NCBI GenBank assembly: GCA_948567375.1
Contig: OX419756.1
Span: 51,288,333-51,352,332, forward strand
Reading direction: 5' to 3'
From: Lunularia cruciata
Taxonomy: Eukaryota; Streptophyta; Marchantiopsida; Lunulariales; Lunulariaceae
DNA length: 64,000 bases
The translations under genes and the position numbers were made by a program. The notes under the pieces were generated by a model that had not been told where the DNA came from, ran no database searches, and saw only the letters and a list, made by a program, of their open reading frames with translations. Positions 1 to 64,000 of this stretch are shown here, in pieces (position 1 is the stretch's first letter; each line of letters opens with the position of its first letter).

Positions 1-560
1 GTGATGATTCAATCTCTCCCAAAAATGGCACTTCACTGCAAAACGACTTTGCCTTAGAATTGTATTCCACTCCTCCACTGAAGGCACAACTTCCTCGATC
101 AAAATTGCTTCATATCAACACTGCACTGCACTGCACTCACAAATGCAGAATACTACCAACACTACAACTCCTCCCAGATCTATCAAGGCATTGCTTTGAT
201 TGCACTTCACTCAAGATCAAACACACAAAATGAAGATCAAGATGCAGAATCCAACATCCAACACACACTGATTTGCACTTCAAAATTCTCCACACTCACA
301 AACACAAATGCAGCACTAATACTCAAAATTAAGCTCAAGCAACAAGCACTGAAATAAGCACTTTGCTTTATCTATTCTCAGAAATTATGAGCACTAAACA
401 ACATAACACTGCAAATACCACCTTTAAATAGGCAGAGCACTTCAGCAGTAACTAACTAATATACTATTTCCTAACAACTTTTCCTATTTGTAGAGACAAA
501 ATGACAAGGTATCTCTTTGTATCTACCTCTTCAAATCTCAAAACTGTTACTAATCCGATC
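1..560 (-). repeat. LTR (partial) of the TAT-like gypsy family
   Basis: This stretch aligns by eye, in the same orientation, with 24100-24660. Shared landmarks are a GTGATGAT block, a block around TATTCCAC(T/C)C, and the motif CTTTAAATAGGCAGA. Read on the minus strand the last gives a TATTTAAAG TATA-like box, which is why I call the repeat an LTR promoter region. In both places it lies directly downstream (minus strand) of the coiled-coil extra ORF, as expected for a 3' LTR. The LTR ends are not resolved and the left end runs off the window. Confidence 0.5.
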
Positions 561-3505
561 AGATGTAAACTTTGACTTTGGCTTCCAATCCTAATGTTCA
601 TTCAAGAATTTCCCCATCTTTGGGTCTACTAAATTCTACTCCTAACTCTTCTATTTGTACAATTTCTTCACTACAAACTACAATTGCACTAGTGGGTAAT
701 CTATCTAATTTTTTATCTTCCATCCCACTCTTCTCTAACATCTCAGATAACTGATCCAAAGACACCTACACTCCTATCTTTGGTACTTCGGATCTTCTAA
801 CTTCTTGTACTTCACTACAAAGTTTGTCTAACTTTTGTCCTAACAAGATCCAATCTAAGCCACACATTGTCTCCTACTTCTAACATTTTTCTATCTACTC
901 GTTCTTGCAGATAATTGTCAACTTTGTGTCCTTCGCCTTTCTTTTGCGTGTCTCTTGCAACAACAATTTCAACTCGTGAAATCTGGCTTCTTCTAATTTA
1001 CCTTCAACCTTCGTGCTCAACATCACCTTGATCTCATTTACCACCATGGCTACATCATCAGCTTCTCCTACAATCTTGAACTTCTCCTTCTTTCTTTCTT
1101 CCTCCAACTCATTACGATACATCTAGAGCTCATCCTCAAATTCAGCCTTCATCTCCTCCTTCTCTTGTTGATTCACAATAATTTGCTCTTTTGCCGCCCT
1201 CAACAATCCTTGCAATTGATCTCCTTCTCTACCATGCTCAACTAACTCCCATTGTCAGGCTTGATCTTTCTAAGCGGCCTTATTCTTGAGACTTTCCAAC
1301 TCCTGCTCCATTACCGCTATACTCTCCTTTGAGTGTATTAACTCTACACACGCATCAGTTATTTCTCCCTTCAGCGTTGTGACCAATGTTGTCATCTCCT
1401 TTGCCTCCTCGTGACACTTCACCAAATCTTCCCTCATTACTTTGGAGTGCTTACTCCAAAGAATCTCCTCCACTCGAAGTTCTTCGGCTTCCATCTCTAT
1501 TTTGTTAGCTTGCTTCTCAACCATGAGGTTTCTGCACTCCACTTCTCTACTACTACCAACTCATTGCGCACATCAAGATTAGCACTCACCATCTCTACTT
1601 TCTTCTATTGTAGGAACGCCAACAATAGACATATGACTTTTGACAGATACTCCACTCCTTTGCACTTCTTGTCATCAGCTCGGCCTTTGTCTTCAAGCAA
1701 CACTCCTTCTTGCGCCTTACTCCAAAGTCATGATATTTGTACTTTCAAGGTTTCTCCTCTTCTTCCGTGGTGACTTAATTGGGCCCTACTTCGGCTGCAT
1801 GCACACTATTCTTCCCCCTGGCAGTTTTTGAATGTGCCAAGACTCCTTCTTCCTCCTTCTTCTCAACCCTCCCCCCCCCCCTACCCCCCTCCTATTCAAT
1901 CATAGAGACTTCTAGACTCGGCTTCCCTAGATCCACCATCTGGCTTTGGGTTTGCTGAACCTCTACCTTGCCTTCACTGCCACTACTTGATTCTTCACTT
2001 TGCACGGTGAACTCTTCTTCTTCTCCCAACACTTCTCCCTTTGATCCGGTTTCTCCTTTGGAATCTTCTTTGTCTTTTGGCATCGATTCCTTCATCTGCA
2101 CCATCACTGCCTTTGGGTTAAGCTTCTACACCTTTTGTGGCTGAACTATTGCAAGGCAACTTTCATGCTTAGTTCTCTTTCTTTCCCATGGGATGTCATT
2201 TGCTACAATTCTTTCCTTCCCACTTTTCTTGTAGTACTCATCCCCATCTTGCACTCTCTCCATATAATATTGTTCATCTACATCAGCCTCTTTCCATACA
2301 TCCTGATGAAAGTGCAATTGCATTCAATTTCTTTCCTCCAAAGTCAATAAGTTCAGCCCAAAATAAAAATGAGCTGCAAAGGGCACAAAGTAATGTGGTG
2401 GCATATCCATTCTCCAACATGAAATCATCTACCCCACTTGCTGATGCAGACATTTTGCCCAATCTATTGCTTCTCTTGCAAACATTTGGTGAAAGAACAC
2501 CGCCTGTTGCATCAGAACATAGGTGGTTTACTCCGGCCTGAACATTGTCATCATTGCACTTACAATCCCTCTCCGCTTGGGGTCTCTATAACTATCTACC
2601 TTATAACCATTCTTGGTGCGAGGTTGATTGAACAAGTTCCTCACCTTGGCAGTCTCTTTTGAAGCATCACACTTCCAATAGAAGGTGGTACCTCCTACCT
2701 CTCCTACTTCTCTCCCCAAGACTATTCTCCAATCCCACTTAGTCCATCAAGCCAGATTTCCTCTCTTCCCCTTGTGCTTCAACCCATCCTTGCAATTGCT
2801 TGCTACGATTTCTATTATGAAACCTGGAAAAATGAAGTTCCAATTCTAGGCCAAGAACCTGATATGAAGCCTCACTAAGACCTTGATCCGCACCACTACT
2901 TCTAATCTACAAATTACAAGTCCCTCACCGCACTCTACTTACTCACTTTTGGTGCTATCATGTGTTTCTTCACCCTTTTCTTGTGGAAGATTGTTCATGA
3001 GATCCTAACCCACTCGTCTTCCTACAGATTTGCAATTTGCATTACTTTGGGTCAACTCTGAATACGGACAGGGTAGCGTCTAGACATTGTGCTACTTCCT
3101 CGCAAAAATCTTGATTTTATAGTCCTATGCTAATTGGTCATTCTTCAGTTGTTTATCCGCTCTAGTCACCAATTTTGTGAGGTTGTTTCCTGTCACTATC
3201 AAGAACTTCTTGATCTCAAGGTCATTACTTTCTTCTCGCTTACTTTCTTGATTGGCCAACTCCAAAGAAGTTTGTTACAGGTTCTTTGGATCAGGCTACA
3301 CCGCCCAATATGAGGTCCCCTTCTTCATCTTTCTCTCTTGTCCATCCCGGGTCCTTCAGTCTTGACCCAAAGTCGACTTTGGTTTTGGTCCAAACACACA
3401 CTTCTTCTTATTTCTTCCTCGTTTAGCCCTCCTTTGGCTTTACTAACGTACTTCTTCTTCAAAATTTCCTAAAAACTATCCAAAACCAAAAAAATGTGGG
3501 TACCA
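561..3505 (-). pseudogene. Extra 3' ORF of TAT-like retrotransposon, copy A (degenerate)
   Basis: Reading the minus strand from about 2720 leftward gives a broken reading frame. It has a conserved block containing NGYKVDSYRDPKRRGIVSAM, then a stretch with AIDWAKCLHQQVG and MPPHYFVPFAAHFYFG, then an acidic segment (about 2107-1892, EEEEF and Ser/Glu runs), then Lys/Glu-rich coiled-coil segments (1542-1270 and 1122-895). Several stops interrupt it. The conserved block recurs at 5137-4946 and 26409-26095. I do not recognise a named Pfam family with certainty. The layout resembles the additional ORFs of TAT-lineage Ty3/gypsy elements and plant 'putative transposon protein' genes, but that is inference. 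It ends at 3505 at the motif GGTACC, which also starts the other two copies. Confidence 0.55.
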
Positions 3506-3716
3506 TTAGGACCAACATATTACCATCCAAGCAAGTAATATAATGGTGGAGCTTGCTGACATGTCACCTATCCATGTACCTAATCCTATGGTGGAGCTTC
3601 CTTGGAGGAGATCCTCTTTGACTATATAATAAAAAGAAGGTGCTCCCTTGGGGCATTGGTTTGAGTGTGAAATTCAAGTTTTCTCTATTGTTTTTCTCTA
3701 TCCTTGGAATATTATG
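3506..3716 (+). repeat. Chromovirus LTR fragment (LTR-C family), plus orientation
   Basis: This 211 bp piece matches the inner part of the LTRs at 10127-10793 and, inverted, 35292-35965 and 28725-29476. Shared blocks are GGTGGAGCTTCCTTGGAGGA, the TATA-like TATATAATAAA and GGTGCTCCCTTGGGGCA. It joins extra-ORF copy A (left) to copy B (right) without the outer LTR ends, so it is a recombination or template-switch product and not a clean insertion. Confidence 0.75.
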
Positions 3717-5948
3717 GTAAGTCATCCAAGGTCACTTGCACTCTGATCTTGACTACTTTGGATCCAGTCTCTTTATTCTCACTCAAAGTGTAAGTAAGGT
3801 TATCATCTTAGCTAAATCTAGCCTAAGGCAAACATTATCTCCTACTTCAATCATCCTCCTATCTACTCTATCTCCAAGGCAAATTAACAAAGTGTTTCAG
3901 TTTACATCCTTTGCCTTCTTCCTTTGGATTTCATGCACTCACTAACAATTTTAGCTTGTGTAGATAGGCCTCCTCTAACTCTACCTTGGCTCTAGTATTG
4001 AGCATCACGTTTAAGTGGGTACTGACCTCACTTACAAAACCTAAACCTTCCTTCAATGAGAGTGATTCACATTGGGTCACCTCCTCTTCCAAATTAGTAC
4101 AAAGTTGTTATAGTTCATCAGCATACTTCACCTCCATCTTCTCCTTCTCTACTCAATTATTGGCAACTTGAGCTTCAGCCCACTTGACAAGATCATAAAG
4201 GCATTGTTCTTCCAAAGTTTGAATTGCAAGTTCTTTTTGCCAAGCCCAATCCTTCTCCACTATTACTCACCTTAATTCCTCCATAGATTGTTCCTACAAT
4301 CTTACTTGGGTTCTATGATGAACTAAGTCTATCTGAGTGCACTCCAATTCTTCCTTCATCTTCTCAAGTGCATTCTTTTGCTCCACCAGCTCTTCCTTTT
4401 GACTCTCTAGGTAACCACATGTTGCACGCTACCTTGCAAGTTGTTGAAGCTTACTATAGCATCAACCCAAAGTACCTCAGCTTCATGTTTGCTTTGAGCA
4501 AGCATCACCTTCAATTGGATTACTTCTCCTCTCAACACTTTCACCATCTGATGTTTGTTCTTCACCTTTAGATGCTCCTCCTTCATCAATGAAATAGTGT
4601 CCTTGGATCAGCTTCTCTTCTTTGATTGGGTATTGGAACTATCAAGGTCTTCTCTCATCCCATTTTAGTGAAGTATTGGTCACTCACCATGACTTCCACC
4701 ATGTACCTATTCTCCTCTTGGTCTACAACCCATTGCAGGTCCGGATGAAAATGCGGCACTATTTGATGTCACTCCTTGGGTGTGAGTAGGTTCAACTCCA
4801 AATAGTAATGTGCCACAAAAGGTGCAAAGTAGTGGGGTGGTATGTCTATCTTCCACTGCCCCACTATCTACCTTGTCCTAATGTAGAAACACCTTGCACT
4901 ATCTACACTCTCTCTTGCAAACATTTGGTGGAAGAAAATTGCTTGCTACTTCATCCCGTAGGTGGTTTGCTCCAATTTCATCATAGCCATCACTACCCTG
5001 ATAATACTGTGCCTCATTGGGTCTACATAGGTTTCTACTTTATACCCATTCTTTTTGCAAGGTTCATTGAAGGATGCCTTCAATTCCTCCATCTCTTCCG
5101 CAAGATCATACTTTTGATCAAAGATGATGGGTTCCATGGGCTCTCTTGCATCAATTCCAAGAACTAGCCTCCAATTGACTTTAATCCATTAGGTTGGGTT
5201 GCCTTTCTTCCCTACCTCACTTGGACCTTCCTCACAATTACTTGTGGCAATTTTTTCATGAATCCTAGAAAACTTAAAATTCTAGTTCCATGCAAGAAAA
5301 GTGATCTAGAGTTGGCTCAAGACTCTGAATTGGGTTATTACATTTAACTTCCTAATTGTAGGCTTTTGGACTGAGATTGCCAAAGCCAGTCATCCTTCCT
5401 TGAATGGCATTGTATTCCTCTCCTCTTCACTTGGCTTTGCACACAAATACCCCATGACTTGGTTTTTGTTTCTACCACAATTTTGTAGACTATTGAAAGG
5501 TGCAAGACAATCCTTCAACATTACAAAATTCTCTTGACAAAGCTTCAATTTTATACTCCTTTGAATCATAGTCATTCTTTAGTCAAACTTCAATCAAAAA
5601 TCATGTCTAATGCATGCTTTACTCTTGTCACTATCAAATATATCCTCACACAGAGTAACCATTCACATTGATTATACCTTCTTGGTTGGTATAGCTTGAG
5701 ACCAGGTTTTAGTTAACTTCCTTGGATCGGGTTTCTTCATCCCAATTTGAAGTGTCTTTACTTTGAATATTCTATCCTCCCAAGTTTGATCCAAGTCTTC
5801 ATCTCTTCCAGTACAAAGTCAACTTCCTTGGGTTGGATCTCTACTTTGGATTTGAATACACCAATCTCCTTCATCTAACCTCAATTTCTACTTAAATATA
5901 CACTTTCTATTCTAAAAACTATCCCAAAAAAATATGGGTACCACATAC
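3717..5948 (-). pseudogene. Extra 3' ORF of TAT-like retrotransposon, copy B (degenerate)
   Basis: This is the second copy of the minus-strand extra ORF. The conserved block at 5137-4946 reads FNEPCKKNGYKVETYVDPMR. It is followed leftward by Lys/Glu-rich coiled-coil sequence around 4589-4407. DNA similarity to copy C (24870-27105) is high along the whole length, for example GTAAGTCATCCAAGGTCAC(T/A)TGCA at the left edge and AAAAATATGGGTACCAC at the right edge. Here the right edge continues directly into the integrase C terminus (6380-5986), which gives the natural order in the element: integrase, then extra ORF. The left end is cut by the LTR fragment at 3506-3716. Numerous stops make it non-coding now. 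Confidence 0.6.
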
Positions 5949-5985
5949 CCCTTCCTTCAAATATGAGCATCCTCGCAAACATTGA

Positions 5986-6380
5986 TTAGGTTTCTTCCTT
6001 GTCTTTCAATGTCCATGGTCCAATAAAGACGTACACTCCAACCATTAACTTTAGAGGCAAAAGGGTTTCCTTCCAAGTCTTCCAATTAAATAGAACCATT
6101 TTTTTAAAATGTGCATCACTTGGTATGGCACCATCCACATTAAGTGTAGCTTCCTCAAAAGAATATTCAACAATTGTCATATAACAACACTAAGTCACCT
6201 TCACAAATAGTGAGAGGTTGTAACCTCTTATCATGCTTATCCTTTTGTTGAGCTTGTATTCCTTGTGTAGTTTGCAATGCATTGGCTTGCTTCTCTTCCA
6301 ACCACATTAGCGGGTGAATCCAAAAATCTGGACTTTCTTCCTCCAACAACTATTCCTCAAAAAGGATACAATGTCATACT
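5986..6380 (-). pseudogene. Ty3/gypsy (TAT-like) integrase C-terminal fragment
   Basis: The minus strand reads KDKHDKRLQPLTICEGDLVLLYDN, here split over 6290-6190. This is the conserved integrase C-terminal motif DK-(5-10 aa)-F/I-x-x-GDLVLLYD of plant Ty3/gypsy elements. The downstream reading frame continues to 5986, after which extra-ORF copy B begins. A homologous plus-strand fragment (HDKRIKSVQIVQEDLVLLYN) lies near 27430. The upstream half of this integrase is found at 8556-8772 and 12721-13090, displaced by insertions. Confidence 0.75.
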
Positions 6381-8555
6381 TTTCATTTGTCTCTCTAGGA
6401 ACACATTGGGTGCCTAATTATGGAGTTTATGGATTAAAAGTCATGTGTAGATTTGTCACTATTAGTCTAAGCACACATGTTGTTTGATCACTGAAACCTT
6501 TACTCTTGTTTCTAATATTCCTTCTATTGGATAGGGGAGTTATGAGCAACCTAACTTATCATCACAACATGCACTCCTGGTCTGTTGGTCATCACTTCCA
6601 ACATTACCAAGGAGAAAATTGCAGCACGTCTAGAAGGAAAGAACCTAAGTGCAATGCTCCCAAACCAATCCAAGGCAATTGAGCATACAAGCATGCAAGC
6701 ACGGAGAGGCTCCAATCACAAGAATTCAACAACTCTTTATGTTTTTTGTCTAAAATGAGATTTAAAGTCTTCTTGCTCTGTCCTTAAGCTAATTTCAACC
6801 TGTAATCCAAGCTTCCTCCAATATATACTTTAGATTTCAACAAATTTCTAATCCAAGTGGGAAATTCTATGTCTTTTGACGAGGAAAACTCTGTACAACT
6901 CATATGGACAGAACTTTTTTCTTGTGATTTGAATTCAAAAGTCTAGAATTTAATGGAAAGCTTATGAGATAAGCTTTCCAATAGCATAAAAGAACCCATA
7001 ATCTAACCACTACAGCTCCCTTGACAAGGTCTCAAACTTGGCCAGATTCTTTTAGGTTTTCACTCTAATTTCAAAATCCCTAATTGAGGGTTTTCTCTTG
7101 GGTCTTGGCAACTTCCACTAGATTTCTAGATCAAATATTCACATAGCTCTCAAAGCCACTCCAATAACCTAAAATCTTCAATCATCCTCATAGAAATGGA
7201 AGAGTTAGCATTTAATAGTGATTGAAGGTAGAAATACTCCTTTTGAGCATATAGTAATATTTTTAGTCAAAATTATTGCATGAATTCTCACTCTTTATGA
7301 ACCTTGAGCCAAGAAAATTTTCTATAGTAGATATTTGTGTTATTTTCTAAACTCTTGTGAATTTTGATGGCCCAATCCAATCCCAATCCTTAGATATGAA
7401 TCAATTCTTGAGCTAGGCTTACTAGCTCAAGAGCTCTATAGACCCAAGTATACTTGGTCCATGACACTTAATTCTCTATTTAAAGGAATTCACATGGAAT
7501 TTTGAGACAAAGTTGTAAACTCTAACCACTAACAATATTGGAAATTTTCATAGCTTGATTCAAACCACAGCCTAAGAAGTAACCAAAACCCCAAACTTGA
7601 TCATAATCTTTTCCTCAACAATTTGATCTCTATTGCTCCAACTTCAATTGATCAGTTCTAATTTGAGTTTGACTCAAAAGTAAAATTTACTGAGCTCAAT
7701 AAAGTGAGACTTTATCAACTCACTAATCCCATTGACAAATCATGAAAAGATATAACACAACTCTCATAATTCTTTTTTTACTCATCTTAGTGAGAATTCA
7801 ACCCCCCTACTTCAATTTACCCTAATCCACTCAAAATCTGCTCAATTCCCTTGGTTTCTATCTCTCAATTGTACCCTATCAGCTCTTCTTTCCAACCATG
7901 GTTTCTCCCTAAATGCCCTCCTCTTACTCCTTCAACCCCTGAAGAAGTCCGGGCTTTTCCTATGGGGACTCAAGCTCTTGCAAATTTATCATTTAGCCTC
8001 TTCACTTTTTGACAAATGGACCCCATGACTCCACCTTGAAGCTCCTAAGCAAATTTAAATCCTTCTTCTCCTATAAGAGCACACAAATTGTTAAATCCTA
8101 GACTTGCTCATAATTAAGCACTAGAATGACAACATGATTTGGGTTTTCCATCACCGACTCCACGAATGTCACCTCAAAATATGCCACCATCCAGTCCCAT
8201 AAGCCATCACAATGTAAAATTTGAGGCGTGATGAGAAAAGGATTTGGGAGTGGAAAATTGGAAGCATGCAACATCCTTTGCTCAAATGCTTCCTTTGACA
8301 CCCTAGTGTCCATGTTTTGCTAAAACTCTCACTCTCAACATCCTACTCCTACTCAAGACTCCTAAAATTAAAACACCCTCCTTTCTCTCAACTCTGCACC
8401 AACTATATACATGAGAACCTTTGAAAAGGATAATATTGTACTACACATGGCCAACCACTTAAATGCACATAGATTACTCACATGGCAATAGCTCAACTCA
8501 AGAATCCATCATACAACCTACTCCATCTTTATGAAGATAAATCACACTAGTTTAC
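6381..8555. other. Unidentified ~2.2 kb block splitting the TAT integrase
   Basis: This block lies between two collinear pieces of one minus-strand integrase, so it is probably an insertion. I found no retroviral motifs, no obvious LTR pair and no terminal inverted repeats. Most of it is AT-rich with stops in all frames. The only reading frame of note is 8313-8098 on the minus strand (71 aa, beginning MDTRVSKEAFEQRM, with an aromatic-rich middle LWDWMVAYFEVTF), which I do not recognise. It could be a non-autonomous retroelement or the eroded inner part of a third element. Confidence 0.4.
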
Positions 8556-8772
8556 TTTTTCATGGACTACGCAAACCACAACATGATAATGATATGATTG
8601 CACTTCAAAATCAAGTAGAAATATTGGATACAATCCATATGCTAAGAAATATAAAGTCTTCTTAGTGGTAAATTTTTCAATTGTCCTATATGCCTACAAA
8701 GCTATAGGTAACTTTGTGTCCCAATCATAGGCATAATTGACTATCACTTTATTTAATATTTTACATAGTAAA
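8556..8772 (-). pseudogene. TAT-like integrase, middle fragment
   Basis: The minus strand reads CKILNKVIVNYAYDWDTKL, then AYRTIEKFTTKKT and LAYGLYP. These are the DWxxKLxxALxAYRT and TPxxLxYG signatures of gypsy integrase cores. The homologous plus-strand stretch at 27115-27230 reads KIINKVIVNYTYDWDAKL. Its upstream continuation is on the far side of a chromovirus at 12721, and the reading frame joins across the two sides at a shared GTAAA pentamer (8768-8772 and 12721-12725). A TAG stop in the core shows that it is dead. Confidence 0.75.
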
Positions 8773-9022
8773 TCATTAGAGGAAACTTTTTATTTAGAGG
8801 AATTGAGGATTTTTTCATTTTCATGGTCTAATTCATTTGTTTAGGCCTCCAAATTTAGCTCTAAGGTTTTCATGGTGTTTTTTACTCCTACACTATTAGT
8901 GGAAGTACTCTTTTGGTGAGATCTCTATCTGATCTACTTAGTCCATCATATATAACATCCTTCTAGATGTTACCAAGCCAATTTCCATCTCTACATAATA
9001 TGTCTTAGCTATTGGTATTACA
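8773..9022 (-). repeat. 3' LTR (shortened) of degenerate chromovirus
   Basis: It matches the U3 end of the right-hand LTR at 12500-12720, sharing CTTAGTCCATCATATATAAC, GTACTCTTTTGGTGA and AATTTCCA. It ends at ATTGGTATTACA followed by the pyrimidine tract AACCTCCCCCCTTT, which is a purine-rich tract (PPT) on the coding strand, just inside the element. The outer part of the LTR is missing. Confidence 0.7.
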
Positions 9023-9081
9023 AACCTCCCCCCTTTAAGATGCAATATCCTTGTTGCAAAATTGTTGCTCAAAAGATTGCA

Positions 9082-10126
9082 CTACACCGATGCATGGGTC
9101 AAGTTGGTTGTTGGCTCCCATGTCACCTCATACAATGGGTACCCTTTCCAATGTACAAGGTATTCCATATGTGGATGGCGGAAATATACAAGAATGTGTT
9201 CACCTTCATATTCCTCCATGCCATCAATGAGTGTTGGACAAGGTCTAACTTCTTCTATGGAAGGAAAGTGGTGCCATTTGGATGCATATCTACTTAATAA
9301 GGAAACATGGAACACTAAATAGATCTCCATGTATGGCAATACCTTGAAATGATTGGCCATTATGCCGATCTGATGAAGGATTGGAAAAGGCCCAATAAAA
9401 TAAGGTCTAAGTTTATGAGGGCCAACTAACATGAGGTTGGTTGTGGATAGCTAGACTTGATTTCCAACATTAAACTCCATGTGCAAGCAATGTATATATT
9501 GTTTTTGTCAACTTTGTGCAATTTGCAATATGTGCTTAGCATTCTCCACACCTTGTAGGATTCTAGAAACAAAAGTGTTGACGACAATAAGATTGGTACC
9601 CATTGGGTGGATATTCATCAAGCTCAAAGGTGTAAAAGGATGCTCTCCATTCATAAGGAAGAATGGTGTGACCTGTGTGGATGCACTCATTGAATTGTTG
9701 TAGGCAAATTCCACCAATGGAAATAAGGTGTCCCGCCTCTCTTGTTCATATAACATGGAGCCCCAAAGCATGTCTTCAATCATACAATTGGCCCATTTTT
9801 TTGTCCATTGGTTTGTGGATGGTAAGCTGTGCCATGACCAATTTAGTTTTGAAGATGCCAAAGAGTGTTCTCCAAAACAAACTAGTGAATTTAGTGCCTC
9901 TATCAATGATAAGCACTCAACATAGATTTGTGGCATCCAGGATCCATAACTTTCTATCACAAAAGGTGAGGTCTTGGGTATTGGTTACGCCTTTGGATAA
10001 TTGAGCTCCTACAATTTGTGGGTCAATTTTTGTAGTAGTAAGGATCCTTGGCCAAAATTTTAAGTTCACCTTCACCTCTACCAACCAAATTGTTTGCCAT
10101 AGGCAAAAATTTGGAAGGATGTTATA
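9082..10126 (-). pseudogene. Chromovirus integrase with C-terminal chromodomain (broken)
   Basis: Minus-strand frames encode the integrase catalytic tail (VEFAYNNSMSASTQVTPFFL, MNGEHPFTP), the C-terminal domain with GPFPILHQIG and HPVFHVS-like YLVFHVSLLSRY, and a chromodomain (YLVHWKGYPLYEVTWEPTTN). The chromodomain is a histone-tail reader that guides integration in chromoviruses. The upstream frame (10129-9917) matches the RNase H/integrase spacer of the second chromovirus at 31074-30883. Frameshifts separate the pieces, and everything upstream in pol is deleted at about 10126. Confidence 0.85.
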
Positions 10127-10793
10127 CATGAGGGACTAAGTAGATCAGATAGAGGTATCACCAAAAGAGTACTCCTACTAATAGGCCAAAAACCAAAACA
10201 TGCTTGAAGACTTTAGAATCAATAGCTAAACATATGATCTAAAGGTAGAATTTGGGTTGGTGACATCTAGAAGGATGGTACACATAATGGACAAAGTAAA
10301 TCAGGTAGAGATATCACCAAAAGAGCACTTCTACTATAGTGCAAAAACCAAAATAGGCCTAAAAACTTTAGAGGCAATTTTAGAGGGCTAAATAGATGAA
10401 TCAAGCCTCAAAAATGTGCACGTCCTCCCTTACTCCCAAATGGAGGAAAGGCTAGCCTTCCCTTCCCCTTGGTTTGTCTCATTGGGAGCTTTCCAATGGT
10501 ACCTCACCCATGTGATTCTTAGATTCCTATTTGAAGATTCCCTTTTGTCAAAGCCTATTTGACCAACCAGATGGGACCAAGATTGACATGTAACCCATCC
10601 AAGCAAGTAATCTAAGGGTGGAGTTCATTGACATATCACCTATCCATGTACCTAATCCTATGGTGGAGCATCCTTGGAGGAGATCCTCTTTGGCTATATA
10701 ATAAAGAGAAGGTGCTCCCTTGGGGCACCAAAGTTTGAAGTGTGAAACCTATGTTTTCTCTTGTGTGATTCTTTGCTATCCTTGGAACATTAC
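10127..10793 (+). repeat. Opposite-orientation LTR-C copy inside the degenerate chromovirus
   Basis: This about 667 bp stretch is the reverse-oriented counterpart of the flanking LTRs. It has a U3 with an internal duplication (two AAAAGAGTACTCCTACTA/AAAAGAGCACTTCTACTA blocks about 180 bp apart), a TATA-like CTATATAATAAAGAG, and ends near GGAACATTACA. It sits where the pol genes should be. The first bases of the LTR are missing and I see no clear target duplication. Confidence 0.7.
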
Positions 10794-11560
10794 AACACCC
10801 TTGCTATTCTTTGAGAATAGGCAATGGCTTCAAAAATAGTGCACAAATTTTGTACCATTACCTCTTGGCAAATTTACTCTTTTAGCCCCCATTTGAAATT
10901 TTCAAGAGCTTCTACTTGACTCATATTGGTTATCGCAACATATAAATCAAGAAATGCCTCCACATACTCTTGTATGTTATTCCTTTGGTTTAGCTCCCAA
11001 AGTCTGGTTTGAGCCATCTGTACAAAATCCACATATTGGAAATTCTTTAGCAACCCTTCTTTCATTGCCATCCAAATGATCTCTTCCTTATGCCAACAAT
11101 GATCATTCCCAAGCATCATAACATGTGAGAGCTTTATTGGTCAAGTACCCTCATGCAAACATGCTTGTGGAATGATCAAGAATCTTAGGTGTGAATAATC
11201 AAAAGTATCAATTTATTCATGAAATTTACTTTTCCACTACTTCCATGGAACATTGTACCTTGTAAGACTCAATATTACCCATCTTCTTCATTTGTAGTAA
11301 CAATGTGGCTTCATTGTTGACCAAGGTCGGTGTCATCAACATGATTGACTCTCCATATACTTTGGCCATTGGTGTTAGGTTTTGAGATGGATCCCCTTCT
11401 TGAACTACTTGACCATTGTTGAAGGTATGTAGTTGACTTGACAATGTTTACATCATCATCTTGATCTCCCAAAACTCATTCAACATCCCTTGCATTCCTT
11501 GCATCAAATCTTGCAACCACATCTCCATGATTTTTATACATGGCAAACACTCAAATGCTA
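10794..11560 (-). pseudogene. Chromovirus gag remnant
   Basis: Minus-strand frames at 11444-11226 and 11119-10874 (ATLLLQMKKMGNIESYKVQC; MKEGLLKNFQYVDFVQMAQT) match the gag of the second chromovirus at 34582-34190 (ATLLLWMKRTYNIEPYKVQC; MQEGLLKSF). The capsid-like region is therefore recognisable. Stops and frameshifts are present and no zinc knuckle remains before the inserted LTR. Confidence 0.7.
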
Positions 11561-12136
11561 CTTCCTACTTCAATAGAGTGTTAATATGATCACTCAAGAG
11601 GAAGCACGGACCATTACAACTACCATAGGGACCTTAGAGGCTATCACTCATTGATATTATTCATCACCAAAATTTTAGACTACAAAATCTTTATACATCA
11701 CTTTTGGTCTAACCACATAATGGGTTTCAACTTGCATGTTGAAATGGAGAGGATTTGGTATATTCAGATCCATTGCATGATTATAGAATATAGATTATCA
11801 GTTCTACTCTCTATTCTATATCACCCTGGGTAAATCATTGGGTTTGGTGAATTGATCACTATATCCATGAACTTTACTCCAAAATGATAAATGAGATATA
11901 CTCTCACTTGCTCACATTGGATGTACATAATCTTGATGTGGAATGGATTCAAGAACAAAAATCAAGGTGCAAGAAATGGTACTCCATGTGCTTCCATCCC
12001 ATACTCTCTCTAAAACACCCCCAATCTATCAATTGCAGTATGTTTTCTCCCCTCAAATTCACTAAGTCTCAATAGCCCGTGTTCCTCCAAGATGGGTGAT
12101 CCACTCTCTTGGACTAAAACACCTTCTTTGACACCA
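11561..12136 (-). other. 5' untranslated leader and decayed primer-binding site
   Basis: This is leader sequence between gag and the 5' LTR. It carries one copy of the block GGTGATCCACTCTCTTGGA, which is tandemly duplicated in the second chromovirus (35198-35275). At 12125-12135 the plus-strand sequence TTTGACACCA is a mutated complement of the initiator-Met tRNA primer site, which is intact as GCTCTGATACCA at 35279-35290. No coding sequence is seen. Confidence 0.6.
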
Positions 12137-12720
12137 TTATAATATTTTGAGGACAAGAGAAACACAAGAAAGCAAATACAAAGCTTCAGCAATCAATACT
12201 CTGATGCCCCAAAGGAGCACCTTGTCTTTATTATATAGCAAAGAGGATCCACTCAAAGGAAGCTCCATCCTTGGATCAGATACATGGATTGGTGACATGT
12301 CAACAAGCTCCACCCTTAGATTAGTTACATGGATGGATGACATGTTGGTCCTTGTTCTATTTGGCTAATCAAACAAGTTTGACCAAAGGGAATCTTTAGA
12401 GAATCTTCTTATAAGAAACTCAAATTGCATGGTTGAAGTACCATTGGAAAGCTCAATGAGACAAATAGTGAGGGAAGAAGGTTAGCCTATTTGCCTAACA
12501 AGGGAAAAAAATTGTATTTCTGAGGTCTAATTCATCCATTTAGGCCTCCAAAATTAGCTCTACAATTTTCAAGGTGTTTTTGGCTCTTGCCTTATTAGTG
12601 AAAGTACTCTTTTGGTGATACCTCTATCAGATCTACTTAGTCCATCATATATAACATCCTTCCAAATGTGACCAAGCCAATTTCCACCTCTAGATAATAT
12701 GTCTAGCTAATAGTATTATA
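12137..12720 (-). repeat. 5' LTR of degenerate chromovirus
   Basis: This LTR matches 35292-35965 over its length: GATGCCCCAAAGGAGCACCT, TTTATTATATAGCAAAGAGG (TATA-like on the minus strand), and CTTAGTCCATCATATATAAC. It lacks the internal duplication of about 185 bp present in the second chromovirus LTRs. The right edge (TATTATA) abuts GTAAA and the TAT integrase frame. Confidence 0.75.
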
Positions 12721-14813
12721 GTAAAGTAGTTGTTTTTTTATGTTTGATATGAAAATACTTTGTTAAAGCTTCCACAAGTGAGTCCAAGATATGAGTTACA
12801 TGATCATTGACTAACTCTAGAGTACATCTATATTTGGAGATGATGTTTTGGAAGAAAAATTCTACTACTATCTTTGCATCATCTTTTTCAGTTGCCTTTG
12901 CCCCCACCATTTTAGTAGCGTGATCAATGCATACTAAAATGTACCTCTTTTTGGTGAATTGAGTGACTGGTTGAATCGGATCCACAAAATCAATACCCCA
13001 TTTCTCAATTGGAGCCAATGGACAAAATTGGTCTAAGGGACCACTAGGTAGTAGATTAAGGTTTCTTTGTGCACTTGCAAGCATCATAGCTTTTGATATT
13101 GGCTTTTGTATTCTTGTACATAATAAGCCACCAATATCCTACCGCAATAATTTTCTATACTATGTTCTTCAATGCATAATGACCTCCCAATGCTTCCAAA
13201 TGTAGAGATTCTATTACTCTTCCTACTTCATGGGCTTTCAAGCACCTATGAAGCATCTCATATTCACCCATCTTAAACAAAATATTATGCTTGAGCTGAT
13301 ATGGTCTCATTTTCCAAGGAGAAAATTGCTCTGTGCTTTGGATCTAATCCTTCAAGACATTGACATGTATGCAGATAATGATATTCTATTGCTATCTAGT
13401 ACTTTGCATTGCCATCAAATGGTATAGCTCTTCATGAGAGAAATTTTCATCTATCTCTAGGCCTTGTTCTTGGGTTTCTAACCTGGTTAGGAAGTCTACA
13501 TTTGCATGCAAAGCTCCCTTCCTTACCTATATAGTATATGTGAATTCTTGTAGAAACAGAATCCAACATGCAATTCACTCTAATAGGTTAGCTTTCTTCA
13601 TTAACTATTGTAACATATGATCCACATAGAAAAAAAACTCATATCCCAACAAGTAGTGTCAAAACTTCTTGCAAGCATACACCATTTTGAGTGCTTCTTG
13701 TTCCATAGTAGTGTAATTTTTCTCTACAACTAAAAATTGCATATTGGCAGAATCAATAGGATAATCTTTCTTCTTTTCATCCTTCTAGCTAAGGATTACT
13801 CCTTTTTCCATGGATGAAGTATCCACATATATATGAGAAGGGACATCCTAATTTGGAGCCCACATGACTGGTGCTTCCACCAGTTTTTCTTCAATACCTA
13901 GAACACTTCTCCTTGTTTTGACTCCCACAAATAGTCTTTGGATTTCTTAACTTTGTTAAGTATGCAGCTATTAAGAGTGCAGCCAACACCACATAGTTAG
14001 CAAAAAATCACCCATAATCCAACATGACCCAAGAAAGCCCTTAGCTCACAAATATTTTGGGAGATTCCAAGGCTGTTATAACTTTCACCTTCTCAACATC
14101 AACTTTATTCCTTGGCTCGACACCCAATGTCCCAATATTATTCCTTTTGTCATTGCAAAGAAACAATTTTCTAGGTGTAAGGACAATCATTTAAAATGGC
14201 TCCTATCAAACATTTAACAAAGGTAATCCAAATGCACCTCTCCTCATCCAAACACACTAAAGTCATCAATAAAAACTTCCACAAACTTCCAAAGGAAGTC
14301 CCTAAAAATCACACTCATCATTTGCTGAAATGTAGAGGAAGCATTACACAACTTGAAGGGCATCTGATTATATGCATAGGTACTCCATTAGCTAGTGAAA
14401 GTAGTTTTTTCCTTGTCTTCTTCTTGAATGGACACTTGATTATAGCATGAAAATCTGTCAAGAAAACTATAGCAAGGGTGACTTGTTACTTGGTCTAGAA
14501 TTGTATTCATGAATGGAAAAGGATGATGATCCTCCCTTGTGATTGCATTAAGCTTGAAAAAATCTTAGCAAACCTAAATTTTTCCTATCTTCTTCTTTGG
14601 AACAATGAAAATTAGAGATATCTATTCATTGCTCAAGACTAGAAAGATAATTCTGGCTCCTAAGTATTTATCAATCTCATCTTTCACAAGGCCTGAATAC
14701 TTTGGATTCAACCAATATAAGCATTGGCACATTAGAACTAAACCTTCCTACCAAATCAATACAATGTTCCTTAAATTTTTTGAAGATTCTAGGTATTTGA
14801 TCAATAGACCAGG
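12721..14813 (-). pseudogene. TAT-like gypsy RT, RNase H and integrase N-terminal part (broken)
   Basis: Read leftward from 14813, the minus strand carries RT motifs (KKFKEHCIDLVGRF; HPFPFMNTILDQV; FLTDFHAI; a decayed LDDF region as LMTLVCLD), RNase H-like sequence (YTTMEQEALKMVYACKKF, HYLLGYEFFFYVDH), and the integrase core start (WGIDFVDPIQPVTQ, KKRYILVCIDHATKMV, at 13087-12716). Stops and frameshifts are frequent. The RT is cut at 14813 by the young chromovirus and resumes at 20453. The integrase is cut at 12721 by the degenerate chromovirus and resumes at 8772. Confidence 0.8.
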
Positions 14814-14883
14814 TGTAACAATATGGAGTTTAGAGATGAAGTTAGTCGGGCTTACGAAGTAGAGAATAAGACAAAATAGCCTA

Positions 14884-15105
14884 GAATATTCTGGAAGCAT
14901 CTAAGAAGCTTCTTGGGAAGCTTCCCAACTAGTTAACTTGCACCCTAAGCAGGTAGCTTCTAGAAGGAAGCTTCTAGAAGCTTCTAACTAACTTAGCTTG
15001 CACGCCAAGTAGGCGGCTTCTAGAAGGAAGCTTCTTGAGAACCTTCCTAGTTAACTTGGCTTGCACTCCAAGAAAGCGGCTCAAGGAAGCTTCTTGAGAA
15101 GCTTC
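14884..15105 (+). promoter_or_regulatory. Heat-shock-element array in LTR U3
   Basis: Perfect heat-shock elements (alternating GAA and TTC at 5-bp steps) are visible. GAATATTCTGGAA at 14884-14896 has three units and GAAGCTTCTAGAAGCTTC at 14967-14984 has four. Two-unit pairs occur at 14905-14912, 14917-14924, 14958-14965, 15018-15025, 15027-15034, 15039-15046, 15086-15093 and 15098-15105. The array ends about 20 bp before the TATA box. HSF transcription factors bind such arrays, so heat-inducible transcription is the inference. The same array is in the 3' LTR (20098-20110 and 20181-20198 for the two perfect sites). Confidence 0.75.
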
Positions 15106-15124
15106 AAGAGTCTTGTATGCTACC

Positions 15125-15132
15125 TATAAATA
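15125..15132 (+). promoter_or_regulatory. TATA box of LTR promoter
   Basis: TATAAATA lies about 110 bp before the LTR end and just downstream of the heat-shock elements. This is the expected place for the U3/R promoter. Confidence 0.7.
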
Positions 15133-15237
15133 CCAAGGCCAAAGCTCATGCTAGGCATTTGGAGTTTTCCCTCATTCAAGTGTCCCAATGTGAGTTTCCA
15201 TTCTCCTATTTCTCTCCTCGGTTTTGGTCTTTTACAT

Positions 15238-15249
15238 TGGTATTAGAGC
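15238..15249 (+). other. Primer-binding site, initiator Met tRNA
   Basis: TGGTATTAGAGC, one base after the LTR, differs at one position from TGGTATCAGAGC, the complement of the plant initiator-methionine tRNA 3' end. The exact version is present in the second chromovirus at 35279-35290 (minus strand). Confidence 0.85.
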
Positions 15250-15504
15250 AGGAATGGGATGGATGGAATTTATGGACCACCAAATCCACTTCCGCCAAAC
15301 CATTGGGACTTTCATGTCCAGATATTACCAAAGCATCGTTTCACACAATTCATCACCTCATGCTTTGGGCAGGATTTTCTACATATGATCACCGTGTCAA
15401 AGGAACCCTTGATACTTCCAGTTGTAACTTATGGAGAACGGTGGACGTGTTGTATCTATGTGTTAATCAACTAGATAAATTGAGGGTAGTGGAATAGAGT
15501 AGCA

Positions 15505-16404
15505 ATGGCGGCAATACCGGATGTTATCCTTGCAATGCAACAACAAATTGAGCATCTTACTCTATTGTTGGATGAACGAGACCAGCAACGACGAGAACAG
15601 ATAGACAGAGCGCCAGTTTGAGATGCAAAAGATTACATTTGATTTCCTAAACCCAAGGTGTTTGAAGGCAAGAATCTTCCGGACACAGTGGAGAATTTTG
15701 TGTTTGACTGTGAACGTTACTTTGAAGCCACCAATCTTCAAGACAAGTGGAAACAAATTCTCTTGGCTTCTAGCCAATTGGATGGCGTGGCAAAACTTTG
15801 GTGACGATTCCGAGTAGAAAGAGCTGAACGACAAATTGTTACACCGATTTTGACATGGGCAGAATTCAAGGAAGCAATACTTGGTCGATTTCAGACTATA
15901 AATGCCACCCGAGCTGCACAAGATAAATTGGCGGAGTTGAGGCAAATTGGCTCAGTGAGAAGCTACATCACACAATTTCAGAATATCATCATGCAAATTC
16001 CAGATATCCAAGAAGGTGAAGTTTTGGATCAATTTGTGCGAGGATTGAAGTCACAAACCAGATTGGAGGTGACCATGCGAGAGCCACAGAACATAGAAGA
16101 AGCCATGAAATTGGCTGAGCATTTTGATTCCTTAGTTGCGACAACTTGGTCTTGACCTCGACCTACACAAAACCTACCATTACCACGAGTGGAAGAACCG
16201 GTACCAATGGAGATTGATGCTATCCAACAAAGACCACTTGGCACAACAGATAGAGAAAGATTACAAAAAAATGGAGGTTGCTTTTATTGTTGCCAAGTTG
16301 GACATCGCATTGCTGAATGTCCACCTAGGAATGGGCAACTTCGACAAGTTGCCCAAATGGAGTTTGTGGAACAGAATGATCAGGGAAACAAAGAATCCCA
16401 GTAG
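15505..16404 (+). pseudogene. gag (capsid/nucleocapsid) of young chromovirus
   Basis: One frame from ATG 15505 to TAG 16402-16404 encodes about 300 residues of gag. It contains the retrotransposon gag domain (TWAEFKEAILGRFQ, KLAELRQIGSVRSYITQFQN, LDQFVRGLKSQTR) and a CCHC zinc knuckle, CFYCCQVGHRIAEC, near 16280-16320. In-frame TGA codons occur after RAPV, after DYI, in the LW-TGA-RF stretch and after TTWS. Three stand where Arg is expected (CGA to TGA) and one where Trp is expected. The protein would package the element RNA into virus-like particles, but this copy cannot make it full length. Confidence 0.88.
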
Positions 16405-16430
16405 GAGATTTTGAGCCGCCTACTGGGAGC

Positions 16431-16823
16431 TTGATTAGTTCCAATGGGATTGAAGGCTCAAACTATGCAAGTTTGCTTCACTTGCAAGGTACGATATCTA
16501 ATCGGGGTTGTAGGATTTTGGTTGATTCTGGAAGTTCAAAGAATTGCATATCTATGCAAGTAGCAAAGGAATTAGGTATTCCTATCAAGCCAATGATTGG
16601 AAGTAGTTTGATGATGGCGGATGGTAGAAAAGGTTCTGCATTCCGCACCTTGCATCCTATTACCTTCAAGATTGGGACGGAGTATTTGGAGTGTATGAGG
16701 TTTGTAGTGGCACCTCTACACTATGATATCATTTTAGGTCTACCTTGGCTTGAACGTCATAAGGTTCAATTCGATTGGACCCGACGTCAAATTCAAGTAC
16801 AACACCAAGGTAGGAATTTCTGA
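16431..16823 (+). pseudogene. Retrotransposon aspartic protease
   Basis: A 130-residue frame contains RILVDSGSSKNCIS, the D-S/T-G active-site motif of retropepsins, and YDIILGLPWLERH, the conserved ILGxPWL region. It would cleave the Gag-Pol polyprotein. It lies in a different frame from gag, 27 bp downstream of the gag stop. It ends at an in-frame TGA after GRNF, beyond which the same frame continues into a tandem-repeat linker. Confidence 0.88.
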
Positions 16824-16866
16824 TTAGGTTGTCTGGCACCTCTGAGTAAGACACCTAAGAATAGTC

Positions 16867-17046
16867 AGTCCCAAGATGGGAAGTTTGCTGAGAAGGTAGC
16901 CATAGAGCAAATCTGGAAGGGAGATGAGTCCCAAGATGGGAAGTTTGCCAAGAAGGCAACCATGGAGCAAGCTTGGAAGAGAGATGAGTCCCTAGAAGGA
17001 AAGTTTGTTAATGAAGCAGCCATAGAGCAAGCTTTGGAGGAAGATA
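16867..17046 (+). repeat. Three 60-bp tandem repeats in the protease-RT linker
   Basis: Units start at 16867, 16927 and 16987 (AGTCCCAAGATGGG, AGTCCCAAGATGGG, AGTCCCTAGAAGG). They translate, in the protease frame, to three 20-residue repeats beginning SQDGKFAEK, SQDGKFAKK and SLEGKFVNE and rich in charged residues. The repeat preserves frame, so it expanded while the region was coding. Confidence 0.9.
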
Positions 17047-17199
17047 AGTCTGTATTTGCGGTGTGGATCAAGCCGATTGCACAAAAACAATCTGAGGAGG
17101 GCTAGGTGCCGCATCAAGCAACGATTGATTGGATAGTTCCAAAGTGCAGATGTGTTTCCGGATGATCTGCCAAAGGGATTACCCTCTGATTGAGGTATG

Positions 17200-18450
17200 C
17201 TCTTCAAGATTGAGTTATTGCTAGGGAGTACTTCAGTGAGTAGACCAATCTATCGGCTCTCACCAAAGGAGTTGGAGGAGTTGCAAACAACACTTACAGA
17301 GTTGTTGGAGAAGGATTTCATATGACATAGTACCTCTCCGTGGGGAGCACCAGTACTATTTGTTCCAAAGAAGGATGGAGGACTTCGTTTCTATATTGAT
17401 TACCGTGGGCTTAATAAGCAAACCGTGAAGAATGCATATCCCTTGCCTTGGATCAACGACCTGCTTGACCAATTAAGTGGAGCACGCTACTTTTCCAAGC
17501 TGGATCTTTGTAGCGGCTATTGGCAAATTCCTATTGAAGGAGAGGACGTGCAAAAGACTACCTTTCGCACAAGGTATGGACATTTTGAGTGGAGAGTTCT
17601 ACCATTCGGACTCAATAATGCTCCAACAGTCTTCATGGATCAGATGCATCGGGTGTTGGAGGGACTATTGGATCAGTCCGTGGTGGTGTTCTTAGATGAT
17701 ATCTTAATCTATAGTAGGACAGAGGCAGAACACAAGAATCATGTGCGAGAAGTCCTAAGACAACTACGACAATGGAAATTTTACTGCAAGAAGTCAAAGT
17801 GTGCTTTTTGGCAGAAGGAGGTTACCTTCTTGGGTCATAAGATCTCATCAGAGGGGATCAAGATGGAAGAAGAGAAGATCAAGGCCATTACTGATTGGCC
17901 TACCCCGAAGGATGCTACAGAAGTACGAGCATTCAATGGATTGGCCAAATTTTACCGACGGTTCATCCACTATTATGCTCACGTGGCTGCACCATTGACT
18001 GACCTCTTGGGAAAGAACTTGAGCTTCCAGTGGACCACCAAGCATGAAGAAGCATTCCAGAAGTTAAAGCATATGGTGTCTTCAAGACCTATTCTTCAAC
18101 CATATGATCCTCAACTACCTTGTGTGGTTGATTTTGATGCTTCTAACTTTGCAATTGGAGTTGTGTTACAACAGGAATTTCCAGATGGACTACATCCTAT
18201 TGCCTTTGTGTCTTGCTGACTAAATACAACTAAAAGAAATTACTCTCCTTGAGATCAGGAACAACTTGCAATGGTATATGCCACCAAGGTATGGAGGTAT
18301 ATCTCTTGGGGAAACAAATGATCATGCGAATTGATCACAAACCATTGTTGCAGACCTTACACTTGGAGCACATGAAGAGTCGGCATCATCAATGGGAAGA
18401 GCAACTCCAATTGTTTGACATCAAACTTGAGTACAAACCAGGTTGATTCC
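17200..18450 (+). pseudogene. Reverse transcriptase and RNase H of young chromovirus
   Basis: RT spans the long frame 17425-18219, with upstream sequence ([18 protein letters not shown]) in the same frame behind a TGA. Visible motifs are [26 protein letters not shown] and the catalytic [11 protein letters not shown] with both Asp present. RNase H follows: [14 protein letters not shown], then, after a TGA and a frameshift near 18295, LLGKQMIMRIDHKPLLQTL and RHHQWEEQLQLFDIKLEYKPG. It would copy the element RNA to DNA. Stops include TGA at the Arg position before HSTSPWG and TGA after VSC. Confidence 0.9.
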
Positions 18451-18485
18451 ATGTCATCCCCAATGCTCTATAACGACAACCTGAT

Positions 18486-20093
18486 TTGAAGGATCTTCCT
18501 CTCATCACGGCGGCAATTACAACGGTGTCCATTGACCTTAAGATCCATAATGAGTTTCAATCAGCTCTACAACAAGATCCCTTCTTCCAAATGGTACACA
18601 GTCGTCTGACAGCACGTGACAAGGAGTACAACACCTTCTCTTTCAAGGAAGGACTTTTATTCCATGCAGGCCAGATCTATGTTCCAGCCAAAGGTGATCT
18701 TCAACTTTTGCGCCTTCAAGATGCCCATGATTTACCAATAGCTGGTCACATGGGAGTGGACAAGACCTTGGGCACCCTCCAACGCCAATGATGGTGGCCC
18801 ATCATGACACAAGATGTTTGAGACTTTGTTCGATCATGTGAAAGTTGCCAACGGAACAAGGCCAGCAACCAGAAGCCGAGTGGACTCCTTCAACCACTCG
18901 CCATTCCATCCGCTTGTTGGGAGCATGTGAGCTTGGATCTCATCACATCCTTGCCAAAGACAAAACAAGGACACACCGCAATTGTGGTGTTTGTGGATAA
19001 GCTTAGTAAGCAAATCCACTTGGCACCAACCTGTGATACCGTGGATGCTCCAACCTTAGCGCAAATCTACTTCAACAATGTTTTCAAGTATCTGGGGATG
19101 CCACATGTACTCGTCTCCAACCGAGATCCTCGATTTACCAAGAAGTTTTGGCAAGCACTCTTCTAGATACTCGGCACCAAGCTTGCTTTATCCACGGCCT
19201 ATCATCCTCAAACTGATAGACAAACCAAACGCGCCAATCGTACATTGGAGGATATGTTGCGGGCCTTTGTCAATGTCCACCATACCAACTGGGATGAATG
19301 TCTTGCAGCTGTAGAATTTGCCTACAACAATTCCAAACAGGCAAGCACCAGATTTTCTCCCTTCTTTCTCAATTTTGGCCAAGATCCGCTTGTTCCAGAT
19401 TCTCTTCTTGCTCCCCCTCCCTCTCAGGTTCCTCATACTTCTACATTCTTGACCACTATATCCCAATCTCTCCAAAAAGCCAAATCTCACCTCCTTGTTG
19501 CTCAAAATTGCCAAAAACAATATGCGGACCATCATTGTTGTGATCTCACCTTTGAAGTTGGTGATAAAGTCATGCTATCCTCTAGTAACCTCCTTCTCCT
19601 ACTTGATACTCAAGTTTGTAAACTTGCTCCTAATTGGATAGGACCCTTTGATATCACCTACATTATCTCTCATGTTGCTTATCGACTTGCCTTACCTTGT
19701 CACATGCATATCCATCCTGTCTTTCATGTTTCCAAGTTAAAACCCTTTGTTCCTAACCCTTCTTCCTTTTCCTCTCGAGTCCAACCTCCCCCTCTTCCTA
19801 TCCCTATCAATGATCATGAGGAGTACGAAGTTGATCATATCCTTGCGCGTTGCCATATTCAACAAGGCCGTCGCCAACATACGGAGTACAAGGTCCTTTG
19901 GAAAGGGTATCCCCTTCATGATGCCACATGGGAACCTCTTTCTCACCTCCAAAATGCACAGATGGCCATCAAGGACTTTGAAGCTTTACTGGCGACGAGG
20001 ACGTCACCAACTAGCAGCGGGGGAATATGTAACAATATGGAGTTTAGAGATGAAGTTAGTCGGGCTTACGAAGTAGAAAATAAGACAAAATAG
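18486..20093 (+). pseudogene. Integrase with C-terminal chromodomain
   Basis: One frame, with a few stops, encodes the HHCC zinc domain (AGHMGVDKT; CESCQRNKA), the DDE core (SLDLITSLPKTKQGHTAIVV; LVSNRDPRFTKKFWQALF; TLEDML), the C-terminal domain (FEVGDKVMLSSSNL, GPFDITYI, HPVFHVSKLKPFV), and a chromodomain (YEVDHILARC, TEYKVLWKGYPLHDATWEP). The last 283 codons (19245-20093) are open. The chromodomain marks it as a chromovirus. A TGA precedes WWPIM, again at an expected Arg, and a TAG follows WQALF. Confidence 0.92.
20015..20027 (+). other. Polypurine tract
   Basis: AGCGGGGGAATA, immediately before the 3' LTR start TGTAAC at 20028, is the plus-strand priming site. It overlaps the last codons of the integrase frame. 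Confidence 0.75.
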
Positions 20094-20447
20094 CCTAGAA
20101 TATTCTGGAAGCATCTAAGAAGCTTCTTGGGAAGCTTCCAAACTAGTTAACTTGCACCCTAAGCAGGTAGCTTCTAGAAGGAAGCTTCTAGAAGCTTCTA
20201 ACTAGCTTAGCTTGCACGCCAAGTAGGCGGCTTCTAGAAGGAAGCTTCTTGAGAACCTTCCTAGTTAACTTGGCTTGCACTCCAAGAAAGCGGCTCAAGG
20301 AAGCTTCTTGAGAAGCTTCAAGAGTCTTGTATGCTACCTATAAATACCAAGGCCGAAGCTCATGCTAGGCATTCGGAGTTTTCCTTCATTCAAGTGTCCC
20401 AATGTGAGTTTCCATTCTCCTATTTCTCTCGGTTTTGGTCTTTTACA
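20028..20447 (+). repeat. 3' LTR of young chromovirus
   Basis: It is 420 bp and near-identical to 14814-15236. Differences are five transitions, one transversion and loss of CTC in the CTCTCCTCGG block. It is followed by the target duplication CCAGG and then the resumed TAT-like RT frame. Confidence 0.93.
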
Positions 20448-23400
20448 CCAGGCAATACATCCTAGTATTCTTTAAATAAGATACTATAGTCTTCTAATTC
20501 CTTGGGGGTGACTATCTTGGAGATTTTAAGTACTTTGTCTTCTTGCAAGACCACATCTTGACAATCATCGGGATGGATGACTCCTTCCACATGAATGGCT
20601 TGGCTTAGTCCAAGTCAAGTGGAGCTGTAACCCCCTTTCTCCAAATCATTGCTACTAAAAGCCACATTGTATGGGTTTTCCTCTTTGATATCCACCTTGT
20701 AGCATGTCAAATAATTTATTGGGATTTCTTGGTCCAAGTCTTTTGAGGACAAGGAAGACAAATCATCAGATTGATCTTCATTGTCAAACAAAGTAGTTTC
20801 TCCAAGGAGAGGAACCTTTGTCTAATTGTCTATCACCAACTTGTGACCTTTAGATTCAATATCCTTAACACTCAACTTTTGTTGATGCTAAACCACAACA
20901 ACACGTACATTATATAACCAAGGTCTTTTGATCAATAAGGAACAACCAATTTTGGTCACAAGTTTGAGTACAACAAAGTTGAGTTTGAAAGGTACTCCTC
21001 CAATGATGGTCACTATATTGGACAACATTCCCAATTTTTGGCGTCTAGACTGATCTCAAACTTTAGGATTTGTGGTGTAGGTTCAAAAGTATGATACCCC
21101 AAACTGTGGGCAATAACCTCCATCATTACACTAATACTAGAACCTAAGTTAGTGGGTGTAGATGTAATTATGCAACCCGTAATCTTTGCATCTACTTCTA
21201 AAGATCCCAAATCTTCTTGTTCAATTTGATATATGGCAGGTAAATCCTTCTTGAAGATCTTATGCACTCTCTTAAGAGCCAAGCTTAGTTGCTCCTTATA
21301 TAACTTGTTATCCTCCTACAATTTCTTGAATGTCATGTTAGCATGAGTGGATGCTAGATCTGCCACAATATCATACTAGGGTATGCCTCCTAGCTTCACC
21401 TCCTTTTGCTTCTACCTCGGGGTTGAGTTCTCAACCCAATCTAAAGTAGACTTGGGCCTCTTGAGTATGGTAACCAAAGTGGTTTTGTTGTGAACCTAAG
21501 TCACTTTGGGTTTACCAACTTTGGCTCAAATTAGACCTTTGACCTCAGATCAGATGTTAGCTTCAGACACCAGAGGACTCTCCCTTGGAACTTCCTTCAA
21601 GTTGATATCCTGGTCTTGTTAAATAGCTTCCTTCACCTCCTTTTGTAAAGCTTTTGCTTTAGCCTTGGCCAAATCTTCTCCTCCTTAGTAGACAAGATGA
21701 ATTTAGGACAAAATTGCTTTGTCTTCCTCAAGGAGGATGAGGTAATGCTTACCTCCTAGGGATCACATTTCTTTTTTCTTGTATGTGTTTCAACTCTCAA
21801 TACATCAATACCCGGCTATTCTCTCTTCAAGGCTGGATTTAAATTCTTGGGAACTTTTTCTTACAAAGTGATACAATTCATTGTGGCCTCTACTTTTGCT
21901 CGTGGTGGGGGATATTTTGGTGGTGTCTAGACATACCTCACCGGAGGCTTTAGATGCAGGGGCTAGGAACATAGGGCTAGGCACATGACCCTAGCCCTTA
22001 AAATTTCTAAACAAAGGAACATATCTAATCTGCCAATAAGGTTCATGACAATTGGGTGCCCAATGTCCAAGCAACCCATAGTTATAACAAGCTCCAAGTG
22101 CAAAATTCTAGGGTCAATTTTGGTTTAGCATCAGCATCTATCTTGATGGAGCATTATTCATAAACTCCCTTAGTCCATAGCATGGACCTTGGAATGTTGT
22201 GCTCAACTGAGGTTATACTTCTTGAGTTTGATAGACCACTTTTTCCTTTGGATCGTGATATTGGTTGTGATCCCAAGTTGGAACCTAGTCAGTTTGTTGT
22301 ACTAGGTACATAGGTCTATTGGTCAAGCACTATATGTTTGCATGACCCCAATTTACCACACAAAGTACACCATACATTTGATCTTGCAAATGAGGGGGAT
22401 TCATTCTATCCTTTACCCTGACCATCTGAATCTTGAAATCTGCAAACTCTTTTATAAGAGTCTCTAGCTTAATGTCCATCTTAGTAACATGTTTGGCTAG
22501 AGCTTGCAATATTTTTTGACCCAACCTCTGTCAATTCCTCCTCTATTTATCATCATCCTTTGAGGATGATGAGGAACTTGCCAAGCTTGAGGAGTCATCC
22601 AAAGATGGAGATGTATTGCAAGATAATCTTCTTCTTGCCTTTTTTTCCTTTTTTCTCTCAATTCCTTTGGTTACCATCAAAATAAGAACAAGTCATCTCA
22701 TAGTGAGCGACATATTTGAGTACTTTGTGAAGAGAGGTTACATTTTTTGCAAAGATACAAATCTCTAGTGATAGGCCTCCAAGGAACCAAGTGATGGCTT
22801 GGGCATCTGAATAGCCACCCACCCTTGCATGCTTAGGCACTTAGTTCAATAACACCATGAACCATTTTGCATAATCTCTCAACTTCTCATTCTTGCTCTA
22901 ATCCAAATCATTGAATGCTACAAAGACATTTGTATCAGAATCCACTTCCCAAAACCATTCCAAGAAATTATCCCAAAGTTCTACCCAATTGGTTGGTTTA
23001 AATCCATTTTGAGTCACAAGGGTGTACCAACTCCAAGATTTCTTCTGGAGCAAACTTGGAAGAATTCACAATTTATCTTGGGAGTTGTGTTCTTTTTTGG
23101 AAAAGAGAATCAAATTGAACTCCTCAATAAATTCATCTAGATCTTCATCCCATTCCATCCCCTTATACTTTTGGTAGGCTTGCCTTGTAACGAGGTGTGA
23201 TGACATGGCAATTGGTCATAGTATAAGCTGCTGAGGTACTAGGCTTGGTTGCCTAGAGTCACCCTTAGAGGATCATACTTTGGGCTAGGGCCAATCTTCC
23301 CAATGTACCAAATTCAATTGTGGGTCTTCTACAAAGGCATCCTCCTCTTCAACCCAAGGTTGTGGAAGGGTGTCAACATCATAAAATTGCTCTTCAATAT

Positions 23401-23880
23401 CCTGCTGAACTGATCAGGGAATGTTATGTAAGATTTATTAACACTCTTTCTCTATCAAGATCTGTGCAATCTTTACACATATCAGTTCTTTCAAGTAACC
23501 GGCTCCCTTCACAATTTTTAGGGAAGTTGGTGTGATGTGTCATAATGAATATATCTATTGGTTGGCATCCTCCTTCTGTTTAGGATGAGATGGTGTAAAT
23601 AGATCCTTCACCTAACTTCTTGATTCTATTGTTTGAGTTGTTTCAAGGCATCTTGTACATCATGAAGAAGTTTTAAGTCCAATGCCTCCTTCTCTAGTTG
23701 TTCAATAGTCAGTTAGTTCTCCTAGTGCTCTTCTTCTTCACATTGAAAATTTATCTATGCATCCTCTCTTCTCTTTTTTCTCTCAACGTAAACATTCATA
23801 TTTGTAGGAAAATTGGCATATAAAGCCACTTTGTATTCTTCCACTCCCAAGGTTTTTATCCTTGGCAATATGCCAAAAAT
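20448..23880 (-). pseudogene. TAT-like gypsy gag, protease and RT N-terminus (broken)
   Basis: The minus strand, read right to left, carries gag (WDEDLDEFIEEFNLILFSKK; WVELWDNFLEWFWE; YAKWFMVLLN; ITWFLGGLSLEICIFAK), a decayed CCHC knuckle (LCVVNWGHAN near 22350), and a protease-like segment (21282-21013: SISVMMEVIAHSLGYHTFEP, with the DGG/DSG active site eroded to TNLGSS). The start of RT lies at 20640-20450. Stops are frequent. This is the upstream half of the element whose pol continues at 14813. Confidence 0.75.
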
Positions 23881-24660
23881 CATGTGACAACCCAACAAGT
23901 ATCACTTTTTCAATAATATGTAAGTAATCATTTGTTCCTACAGAGATATAGGTCAAGAATGTTCAAATACAAAGCAAATGGTAACAATGGAGTTTTTCTT
24001 GGTTACATCGTTAGCCTCTTAGGTAGAAATAACATCCAAAAGAGAGTAGTAAATGCTCAATAGAAATTTGACTATAATAAAATGTCATGTAAAATCACAA
24101 TTCTTCAATTACATTCCAAATTGGTCTCACTTGTGATGATTTAGTTGATATGAAGAAAGCTACTTTGCCATGAAGTAACTTTGCTTTGGAACTATATTCC
24201 ACCCTCCAATGAAGGTACAATTTCCTAATCCAAAATGACTTTGCAGCAATTATTTTTCTACAAACACAAATGACAAATACTACCAATATTATAGTTCTCA
24301 AAAATCTGTCAAGGCATTGCTTTGGATGCACTCCATTTAGAATCAAACACATAGAATGAAATGCAGATTGTAGAATCCAACATCTAACAACCTCTCAATT
24401 GTAAACTGAATTTCTCCATACACTCACAAATGAAAATAGTCAATTGATACTCAAAATTAAGCAAAACAATAAGTGCTTCTCCAACACTTTGCTTTACTCA
24501 TTCTTCTGCTCAAATATTGAATACAAAGTATTCCAAATGGCTACTTTAAATAGGCAGACTACTTGATAGTTATAGAAATTGCCTAAACTAGTTAACTATT
24601 TCTTACAAATCTTTGGATACAAAGCATCTACTCACAAATCAACCACTTTGGATGTATAAT
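23881..24660 (-). repeat. LTR of TAT-like gypsy family
   Basis: It is homologous to 1-560 (GTGATGAT, TATTCCACCCTCCAATGAAGG, CTTTAAATAGGCAGA). Gag of one element lies on its 3' side (minus-strand sense) and the extra ORF of another lies on its 5' side. It therefore behaves as an LTR shared between two tandem copies, which is the usual product of unequal recombination. Exact ends were not found. Confidence 0.5.
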
Positions 24661-27108
24661 TATTATTAACTTGGATCCAATCCAAGCACTACCTCGACTT
24701 CAACTTCTTCATCTGAATCAACTACAAGTGTCTTTTGTACTTTGGGTTCCTCATCTACTTCTACTACTACTTCTCATTAGTCTATACTCAGACTTAAGTC
24801 ATAGATGCCCTAGCTATCTTCTCTTTTTCTATTCAAATCATCTCAAATGACTTGGATAAGTCATCCAAGGTCACATGCACTCCAATCTCAGCTACTATGG
24901 ATTAGATCACTCTATTCTCACTCAAAGTGCAAGTGAGGTTATTTATATTTATCTTAACTAAATCTAGCCTAAGGCAAACATTATCTCATACTCCAATCAT
25001 CTTTCTATCTACTCTATCTCTAAGGTGAATTAACAAAGTGTTAAGTCTACATCCTTCACCTTCTTCCTTTGGGTTTCTTGCACAAAAAATTTTAGCTTGT
25101 GTAGGTAGTCCTCCTCTAACTTTTCCTTGGCTCCAATATTGAGCATCAATTTTAAGTGGGTAGCAACCTCACTTACCAAACCTAAACCCTCCTTCAATGC
25201 AAGTGACTAATGTAGGGTCACCTCCTCTTCCAACTTAGTACAAAGTTGTTGTAGTTCATTAGCATACTTCACCTCCATCTTCTCCTTCTCCACTTCATTG
25301 TTGGGAACCTGAGCTTTTCCCACTTGACAAGATCATAAAGATGTTGGTCTTTCTGAGTTTGGCTTGCAAGTTCTCTCTGCCAAACCTGATACTTCTCCAC
25401 CGCTACTCACCTTAATTCTTCCATAGATTGTTCCTACAATCAGATTTGGGTTCTATGATGAACTAAGTTGGTTTGGGTGCCCTCCAATTCTTCTTGCATC
25501 TTCTCAAGCACCTTCTTCTACTTTGCAAGCTTCCTTTTGACACTCTAGGTAACCGCCACATTGCTCAAAGCTACCTTGCAAGTCATTGAAGCTCTATTGT
25601 CTTACTATAGCATCAACCCAAAGTACCTCTGCTTCATGTCTACTCTAAGCAAGCATTGCTTTCAACAGGATTACTTCTCCACTCAACACTTTCACCATCT
25701 AAATTTTTTTTCTTCACCTCTGCATGCTCCTCCTTCATTGGTGAAATAGTGTCCTTGCATTGGCTTCTCTTCTTGGATCAGAGTAATGGAACTATCAAGG
25801 TCTTCTCTTGTCCCATTTCAGCAAAGTATTGGTCACTCATCTTGACTTCCACATATACCTATTCTCCTATTGGTCTACAACCCATTGTAGGTCCAAATGA
25901 AAATGTGATATCATCTGATGTTGCTCCTTGATGGTGAGTAGGTTCAACCCTAGATGATGATGTGCCACAAAAGGTATAGAGTAGTGCAATGGCATGTTCA
26001 TCTTCCACTGCCCTACTATCTACCTCATCCTAATGTAGAAACACCTTGCCCAATTTACACTCTCTCTTGCAAACATTAGGTGGAAGAAAACCGCCTATTG
26101 CTTGGTCACATAAGTGGTTTGTTTTGGCTTCATCATAGCCATCACTGCCCTGACAATACTTTGCCTCATTGGGTCTACATAGGTTTCTACTTTATACCCA
26201 TTCTTCTTGCAAGGTTTAATAAAGGATGCCTTTAGTTCCTCCATCTCTTCCTCTGGATCACACTTCTTTTCAAAGTTGATCCTCATGGGCTCTCTTGCAT
26301 CACTTTTGAGAACTAGCCTCCAATCAGCTTCATTCCATCGGTTTGGGTTTTCTCTCTTCACTACCTTGCTTGGACCTTCCTCAAAATTACTTGTGGCAAT
26401 TTCTGTCATGGATCTTGGAAAACTTAGATTCTAGTTCCATCCCAAATAGTGATTCAAAGTCAGCTCAAGACTTCAAATTGTGCTACCATCTGTATCTTGC
26501 TACTCGTAGGATTTCAGACCGAGATGGCCAAAACCTATCATCCTCCCTTGAATGACATCATGTTCCTCTCCTCTTCACTGGGCTTTGCACATAGAAACCC
26601 TATGACTCAGCTTGTGATTCTAACACAATTCTCTAGCCTATTCAAAGGCGTAGGATAATCCTTCAACATTGCAAAATTCTCTTGACAAAGCCTTGATTTT
26701 ATACTCCTCTAAATTGTAGTCATTCTTTAGCCAAACCTCAGTCAAAAATCTTGTAGAATGCATGCTTTACTCCTGTCACTTTTCAAAACTATATTCACAC
26801 AAAGTAACCATTTATTTTGAGTGTACCTTCTTGGTTGGTATGGCCTGAGTCAAGGTTGTAGTTAAAGCTTCCTCAAATTGGGTTTCTTCATCTTGATGCA
26901 AAGTGTCTTTACTTTGGGTCTTCCATCTTCCCAAGTCCAATCCGAGTCTTCACCTCTTTTGATACAGAATCAACTTCCTTGGATTGGATCAGATCTCCTA
27001 CTTTGGATTTGATAGCACAAATCCACTTCATCTAACTTCTTTTTTTTACTTAAAAATACACTTTCTAGCCTAAAAACTATCAAAAAAAAACAAATTGGGT
27101 ACCATTAC
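24661..27108 (-). pseudogene. Extra 3' ORF of TAT-like retrotransposon, copy C (best preserved)
   Basis: The frame 26409-26095 on the minus strand (104 aa) contains NPNRWNEADWRLVLKSD, then EEMEELKASFIKPCKKNGYK and VETYVDPMRQSIVRAVMAMM. Downstream (leftward) come coiled-coil-like Glu/Lys-rich stretches broken by stops, and then the LTR. It is collinear with copies A and B. The right edge is the shared motif GGTACC at 27100, joined here to a plus-strand integrase fragment. Function is unknown. The paralogous conservation of the NGYKV-DP-R block suggests the protein was once under selection. Confidence 0.6.
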
Positions 27109-27500
27109 TATTATGTAAGATCATTAACAAGGTCATTGTTAACTATACCTATGATTGGGATGCCAAGCTATCTATTGCATTGTGTGCATACCGCACTATA
27201 GAGAAGATTACTACAAAGCAAACACCGTACTCTTGACATATGGCACCCTATCATGCCAATGAAATTTGAAGTGCTCACCTATTGAATACTCTCTAAAGAA
27301 CGCATGTTGGTAGAAGATAGTCAAGCATTCCAACTTCAACACTTTATGTTTTTGGAGGAGTAAAGGAAGGACTCCAGAAAGTACACAAGAGAGAAGCAAG
27401 AACATAGGAAGGAATACCATGATAAGAGGATCAAATCTGTTCAAATTGTGCAAGAGGACTTGGTGCTACTATATAACAATTGGCTTAAGTTCTTTCTAGG
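27109..27500 (+). pseudogene. TAT-like integrase fragment, plus strand
   Basis: The plus strand reads KIINKVIVNYTYDWDAKLSI, ALCAYRTIEKITTKQTPY, then HDKRIKSVQIVQEDLVLLYN near 27430. This is the integrase core end and C-terminal GDLVLLYD-type motif. It is the same family as 8556-8772 and 5986-6380 but in the opposite orientation. Stops at several places show decay. Confidence 0.75.
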
Positions 27501-28493
27501 AAAACTCTATCTTTGATGGATGGGACTATACAAGGTGGACCAATGCTATGATAATAGATCACTTGAACGTGCAAATTTGGAAGGTAACCTATTTTCAACT
27601 CTAGTGAATGGATGGTGAGTACAAAACTACTTTGCCTAAGTGATGCAAGAAACAAGTTCCTTGTATTCATATGGATGCTGATATTTGGAGAGGGAGTATA
27701 TTGTGCTCCTATTTCTTCAAAAATTTCTTTTGTTGATAATATCATGCTTAAGTGCTAGAGAACCACTAGGAATGATGGAATTACTTGGAGAGGTGCATCA
27801 AATGGAGAGGTACCAAAGAACTGACCTTGGCAAGCTAGGATAGGAGAAGAACTTGAAGTGATGCAAGGTAATCTTGAGTACTTTCAGGCCAGCCTACTTG
27901 TAGGATGAACAGTACTTGAAGTGATGTAAGGGATCTTGAAAGTTGACATGAAGAATAAGCCTAGAGGCCAAATGAGTTTTGCTTCATTCATAGAAATTTC
28001 CCAAATAGTATCCTCATGTGAAAAAATTGTTCTTATTGACTATATTATTAGTACATCAACACTAAGTTGTCACAATGAACCATTGTGGGTTGCATTACCT
28101 TCTTTTGGGTATAGTTCTTCCCAAGAGGATAAAGACATAGTAATAGACAAAACGTGACAAAGTGACATTTTCTCTTCACATCTGATCAGTTCTGAACTAA
28201 ATCCTTGTGTGAATGGCATGTTCTTACCAATTATACTATTAGTATATTGACATGGGGTTGTCACAAGGTGACCAAGGTAATATTAATCAAGCTAGATCTA
28301 GATCACTAACTTCACTTAGCTCTATAAATGAAACCTATAGGTGCTCCAAAAATCCCAGCTTGCAATTCATACACTAAAACTACCTAGTGAGTCAAAACAA
28401 GATTGAGAAGGAAGGGTTGTATTTCATCCAACAAAGTCCATTCAATTGTAATACCATTAGTTAGACAAATTAGCTACAAGTGAAGATTGGCTT
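27501..28493 (+). other. Non-coding retroelement 3' region
   Basis: No recognisable gene. A short direct repeat, AGTACTTGAAGTGATG(T/C)AAG, occurs at about 27910 with a related form at 27853. Two diverged blocks (28020-28080 and 28210-28265) share TTATTGACTATATTATTAGTA/TTACCAATTATACTATTAGTA followed by TGTCACAA. It probably belongs to the 3' part of the element whose integrase precedes it. Confidence 0.35.
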
Positions 28494-28724
28494 TGTAATA
28501 TCTTTAAAGATATTATACATTATGATTTAAGTAGGTCAGATAGAAGAGTCACCAAAAGAGGACTTCTACTAATAGTGTAGAAGTAAAAAACACATGAAAA
28601 CATTTAGAGTCAATTTTGGAGGACTAAATAACAAAATTATGCCTCAAAGAGTGAAAACTTGCTTCCCATTTTGGGAAAAAGGTGTTGCTTTTCTCCCCAC
28701 CTCCCCCCCCCCCCCCCCCCCCTC
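28494..28724 (+). repeat. LTR-C, left part, split by the second chromovirus
   Basis: It starts TGTAATATC and includes the plus-oriented U3 blocks GTAGGTCAGATAGAAGAGTC, ACCAAAAGAGGACTTCTACT and GGACTAAATAACAAAATTATGCCTC. It runs into a 20-C homopolymer at 28703-28722. Its continuation is at 35966-36315, on the other side of the minus-strand chromovirus. That element therefore inserted into this LTR at its C-rich stretch. Confidence 0.7.
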
Positions 28725-29476
28725 CTTAAAAACTCCGAGGATAGGAGACCTGAAGAGACACACACCATGAGAAACACACACTTTCACAGTCAAACTCCGA
28801 TGCCCCAAAGGAGCACCTTCTCTTTATTATATAGACAAAGAGGATCTCCTCCAAGGAAGCTCCACCATAGGATTAGGCTCACAGATAAGTGACATGTCGG
28901 CAAGCTCCACATTTGGATTACTTACTTGGATGGGTGACATGTTGGTTCTGGTCCTATCTGGTTGGTCAAACAAGCTTTGACTAGAGGGAATCTTTTAGGG
29001 AATCTCCCTATAGGAAGCTCAGAATCACATGGGTGAGGTACCTTTGGAAAGCTCTCAATGAGACAAGCCAAGGGGGAGGGAAGGCCAACACTTCCTTAGT
29101 TGTGGAGGGATTCACCCATTTTTGAGGCTTAATTCATCAGTTTAGGTCTCTGAAATTGCCTTAAAAGATTTCAAGCATATTTGGTTCCTACTCTATTGGT
29201 AGAAGTCCCCTTTTGGTGATACCTCTTTCAGATCTATTTAGTCCATCATGTGTAACATTCTTCTAGATGTTATCAAACCAATTCTCACCTTTAATCATAT
29301 GTCTAGCTATTGGTTCTAAGGTTTTCAAATCTATTTTGGTTTTTGCCCTATTAGTAGAAGTACTCTTTTGGTGATATTTATATCTGATCTATTTTGACCA
29401 TCATGTATAATATCATTCTAGATGTCACCAAACCAAATTTCACATCTAGATCATATGGTCAGCTCTTGGTATTACA
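28725..29476 (-). repeat. 3' LTR of second chromovirus
   Basis: It is homologous to 35292-35965 throughout. The right edge is CTCTTGGTATTACA next to the C/T tract AACCTCTCTCCTTTT (29477-29491), which is the polypurine tract on the coding strand. U3 carries an internal tandem duplication of about 185 bp (CTATTAGTAGAAGTACTCTTTTGGTGA-type blocks at about 29200 and 29350). The extreme left bases (TG) are lost next to the C-run. Confidence 0.85.
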
Positions 29477-29489
29477 AACCTCTCTCCTT

Positions 29490-30687
29490 TTAAGACGTAA
29501 CGTCCTTGTTGTGCAACTGTTGCTCAAATGCTTGCACCAACACCGGTGCATGTGTCAAATTGGCAGCGGGCTCCCAGGTTGCTTCAAAGAGGAGGTAACC
29601 TTTCCAATATACTAGATAGTCCACCCACGGATGGTGAGTACCACTCATGTATTTTTGGAGAATATGCTCCATTCCATATTCCTCCGTGTCATCAATGAGT
29701 GTCAGACAAGGTCAAATGTCTTGTGTGGAATGACACTGGCCTGATTGAGGAGCATATCTCCATAGGAGGGAAACATGGAACACTGGATGGATCTTCATGT
29801 GTGGTGGTAGCTTGAGGTGATAGGCTAATACGCCGACTTGACAAAGAATAGAAAAAGGCCCAATAAAATGAGGTTTGAGCTTACAAGGTCCCACTAATGT
29901 GAAGTTGGTTGTCGACCGCCACACTTGATCCCCAACATTGAACTCCATGTGCCTACGGTGTGCATTAGCATATTGCTTCTATCAATTTGTGCAATTTGTA
30001 ATCTGTGCTTGGTGCTCTCCACACCTTGTTGGATTTTAGAAACAAATGTGTTGACTATGTTGACCTTGGTAGCTACTGGATAGATCTTCATCAAGCTAGA
30101 AGGTGTGAAGGGATGCTCACCATACATGAGGAAGACCGGAGTGACATGGATGGATGCATTCACCAAATTGTTGTAAGAAAATTCCACCAATGGTAAGGTG
30201 TCCCACTTCTCTTGCTCTTCTAAGATGAAGCCGTGTAACATGTCTTCAATAGTGCAATTAGCCCACTTTGTTTGTCCATCTGTTTGTGGGTGGTAAGTTG
30301 AGGACATGGCCAACTTGGTTTTGAAGAACCCAAAGAGTGTTTGCCAAAACAAATTGGTGAATTGAGTGCCTCTATCGGTGATGAGTACTCAAGACAAGCC
30401 ATGGTGAAGAAGACTGCATCTAAGTATAATTGACCTAGTTGTGGAGCGGTCACATCCTTGGTGGTAGGGCATACATGAATCATTTTGCTAAGCCGGTCCA
30501 CAAAGACCACGATAGAGTCAAACCCTGAGGTAGTCTTGGGTAATTCATGGACGAGATCCATACTCACTTGTTCCCAATGTTGGGTAGGAAAGGGGAGAGG
30601 TTGAAGGAGCCCCACATGAGCTTGATTTGGAGCTTTGTTCTGTTGACAATGTAGGCAGCTTTGCACGTCCATCACATCGTTGCTCAT
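29490..30687 (-). pseudogene. Integrase and chromodomain of second chromovirus
   Basis: The minus strand encodes the zinc region (SCLHCQQNKAPNQAHVGLLQ), the DDE core start (VSMDLVHELPKTTSGFDSIV; VFVDRLSKMIHVCPTTKDVT), the core end (YHPQTDGQTKWANCTIEDML; VEFSYNNLVNASIHVTPVFL), the C-terminal domain (VGDQVWRSTTNFTLVGPCKL; GPFSILCQVG; HPVFHVSLLWRY) and a chromodomain (DYLVYWKGYLLFEATWEPA). Two frameshifts break the frame, near 30380 and 29950. The family integrates cDNA and is targeted by the chromodomain. Confidence 0.9.
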
Positions 30688-30879
30688 CTTGGGCTAATAG
30701 GAATGGCGCTGGACTGCATCCAAGGTCTTGTCCACTCCGACATGACCTACAATGGCCAAATCATGACATTCCACTATAATGGTGGTGCATAATTCTAGGA
30801 CATTTGGGATCCATAATCTGTCATCACGAAAGGTGAGTCCTTGGGTGTTGGTGACGCCTTTGGATGATTGCGCTTCTAC

Positions 30880-31052
30880 AATCTATGGATCAATTTTTGT
30901 AGCAGCCAAAATCTTTGGCCAGAATTCAAGGTTAATCTTAACCTCTACCACCAGGTTGTTTTCCATCAACATACAAGTAAATGCATTTGCAAGTTGCTTC
31001 TTACCTTCCACATAGGTGATTGTCACTTTGAAGCATTGTTGCCACTCTACCT
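30880..31052 (-). pseudogene. RNase H C-terminal part of second chromovirus
   Basis: The minus strand reads VEWQQCFKVTITYVEGKKQL followed by ANAFT. This is the end of the RNase H domain (normally ...GKxNxVADALSR) and the spacer to integrase (VEVKINLEFWPKI). The frame meets the other half at 31745 once the intervening solo LTR is removed. Confidence 0.8.
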
Positions 31053-31744
31053 TGTGAGCCGGCATGTCTCTCACTCAAGATGAACCTCTGATGGCTTTTA
31101 TGGTAGCGCACCATGGACTAAGAAGGCAAGGAACCCCAACTCCATCATACTCCTCCAAGGCTAACACTCCAATACTCAAGACAGTGCTCACTAGAGAACT
31201 CAATGAGAGAGAGATAGTTGCAAATGAAAGGATGATGAGTACTTCCTCACCCCTTGTTTATATACTTGTGAAATAGTTGAGCACCAAAGTTACTAATTAC
31301 TGGAGTAACTCAAGTTACTAGGCTAAAAGTCAAGTAAAGTAAAAATGTATAAAGGAATATCTATCCACATAGGCATATTCCACTAAGCATATGATATTAT
31401 CTTGATCCAACCACTAAGTCAAGGATTCCTTTATATGGGCTATCCTTGGACTATAGAAGAATCCAAAACAAAAAGGCTTGCGGGACCAAGAGTTCTCAAC
31501 TCTTTCCTCAAAGCCAAACACCTAGGAATAATACCAAGTCAACACACTAGAATCCAAAATAATGGTGCTCATCTTTTCCACTTCCTCTAAAGTAAGGTCC
31601 CCTCTATCTTAGCTTTGACTAACTTTAGCTAACAATGACTAATGTAGAACCATCCTTTATCTCTATATAAATAATATCTCTCAAGTACTTGTAATACCAA
31701 GCTACATATCACAATACTACACACATGCACAAATGGGTGTTACA
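31053..31744 (+). repeat. Solo LTR (LTR-B family) inserted in RNase H
   Basis: It begins TGTGAGCCGGCATGTCTCTC and ends GGGTGTTACA, with a TATA-like CTATATAAATAAT near 31665. It is homologous along its length to 62685-63381 and partly to 62268-62631. The host RNase H frame stops and resumes exactly at the two edges. No internal region is present, so it is a solo LTR. I could not see a clean target duplication; flanks have probably mutated. The family may be copia, because its relative at 62268 follows a copia RNase H. Confidence 0.82.
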
Positions 31745-33212
31745 GCCCATCAAATATGGCGATAAGATAGATCCTTCTGCATCTTGAGGTAGACTAGAGA
31801 TTTGTGGTTTATCTCTACTAAAAATACCTTCTTGCCCAAATAGTGCTTCCAATGCTTGGTTGTGAGGACGATAGCCAGCTCCTCTTATTTTGTGGTGTGG
31901 TAGTTGCATTCTGCCGGTAACAAATTTTGAGAGAAATATGCAATTGGATGCCATCTGTCATGCCACTCTTGTTGTAGGACTGCTCTTATTGCTACGCTTG
32001 ATGCATCTGTAGCCAACTTGATTGGATGTTTTGGGTCATACCACTTCAAGATTGGAGCATGTAGTAAGGTGGCTTTCAATTCTTGAAATGCCAACTCTTG
32101 TGCGGTTCCCCATGTCCACTTCTCCCCCTTGCCAAGTAGTGTTGTTAAAGGTTGTGCAACCTTCGAGAAGTCCTTGACAAATTGACAATAGAATCCCGTC
32201 AATCCCAAGAAGCTCTTGAGTTGAGTCTAATCTTCTAGGGAACTCTATTTTTTAATAAACTTTATTTTTTATCTGTCAATACTTGAATACCCTCTACACT
32301 TACTCTATGCCCCAAGTAGTCTACTTCAGACTTGCCAAACTTGCACTTTGAGATTTTGGCGTACAATCAATTTTGTCTTAGAATCTTGAGGACTTCTCGT
32401 AGATGCTTTTTGTGTTCCCTCATTGTGTTATTGTATACTAGGATGTCATCCAGGAAGACAATAACAGAATTATCCAAATATGGAAAAAATATATCATTCA
32501 TTAGACTCATGAAAGTGGCAAGTGCGTTGGTGAGACCAAAAGGCATCATGAGATACTCAAAGTGGCCATACCTGGTTTGAAAGGTAGTTTTGTACACATA
32601 TTCCTTTGCAATTTGGATTTGATTGTACCCGCTCCGCAAATCTAGTTTGGTGAAGTGTCTTGCTCCATTGAGTTGATCAAATAAGTCATCCATACAAGGT
32701 AAGGGGTATTTTTTCTTCACTATTTGTTGATTGAGATGTTGATAGTCAATGCACATGCACATTGTACCGCCCTTCTTCACAAACAAGACCAGAGCCCCAT
32801 ATGGTGATACGTTGGGTTGGATGAACCCTTTTTGTAGCATATCCTCAATTTGATTCTTACACTCCTCCAACTCATGAGGTGATAGGCGATATGGAGCCTT
32901 ACAAGGAGGCGTCTTCCCCGAAAGTGTCTCAATTTTATGACCTACTCTCCTTTTTGGTGGTAATCCTAAAGGTAGATCACTGAGAAAGACATCTTGAAAC
33001 TCATTTACCACATCCCTCAATTTCTTAGGAATTTTTCCATCAAGTTGTGCACTCTGGACTTCTCTTATTAGACCCATGAAACATCTATCGGTCTTATAGG
33101 TAGTTGTTGTCCCTATGACATACAGAGGCAATTCTTGCTTGTGTGATTTTTCTTTGACCCCAATGATCAACCATTGGTAAGTTCTTACTACTTTCTTCCT
33201 CCAATCTACCAT
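31745..33212 (-). pseudogene. Reverse transcriptase and RNase H N-terminal part
   Basis: RT lies in one 281-codon minus-strand frame (33212-32367) with [52 protein letters not shown] and the catalytic [12 protein letters not shown] with both Asp. RNase H follows at 32208-31745 (FSKVAQPLTTLLGKG; KLATDASSVAIRAVLQQEW; IAYFSQNLLPAECNY). A gap with a frameshift or stop separates them at 32230-32360. The RT is the best-preserved pol gene of this element. Confidence 0.92.
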
Positions 33213-33239
33213 AGGGTTGTAATGGCATCCTTAAGATTG

Positions 33240-33530
33240 CATCATAATGAGCTAATTGTATCACTTACCACTCAATTTCTTCTTGATATTCTCCTACATA
33301 GAGTGTTACCCATCTAGGTAATGATTCAATCTTCTCTGTTTGCCCGTTAGGTAACTCTACTTCTTCACTCTCATCTCTCTCTAGATCCATTCCCCATCTC
33401 ATTACAATAGAGCAAGACAAGAAATTCTATGTTGCTCCCGGATCTATTAATACTCTCACTAGATTGCCTTCTAGGACTCCATTCACTACAATCAATTATG
33501 AGGTTGCCTTTTGGTACCTTTGTGCACTTG
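33240..33530 (-). pseudogene. Aspartic protease of second chromovirus
   Basis: The minus strand reads LVRVLIDPGAT-stop-NF around 33470-33430, where the retropepsin active site D-S/T-G is expected. Here the middle residue reads Pro (CCG), probably from a one-base change, and a TAG follows. Downstream sequence (EVELPNGQTEKIESLPRWV) and an [11 protein letters not shown] motif fit the flap and ILGMPWL regions. Non-functional as it stands. Confidence 0.75.
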
Positions 33531-33699
33531 TCTTCTTCCTTCCCTTGATTTTATGTTTCCTTATTGAGCCAATAAGGCCTTGAGGACATTTACTATGCGA
33601 TCTTTGTTTTCCAAAGTGATTTCTATCTCCTCCTCTTCAGTGCGTCTCTCTATGTTGTTCAAAGATCACCTTTATGAAGGCCAAGGGCCTCTAGGGAGA

Positions 33700-34700
33700 T
33701 GAGCACAACAGTTGGTAGATATATGCCCAATACAACCACAATTGTAACAACGGCATTGTTCTCCTTGAGTTCCTTCTCCTTGTGGGACTCCATCTCTTTG
33801 TTCTTCTACTCATCCCCATTCTCCTTGATGTGGTCGTGCTCCTCGGTCTCGAAACAAAGGTTGCCCGGTTCCATCAGTATTGGTCCACCTATGGATGGCA
33901 TTTCTACCTGATAATGTTGAGGTGGAACTACTCCCTCACCTCCACCCAATGCCCCTGCTATTCTCTACACACAAACAATGGCTTCAAATATCGTGCAAGG
34001 ATTTTGTACCATGACTTCTTGGCAAATTCGCTCCTTCAATCCTTGTTTGAAATTGTGAAGAGCCTCTATTGGACTCATGTCAGTTATTGCAACTTGTAGA
34101 TCCAAACATGCATCCACATACTCTTGTACACTGTTCTTCTATTTCAATCCCCATAGTCGGATCCGGGCCATCTGCACAGAATCCGTTGATTAGAAACTCT
34201 TCAGCAATCCTTCTTGCATTGTTGTCCATGTGACCTCACTTCTCTCTGCCAACATGGATTGTTCCCAAGCATTGTACCATGTGAGGGCTTTATTAGTCAA
34301 GTAACCACATGCAAACACACTTGCAACATGCTCGGTGATCTCTATTGAGAACAACCAAACATATCGATTCATTCTTGAGATCCAATTCTCCACTACTCCC
34401 ATCGTACATTGCACCTTGTAAGGCTCGATGTTGTAGGTCCTCTTCATCCAAAGTAGTAATGTGGCTTTATCGTTGACAAGGTTTGTAGGCACGGGTGCCT
34501 CTCCAGGTACTTCAATCGCAGGTATTGGGTTTTGAGACGGCTCTTCTTCTTGCATTGCTTGATCATTTTTGAGGTTCTGCACTTGACTTTATAAAGCCTC
34601 CATGGTCATCTTAATCTCTCAAAATTTGTTCAACATCTCTTGCATTCCTTGCACCAACTCTTGCAACTACGGATCCATGGTTTCTATAACACTCAATTGT
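33700..34700 (-). pseudogene. gag of second chromovirus
   Basis: The minus strand encodes a capsid region (34582-34190: TLLLWMKRTYNIEPYKVQC, VENWISRMNRYVWL, ACGYLTNKALTWYNAWEQ) and a CCHC zinc knuckle (CYNCGCIGHISTNC, near 33750-33705). A frame break at about 34190-34140 separates it from the middle part. The zinc knuckle cysteines and histidine are all present. Confidence 0.85.
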
Positions 34701-35197
34701 TATTGTCTACTTCAATAGAGAGTTAATATGATCACTCTTGAGGACACACAAACTATTGGAACTACCATCTGGACCTTAGAAACTACCACTCATTGATAAT
34801 ATTCCTCATCAAAATTCCTGACCACAAAATCTCTAAACATCACTTCTGGTCTCACTACATAACAAATTTCTACTTAAGTGTTAAAATGGAAAGGATTAGG
34901 GACATTCAAATCCATAATAACAAAATGTAGATTGTCAAATCACACTCTCTATTGTAGATCATTATAGGCAAAATCACCAGGTTTGGCGATTTCATCACTA
35001 TATCCATAAACTTTACACTCTCACTTGCTCACGCTGAATGTACATAATCTTGATGTGGAATGGATTCAAGAACAAAAAGCAAGGTGTTGGATGTTGCCCT
35101 CCCGAAGCCTCCATTCCATCCTCCCTCTAGCACTCCTAATCTACCAATTACACCAAGATGTCTCTCCCTAAAATTACTCCGTCTTAGTAGCCCATGT

Positions 35198-35275
35198 TCT
35201 TCCAAGAGGGGTGATCCACTCTCTTGGATGACAACATCTTCCAAGAGGGGTGATCCACTCTCTTGGATGACAACA
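35198..35275 (-). repeat. 39-bp tandem duplication in the leader
   Basis: Units 35198-35236 and 35237-35275 are nearly identical (TCTTCCAAGAGGGGTGATCC start). They lie next to the primer site. The degenerate relative at about 12085-12120 has a single copy, so duplication happened in this lineage. Confidence 0.85.
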
Positions 35276-35278
35276 CTT

Positions 35279-35290
35279 GCTCTGATACCA
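35279..35290 (-). other. Primer-binding site, initiator Met tRNA (exact)
   Basis: The plus-strand sequence GCTCTGATACCA is the reverse complement of TGGTATCAGAGC, the standard initiator-Met primer site. It is one base from the LTR edge at 35292, which defines the element's orientation. Confidence 0.92.
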
Positions 35291-35291
35291 T

Positions 35292-35965
35292 TGTAATAAT
35301 CCAAGGATAGGAGAGACACACCACATGAGAAACACACACTTTCACAATCAAACTTTGATGCCCCAAAGGAGCACCTTCTCTTTATAATATAGACAAAGAG
35401 GATCTCCTCCAAGGAAGCTCCACCATAGGATTATGCACACAAATAGTTGACATGTCAGCAAGCTCCACCCTTGGATTACTTACTTGGATGGGTGACATGT
35501 CGGTTTTGGTCCTATCTTGTTGGTCAAACAAGCTTTGACCGGAGGGAATCTTTTAGGAAATCTTCTTGTAAGAAGCTCAAAATCATGTGGGTGAGGTACC
35601 ATTGGAAAGCTCTCAATGAGACAAACCCGGGGGGAGGGAAGGCCAGCCTCTCCTTTGTTGGGGGGTGAATCTGCACATTTTTTAGGCCTAATTCATTAGT
35701 TTAGCTCTCTAAAATTTCTGATCTGTTTAGTCCATCATGTGTAACATCCTTCTAGATATTACCAAACCAATTCTCACCTTTAATCATATGTCTAGCTATT
35801 GGTTCTAAGGTTTTCAAACCTATTTCAATTTTTGCCCTATTAGTAGAAGTACTCTTTTGGTGATACTTCTATCTTATCTATTTTGACTATCATGTATAAC
35901 ATCATTCTAGATGTTACCAAACCAAATTTCACATCTAGTTCATATGGATAGCTCTTGGTATTACA
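35292..35965 (-). repeat. 5' LTR of second chromovirus
   Basis: It runs from TGTAATAATCC to GCTCTTGGTATTACA (674 bp). It is homologous to 28725-29476, but with clearly more than a few percent divergence and several indels by eye, so the insertion is much older than the element at 14814. Confidence 0.88.
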
Positions 35966-36315
35966 CCCTCCCCCCTCCCTCCTCCAACCAACCACCCAAC
36001 CTTAGTTTATCTCATTGAGATCTTTTCAACTATACTCACCCATGTTATTTTGAGCTTTTTACCAGAAGAGTATCAAAAGATTCCCTTTAATCAAACTTGT
36101 TTGACCAACCAAATAGGACAAGGTTGACATGTCACCAATCTATGCAACTAATCTAAGATTTAGCTTGCTAACATGCCACCAATCTATATATCTAATCTAA
36201 GGGTGTAGCTCCCTTTGAGAGGATTCCCTTTGCTATGTAATAAAGACAAGGTGCTCCTTTGGGGCATCAGAGTTTTTTGAGAATTCCAATCTTGTGTACT
36301 TCTTGTGTTGTTACA
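35966..36315 (+). repeat. LTR-C, right part, split by the second chromovirus
   Basis: This is the plus-oriented continuation of 28494-28724. It begins in the C-rich tract, then has TTTGACCAACCAAATAGGAC, a TATA-like TATGTAATAAAGAC and GGTGCTCCTTTGGGGCATCA, and ends GTGTTGTTACA. Together the two parts form one interrupted LTR. Confidence 0.7.
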
Positions 36316-36559
36316 TCAATTGAGGACATTGAAAATTTCAGCATAGGTATGCTTGCTCATGGTCAATCAAAGCATATTGGCTAAGTATGATACTAAGATA
36401 TTGAAATTGAAGCTCTATGAGGAACAGTCATCCTAGAAACCCATGAAATCAACTCTAAACACTTCCAATCTCCTTGAAATCTTGTATCAACTAGAGCTCC
36501 ACATTTTTCTTTGCTTGAATATCTTCATGACTATGTGTTAGACGCACCATAATGCTCAA

Positions 36560-38480
36560 TCAGCTCAAAAGCCAAGGATCTCTTGCAGTTGGACTCTTGG
36601 CCTTATTTTTAATCCCATGAGCTATCTTTTTGACTTTATCTATGGTGGATTTGTCACAACCTGTATCTTGCCTATGGAAAATCTTGCCAGTTGGTCTTGA
36701 GCCACTATCTATTGGACAGGAGACCATACTGCATAATGGCATTCCAATAATCATAAATTTGAGTAAAATTTCTCCAAGCCTAACAAGGCACACATTTCCC
36801 TTTGGCACTATAGACATGCCTGCATGATCCAAGTGCCAATGATGATGAATTATTGCTAGAGGGATCAGTGTACCCTTTGGCAAGGTCGTGTGCACATGGT
36901 AAGCCCATTGAAGCTCTAAAGTTGCACATACATTCTTTTCTATGTGCTGTTTATGAAGAGATTTCTTGTTGCTACTCCAATAATTTCAAAGTATGCACAA
37001 TGACTTAGCAGACCAGATTTTCAAACCCTTGACTTTGCATAAGGTGTGGAATCTTCTTCTTCCTACTTGCAATAGCTTAGCAGAATTTTGCTACTTGATG
37101 CATGATTATATGGGCTTGTTACTCCCAAACGGCATATAGATCCCTATTGGACACTTGCAAGTATCATTTGAGCAATGAGTGTGCTCCATCTACACTTGAT
37201 ATTGACGTGTTCTTAAAATGGACAAAGTCGCAAGCCCATGTGGTGACAAATATCACTATGTATGGTAACCATGTGCTTTCCAATTGCTTTTTGATGGACT
37301 ACACGTCATTGAAGGTGGCACAAAGTTCATCACTTTTCATCAAAGTCTATTATTATGATTGCTCTACAAATCCTTCACCAGGTTCTCATTTCTTCTTCAT
37401 TCTATTCCCTATCTTCAAAATTTTCTTGCAATTTGCAAGGACATTTTATTGATGTGCCAAAGGCAAAGTAGATGTCAAACCTCAAGAAAGACACATCCAA
37501 TTTCATTTATCAAAGTATTATCCATATTGATCACAATCACCACTAGAACAAATCACAAAATAGATTATGAACTTCTGCTAGAGTCCATTGATAATCAAAG
37601 ATGTCCTCTTTGTTGAGGAAGATAAAACATGCTGTGAATGATGTATTAAGGTTTATGTGCCAATTAAGTTTAGAAGAGGCATTTTGAAGCAACTTTTTCA
37701 AGAAAATTCTTTAGATTTTTTCAAATCAAACTTTTGTATGTACATTCTATCAAGATTACTACGGAATACCTCTTGGAAAGGCCAATGAAATCCTGATAGG
37801 CAAAGAAAATCATTTAATATGTGCAGTCTCATTATAATCATGAGCATAGTGAAATTCATGCTCTTTTAACTCATCCAAGAGTGCTTGTATGGCACAATGA
37901 CCATCAAAGATTATGTTTTAATGCTTGCCTTTTGCATTGGCATTGTTCATAGTCATGTGATCACAAGTGCGTTTGAAGTCTCCTTGCGGAACTTCTCTAA
38001 AATTTGGTCCATGGGGATATCCGCCATTGCAAATTCATTGATTGACTTCTTAGCAGCTTTAGTTGACCTTCACACACTTTGCTGGCCTGACATTCATCAA
38101 ACATTTTGTGATTATGGTTGTCACCATCAATGGTGAAACTCCATCTATTTTCATTACTCCTCCGGGCAATAACTTTCCACATGAATCTATTTTTGCATTG
38201 TAGATAAATTCAATTGCTTGTCATGTTCTTTGTTGTTGCATTTCCTACATGTGCAACCATGATCACAACATATCTCTACACGACCACACACAAGGTCTGA
38301 GTATTGGATAGTCACACCAAAACTGGAGTTATGAGCATGGATACGGTCATATGCAGCTACACTGTCATGATCCAAAAAGATTCATATTGCTATCAAGCAT
38401 GCATCCTGAATGTTGCATGTGAAATGCAAGAAAATAAAGAAGTTAGAACTTGGCAAGTCTTAGAGCATAGTGGAAGCAAA
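36560..38480 (-). pseudogene. Mutator-like (MULE, FAR1-type) transposase, degenerate
   Basis: Hallmarks appear in the right order on the minus strand. A FAR1-like DNA-binding start (FGVTIQYSD, CCDHGCTCRK) is near 38310-38220. WSFTIDGDNHNHK is near 38130, compared with W-K-L-x-V-x-D-G-x-H-N-H-E in the family. VILIECTYK is near 37735, where D-C-T-Y-K is usual. HLLCLWHINK lies at about 37480-37450, the conserved C-x-x-H of MULE transposases. TSISSVDGAHSLLKXYLQVS is near 37200-37150, and IPLAIIHHHWHLDH near 36860. Many stops and frameshifts occur and the first catalytic Asp reads Glu, so it is dead. No terminal inverted repeats were identified. Confidence 0.85.
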
Positions 38481-38550
38481 GAGAAATAAATGGACTAGAG
38501 CAAAGGGCAAACTGAAAACAGAAGAAAGAAATGGTAATTGTCAAGACAAT

Positions 38551-38600
38551 GATAGATAGGGAGTGTGCAGGGCACTACCTACTCCCTAGCTCTATCTATC
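38551..38600. repeat. Short imperfect palindrome
   Basis: GATAGATAGGGAGT is followed by ACTCCCTA and TATCTATC, giving a stem of about 14 bp with a 4-base bulge and a loop of about 16 bases. Function unknown. Confidence 0.6.
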
Positions 38601-39054
38601 CCTATCTATTGCTAAATGATTTCAATCAGAATAGCGATGTTATTAAACTAGCCTTTGTCTCCAATTAGGTGTGGTGGAAATAGTAATCAACATGGTGGAA
38701 ATAGCAAATCTCTAAAAATGAATTCCAATCATAAACGCTTCAACTATGGTTGTCTATGAGAAGAATGTGGAGCTAGACATGGAATTACCTGATGTTTTAT
38801 CTGCTGATTTACCTGCAGACACCCCGTGGCCATTGTGGATGCTTTTGTGTAGGAGCATGAATGTTTGATCCAGTTTAAGCTATGTTGATGTTGATCCAGC
38901 TAAAGTTGAAGTTGAGGCCAACGTTGAAGGATCCTTTTTCCCCGTGACTTTGACTCAAGCACTGAACTCCATCCATTGGACGAGATTCAAGTGGGTATAT
39001 ATCTTACCTATATCAATTTAAGCTTAGGGTGTTGTTACCATGTTACCTTTTTTT

Positions 39055-39128
39055 TCTCTCCCTTGTACGGCTTGATGGGGTCTTCCCATCCTTCGTTTTT
39101 CTTACGCGGTCGTCCTTCTTCAAATTTA
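39055..39128. repeat. Dispersed repeat, left copy
   Basis: CCTTGTACGGCTTGATG...CGGTCGTCCTTCTTCAAA recurs in diverged form at 40176-40248 (CCTTGTACGACTTGATG...GTGGTCGCCTTCAAAAA). A shorter match lies at about 60757-60800 (TTCGTGGTCGTCCTTCT). The two nearer copies flank about 1.05 kb in direct orientation. Confidence 0.7.
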
Positions 39129-39189
39129 AGTGGGTTCAGCATGCATAAGGATAGTTCACAAAAGCATCTAGTAGGGGGTTTCAAATTCA

Positions 39190-40035
39190 GTTTTTCACAA
39201 ACCCATAGGAATCCGGAAACAAATTTATGGGTAGATTGTTATATTTTTATGGGTAGCGTGCAGGAACCAGAAGCGCATTTCAAATGCAAAATCTATGGGT
39301 TCTTTACGGAAATCTTTAAAGAATGTATGTTTTACGGATACTATAAGACTATAAACTACAAGACTTTGATTGGCAGTGATTGTGCAAAAATTTTGGTCTA
39401 ATTTGCACCTACTGATTCTATGGGTTAAAGAGTAACCCATTCAATTTTCCGGGTCACTAAAAAGCTAACCCATAAATAAATTTATGTCCATACGGATATT
39501 GCATGTTACTTCCACTTTGCATCTTACGTAGTCAACTGATTTCCAAAAAAAAAATTATGTTAATTTAATGGATACCTGGAAACCCTATTTGAAACGCCCT
39601 AGTGAGCTTTTATGATAAAAGTCCGTAGACTGAAATATTTAAGTGGGTAATCTAAAACACATCCCGTAACTTTTGATGGGCTGCAAGTGATCCCGTGAAA
39701 TCAAGTGATGAAAAATAAAAAATATTTATATTACGTAAATTTATGATAGATTTCTGGAATCTTAATTTTGCATGGACCATTTTAATTTTCAAACCTTACT
39801 TACCTACTTATGGGTATCCGTAAAATATTTTACACACTTCACTAAACGTCTAGTGAAACGTCTGTGGAAATCAGTTCGATATGGAATCTAAACCCCCTAC
39901 TATAGCGTTTGTCTACAACCAAAGCATTGCAAAGACAACTCTCGATACCATGGAGCTCCGTAAAATGAAGCCGTAGATTTACGGTTACGGATAACCCAAA
40001 ATCTACGGGCGAAAAGATTCTCTGATTGGCTGATA
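39190..40035. mobile_element. Possible MITE or foldback-type element
   Basis: This block is dense in TATGGGT(T/A), its complement AACCCATA, and CCGTAAA/TTTACGG motifs on both strands. Examples are AAATTTATGGGTAG at 39220 against AACCCATAAATAAATTT at 39468, and TATGGGTATCCGTAAA at 39808 against TTTACGG...GATAACCCAAA at 39977. No protein is encoded. The inverted motif density is unlike neighbouring DNA, but I could not define termini or a target duplication. Confidence 0.4.
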
Positions 40036-40175
40036 TGCCAAACACATAAACTAGCTTATTTGAGTCTATACTTAAACTAGCTTAGCCCATCATAGAAAAT
40101 GCTATTACAGTGCCTTGGCTTTCCATTGCATAGATCTTGCTTTCCGATATCTATTGCCCCAATTTAACGCCTATG

Positions 40176-40248
40176 TCTTTCCTTGTACGACTTGATGCGT
40201 CCTTCCTATCCTTCTTGTCATCACACGTGGTCGCCTTCAAAAATATAT
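40176..40248. repeat. Dispersed repeat, right copy
   Basis: Direct repeat partner of 39055-39128. Confidence 0.65.
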
Positions 40249-40959
40249 TTATCTATTGTATCTATATTAAATATATTTATCTAGGACCGTCTATGATTTT
40301 TTAACTATACTTTTACAAACTTTACTTATTGTTACCGAACATTTGCACTTTTCTGTTTTCACTATGTAAGCATAGACGATATTTTTTTCATTAACAGAAT
40401 ATTAATCTATCTTTTAAGGATGATAATCCTTATTCAACCTAAGTGTACACGTTGTGTGCAAGGCTTCCAATCTCTCATTTACCTTGAATATATATAGATT
40501 TTAGATTGCATATCGTAGAATGTTTTAGTTAATGACGTTTGTTGAACTAATAAGGACTCCTTTTCATAACTAGAACAACAACTACCCTTAAACTGCTACG
40601 AGCAAAATTTAATCCTCTGATACACTTCTGCGTTCAAGAATATCAATTTTGTTTATGCTCGAGATCAATACCCAATTTAGTTTTCTGGTACAATTATGTA
40701 TTCAGTTTTGTTCATGTTATAGATTAATATGACGCGGCAACCCAGATCCTCCCAATAACGCCCCCTTCCATAAATTTGTCCTTCCAACTCTATAGTTAGA
40801 TTATAATTATGGTACATGATTGTATAATCTAAAAACTTTAATAATAAAAAATATGGGTTAAATTTTTTCTATAATTTTTCTCAAATGATAAGTTTTTACT
40901 TATAAATTAATTTTATATGTTATAATAATCTATTAAATTTATCTTTGGTCGAAAGTTTT
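40249..40959. other. AT-rich spacer
   Basis: No gene or recognisable element seen. It is AT-rich with poly-T and poly-A runs towards 40900. Confidence 0.5.
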
Positions 40960-40969
40960 TATGCATAAA

Positions 40970-42674
40970 TTTTCTCGTCTAAATAAAAAGAACCTCTATC
41001 CATAAACAACTTCGACCCACTTTCTCTCACGATATTGATGGATTTCTTCGGAGAGCTACAGTCTAACTTCAGATACTTCAGAACTTCTTGAGTGGGATCA
41101 GTATCGTTGACGTTGTTGCTTCCGGTGAAGTTGTAGATGTGAGGACCTACACCGTTGCACGTGTTAGAAAATACAGTCCCAAGGACCTCTCGCAATAGCA
41201 CATCATAAGGCCCATTAAACATCTTCAGAGGACTAACAAGAAATAACGTGGTTCACTCCCTGTCTCGGAAGTTACCTCCACGGCTGAAACAGGCTCACAC
41301 CAGCCTTCGAACCTTTATTTCCATTGCACATATGTATATATATATACAAACACAGGGATAGTCCCACTGTCATCTGTCTAAACTCCTGAATATAGACCTG
41401 CGTGACTTCATGAATATTGACCACTCAAGATATCTAGTCACTTTAACACTCAACCTTAGAAGTGACTGAATATATATCCGCATGATACAGTAAGGAGTTT
41501 CCATCAGTCCAGTTTTGCTCTTGCTCTTATCAGGCAAGTCACTTATAGCAAGCCAAACATAACAGCACGTAGTTCGGCCAATGGTATAGGCGCCTGTGAA
41601 TGCACACAATCATTGAATCAGCGTTACGGTACTTCTGAACTCATACCGCGTGTTTGCTCACATCGTAGTTCAGACGTTGACGCTGCTTAAAAATTTCTGC
41701 GCAGTGTCTCAAGCATTCATAGTCGTCTTTGTTATGATGGTTCTACGTTCGTACCTGATCATTTCTCGCGCATTGAATCCTTGGCGGGCAAAGTTCTCCA
41801 CCAATAAGTCGAAACTCAATACCGGGAAATGGAGATTTGTGTTCGCATCATCAGCCAAGGACACATTGCCATCCCTACGACCGAGATATACTGGCCAGCT
41901 AGGACCTCCGACCTGTGGAAGCAGTTGACACAACGTGAGAAGAAAAACGTCTACGATGACGAGGATTTCAAGAAGGACGATTCCAGATTACGGAAAACCA
42001 GATCGGACAGAGCCATGAGAAATAAAAATACCGAACGAGAAAACTTACTTTGACGGTGGCGATATGTGATGCAAGAGGAACAATATCTGCACAAGATACA
42101 ACACCTGGACAGACAGTCTCCACGGCTTCCTTAATGACGTCGATCTGGGGGATTCCTCTGATTTCGAAATTTCCGAACCCTTCGTTTTCAGCTGGGCTAT
42201 CAGCGGTGGAGTTGAGTAGAATCGATCCATCACAACCCTGTTTCATGTCATTCCTACGAGTAAGACAAGATAAATGCATACCATGTCGACCATAATGCTC
42301 TGAAATTCTGACTTCTTCAAGTAGACATCCTTGCATATTATGGAGATTGGAATCCGAAGTCATGCATGTCCAGAGTAGTCTTTCCAAAGGTCTAAACATC
42401 GCTCAGCTCTCTCCACAGTGAAACGTAGAATAGAAGTGTAAACTGCCATACCCGAACCCAGCAATCATGAAACTGCAACCGATTGAAAGCTCCAGCCAGA
42501 GTCTTGTCGGTTGCCAGAATTTTATCTACCACCACAGAAACTATGGTTGTGACTTGAGGACAAGTGTTATCATAAGACGTTTCTGACAGTGCAGCAACAG
42601 TGGCAACTGCAGAGCAGAGCAAAGTGCTGCGAGAAGCACAAGGCTAAAGACTCGGACCCGCGCGAAACAGCCAT
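40970..42674 (-). pseudogene. Class III peroxidase pseudogene (minus copy of a head-to-head pair)
   Basis: Four exons can be traced: 42674-42452 (signal region, SYDNTCPQVTTIV, distal-site RLQFHDCW), 42237-42049 (GCDGSILLNS, GVVSCADIV), 41912-41755 (VGGPSWPVYLGRRDG, FARQGFNAREM), and from 41593 (GAYTIGRTTC, then GVGPHIYNFTGS after an insertion). Introns have GT/AG ends. Defects are frameshifts in exon 1, an 8-bp deletion at the end of exon 3, proximal heme ligand His read as Tyr (GAYTIG for GAHTIG), a 403 bp solo LTR in exon 4, and loss of the 3' end beyond about 41088. The plus copy at 43844-45366 is its sister. Such enzymes are secreted and oxidise cell-wall phenolics. Confidence 0.92.
41162..41564 (-). 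mobile_element. Solo LTR in peroxidase exon 4, with 5-bp target duplication
   Basis: It is a 403 bp insertion, TGTTAG...ATAACA on the plus strand (TGTTAT...CTAACA on the minus strand). It is flanked by GCACG at 41157-41161 and 41565-41569. Removing it rejoins the peroxidase sequence R-T-T-C-N-G-V-G exactly. It holds a TATA-like TATATATATATA stretch near 41335. TGTTA/TAACA ends are common in Ty1/copia LTRs, which is the inferred class. Confidence 0.92.
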
Positions 42675-43547
42675 TGCAGCAATCTGTCCCTGCTGATCTG
42701 GAAACAAAAAAGGATGAAGTTCCAATTATCAGGTACACAAACTCCAACCTTGAGGGCATTTTGGAGTGCACAACAATTCTGGGAATTAGTGTAGAAGTCC
42801 AATCCGCTGGAAATGTGTGTGATATGCCAATGTCAAAGTGACACAAGGCGCTACTTCCCTAAGCAATAGCACCTACCAGATACTCAGCGGGTCGGGGCCA
42901 AGCCAAGATGCGTTTCGGGATCGGATAAAGTACTCAAGTAATGAGTATTGCAATTGCTTTGGAGTTCGTAGGAGACACACTTATATCCCAAAACTAGTTC
43001 CCAAGCTTCTTCTTAATTGGACCTGCCTGATCTGGGACAATCCTGTGCTCTGAGTAAACAAAGACGGACTAATACTCGCGGCTTCTTTTACAATACATTT
43101 GGATAATGGAGCAAGCATTCGTGCAACTCGCGCAAACTGGTGAAGATGATGGTGCAGACTATGTAGTGCTATTCTCATGAGGTATTGGTCACATTTTGGT
43201 ATGAAAGGTCAAGTTTAAAGCAAAAAATTCTAGCTGACGACTCGTGCAGAGTAGAAAACTTTCTGGCCCTGAACATCGATGAATGTTTTTGACTGCATCT
43301 TGTACTTCTCACCCATTAAAAATCCCCACCTTTACCAGTGTTGCGACTGTTCATTTCATACCTGTAGATGCGTGGATCATCTTAAATTCAGTTTGAAGTT
43401 GCGATCAAGAATATTACACTCGACTCTGGGTGGTCGTGTACAAGGCTTGACAGATCACCTACAGGAGCCGGGAACTATGCTTGTACTAATCTGTATGCAA
43501 CACTTCCAGATTACCCGGATTGGTTGCATGGATATGATCCTCTGGAG

Positions 43548-43555
43548 TATAAATA
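43548..43555 (+). promoter_or_regulatory. TATA box of plus-strand peroxidase
   Basis: TATAAATA lies 296 bp upstream of the peroxidase ATG. A 5' UTR intron is plausible between CTG|GTAGGT near 43647 and CATGCAG|ATTAGC near 43820. The acceptor side is conserved in the minus copy (TTCCAG|ATCAGC). Confidence 0.55.
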
Positions 43556-43843
43556 CTTCTGCTCACAAGTATCAAGCAATCGCACAACTTACACCTTGAG
43601 TTCTCAATTCGACTCGCCAGCAGATCTTGCCTCGCTGAGCATCTGGTAGGTCCTGATAGTTATGAAACAGCACCTTTAGTCATTTTGTAACGAACCGTTA
43701 ATTACACACGTTTCCAGCAGCTTTGATTTCTATACTGCTTTCCGGAGCTTTTCGCGGATTCTCCCAGTTTTGCTTGACGTTTGACTACTCATATGTAATT
43801 CATGGGCTTTTACATGCAGATTAGCTGGAACACGATTGCTGCC

Positions 43844-45366
43844 ATGGCTTCCAACAGATCGTTGTTCTGCTTTAGCCTTGTGTTCCTCGCGGCACTTCAC
43901 CCCGCTCCAGCAGCTGCCAGTGTTGCTTCTTTCTCAGAAACTTTTTATAATTATTCTTGCCCGCAAGTAACAAACATAGTTTCTGAGGTGGCGGATCAAA
44001 TCCTGGCGACCGATAAGACTATGGCTGGAGCTTTCAATAGGTTGCAATTCCATGATTGTTGGGTTCGGGTAAGGCAACCTACATCTTCTCTCTAGAAAAC
44101 TGCGCAGAAAAGCTGAGCTTGATGTTTTGAATTCCACAAAGAGTATGGACCATGGTGTCCATGCACGAAGGATCTGGAATGGTGGCTAAAATATATTTCT
44201 TACTTAGTTCCCATCCAGATTAGCTATTATTCCCATGGTTAATTCTGGACACGAAACGTCAGTTTGTGTCTTACCCGCTAATTCTGCAACTGCATGGTTG
44301 CGATGGATCTATTCTACTCAACTCTACCGCTGGCATCCCAGCAGAAAACGAGGGATTCGGGAACTTCGAAGTTAGAGGAATTCCTGAAATCTATGTGATC
44401 AAGGACGCCGGTGAGGCGGTCTGTCCAGGTGTGGTGTCTTGCGCAGATATTGTTGCTCTTGCATCACATGAAGCTACTATCAAAGTAAATGCTAGGATCA
44501 ACTCTACCCAACTCTCTAGATGATTCAACTAGCAATCTTACACTTAAATCAGATCAATTTCATCATGGACTTGATTGTTCACATGTTTCGTGGACTGGTC
44601 TCTCAGGTGGGAGGTCCTAGCTGGCCAGTATACCTCGGCCGCAGGGACGGCAATATTTCTTTGGCTGATGACGCTAACACTAATCTCCCGTTCCCAGTGT
44701 CGAGTTTTGACTTACTGGTGGAGAACTTTGCCCGCAAAGGATTCGATGCGCGAGAGATGATTGTTCTTTCAGGTAAAACCAAGTAGAAAATATCGTACAC
44801 ATCTTACAGCACAACGATAAAGCTTAAAAAAATTCCTATCAAAATTAAAGTAAATCTCTGTGCCCATTCTGTTCAGCACTAGATACTGAAAATACCACCC
44901 AACATGTAGCCTGATGCTGATTCAGAGATCTGTGCGCATTCACTTCTCATTCTCAGGTGCTCACACCATCGGCCGAACCACTTGCAACGGTGTTGGTCTT
45001 CACATCTACAACTTCACCGGAAGCGACCATGTGAACGACACCGATCCCACTCTAGATGTTGAATTCGCCGACATGCTCAAGGAGCTCTGTCCCATTGGTA
45101 ACAGAAACAACACGTTGTTCCTTGACTCAACCTCCACCAGATTCGACCATCTCTACTACAAGAACGTGTTCTCAAACAAGGGTGTATTCATCACAGACTC
45201 TGCACTCATCACCAATTCCACAGGAAAGAACGTTGTTACTGAATTCTCGATCCGAGGATCCACCTAGTTCGAGGAATTCGCCGCTGCTACGGTGAAAATG
45301 AGCGATCTCGAACCGTTGACAGGTTCTGCTGGACGGATTAGGAATACATGTCAGTTCATCAACTAG
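43844..45366 (+). CDS. Class III peroxidase (secretory plant peroxidase), with premature stop
   Basis: Four exons are read: 43844-44068, 44296-44484, 44607-44772 and 44957-45366. They would give 329 residues, normal for the family. A hydrophobic signal peptide begins MASNRSLFCF. Conserved features are the distal catalytic site NRLQFHDCW (usually FHDCF), GCDGSILLNS, GVVSCADIVALASH, the proximal heme site GAHTIGRTTC and FDHLYYKNV. An in-frame TAG at 45265-45267 ends the protein 33 residues early, removing the last disulfide Cys (NTCQFIN, followed by the original stop at 45364). The acceptor of intron 1 reads CTGCAT|GG instead of CAG|GG, whereas the minus copy keeps CAG. It is probably a recent pseudogene, or a variant protein using another acceptor. 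Confidence 0.85.
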
Positions 45367-45399
45367 GACAGCCATCAACAACATTCTTTCAGCACGTCA

Positions 45400-47800
45400 C
45401 CAGTTCCATTGAGTTGTACATCTCGCATTGGGAGATTTCGGCACTCGACCTTACTTAAACTCTAAGGAGTGAGAGCTGACCTGACGGACATGAGGTTCAG
45501 TCACTAGTTCACAATTTGCTCATACTTACTACTTTTGGGTACAGTGTTTATCACTTTGGATACATACTGTACTGTTAAGCCACATTGGCGACATTCTATT
45601 ATTGCAAGGATCTACACAGAGTTATTCAGCTTTTCTCGCAAAGCAAGAATGCTTCTATATGAGAGAACATAGCTCAGATTTTCGGCCTACTCCAATGGTT
45701 TACAAGTGAGTTGTTTCTTCTCGTTTTGACATGTTTCTATTTTGAATGGTTTCAATAAATCACTCGGCTCTCTTGGTTTCTTTACTTGTCAAATACTAGT
45801 TGGTACGGTCTTAAAGGAGTAAAATCCTCTGGTGGAGTAGTCTTGGGATGATTAGTGTTGCTATTAATTCTTTGTAAGTATGCCCTTGTATTTTAGAAGA
45901 GATAAAATAAGAAAGAATAAGTAATAGAGATTACTTAATACAAAGGAAGAGAAGTGGAAAGTTTGATTTTTTTGTTATGTTTTTTATTTATTAAATATAT
46001 TTTACTTTCTATATTTTTTTATATTTTTTTATTTTATGATCATTATAAAAAAATTTATTATATATTATAAAGAATCATTAATATGTTATATAATAAATAA
46101 AATTATGCATTAAAATATACATATTCTTATATATAATCTTATGTATATCTCACGGTTCAAAATCAACTAATGTTGTAATGTTGAAAAAATTGTATGTAAG
46201 TGCTCAAGGTATTGCGGGTAATTATGGATATACATAGTTGATTTAATCTGGTTTTCTAGGGTGTAATGGGTAATCATGGTATTGTATATCTCATATAACA
46301 TCCATTGAATATCTAATTCGTTTACATTATAGTTTTGAGGATGAGAAAATGATGAATTCAAAATTAATGAAGGATGAATATTATTATCAATTTTAAAGAT
46401 TGGATCAGAATGCAATTATCCTAGAATAGTTTATGCAAATCTTGTAGTGTTATATTATTTTACTTTACATCTTTATTTTAAATCAAAGTCTGGATAAACT
46501 CCAAAACTTTTCGCTTGATTAACTAGTAACTATCATTTAGATTTCAGCTATTAACTGTTTTGCCCGGGGATTCAAATAGAAATGATAGTTCTGGTTTCTT
46601 CTAATTATTTTGTTCAAATAAGATATTGTTATATTAGTGCTTGGAGTAGAATTTATTACGATTTATTTGAAAAGACTATGAATATGGATAAAGATGAATT
46701 GGGATGTTGTCATAGAAGATAGAAATGAAGGAGGGGAGAGAGGTTTAGATATTCATTACGTAGGAGGAACTTTATTCCAGTACTTCATTTGTAATTTAGG
46801 ATATCTCTAGGTTTGTAGAGGAAATGTATTTTAAAATTCTCGTAAAAGGAGTTATTGTACAATCCAAATTTATTTCTATAGAAGAATAGTGCACAAAGCT
46901 TTTACTTTGTATTGATTGTATAGAGGGTCTGTGCATGAAAAATTCATACAAATTCTCAAAAAAATAGTGAGTGCTATGAAAGAAAGCAGATCTTATCTGT
47001 AATGTTCTCACTTTCAAATGTTTCATCATGAAAGTAAAACAATTATTGTAAATCAAGTGCTCACATGGTTCTCTGCCGTTAGTGTTTTATTTTGCTATTC
47101 TAGTTTACTGTTACTTGATGTTATTATCAATCAAGTGCTTGTTGGGTCTCCATTCACTACTGGTTTATTTTCTTTTCATACAATATAAGGTACTTTAGTC
47201 AGAAGGAGAGACTAAAAATTATAATATTAATATTCTTAAATCATATATATTTCTTAAATTTGAGAAGAAACTTAGAAAATAAGTTTTGTATTGTTTGCAA
47301 ATTTTAAATCTATTGACATCAGAGGAGATCATGTCAATAAACTGGAGGGTCTTTTGCGAAGAATATGAATGGAGAATGGAAAAGCTTCTCTCAATCATTT
47401 GTAATATTTTAACTAGAGAAACAGCCACTCCAAAATAGTTTTCTAGAAACATCAAAAGAACAAAATTCTATGTACATCCTACAGGCATAAAAGCGTTTTC
47501 CTTCTTAAGCGAGTTCTTCTAGATTTTATATTATTTTTTAATAAGTGAATTGATTTTCTATAGTAAAATAAATCACTCTGCGTGCAAAAACACTATGTAT
47601 ATTCCATAGACATAAAAGCATTCTTCTTCTTAAGTTGGTCCTTCTAGATTTTATCTTTTTAAAAATGAATGAAATAAGAAATAATTCTCAATATCAAAAC
47701 AAATCACTCCTTGTTTAGTCAGTTCCTCTCAAGGCTGGGTCCTATGAAAAATTCTGGACTTACAAAATAGTTGATCGAGTCCTTGATTGCATTATCAGAC
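45400..47800. other. AT-rich intergenic spacer
   Basis: No gene seen. The peroxidase 3' flank is followed by very AT-rich DNA (46000-47700) with short ORFs only. A diverged direct repeat of about 70 bp is present: AAAATTCTATGTACATCC...CATAAAAGCGTTTTCCTTCT (about 47462) against AACACTATGTATATTCCATAG...CATAAAAGCATTCTTCTTCT (about 47589). Confidence 0.5.
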
Positions 47801-47819
47801 AAAACTCTAGCTCTCTTGT

Positions 47820-47970
47820 CGTATCCTCCAACAGAAGTTAAGTTTCTTATTCGTATATATCCATCCATGAGACCATTTGTGTAAAAATCTCTAGCCTTCT
47901 ATTACTTAAGAACTCTCCTGTACTGTCCTCTACCAGAAGTTTCTTATTCGTACATATCACCAGCCATGAG
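47820..47970. repeat. Direct repeat pair (~55 bp, spaced ~100 bp)
   Basis: TATCCTCCAACAGAAGTTAAGTTTCTTATTCGTA (from 47822) and TGTCCTCTACCAGAAGTTTCTTATTCGTA (from 47924) are both followed by an ATATATCCA/ACATATCACCA block and CATGAG. They lie just upstream of a second repeat array. Confidence 0.65.
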
Positions 47971-48049
47971 CCCAGTTATGTGTATAAGCCATATGCCGTC
48001 AGTACTGTGCCTGCCATATTCTGCCAGTATGTCAGTATTATGTCGGTAT

Positions 48050-48306
48050 TTGGCTAACAAGAGCTTAATGGTGGTGTCCTCCATCATCCTCCGAGAGAGG
48101 AAACGGGTACATTGACCTGCCCGGCAGTATTTGGTTGACAAGAGCTTAGAGATGGTGTCTCCCATCATACCCCGAGAGATGAAGCTGATACATTGGCAAA
48201 GGCCTGCCCGTAAATACTAAGGACATCAGTAATTGGTTGACAAGAGCTTAGAAATGGTGTCCTCTCTCATCCTCGGAGAGAGGAAGTCGGTACATTGGCA
48301 AAGACC
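48050..48306. repeat. Three diverged tandem repeats (~70-75 bp each)
   Basis: Units lie at 48050-48118, 48131-48205 and 48233-48306. Each reads TTGG(T/C)T(G/A)ACAAGAGCTTA, then ATGGTGTC-type sequence, CATCATCC, CGAGAGAGGAA and GTACATTGGCAAAG. Spacers differ. No coding potential is evident. Confidence 0.8.
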
Positions 48307-48309
48307 GAC

Positions 48310-49796
48310 TCTTTTATTGCTGAACTTGCTTACTAACCATTACCAAAATGAATTTTAAGAGCTTGACTAGCTTCCTTCGAGTACAACAATCCATTTAGTA
48401 AATTTTCTGAGTACTAACCTTACCAAGATGAATCCTTCTCTATGGTGAGAACTTGATCAGTCTCCTCACTTCACCGTAGCACTTAAACAAATGAGTATCT
48501 GCTTGGCAATAACTCGGCAGTTGTATGCTCTATCCTCCAAAGAAAGAACATAGCTGACAAGGAGGGTTGTTTCAATCCAACAATGAAAGGAGGGTTGTTT
48601 CATAGCATAATACCACTTCCTGAGACAGCCGTCACTAAAATTGGAAACGTTTCAACTTGCCATCTTAAGGCTCTAACTCTAACCCTGGTCGGCATAGCCA
48701 CTACCCCAAGACCATCAGGTAACATAAACACCGCATTTGGCAACTAGCATGATCTCTAGTAAAAGGAACCTAGACTGCAAGGTCGACAAGTATCTAGGAA
48801 GGAACAAGCTTATCTTGATTTTGCAAAAAGTGCTGGCTACAGCACTAGCCACCTGAGTGCACTTCTTCACTGGAGTCCTTGATAGGGAGGACCCACAATG
48901 ATCACGGCCAGAAAGTATGGTATATTGATTTCGCATAAGGTTGGAGAACTTGGAAGCCCAGAAGACGGAATTCTCGCAGGTGTACTCGAACTGTGGTTAA
49001 ATGTCGAATTCCGGAATATATAGGAAAATCTGGGATATTGGATAATTAACTGGACAAGCTGCGCATTGACCTGCGCTTAAAAACGTACGTTCTTACTAGT
49101 GGTGGCGGTTTCAAGGTTTGACCGTCCATGACCCGTAATCACTCAATCTGCAACGACTAAGGAACACCTACATATGATTGCATAGTGACGATTGCATAAT
49201 GATTTCTCAATTCTTTGAATGAATATATTACAAGGAATGGCTACTGCGCTAGGAGAACGGAATCTGATTAAATACCTGGCTGCCATCATTAATGTACTGA
49301 TAACTCGTTGTAACACTTGAAAACTTGGGACAATCGAGAAGGGCACAGATAGGCACAATGGTGGCCATCCATGGTTACATCTTGTACGGACTTCGTATAT
49401 TTGAGTTTTGAACTCACGGATTTCTTCTACAAACTCTTCGAAGTGCCAAAGCCATTAACGACATGGCAAGCTCCAGCAACTTGAACGAAATCAATGAGTG
49501 CTCAAGTAGATTGAGGAGAACCAGTAGTCTGGAGAAAAAAACTGTCAAAACTTCTGTCAAGTAGGAAAGAATGTCAAAATGGTCAATCTGGCGCAGACAG
49601 GGGAAGCAGACCACACGTTATCTAAAGCTCTTAAGACAGCACAATTACATTGACTGACTCCAGCTCTGATTTGTATTATTGGCAAGACATGCGTGTGGAA
49701 TCTGGAGCAATTGAACGCTTCATCTTCCACCTTAACCAACAGTGCAAAAACTACTGGACATTGCTGCGCAACCCGTAGGCCTACCTAAAAGTCAAA
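48310..49796. other. Spacer and probable 3' flank of the katanin gene
   Basis: No gene seen. It holds a short duplication, GGAGGGTTGTTTCA, at 48561 and 48590. The part near 49400-49796 is probably the 3' UTR and downstream region of the minus-strand katanin gene. I could not assign a poly(A) site. Confidence 0.4.
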
Positions 49797-52700
49797 TCAG
49801 ATTTCCTTCAGAGCCATGCTCAGCTCCTGAGCGGCATTTGCTATCTCCCCACCTTTCCTGCTAGGGACAATGATGGACGGGTATGATTGCATGTCCAGAT
49901 CCAATTGTTCACATCAACCGCGTTAACAAAATTCTAGATATGTAGGAATCGTGATATTCTCTCTCGCATGATCACACAACCATCTCGATAACTCAAACAA
50001 CGAAGAGGATATAACAACAATATACACACCTCATTAGGGGTGTTAAGCTGCGGTTGATCAGCTGCAGCTCACGATGGCAAACCTTGCAACGTTCGTACCT
50101 GTGACAGCACAGATCTAGAGCCCTCAGTACTAACTTGTGTGAAGTCGCATTCCGGTGAAAGGGAATCAGAAGTGGGATTAACGGAGGAGTTGACTACACG
50201 TATATTGGAAAATCAGGGAACGAGGTGACACGTCAATCTTTATGAGCTTCTCAAACATTGCGACCAAACAAGTGGCAATCAAGACCCTCAACCCCGGCCC
50301 GCTATTGTATACATGAAAAAACAGAAGAGAGGCCGATAATCTAATTGCCTTGAAAAGGACAAATATCATGTCATTTACCTCTGCTCTGCTTGCAAATCAA
50401 CACCAAGAGATCCAGGGGAGACGGATATTGTGGCATGTATTATCTGGCCAAAGGTTTTAACGAGCTTGGAGATCAAAGCCATCGCAGTTAGATTATGCCT
50501 GCAGAGTGAAAATTCCCGTGATGTGTATTAGTTTCAGAGAAGTTACAGATACTATAGACCAGGAACCGGTGCAAGAAGTTACTATGATACTTTCGTAGGA
50601 ATTGGAAACATCGTCCATGAGTTTCTCAAAACAATGAGCTACATAGATCTAGCTTTTCAAGCGCAATCGAAGGGCTTTCAGACATGAAGAAAAACCTGTC
50701 ATTATTACTGCAGAGCAAACCATTCAACGGCGCCAGAAGCAATCCAGACACCTCTAATGATAAAACATTACTTCTTTCCATCACTACAGACAGAACGTCC
50801 ACCAATACCTGCAGCAGACGTAGTTAGCAATTTGAGTCAAATTCTTAAACATTCAAAGTTAGCCCAACCTCACTCGCCTCATTTACCCCGAACTTTGTTT
50901 TTATCACGAGAAAATTTAACGTTGAAGCATATAAGTAGAGGGTAGAAAACTCTGATCAAAATACAAAAGAGATGGGCATTGTTTACCCACTGAACCAAGT
51001 AGAGTTAAACTTACCGAGGGGTCATTAAGTTTTGCAATCGCCTCCATCGCACCCTTCACGTCGTTCTTGACCCAAAACCGTCGTACCACCTTCAGATGTA
51101 CACATAAATCACAAAGCCAGCAACGGCAAATGACGTCAATTATCGAGTTCACAAGTTCAAAGGTTGCAGACATAAAATTTTCAAGACTGCGAAAGTAAAC
51201 AAGAAAGAAAAGGCCTTACTATATTCAGGAACCTTAGTGGGAAGAATGTAGAGGGGAATTAGAAGGGAGAAGATCATACACGTAACCTATCCTAATCATA
51301 GAATTAAACAATACTTCAATGTCACAAAACTAAATAGAACAAAGGGCCTGTACCTGCATATTGGTCAAACGTGATTGCATGATGCTTGCCATTGTGTGGT
51401 GCTGTTGCATCAGCTTATCAATCAGTTCTTCATCTGGAAATTGTGACGATCCACTTGGCTCCGAGCTCATATGACCTCTCTGCACTTACAGGAGTATACA
51501 ACATATGAATAAGTTTACCACAATAATCAAAGGAAGAAATGCCGCAATCAAATCAGGTGAAAGCGGCATACAGCTCGAAGGAACACAACGTGCTCTTGGT
51601 TTAGGTCTGACAGATGATAAGGACCGAAGGTGTAAACCAAGAAGCATAGTTACATACTCGGTGCTGCAAGAAATATCCGGAAGGAGATGAACCTTTACAC
51701 AATATCACCAAGAATATGAACGAAAAGTATCTGCTCTGATTAAACATACCGGAATGTAAGAATTGATATCCAACCCGAAGGGTTTAACTCCTCCGTTAGT
51801 CGTGTGTGTGGGCATAGGCATCACCTCAGGCCTTTCCCTCCGCTCCCAATTAGCAATCAACCCTCTCGCTTTAGGGGCTTCATGGCGGCCTACACAAAGT
51901 ACGCACAGGTGACAGTGCCTCAAGGCCCATTGCAGGTAAGGATCGAGCAGGTGAATGTGCAATATCTTCAAACGTTCCGACCGCTAACTTTGGGCAACGT
52001 TTCACTCTAGAGCGTGTCAATCTTCACCCAAAAATAAGAATTGGTTTCCGGGCATGGTATTAACCAAATCCAACCAAGACGCATTTGATCTAGAGCGAGT
52101 CAAAACCATTAATCTGCAAACTCTCCCCTCCATTCTACAACAAACAAAATTATCAAAATCAAAACACTTCTTAGTGTCACCCACTGTTAACGGACATTTT
52201 GAAGTGAACTCGAAAGTGCGCCACCTGAAACAACTTCTCTCAGAATTCATACCTGTGGTAGATGCCTCCATGGAGGTGGAGTACCTGGTAGCTTGAGGCA
52301 TGCCACCATCACCTGAATTCAACCTCTTCTAAGTTAAACACAACTAAGCATCAAGAGACAAGTTGAGTTTCTCATTGTTGTCCACAAGCAAGCAGTTAGT
52401 GCGAAGTACTGTACGACTGCATGATCCTAATTCAGTATCGAGATTATCAAAAGCTCTAGCATCAGCCATCCATCACAAAGTGACGAAGAAACAGAACGCA
52501 CGAGCTAATGCCCTCGTATTTCACGTGCGTTTTCAGATGGGTAATCTTATGGCATATGCTTTCTATCGACAAAATTTTCAACCAATCAGCCTCCACATTT
52601 ACAAGCTTAAAACACCCATGAGCTTACCCAATACAAACATGAAAGACAAACATTCCTGGTACAGAGGCAATTCTGGGAGTTTATTTGGATTATACTTGAT

Positions 52701-55700
52701 ACGAAGGGTAAAGCAATCAGCAAGTTCCAGCAACGCTATACAGTCAGGGTAGCTTTAAAGATGCAGACGTTTTCTTCCCTTCACCCTTCTCTGCTTGTTC
52801 AATTAAAAGAAGGCAGGGTTTAGTGCTTGAAAAGTAAGAAACAGACCTGATTGACTTGCAGGGAACCCTTTGTGCAGGACTTCAATTTTAGGAAGTCCGA
52901 AGGAACCGCTACGCTTGAATTTTCTTGCATCATGCCATGGTGGAGGAGGATCGTCGCCATCATCTACTCCCCTCCCTGATGCAGCGGGAGGATTGCCGTT
53001 GTGAACACCCCTATCGCCATTCACCACCCCCTTAATTGTAAAGGAGGTTGTAAGAGAATCTGGAGAAGAACTTAGGTCCGTCTTCGCAGATTCTATCCTC
53101 ATGGCATCAGCACCGGCGTCTCCTCTCAACCCTTCCAAGTTTCTCTGGTCAGGTTTTCCGGCTAGTGAAGCCAAACCACCTGACGATCGAGAGGCAGCTG
53201 ATTCTTCAGACCGAGTTCCGGATGTCTGAGGCTGAGGATCCACTTCCGGAGCCGATCTAGTGCTTGAAGTTTCTCTCAGATCCGTCCTACTTGAGGATCG
53301 AACAACGTTTCCCGGATGCGACCTTGAACTAGTACTTCTCCGAGGAGTCATAGATGATGTAGAAGCAAGAGATGGCACAGGAGCGCTACTTCTACTTGAT
53401 AACGGGGTACTGGTTCGAGAAGGTGTGCTCAAAACACTATCTGCAGCTGGCATAAATTTGCATGGGTTAGCATATAAAAAATTACAGGACCATTTTGCGT
53501 ATTGTCGCTGGTAATAGCAGATAACAGAATATATCAAGACAAGCACCCATAACAACTTCCATCACTCCACCCACTAGTCTGGGACGACACAACAATAGTG
53601 AGCCATCTGATTCGGCATTCTACCTGTGGTCAAATGCCTCAGGCCAGCCAGTTATCACATGGGCCAATGTTTGAAAGTATGTAAACATACAGCTGGAAGC
53701 GAGAAGCCTAAAGTTACTCGTAAACACTTACACATCACAAGACGTACTTACCCCTAGAGGTAGCCAGAGTAACCTCTTTCATTGTAGAAATAGCAGACTC
53801 TAGCATGTCTGGGAGCGCAGTTCTCATTCCACTCCGATTGGTGTTCCCAGTGGACGCATGCTGACTGGTGTGATGTCCATTCGAGCTGGGTGTATTCTGA
53901 TGAGCGTGATGTCCATTCGTGGTTGACGCATGCTGACTTGAGTGATGTCCATTGGAGACAACCCTGTTGCCAACATTACTTCCACCTGTTCGCGGTTCGC
54001 GTTGAAATGGCGAAACGCGCTGGTAAACAATAAACAGCAAAGAGATAAGGTTGGTTCTCTCCGTAGCATAGCAAAGCGAAAAAATAAGTAAACCTACAGA
54101 AAGCTATTTCCTGGACAGTTGCTGCGCGATTTGGACAATACAAACTAACCCGGACAAGCTTGCAAGCATGAGAGCATAATTGCAAGGGGAGCAACTTACA
54201 CTCAAGTCCACGACCCAGATGCTGACACAGCTTTGCTGGATGGAACAACCGAGAAGTTTTCCTTCGTCCACGATTAAGTCAGCTAGCTTTGACCATCCAA
54301 CATCCACAACATCGTGGCATTTCAATGGTTCCCAAGAATGTACCTGGTCACGTGAAAAAGAGGGTAGGTATTTACATTTTTTTGCTTTTTTTTTCTTTTT
54401 TTTCAAGTCGATACAAGAACGAACTCGTATCGACTGTAGGCACGAGCGGTATGATACGAAGCAATGATCAGAACCAGAACTAAACACTTGCATTAAAACC
54501 AATGTAATATGTGAACAGAGGGTATATTGCAAGATCGCGAAGAGTGATAAGAGATTGTGAAAATCATGAGATTAATGATAGCAACCACGTCATCCTAATG
54601 AAGCGCAGAATTCAACTTCAAACGGAACTCAAGGGCATCAGCTGTACTAGTTAACCTCAGCTGCTCATCTCACCTTCAGACTATCTTGCGTTCCGCAGAG
54701 AAGAGTTCTCCCGTCCGGATTGAAAATCATTGATCTCACTCCAGTTGCCTGCGCCATTCAAGGCAGCTCAGAGAGTCATAGGTGAGAGTGTGATAGAAGA
54801 CTCTCGACTTCAATAAATATCGAGAACGGTTTGATTTCGACTGAAAAAGTTTAAATTACCCTCTTGAAAGTCCACTGAGATCCCGTTGTTTAACGTCCAA
54901 GGGACGACTACATGAAGTAGGAGAGGACGTTCATACCTCAGGTCCAGTGGAGCCGATAAGCTCAAAAGTTTCAAGATCCCATAGTTTGATTGTTCTATCA
55001 GCAGATCCTGGAAAAACCGTAGCAATATCGATTGCGTGAGGAGATCCATATATCTGATGATGCAGCTAGGATGTACGATGCCCACTGTCAACAGGTTAAA
55101 AAATCCCGCTTTAACCTGGTTTCAATACACCTTTCAGGGTCTCACTCACAATATTGCTATAGTGGTAACCACATAGGTACCCTGTATCAGGAAAAGAAAA
55201 TGTGGATTCCATGGTATTGACTGTGAGCTTTCCTTTGATCTACGTTCATGTGGAACAAGCAGGGAGGGCTGGTCATCCAGACGAGTACAATATTGCATGT
55301 GTGGTAGAGTTATAACCTGAAGCAAGGAGAAACTCATGTGGATGAAAATCAAGAGTTTGAATCTGCCCATCGTGGAACCTAAAATCATGCATGAGCCTGC
55401 CAGCAGTGAGATCCCAGAGCTGCGACACGGCAAAAACAATTATATGAGCAAACTGACTGCACCACAAACCCCACTTTGTGAAGATCATCTGAAGCATCAC
55501 TTGCCGCGGAAAAATTCCTGAGCCAGCGTCAGTCTTGGCAAAATCACTTTGGAACCGTTTCCAAACGATTTTTCAGCTCACAGAAAGAAAGCTTCGTCAA
55601 AACGATTACATCTGTGCACTCACTTTGACCGCGTTGTCCTCACCGCCAGAGACCACCCATTTACCATCAGGACTAAACTTGATGGTGTTAATGCCGCGGG

Positions 55701-57267
55701 TGTGACCTTTGTAGGTGTGGATACAACCCTTTCGTCTAATGTCCCAAATCTTCAAGTTGGTATCAAGAGACCCTGAGGCAAAGAACTCCCCAAATGGATG
55801 AAAGCTCACTGATGTACAATTAGATCTGTGGCCTGTGAGTGTGCGCACAACTGCAACCAAGTGATAATACAAATAGTCAACAAAAGCCGAGAACACCGTA
55901 TCTTGGTTTCACATTTGAAAGCGGAAATCTTCTGTGAGCATGGAAGGGCTAACGACCACATGCCGTTCTCTGAAAGTACTTGACTCAATACGCATGAACT
56001 ATATGTTTGAAGCGAATATGAGGGCCAAAAAGTCCAATTTGTTAAGAAGGGATTACTTTTAGCTTCTTCAAGATCCCATAGCTTTATGGTGCCACTCGCA
56101 GCACCAGCCACGACAAGAGCCTCTGCAGCGTCAAACGTTACAGATTCGACGGCAGTTGTATGCCCGGACAGGGTCTGCGAGGCAAAACACCACAATTTAG
56201 ACCTGCTGAGCCAAAATGCCGGTGGTATGTATGTACTGACGTGACCATATTTCAGTACTGGAATCTGATCACCTGAAGTACTTGCATGTTTGGGCTTGCA
56301 AAGCATACGCAGCGCACCTATTACCTGAAGTTCACTCGGGTTCCGACTGAGTTGTTGAGTTCCGACTGCTCCGAGCGTAGGAACATATACACTAGAGTGA
56401 TAGCCAGGGGGCGAAGCAGATTCCCGACATACGATATTTTCAAGTGAAATTGTATCTCATCTAAGAGAAAAGTTGACACTCAATTGCTCTCTATCACTGA
56501 CAGCGAGTAACTTCTTTGATTTCACAGATATCTATACGCGAAGTTCCCCACCCATTTGGCCTGTAGACAAGCACTTAGGTTGGGAAAACGTAATAGGAGT
56601 TGCATTCCCAATGGCACTCAACTTTGGCTACGGAACCCGCAAGACAAGGTCATCTCAAATCCGAAGGTGGAGGACCATTCGGGGGTGTAGGGTTTCGTAC
56701 CCTCCAGTCTAGACTGCTACATAAAGCCTATGTATTGTGCAAGCAGTTTGCCAGATAGCCAAGCGAGAAAAAGAAACGACAAGGAATTCGCCAATTACCA
56801 GAATTGCGTCCGCCCTACCAATGGCCCACATGTTCACTTTCTGATCTTCCCCTCCAGTGACCAGCACCCTCGAGGTCTTCTTTCCAATTGTGAGACAATT
56901 GACATTGGAAGAGTGTGCCACAAACTCCTCTAGCAGCAAACATGTCAAGGGAAGCAGGAGATGGCCAGCCAACAGTATCACATTCATATTCAGCTAAGAT
57001 TTAGGGAAGGATTTCTAGTAGATTTTTCGCATCGTAAGAACAAAGAGCTTTTTAACGGATTTGCAGACAGATGAAAAGCTCAAGTACATCGAATAACCAG
57101 TTTTAGCACTATCTGATGATGTAACAGAACAGAACCTCACAACCTAGCTAGAGACTCTGGCGATGCGAGGAAAATGCAGGAAGAGAATGCAGACAGTAGC
57201 ATGCTGAAAGAACCAGAAAGTAATGTAACGATGGAAGGATACGTAGTTTGTAGGCACGATGCGCCAT
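49797..57267 (-). CDS. KTN80: Katanin p80 WD40-repeat subunit (KTN80)
   Basis: Exons (minus strand): 57267-57243, 56929-56799, 56174-56057, 55850-55624, 55419-55317, 55007-54937, 54748-54674, 54343-54200, 54019-53752, 53440-52847, 52312-52253, 51889-51750, 51479-51354, 51089-51015, 50808-50752, an uncertain one near 50651-50593, 50498-50379, 50098-50030 and 49857-49797 (TGA). This gives about 840 residues, normal for plant KTN80. Exon 1 is 25 bp and gives MAHRAYKLQ across the junction with [13 protein letters not shown]40 repeats fill residues 9-270 ([32 protein letters not shown]). A Ser/Arg-rich linker with a His-rich repeat follows. The C-terminal con80 region includes [18 protein letters not shown] and GVDLQAEQR. 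It pairs with the p60 ATPase to sever microtubules at branch and crossover sites. Frame is continuous except at exon 16, where no GT donor keeps phase. Confidence 0.93.
53846..53953 (-). repeat. Three 36-bp coding repeats in the KTN80 linker
   Basis: The codons for NGHH recur at 53942-53953, 53906-53917 and 53870-53881, exactly 36 bp apart. They encode three 12-residue His/Ser/Asn-rich units ([36 protein letters not shown]) in exon 9, just after the WD40 domain. The frame is kept. Confidence 0.92.
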
Positions 57268-57611
57268 GCCTGTTAACTCTAGTATGCCAGATCAGAGGGC
57301 TGATTGTTATCCGCTGGTGCATCAGACCACGTCACTGGGACTAACAAGTGCTCGCGGAAAGCACCTTCGACACAGAATTCTAGTCCAAAACGACTTTTCA
57401 CCAACAAATCGTCGCGACTATCACCACTAATGTACCACACTGCCTGCAAGAAATGCTCAGATTGCTTGAAAACTCCCAAGACGAGAAGCTAAGTAGCGCC
57501 ATTCTCGAGTGAGGGTAATCAAAGATCGAATGCCAAATCCTTCTATTCCTGAGACCTATTAAGTAAGCGCCATTTCGAAGACTCCATCATCCCGGTGCTT
57601 CAAGCATAAAC
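57268..57611. promoter_or_regulatory. KTN80 5' UTR and upstream region
   Basis: In-frame stops lie just upstream of the KTN80 ATG, so the start cannot be further 5' in this frame. The sequence between it and the plus-strand ORF at 57612 would hold the 5' UTR and may be shared by divergent transcripts. No TATA box is obvious. Confidence 0.4.
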
Positions 57612-57932
57612 ATGTCCAGTACTTGGCACCGGACCAAAGCTAGCTTACAACAACTAAAGCCTGTGTCGCACTTCCTAATGCAGCATCTCCACGCTGTTGC
57701 TCGCTCCAATCTCCTCCTTAACCTCCCACCATCTTCTTCCCTCAGTATTGTCCTGACTCCAAATCATCCACATCTCATTTTCAATCCTTGCAAATCGGAC
57801 GTACATTTCCCGCCTCCGCCAAACCTGCTCTTCCCGGACCTTGTGCTCTCTTACGCCTTCTTCCCGCCTTCCCTGCCCGGAATCAACCTTCTCTCCTCAA
57901 TGCCCCTTCTGCATTCTCCTCACGACCACTAG
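57612..57932 (+). CDS. Hypothetical ORF, 106 aa, divergent to KTN80
   Basis: A plus-strand frame starts MSSTWHRTKASLQQLKPVSH and continues with LLLNLPPSSSLSIVLTPNHP and FPPPPNLLFPDLVLSYAFF. Composition is Leu/Pro/Ser-rich and GC content is higher than the surroundings, like a real first exon, possibly with an organelle-targeting start. I do not recognise a family. It may equally be the antisense of a long GA-rich KTN80 5' UTR (minus strand rich in GGAGG/GAAGG). A second frame, 57841-58146, overlaps it and looks like a shadow. Confidence 0.3.
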   Translation: MSSTWHRTKASLQQLKPVSHFLMQHLHAVARSNLLLNLPPSSSLSIVLTPNHPHLIFNPCKSDVHFPPPPNLLFPDLVLSYAFFPPSLPGINLLSSMPLLHSPHDH

Positions 57933-58142
57933 ACTAAAAGCAAGGGCCAGTGATCACAAACGCACAATCAGAGTATTCATGAAAAGAAGTCCATTTCACG
58001 CACTCACGCTTCATGAGACGATGACCTTCAGGTCCTCGATAGATGCAGCAACAACAACACAGCGCTGCGAGTCACCAAAAACAGCCCGTCCACCTGGTTC
58101 CTTCCTACGCTTCCAAAACACCAAAGACCCCGACCCTACCGC

Positions 58143-58445
58143 ATGATCGGCACTAAGAGCGCTCTCGTCTCTTCCGCACTCCCTTCAACATTCACAGGAA
58201 TGGTATGTCACAACGAGCGGGAGCAGCCAATCTCTTCTCCCTCTCTTTGTCTTTCTCTTCTTCGAACGAAAGGAAACAGATGTAAGCGGGCACCAGCAGT
58301 CTCCTCTCGGACGACTCTGGCTGGACTCCTTCCCTGGAAGAAAGGAGACGAGGACGAGGACGAGGAGGATTCAGAGCTGCCCGAGCCGTGGGCATGGGAC
58401 CTAAGCTGCTTTGCGCGGGCGGGTGGGCAGTTTAATTCCGTGTGA
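58143..58445 (+). CDS. Hypothetical ORF, 100 aa, possible plastid-targeted protein or exon
   Basis: A plus-strand frame starts MIGTKSALVSSALPSTFTG. It has a Ser/Arg-rich first 60 residues resembling a transit peptide, then LLPWKKGDEDEDEEDSELPE with an acidic run, and ends ARAGGQFNSV before TGA. No family recognised. Clear exon/intron signals to neighbouring frames were not found. The acidic run comes from a GACGAGGAC triplet repeat, so chance coding is possible. Confidence 0.35.
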   Translation: MIGTKSALVSSALPSTFTGMVCHNEREQPISSPSLCLSLLRTKGNRCKRAPAVSSRTTLAGLLPWKKGDEDEDEEDSELPEPWAWDLSCFARAGGQFNSV

Positions 58446-60059
58446 CGGTAGGCGAGAACCGGTCACAAGTGTACGTCTTCTTTAGTTCCGGTTGATTTTA
58501 GATGTTCCCGTTATCAAGAACTCATGTGTCGGATGAGAAGCGGTGGTGCGCAGAGAATATTCCTGAAAATCCTGGAAGGAAAGAAAATTTTCACGAAATT
58601 AGCGAAGATTTGAATGAATTCGATGTTAATAGAATTTCCCGGCAGGCATACAGGGCTTGAGAGAGCTTTCCCGAGCAGTGTCTAGTTCTCGTGGGAGAAC
58701 AACTCGAACGGGAATTTCTTGGTTCTAGAACACGAGTGTCTATAACGAGCACTACAGTCCCATGAAGGTCTGGTCCAGTCAGGCTGGCATGGGCCCGCCT
58801 TGAACTCGAAATCCGCCATTAGAGCGTAGCCGCGAGACGAAAGTTCCACGTCGACGGGAGTTTACCATGTATTCTACCCACCACCGCACTCTCTTTTGAA
58901 CTCTGGCGTGGAGACCGAGCCGTCATCCCCGTGATGGATCCATAATACATTTCTGGTTCTGGATCCATAATACACTTCATGATTGATACTCGGAATTTTC
59001 ACCTACACGTCTCCGCTCTTACTTTACCTGTCACCCTGTTGAATCCATGAATATCCAAGTCCTGTCTATTTTCTATATCCAAAACGGATTTGAAAACGTC
59101 CCATCCATAAGTAAAGGAAGGTTTATAAATCTATCATCATTAACTAGTAGATCATTTAAATCTTATCTATCATAAGCGTCTTATGGCCATTTTGTTATAG
59201 CTTTAAAGTGATGCGAGTCAAGTCTATAGTGAATCTTACCGCATTGCATGTATGACAATTATAATTATATTAGGGGCATAGGTGACCGTGTAAGTATGAT
59301 TAGAATTTTAAGACTCACCAAATTTAACATTAGTTATATGAATTATTGCAATTTATGTATTTCTTTTCTTATATTAAAAACCAGTTAATTTAGCATTTCA
59401 TATTTTCCTATCCGAAGGTCAATGAACAGATTTATTTTAAATTTTTTAATAATTTAACCCACTTAACTTTAACATGCAGCCATATTATATTGAAAAGAAT
59501 CTGTCCCACAACAGGAATGAAGTGTTATAAGACACAACAATTAAGATTTATAGATTTATAGATTTATATAAACATATGGATTGAGTGATTTATGTAAACT
59601 AACTGTAATTAATACGTATGCACATATTTCTTGTTTGACTTGGGTATAACAAATTTAATAGTGAATAATAAAAAAGGGTAATATCAATATAACTTCTTTG
59701 GGTTTCAATAACGTTCAAAATAGCTAAAGAGATCGAGAAGTTTATTCAGGTAGATTATCACCTTTTTTTATTGATTATACTTTTATCTTAAAAGATATTT
59801 TTTGCTCTTTCCATAACTTTTTTAATACAAAGCAGACTAAGAATTTAGGAGAAATCAAATAGAAGTAAAAAAATATCTTTTGAAGATGAATCTTCCAAAT
59901 ATAGTAGATTAGAAGATCTATGTATTTAAATTTTCAGATTTATATTTATTTTTTTGTTTATTTATTTTTATTTAATTTATATACTATATTATATTACATT
60001 CTTGTTATTTAAATTTTGATAGTAATCAAGAGATATTTTTCTTCTGAGTTATTATTATT
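58446..60059. other. Intergenic spacer
   Basis: No gene seen. GC-moderate to about 58900, then AT-rich. A direct repeat GGATCCATAATACA(T/C)TT occurs at 58937 and 58962, and a triple TTTATAGA run lies near 59549-59567. Confidence 0.5.
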
Positions 60060-60155
60060 GATTTCAAGTTTACAAAGTGATTAATTAACAACTATTATTT
60101 AGATTTCAAGTTTACAAAGTGATTAATTAAAAACTATTATTTAGATTTCAAGTTT
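60060..60155. repeat. 42-bp tandem repeat, 2.3 copies
   Basis: The unit GATTTCAAGTTTACAAAGTG...AACTATTATTTA starts at 60060 and 60102, with a partial third at 60144. The first two copies differ at one base. Confidence 0.92.
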
Positions 60156-62060
60156 AAATATAATTAACATAACATCAATAACTAGGTCATATTTCCACAG
60201 AATATCTTATGCTAAAATATTTATTAATATAAATCCTTTGAATAAGATGCTAGCTAAAAATGTTAGTTGAATAAGTCCTATATTAATATTCAAAAAAAAA
60301 TTTAAAAATTATTTTATTGAAGATATATATATTTTATCCTAATAGAATCAACTTTATAAATAGTTACAAACATTAACGACAACCATTATCTTTGACAATA
60401 TTTGAAAGTCTGATTTTGTATTTTAGATTTAGTTCATAGGGTATTTAAAGCTAGAAGGTTAAAGTATGTTTTATTGATATCTATGGAAAATATAAATTAA
60501 TATTGTCAATAAAGTCCCTAAAAACATATCTTGAACTCACTTGCATTAGAGGTGCAAAATATATACCTTAAACTCACTCGCATTTGGGGTGAATACTTTG
60601 CACGTGTGAAGTAGTTCTTCTGCGAGTTGGACAATTCTCACAATCACATCGGAAATAACCTCTCTTGAATTTTACGACGAGTTTCAAAGGAAACTCGTTA
60701 TCGCTAGACGGAATTCCCAATACAGAGTAGAGAGCAAAATTATTCGTACCATCCGTACCTTACCTTCATTTTTTCTTCGTGGTCGTCCTTCTCATTCTTG
60801 AATATACCCATCGCAGTGGCATAGTTTAACGCTAGTTTAATTCTCTCATTTTACTTTACGTCATGCTCGCGATTTGCGAGTTTGAGAAAATCTATTTATT
60901 ACTTCACGGATAACGTTAATATTTTATACTAATTTACCTCGTGTCCTCGTGCACAATAAAACAAATGGAAAGTTTCCAACCAAACCCAAGAGTCTAAACC
61001 TTGTTGCAAAGTGCAAAGTTCTTGCTCACGGAAATCATGAACTGCAATGGAAGACACCCGTACAAAATCCCATAACACTTTTTCATCCCTCAAACACTTA
61101 TGGCAAAACATTTCTTGCTTTGGATCCGATTTTATATTTACGACAATCAATTTTTGGCTTCGGATCAGATTTCGTGCGCCGCTAAGCTAAGGACAAACAA
61201 CACCATAGCCATATATATATGAAAATGTTATACATCTTCTATATTGAACCAAACCCTCCTTTCGTATAATACAAGATGGTAAATTCAAATAAAGTTACGC
61301 CCTATATTTCTAATTAGAATTGTAACATTATCTCATACCTTATTTTAATATCTAATATTTTTTGATAGAATAATATATTTTTATCTTATAATCTCAATCA
61401 AAAATATTAATCGTTCCATCCAATTTATTATCCTTTTCTATTAGTATTAATTGATAGTAAAATCATATCAGTTGTTATTTATCATTCTTCTACTTTCATA
61501 TATTATCTTACTCAATAGGTTTGATGTAAGAAATTAAAATATTTTATAAAAAATATTTGTACACAATATTTCAATCAGGTTTTGTTTATGTGACCTTAAA
61601 GAATTAAAATAAATTATACACTAATATTCTCATTGTGTTTAGTAATCTTATTACGTTTATAATAGTATAAAATTATTTTTTCTTGTTTTATTACTCTTGC
61701 TTATTATATGTGTTTTATTTATATATTTTTATAATTTTTTAAGCTATTTATTAAATTAACTATCTTGAAGATACCAAATTGAAAACTTTATAGTCATTTA
61801 GAATTTTCTTACTATTTTCTAGTTATATTTCAAACAAATTCTATTTATACTTATTTTAGTTTTTGAAGATATCTATAAATATATTTTTGAACCTATTCAG
61901 CTAATTAAGAAGTTATTTATGCAATATATCCTGTTAATATGGACATGATTATGCTTTCCCTAACAAAACTCCATAAAATTTCATATTTAAATCTTAAATA
62001 AGATATGTTGTAAACAAGATCTGAATGATCTCTTATTAATAAGAATAAGCACAAGTGTCT
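60156..62060. other. AT-rich spacer
   Basis: No gene seen. A pair of near-identical short blocks (CTTGAACTCACTTGCATTAG at about 60531 and CTTAAACTCACTCGCATTTG at about 60568) and a short match to the 39055 repeat near 60757 are the only structures noticed. Confidence 0.5.
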
Positions 62061-62235
62061 TTGTGATCATTCTAAAAATTATTGGTCAATAGAAAGTCAG
62101 ATAATTGTTTCATATTCATTATGAATGGTAGACCATTAGCGTGGAGTAGCAAACAACAAAAATACACTACTACAATTACAAAGGTAGAGTATATAACAAC
62201 ATATTTAGCTACCAAGGAAGCAATATAGCTTTAAA
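62061..62235 (+). pseudogene. Ty1/copia RNase H fragment
   Basis: The plus strand reads MNGRPLAWSSKQQKYTTTIT followed by KVEYITTYLATKEAI. This is the copia RNase H pattern G-x-x-I/L-x-W-x-S-K-x-Q-x-x-x-x-x-S-T-x-E-A-E-Y-x-A-x-x-x-A-x-K-E-A. A TAG follows. It runs within about 35 bp into LTR-like sequence. Confidence 0.82.
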
Positions 62236-62267
62236 GGTCATGGGCATGTGTAACTTGTTTGGAACCA

Positions 62268-62631
62268 TGATCAAGTGGTCTTATCTTGACACAAAAACTA
62301 AATTAAGGATTATTTCATATGGGTTATCTTTGAACAATAGAAAAATCCAAACCAAAAAGACTTGTAGACTAGAGAGCTCTCAATTCTTTCCTCAAAGCAA
62401 AACATCTAGGAGTTAGTACAAAGTCAATACACTAGAAGATAAGATGGTGACATTCACCCTTTCAATTTCCTATAAAATACAATCACCTTTGTCTTGATTA
62501 TGACTAACTTTACCTAATCATGACTAATATAAAAGCTGGATTAAATTCCATATAAAAGTTAATTTTAATGTACTTTCAATACAAAACTAAATTTTCCAAT
62601 AGAGCATACATGCACCATGTCTGATGTTATA
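62268..62631 (+). repeat. LTR-B, partial copy
   Basis: It is homologous to the second half of 62685-63381 and 31053-31744 (GGTCTTATCTTGAC, AAAACTAAATTAAGGAT, TCTCAATTCTTTCCTCAAAG). It ends near GATGTTATA. It follows the copia RNase H directly, with the first half missing. Confidence 0.75.
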
Positions 62632-62684
62632 GATCCTCCATCACTATGAGGTCAAACCCATGTCCAAGTTTTCTTAGCATGCTT

Positions 62685-63381
62685 TGTGAGCTGACTTGTC
62701 TCTCACTCAAGATGAACCTTTTGATTGCTATTAAGGTAGCACACTATGGACTAAGAAAGTAAAGAACCAAACTCCATCACACTCCTCCAAGGCTAAAACT
62801 CCAAAGTACACCCAAGATTGAAACAATTGTTTACTAAAGAACTCAATGAGAGAGAGAAAATTGGAAATAACAAGATGATTAATCACTCCTCATCCTTGGT
62901 TTATATACTTGTAAAATAGTTACATACTAAAGTAATTAGAGTAACTTAAGTCATTAAGCAAAAAGTCATATAAAATAAAAAATCTAAAGGAATATCCATA
63001 CCCATAGGAGTAATTCTATGAGCATATGGTCTTATCTTGACTCAACTACTAAATTAAGGATTCTTTCACATGGGCTATCCTTGGACTATATAGAAAACAT
63101 CAAACCAAAAAAGCTTGTGGGTCCAAGCATTCTCAATTATTTCTTCAAAGCAAAACACCTATGAATAATACAAAGTCAATACACTTGAACCCAAAATAGT
63201 GGTGCTCACTCTTTCAACTTCCTCTAAAGTAGAGTAACCTCTATCTTAGCTATAATTAACTCTAGCTAATTATGACTTATAGAAAAGCTTGGTTGAACTT
63301 GATATATAACAATTTCTTCAACAACTTGCAATACCAAACTACAAATCCTCAATAGAGCACATATGCACTAATGGGGTTATA
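62685..63381 (+). repeat. LTR-B, full-length copy
   Basis: A 697 bp copy runs from TGTGAGCTGACTTGTCTCTC to ATGGGGTTATA. It is close to the 692 bp solo LTR at 31053-31744. It lies 53 bp after the partial copy, with no internal region between them. Confidence 0.82.
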
Positions 63382-63399
63382 TTTAACCCCAATCTAAGA

Positions 63400-64000
63400 T
63401 TTCACTTTGTCGTTGAAGTGAAGGTCTCCTTATCTTCTATGATATAGCTTCAACTTGTTATGCTTAATTCTATTACAATGTCAATTCTATTAAAGTGTCT
63501 TCCTTCCAACTCTTTGAGATCATAAGTATACTGGCACTACATCTTCTCCATTATGAAAGGTCCAAAGTACTTAGGCAAGAAATTCTTTTGCACCTTCTTG
63601 AATCAAATGGAATCAAACAACATTACCTAATCACTTTCCTTGAAGTGCTTTACCTTCTTCTTGCCTTGCTTTTTATCATAGCTTTCCTTTTTTTCCATTT
63701 GTGCTTGCTCCACTCAAACCATAGCAACTACTCTTGCCTTCTCCAATTCCATGAGTTGACCATTCTTTGACTTCTTTAATGGATGTCTTCATAGTTGTCT
63801 TGTACTGCCACACAACCACTTGAATTCTCTGGTCCCAATGACATAACCCTATTTTATTTATGCATCTTTGGCCAATATTATGCACAAGGTTTGATTTGTT
63901 CTCTTTGCCATTTGAGTTTGGCTTATAGGATGTTGACTCTATGTGTGATAGAGAAATGTTGTAGCATGGATGTAGTGATGCTTCATGTAAACTCTACTCT
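63400..64000 (-). pseudogene. Ty3/gypsy integrase C-terminal fragment, runs off the window
   Basis: The minus strand reads KVKHFKESD then VMLFDSI, FLPKYFGPFIMEKM and TYDLKELEGRHFNRI. This corresponds to the integrase C-terminal pattern F-x-x-G-D-x-V-L-L-x-D-S, K-x-x-x-x-W-x-G-P-F-x-I, T-Y-x-L-x-x-L-D/E-G. Upstream frames (63885-63676) are Lys-rich and degenerate. Several stops are present. Confidence 0.72.

Follow-up and report, generated by a model that had tools for sequence, protein, structure and literature searches.

The locus analysed here raises the question of whether a dense cluster of heat-shock elements (HSEs) in the long terminal repeats (LTRs) of a Lunularia cruciata retrotransposon constitutes a promoter that responds to heat, or a repeat array that has been copied along with the element for other reasons. 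The window, i.e., the whole 64,000-nucleotide stretch of DNA that was analysed, contains one copy of this element, and a non-random HSE array is present just upstream of a putative TATA box in both of its LTRs (Table 1). The reading favoured below, at a probability of roughly 0.56, is that the U3 region would act as an HSF-driven, heat-inducible promoter of the ONSEN type.

Table 1. Coordinates of the element and of its HSE array in the window
Feature	Position	Strand	Remarks
5' LTR, 423 bp, TGTAAC...TTTACA	14814..15236	+	414/423 identical to 3' LTR
3' LTR, 420 bp	20028..20447	+	same ten HSE sites at 20098-20319
Target-site duplication CCAGG, 5 bp	14809-14813 and 20448-20452		flanks both LTRs
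HSE array in U3 (perfect three-unit HSE, perfect four-unit HSE and eight dyads)	14884..15105	+	
Perfect three-unit HSE GAATATTCTGGAA	14884..14896	+	
Perfect four-unit HSE GAAGCTTCTAGAAGCTTC	14967..14984	+	palindromic
Eight GAA/TTC dyads	starts 14905, 14917, 14958, 15018, 15027, 15039, 15086, 15098		exactly eight besides the perfect HSEs
Tandem subrepeats, ~60 bp, 3.3 copies	14905..15105	+	TRF period 60, 80% matches
Putative TATA box TATAAATA	15125..15132	+	19 bases past the last HSE unit (ends 15105)
Putative primer-binding site TTGGTATTAGAGC	15237..15249	+	directly 3' of 5' LTR
gag fragment, Retrotrans_gag	15805..16155	+	Pfam E 5.1e-12
Aspartic protease fragment, gag-asp_proteas	16380..16823	+	Pfam E 2.5e-10
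Reverse transcriptase and start of RNase H	17326..18219	+	RVT_1 E 3.9e-38
Integrase pieces, SH3_Tf2-1, C-terminal chromodomain	18474..20093	+	SH3_Tf2-1 4.8e-18, Chromo 1.2e-12
Putative polypurine tract AGCGGGGGAATA	20016..20027	+	adjoins 3' LTR

The Pfam domains run from gag through protease, reverse transcriptase and RNase H to an integrase that ends in a chromodomain, which is the order of a Ty3/gypsy chromovirus and bears out the classification made by an earlier, sequence-only reading of this DNA. The structural features of the superfamily are likewise present, namely TG...CA LTRs, a 5-bp target-site duplication, and a putative primer-binding site (PBS) and polypurine tract (PPT) in place. 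Many other copies of the family carry at the primer-binding position the letters TTGGTATCAGAGC, which we take to be those for initiator tRNA-Met, and letters resembling a PBS or a PPT are found next to many further LTR copies. The zinc-binding and core pieces of the integrase are Pfam matches below the curated cut-off, in what is a broken copy. Further, the stretch EYEV...VLWKGY of the chromodomain aligns to QEFEV...VRWKGY of CDY and ELYEV...VRWKGY of CDYL, and this alignment reveals both the first (Y24) and the third (Y48) aromatic residues, which define the group I chromodomains (CHD_I) as opposed to those of group II, where the first is absent and usually also the third (PMC3350952). The earlier description of the element as young holds for its LTRs, which differ from each other at 6 of 420 aligned bases and by a single 3-bp gap, but does not extend to its coding frames, which are interrupted at several places; on account of these breaks the window's copy looks non-autonomous. 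Inside a 93-codon open frame between the protease and the reverse transcriptase, a 60-bp unit is repeated in tandem about three times (16867-17050).

The surroundings of the element in the window contain further Ty3/gypsy-like remains on the minus strand (9508-9984, 29894-30693 and 32367-33230), one of them with an RVT_1 match (9.2e-24) and the others recognised by eye, and direct repeats at 5000-5596 and 26152-26744, which may be the LTRs of an older element surrounding the chromovirus. A minus-strand open frame with a WD40 repeat lies at 55806-56456, possibly an exon of a katanin p80-like gene, and a 39-bp unit is present in two perfect tandem copies at 35198-35275.

Inspection of the array itself places all the sites where the sequence-only reading had put them, i.e., a three-unit HSE, a four-unit HSE and at least eight further GAA/TTC pairs within about 220 bp just upstream of the TATA-like motif; the ten sites span 222 bp in each LTR, and the claim that both LTRs carry them is likewise confirmed. 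Together with an ATC at 14899-14901, the three-unit site additionally forms a four-unit HSE with one mismatch. Neighbouring dyads do not keep the 5-bp register relative to each other, their facing units lying 7 or 9 bp apart, and the canonical HSEs therefore number two, to which four three-unit sites with one mismatch, and one more such site that overlaps the perfect three-unit HSE, may be added. The dyads are distributed over tandem subrepeats, the presence of which had been correctly noted, but with a period of 63 bp; the period is instead about 60 bp, the units measuring 62, 60 and 59 bp, and 63 letters is only the length of the TRF consensus unit. In three of the four subrepeat units GAAGCTTC is followed by four bases and then by a second dyad, out of register, while in the remaining unit two bases separate the dyads, which consequently join as a four-unit HSE. 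The arrangement of at least three adjacent nGAAn units within an LTR that characterises ONSEN-type elements is thus found in both LTRs, in the form of the four-unit and the three-unit site.

This architecture also underlies the main rival explanation, namely that the array is a passenger without function in vivo, consisting of palindromic subrepeats of about 60 bp with GAAGCTTC and TTCTAGAA that were spread by tandem duplication and LTR copying; such an array might bind HSF in vitro and yet have no role in the expression of the element. We regard this as a serious possibility, albeit a somewhat doubtful one. It draws support from the observation that all sites besides the three-unit site and GAACCTTC are built from these two dyads, which means that the number of sites is not the number of independent origins. 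The three-unit site does not conform to this account, as it sits outside the subrepeats and differs in sequence from the repeat dyads.

Chance clustering in an LTR rich in GAA and TTC is a simpler conceivable explanation, and these triplets are indeed more frequent than expected, with a total of 32 in the LTR against a mean of 19.1 in shuffled sequences. However, the 5' LTR contains 13 unit-to-unit steps as compared with a mean of 0.42 (sd 0.66) in dinucleotide shuffles, none of 5,000 of which reach 13, and the comparison with sequences of the same composition, which had been proposed as a check of the array, accordingly comes out in its favour. The 3' LTR behaves in the same way (shuffle mean of 0.44 steps, with 0/5,000 reaching the observed number), and the highest count in any 249-bp stretch of the window outside both arrays is 4 steps. 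To see whether palindromes of any kind would do as well, each of the 32 triplet classes was counted at every spacing from 3 to 20; of these 576 combinations GAA/TTC at 5 bp has the highest count, 13, and the runner-up has 8. Additionally, the assembly containing the window (566 Mb in 74 contigs) has 5,213 exact copies of the four-unit site and none of its reversed control. On the strength of the shuffles, the rank among the combinations and the genome count, chance clustering is rejected as extremely improbable.

A further alternative is that the palindromic array serves a different factor, such as an activator binding GAAGCTTC, or a structural purpose, such as hairpins of the U3 RNA or DNA. 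Consistent with this, five of the eight dyads are one and the same palindrome, GAAGCTTC, rather than GAAnnTTC with free linkers, and the neighbouring dyads are, as noted, outside the 5-bp register. Against it, the linkers differ from site to site (GC, TA, TG, CC) while GAA/TTC at 5 bp stays constant, and we consider this explanation quite unlikely. In support of the heat-promoter reading, an oligonucleotide that has served as an HSE bait for HSF1/HSF2 includes the four-unit core without a single change (PMC8492855). A literature text search with two 13-letter parts of this core gave 23 papers, and among the best 20 of these 12 concern heat shock, HSPs or HSF and the others do not.

The genome-wide counts indicate that the array extends well beyond the window. 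Perfect GAA-first four-unit HSEs, the kind to which this count is confined, number 7,083 as against 117 for the reversed pattern. The LTR family is very large: exact matches to the 22 bases that open the LTR number 223, and when up to 3 mismatches are tolerated the figure rises to 15,349 (control, 2). The first 20 exact matches to the four-unit site on one contig (C1), a set picked by the site, all lie inside LTRs of the family that are 79-96% identical to the window LTR; step counts for such site-picked copies cover 1,001-bp regions and are not taken as LTR counts. Among 80 LTRs sampled without regard to HSEs, three or more units form a perfect chain in 73 and four or more do so in 46, the exact four-unit sequence is present in 38, and the steps range from 0 to 13. 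This sample was defined by an exact match to the 22-base start and comprises 80 of the first 83 of the 223 places, both window LTRs and one other place being left out, and it thus leans towards copies close to the window's. The seven LTRs lacking a three-unit chain include three that align poorly to the window LTR and four that do not. A further 30 loci (L025-L054), which had been picked by full-length LTR similarity, were excluded from the HSE counts. The array is therefore common to the family in the copies sampled, and the comparison of HSE number among copies recommended by the sequence-only reading yields numbers that are both high and variable. Heat-independent amplification could equally be the source of the many sites.

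Two observations concern the arrangement of the copies. At one place (C1, about 23.07 Mb; L094), the sequence before an LTR copy resembles the internal 60-bp repeat of the element, from which it seems that the family inserts into its own copies. At another, two loci on the same strand, 10.8 kb apart (C1, 49,067,349 and 49,078,146; L108 and L109), hold in the one case an LTR followed by a PBS and in the other an LTR preceded by a purine tract, and these possibly represent an LTR-interior-LTR-interior-LTR array produced by unequal recombination.

If the sites were maintained for HSF binding, their GAA/TTC cores might be expected to diverge less than their surroundings, and in two sets of copies compared with the window LTR 1.4% and 1.8% of the core cells differ, as against 5.8% and 8.05% at other array positions. 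Copies with more than 60 mismatches were dropped from these sets (5/40 and 2/40, and likewise 5/40 in the first run). Permutation tests of this depletion gave 2/20,000 and 0/20,000, and a third set, picked by the four-unit site and with that site excluded, gave 1/20,000. The linkers are informative with regard to the passenger explanation: for the dyads (8.5 and 9.4%), and for the three-unit site (24 and 29%, over four positions only), linkers vary more than cores (1.0-2.5%), which speaks against it, while at the four-unit site they hardly vary (2.0 and 2.9%).

Purifying selection on the HSE cores, which the permutations at first strongly suggested, was nevertheless downgraded because the same depletion is seen between the two LTRs of one element, and on account of tests matched for base and CpG content. 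Nineteen LTR pairs were available, inferred from spacing, strand and flanks and not each proven by a target-site duplication; with one misaligned pair (L160/L161, 41% different) left out, the remaining 18 pairs differ at 13/1,121 core cells (1.2%) and at 95/2,590 other array positions (3.7%). A second pair with a misaligned LTR end (L089/L090, 16%) was also left out of the CpG-matched and McDonald-Kreitman-like tests, which hence cover 17 pairs (from among L097-L159, and the window pair). Within these, CpG positions differ in 41/202 cells as compared with 2-5% in the other background classes; CpG decay is thus strong, as methylated elements would be expected to show. In the window LTR, all 69 HSE core positions lie outside CpGs. 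Upon removal of all positions that are CpG in any copy, the within-pair contrast shrinks to 1.1% versus 2.1-2.3% (p 0.02-0.04), and with a looser CpG filter it stands at 1.05% versus 2.4% (p 0.004-0.007). A lower mutability of the core contexts may hence explain much or all of the core depletion. Among copies, the contrast between core and background hardly exceeds, if at all, the one arising after insertion, as the passenger explanation would have it, and a McDonald-Kreitman-like comparison of within-pair and shared changes over the 17 pairs was never significant (p 0.27 to 1.0). Counter to that explanation, the ratio of shared to private variants among copies is lower in the cores, at 5:31, than the 110:204 of the background (Fisher p 0.009), though weakly so once CpG-related positions are excluded (p 0.05-0.24 over all bases).

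The host complement of HSFs and chaperone genes provides another line of comparison. The genome is that of a green plant, with 37 chlorophyll a/b-binding matches, and contains at least two HSF genes, both with a conserved DNA-binding domain and the letters SFVRQLNTY. One of these (L055) presumably resembles class A1 and the other (L056), which was matched to a solved HSF1 structure (E 2e-17), presumably resembles class B. Taken together with the group I chromodomain, the two HSF matches suggest a non-seed plant, perhaps a liverwort. Almost no perfect HSEs are present in the examined regions upstream of host HSP70 and HSP20 matches, a result that favours the passenger explanation. Upstream of the 10 HSP70 matches (1,000 bp each) there are no perfect HSEs of at least three units, and one four-unit site with one mismatch; this is the fairer of the two controls, with 9 of the 10 regions preceding a match that starts at profile position 1 or 2, in genes of which not all may be heat-responsive. 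Upstream of the 28 HSP20 matches (1,500 bp each), perfect HSEs of at least three units are nearly absent, with one three-unit site, in a control that is poor in that 23 of the 28 start only at profile position 10 or beyond, so that the 1,500 bp may fall short of the promoter. When up to one mismatch is allowed, the HSP20 matches have 57 three-unit sites upstream versus 34 downstream, and 5 four-unit sites upstream versus none downstream. The HSP70 result counts against the heat-promoter reading more than the HSP20 result does, because nine of its ten matches start at the very beginning of the profile.

Under the heat-promoter reading, which we still prefer, heat stress would lead a trimeric HSF, probably a class-A1-like one, to bind the four- and three-unit sites, with the neighbouring dyads adding cooperative contacts. 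Transcription would then start in the LTR, and the RNA would be reverse-transcribed and re-inserted, with a broken copy such as the window's needing proteins from intact relatives. The array would have grown by tandem duplication of the unit of about 60 bp, and the two instead of four bases between the dyads of one unit make the four-unit site continuous, whichever of the two spacings is the older. This mechanism is proposed by analogy with ONSEN, in which HSFA2 binds an LTR that contains a 4P site (PMC5059998). More generally, predicted 3P and 4P sites of Brassicaceae COPIA elements go with heat induction of up to a hundred- and a thousand-fold (PMC5059998).

If this reading is true, a chromodomain-bearing lineage of high copy number evolved the ONSEN-type promoter strategy on its own. 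Plant heat-responsive LTR elements with proven HSEs are best known from low-copy Ty1/copia families. Two questions thereby become accessible within one organism, namely whether individual copies with more HSEs are also the more strongly induced by heat, for which the 80 sampled LTRs offer a range of 0-13 steps, and whether HSEs of a retrotransposon, in their thousands, draw on the few HSFs at the expense of host genes. A more far-reaching scenario, which we consider speculative and on balance unlikely, is that most perfect four-unit HSEs of a host in which two HSF genes were found come from a single chromovirus family. Bursts of transposition would then follow heat, the LTR sites would draw HSF away from chaperone genes once chromatin opens, and insertions would place heat enhancers next to host genes, such that the heat response would be wired largely by a retrotransposon. 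The premise that nearly all four-unit HSEs (5,213 identical and 7,083 GAA-first) belong to one family is an extrapolation from the 20 of 20 sites looked at.

LTR elements bearing HSEs are already a known kind, and an HSE-bearing, heat-mobilised Ty3/gypsy element has been reported from a fungus (PMC12810828). What is new is the ten-site array, its presence in a chromovirus lineage in a plant, and its scale, with thousands of perfect HSEs in one family as far as sampled; literature searches among open-licence papers found no plant chromovirus with an HSE array. The closest structural parallels are ONSEN/COPIA78, COPIA37, TERESTRA and ROMANIAT5, which like the window element have HSEs or HREs of the 3P/4P type in the LTR, and in ONSEN the 4P site came from the duplication of a proto-HRE, comparable to the tandem subrepeats of the present array (PMC5059998, PMC3907296). 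These Brassicaceae COPIA families are Ty1/copia elements of low copy number for which heat induction and HSFA2 binding have been demonstrated (PMC5059998, PMC3907296), whereas the window family is a Ty3/gypsy chromovirus with thousands of LTRs and one 4P site, one 3P site and eight dyads. The sequence-only reading had spoken of a convergent capture of the heat-stress response. An origin independent of ONSEN does follow from the different superfamily, Ty3/gypsy as against Ty1/copia; the idea nonetheless has precedents in TCN3 (PMC12810828), the heat-active bamboo elements (PMC8656106) and the Cryptomeria element (PMC9780303).

Among these precedents, TCN3 and TCN12 of Cryptococcus resemble the window element as LTR retrotransposons whose LTRs carry putative HSEs, but are fungal and possess two and one such sites, respectively, and no array; TCN3, a Ty3/gypsy element, moved only at 37 C (PMC12810828), and a term count of the main text of that paper did not return the word "chromodomain". 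MAGGY of Magnaporthe shares the chromodomain with the window element (PMC3350952) and its activation by heat shock has been reported (PMC3978060, citing Ikeda 2001), but it too is fungal, and the terms "HSE" and "heat shock element" are absent from a term count of PMC3978060. Within plants, PHRE1 and PHRE2 of moso bamboo are heat-active Ty3/gypsy elements, in the paper on which (PMC8656106) the same two terms are absent by term count, and a heat-induced Ty3/gypsy element of Cryptomeria japonica is likewise a plant element active under heat (via the review PMC9780303). With regard to lineage, the Galahad- and Tcn1-type chromoviruses of non-seed plants have the classical group I chromodomain, as in the window element (PMC3350952, PMC2864245). 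SM2-Galahad additionally shares the tRNA-Met PBS and the 5-bp target-site duplication, while for SM-Tcn1 no PBS was found, in contrast to the putative one of the window element; HSEs are unmentioned for these chromoviruses in the parts of the two papers considered here (PMC3350952, PMC2864245). Finally, the Helitrons of Caenorhabditis offer a parallel for a mobile family that carries many of the HSEs of a genome, in this case, however, a DNA transposon of an animal (PMC6927752).
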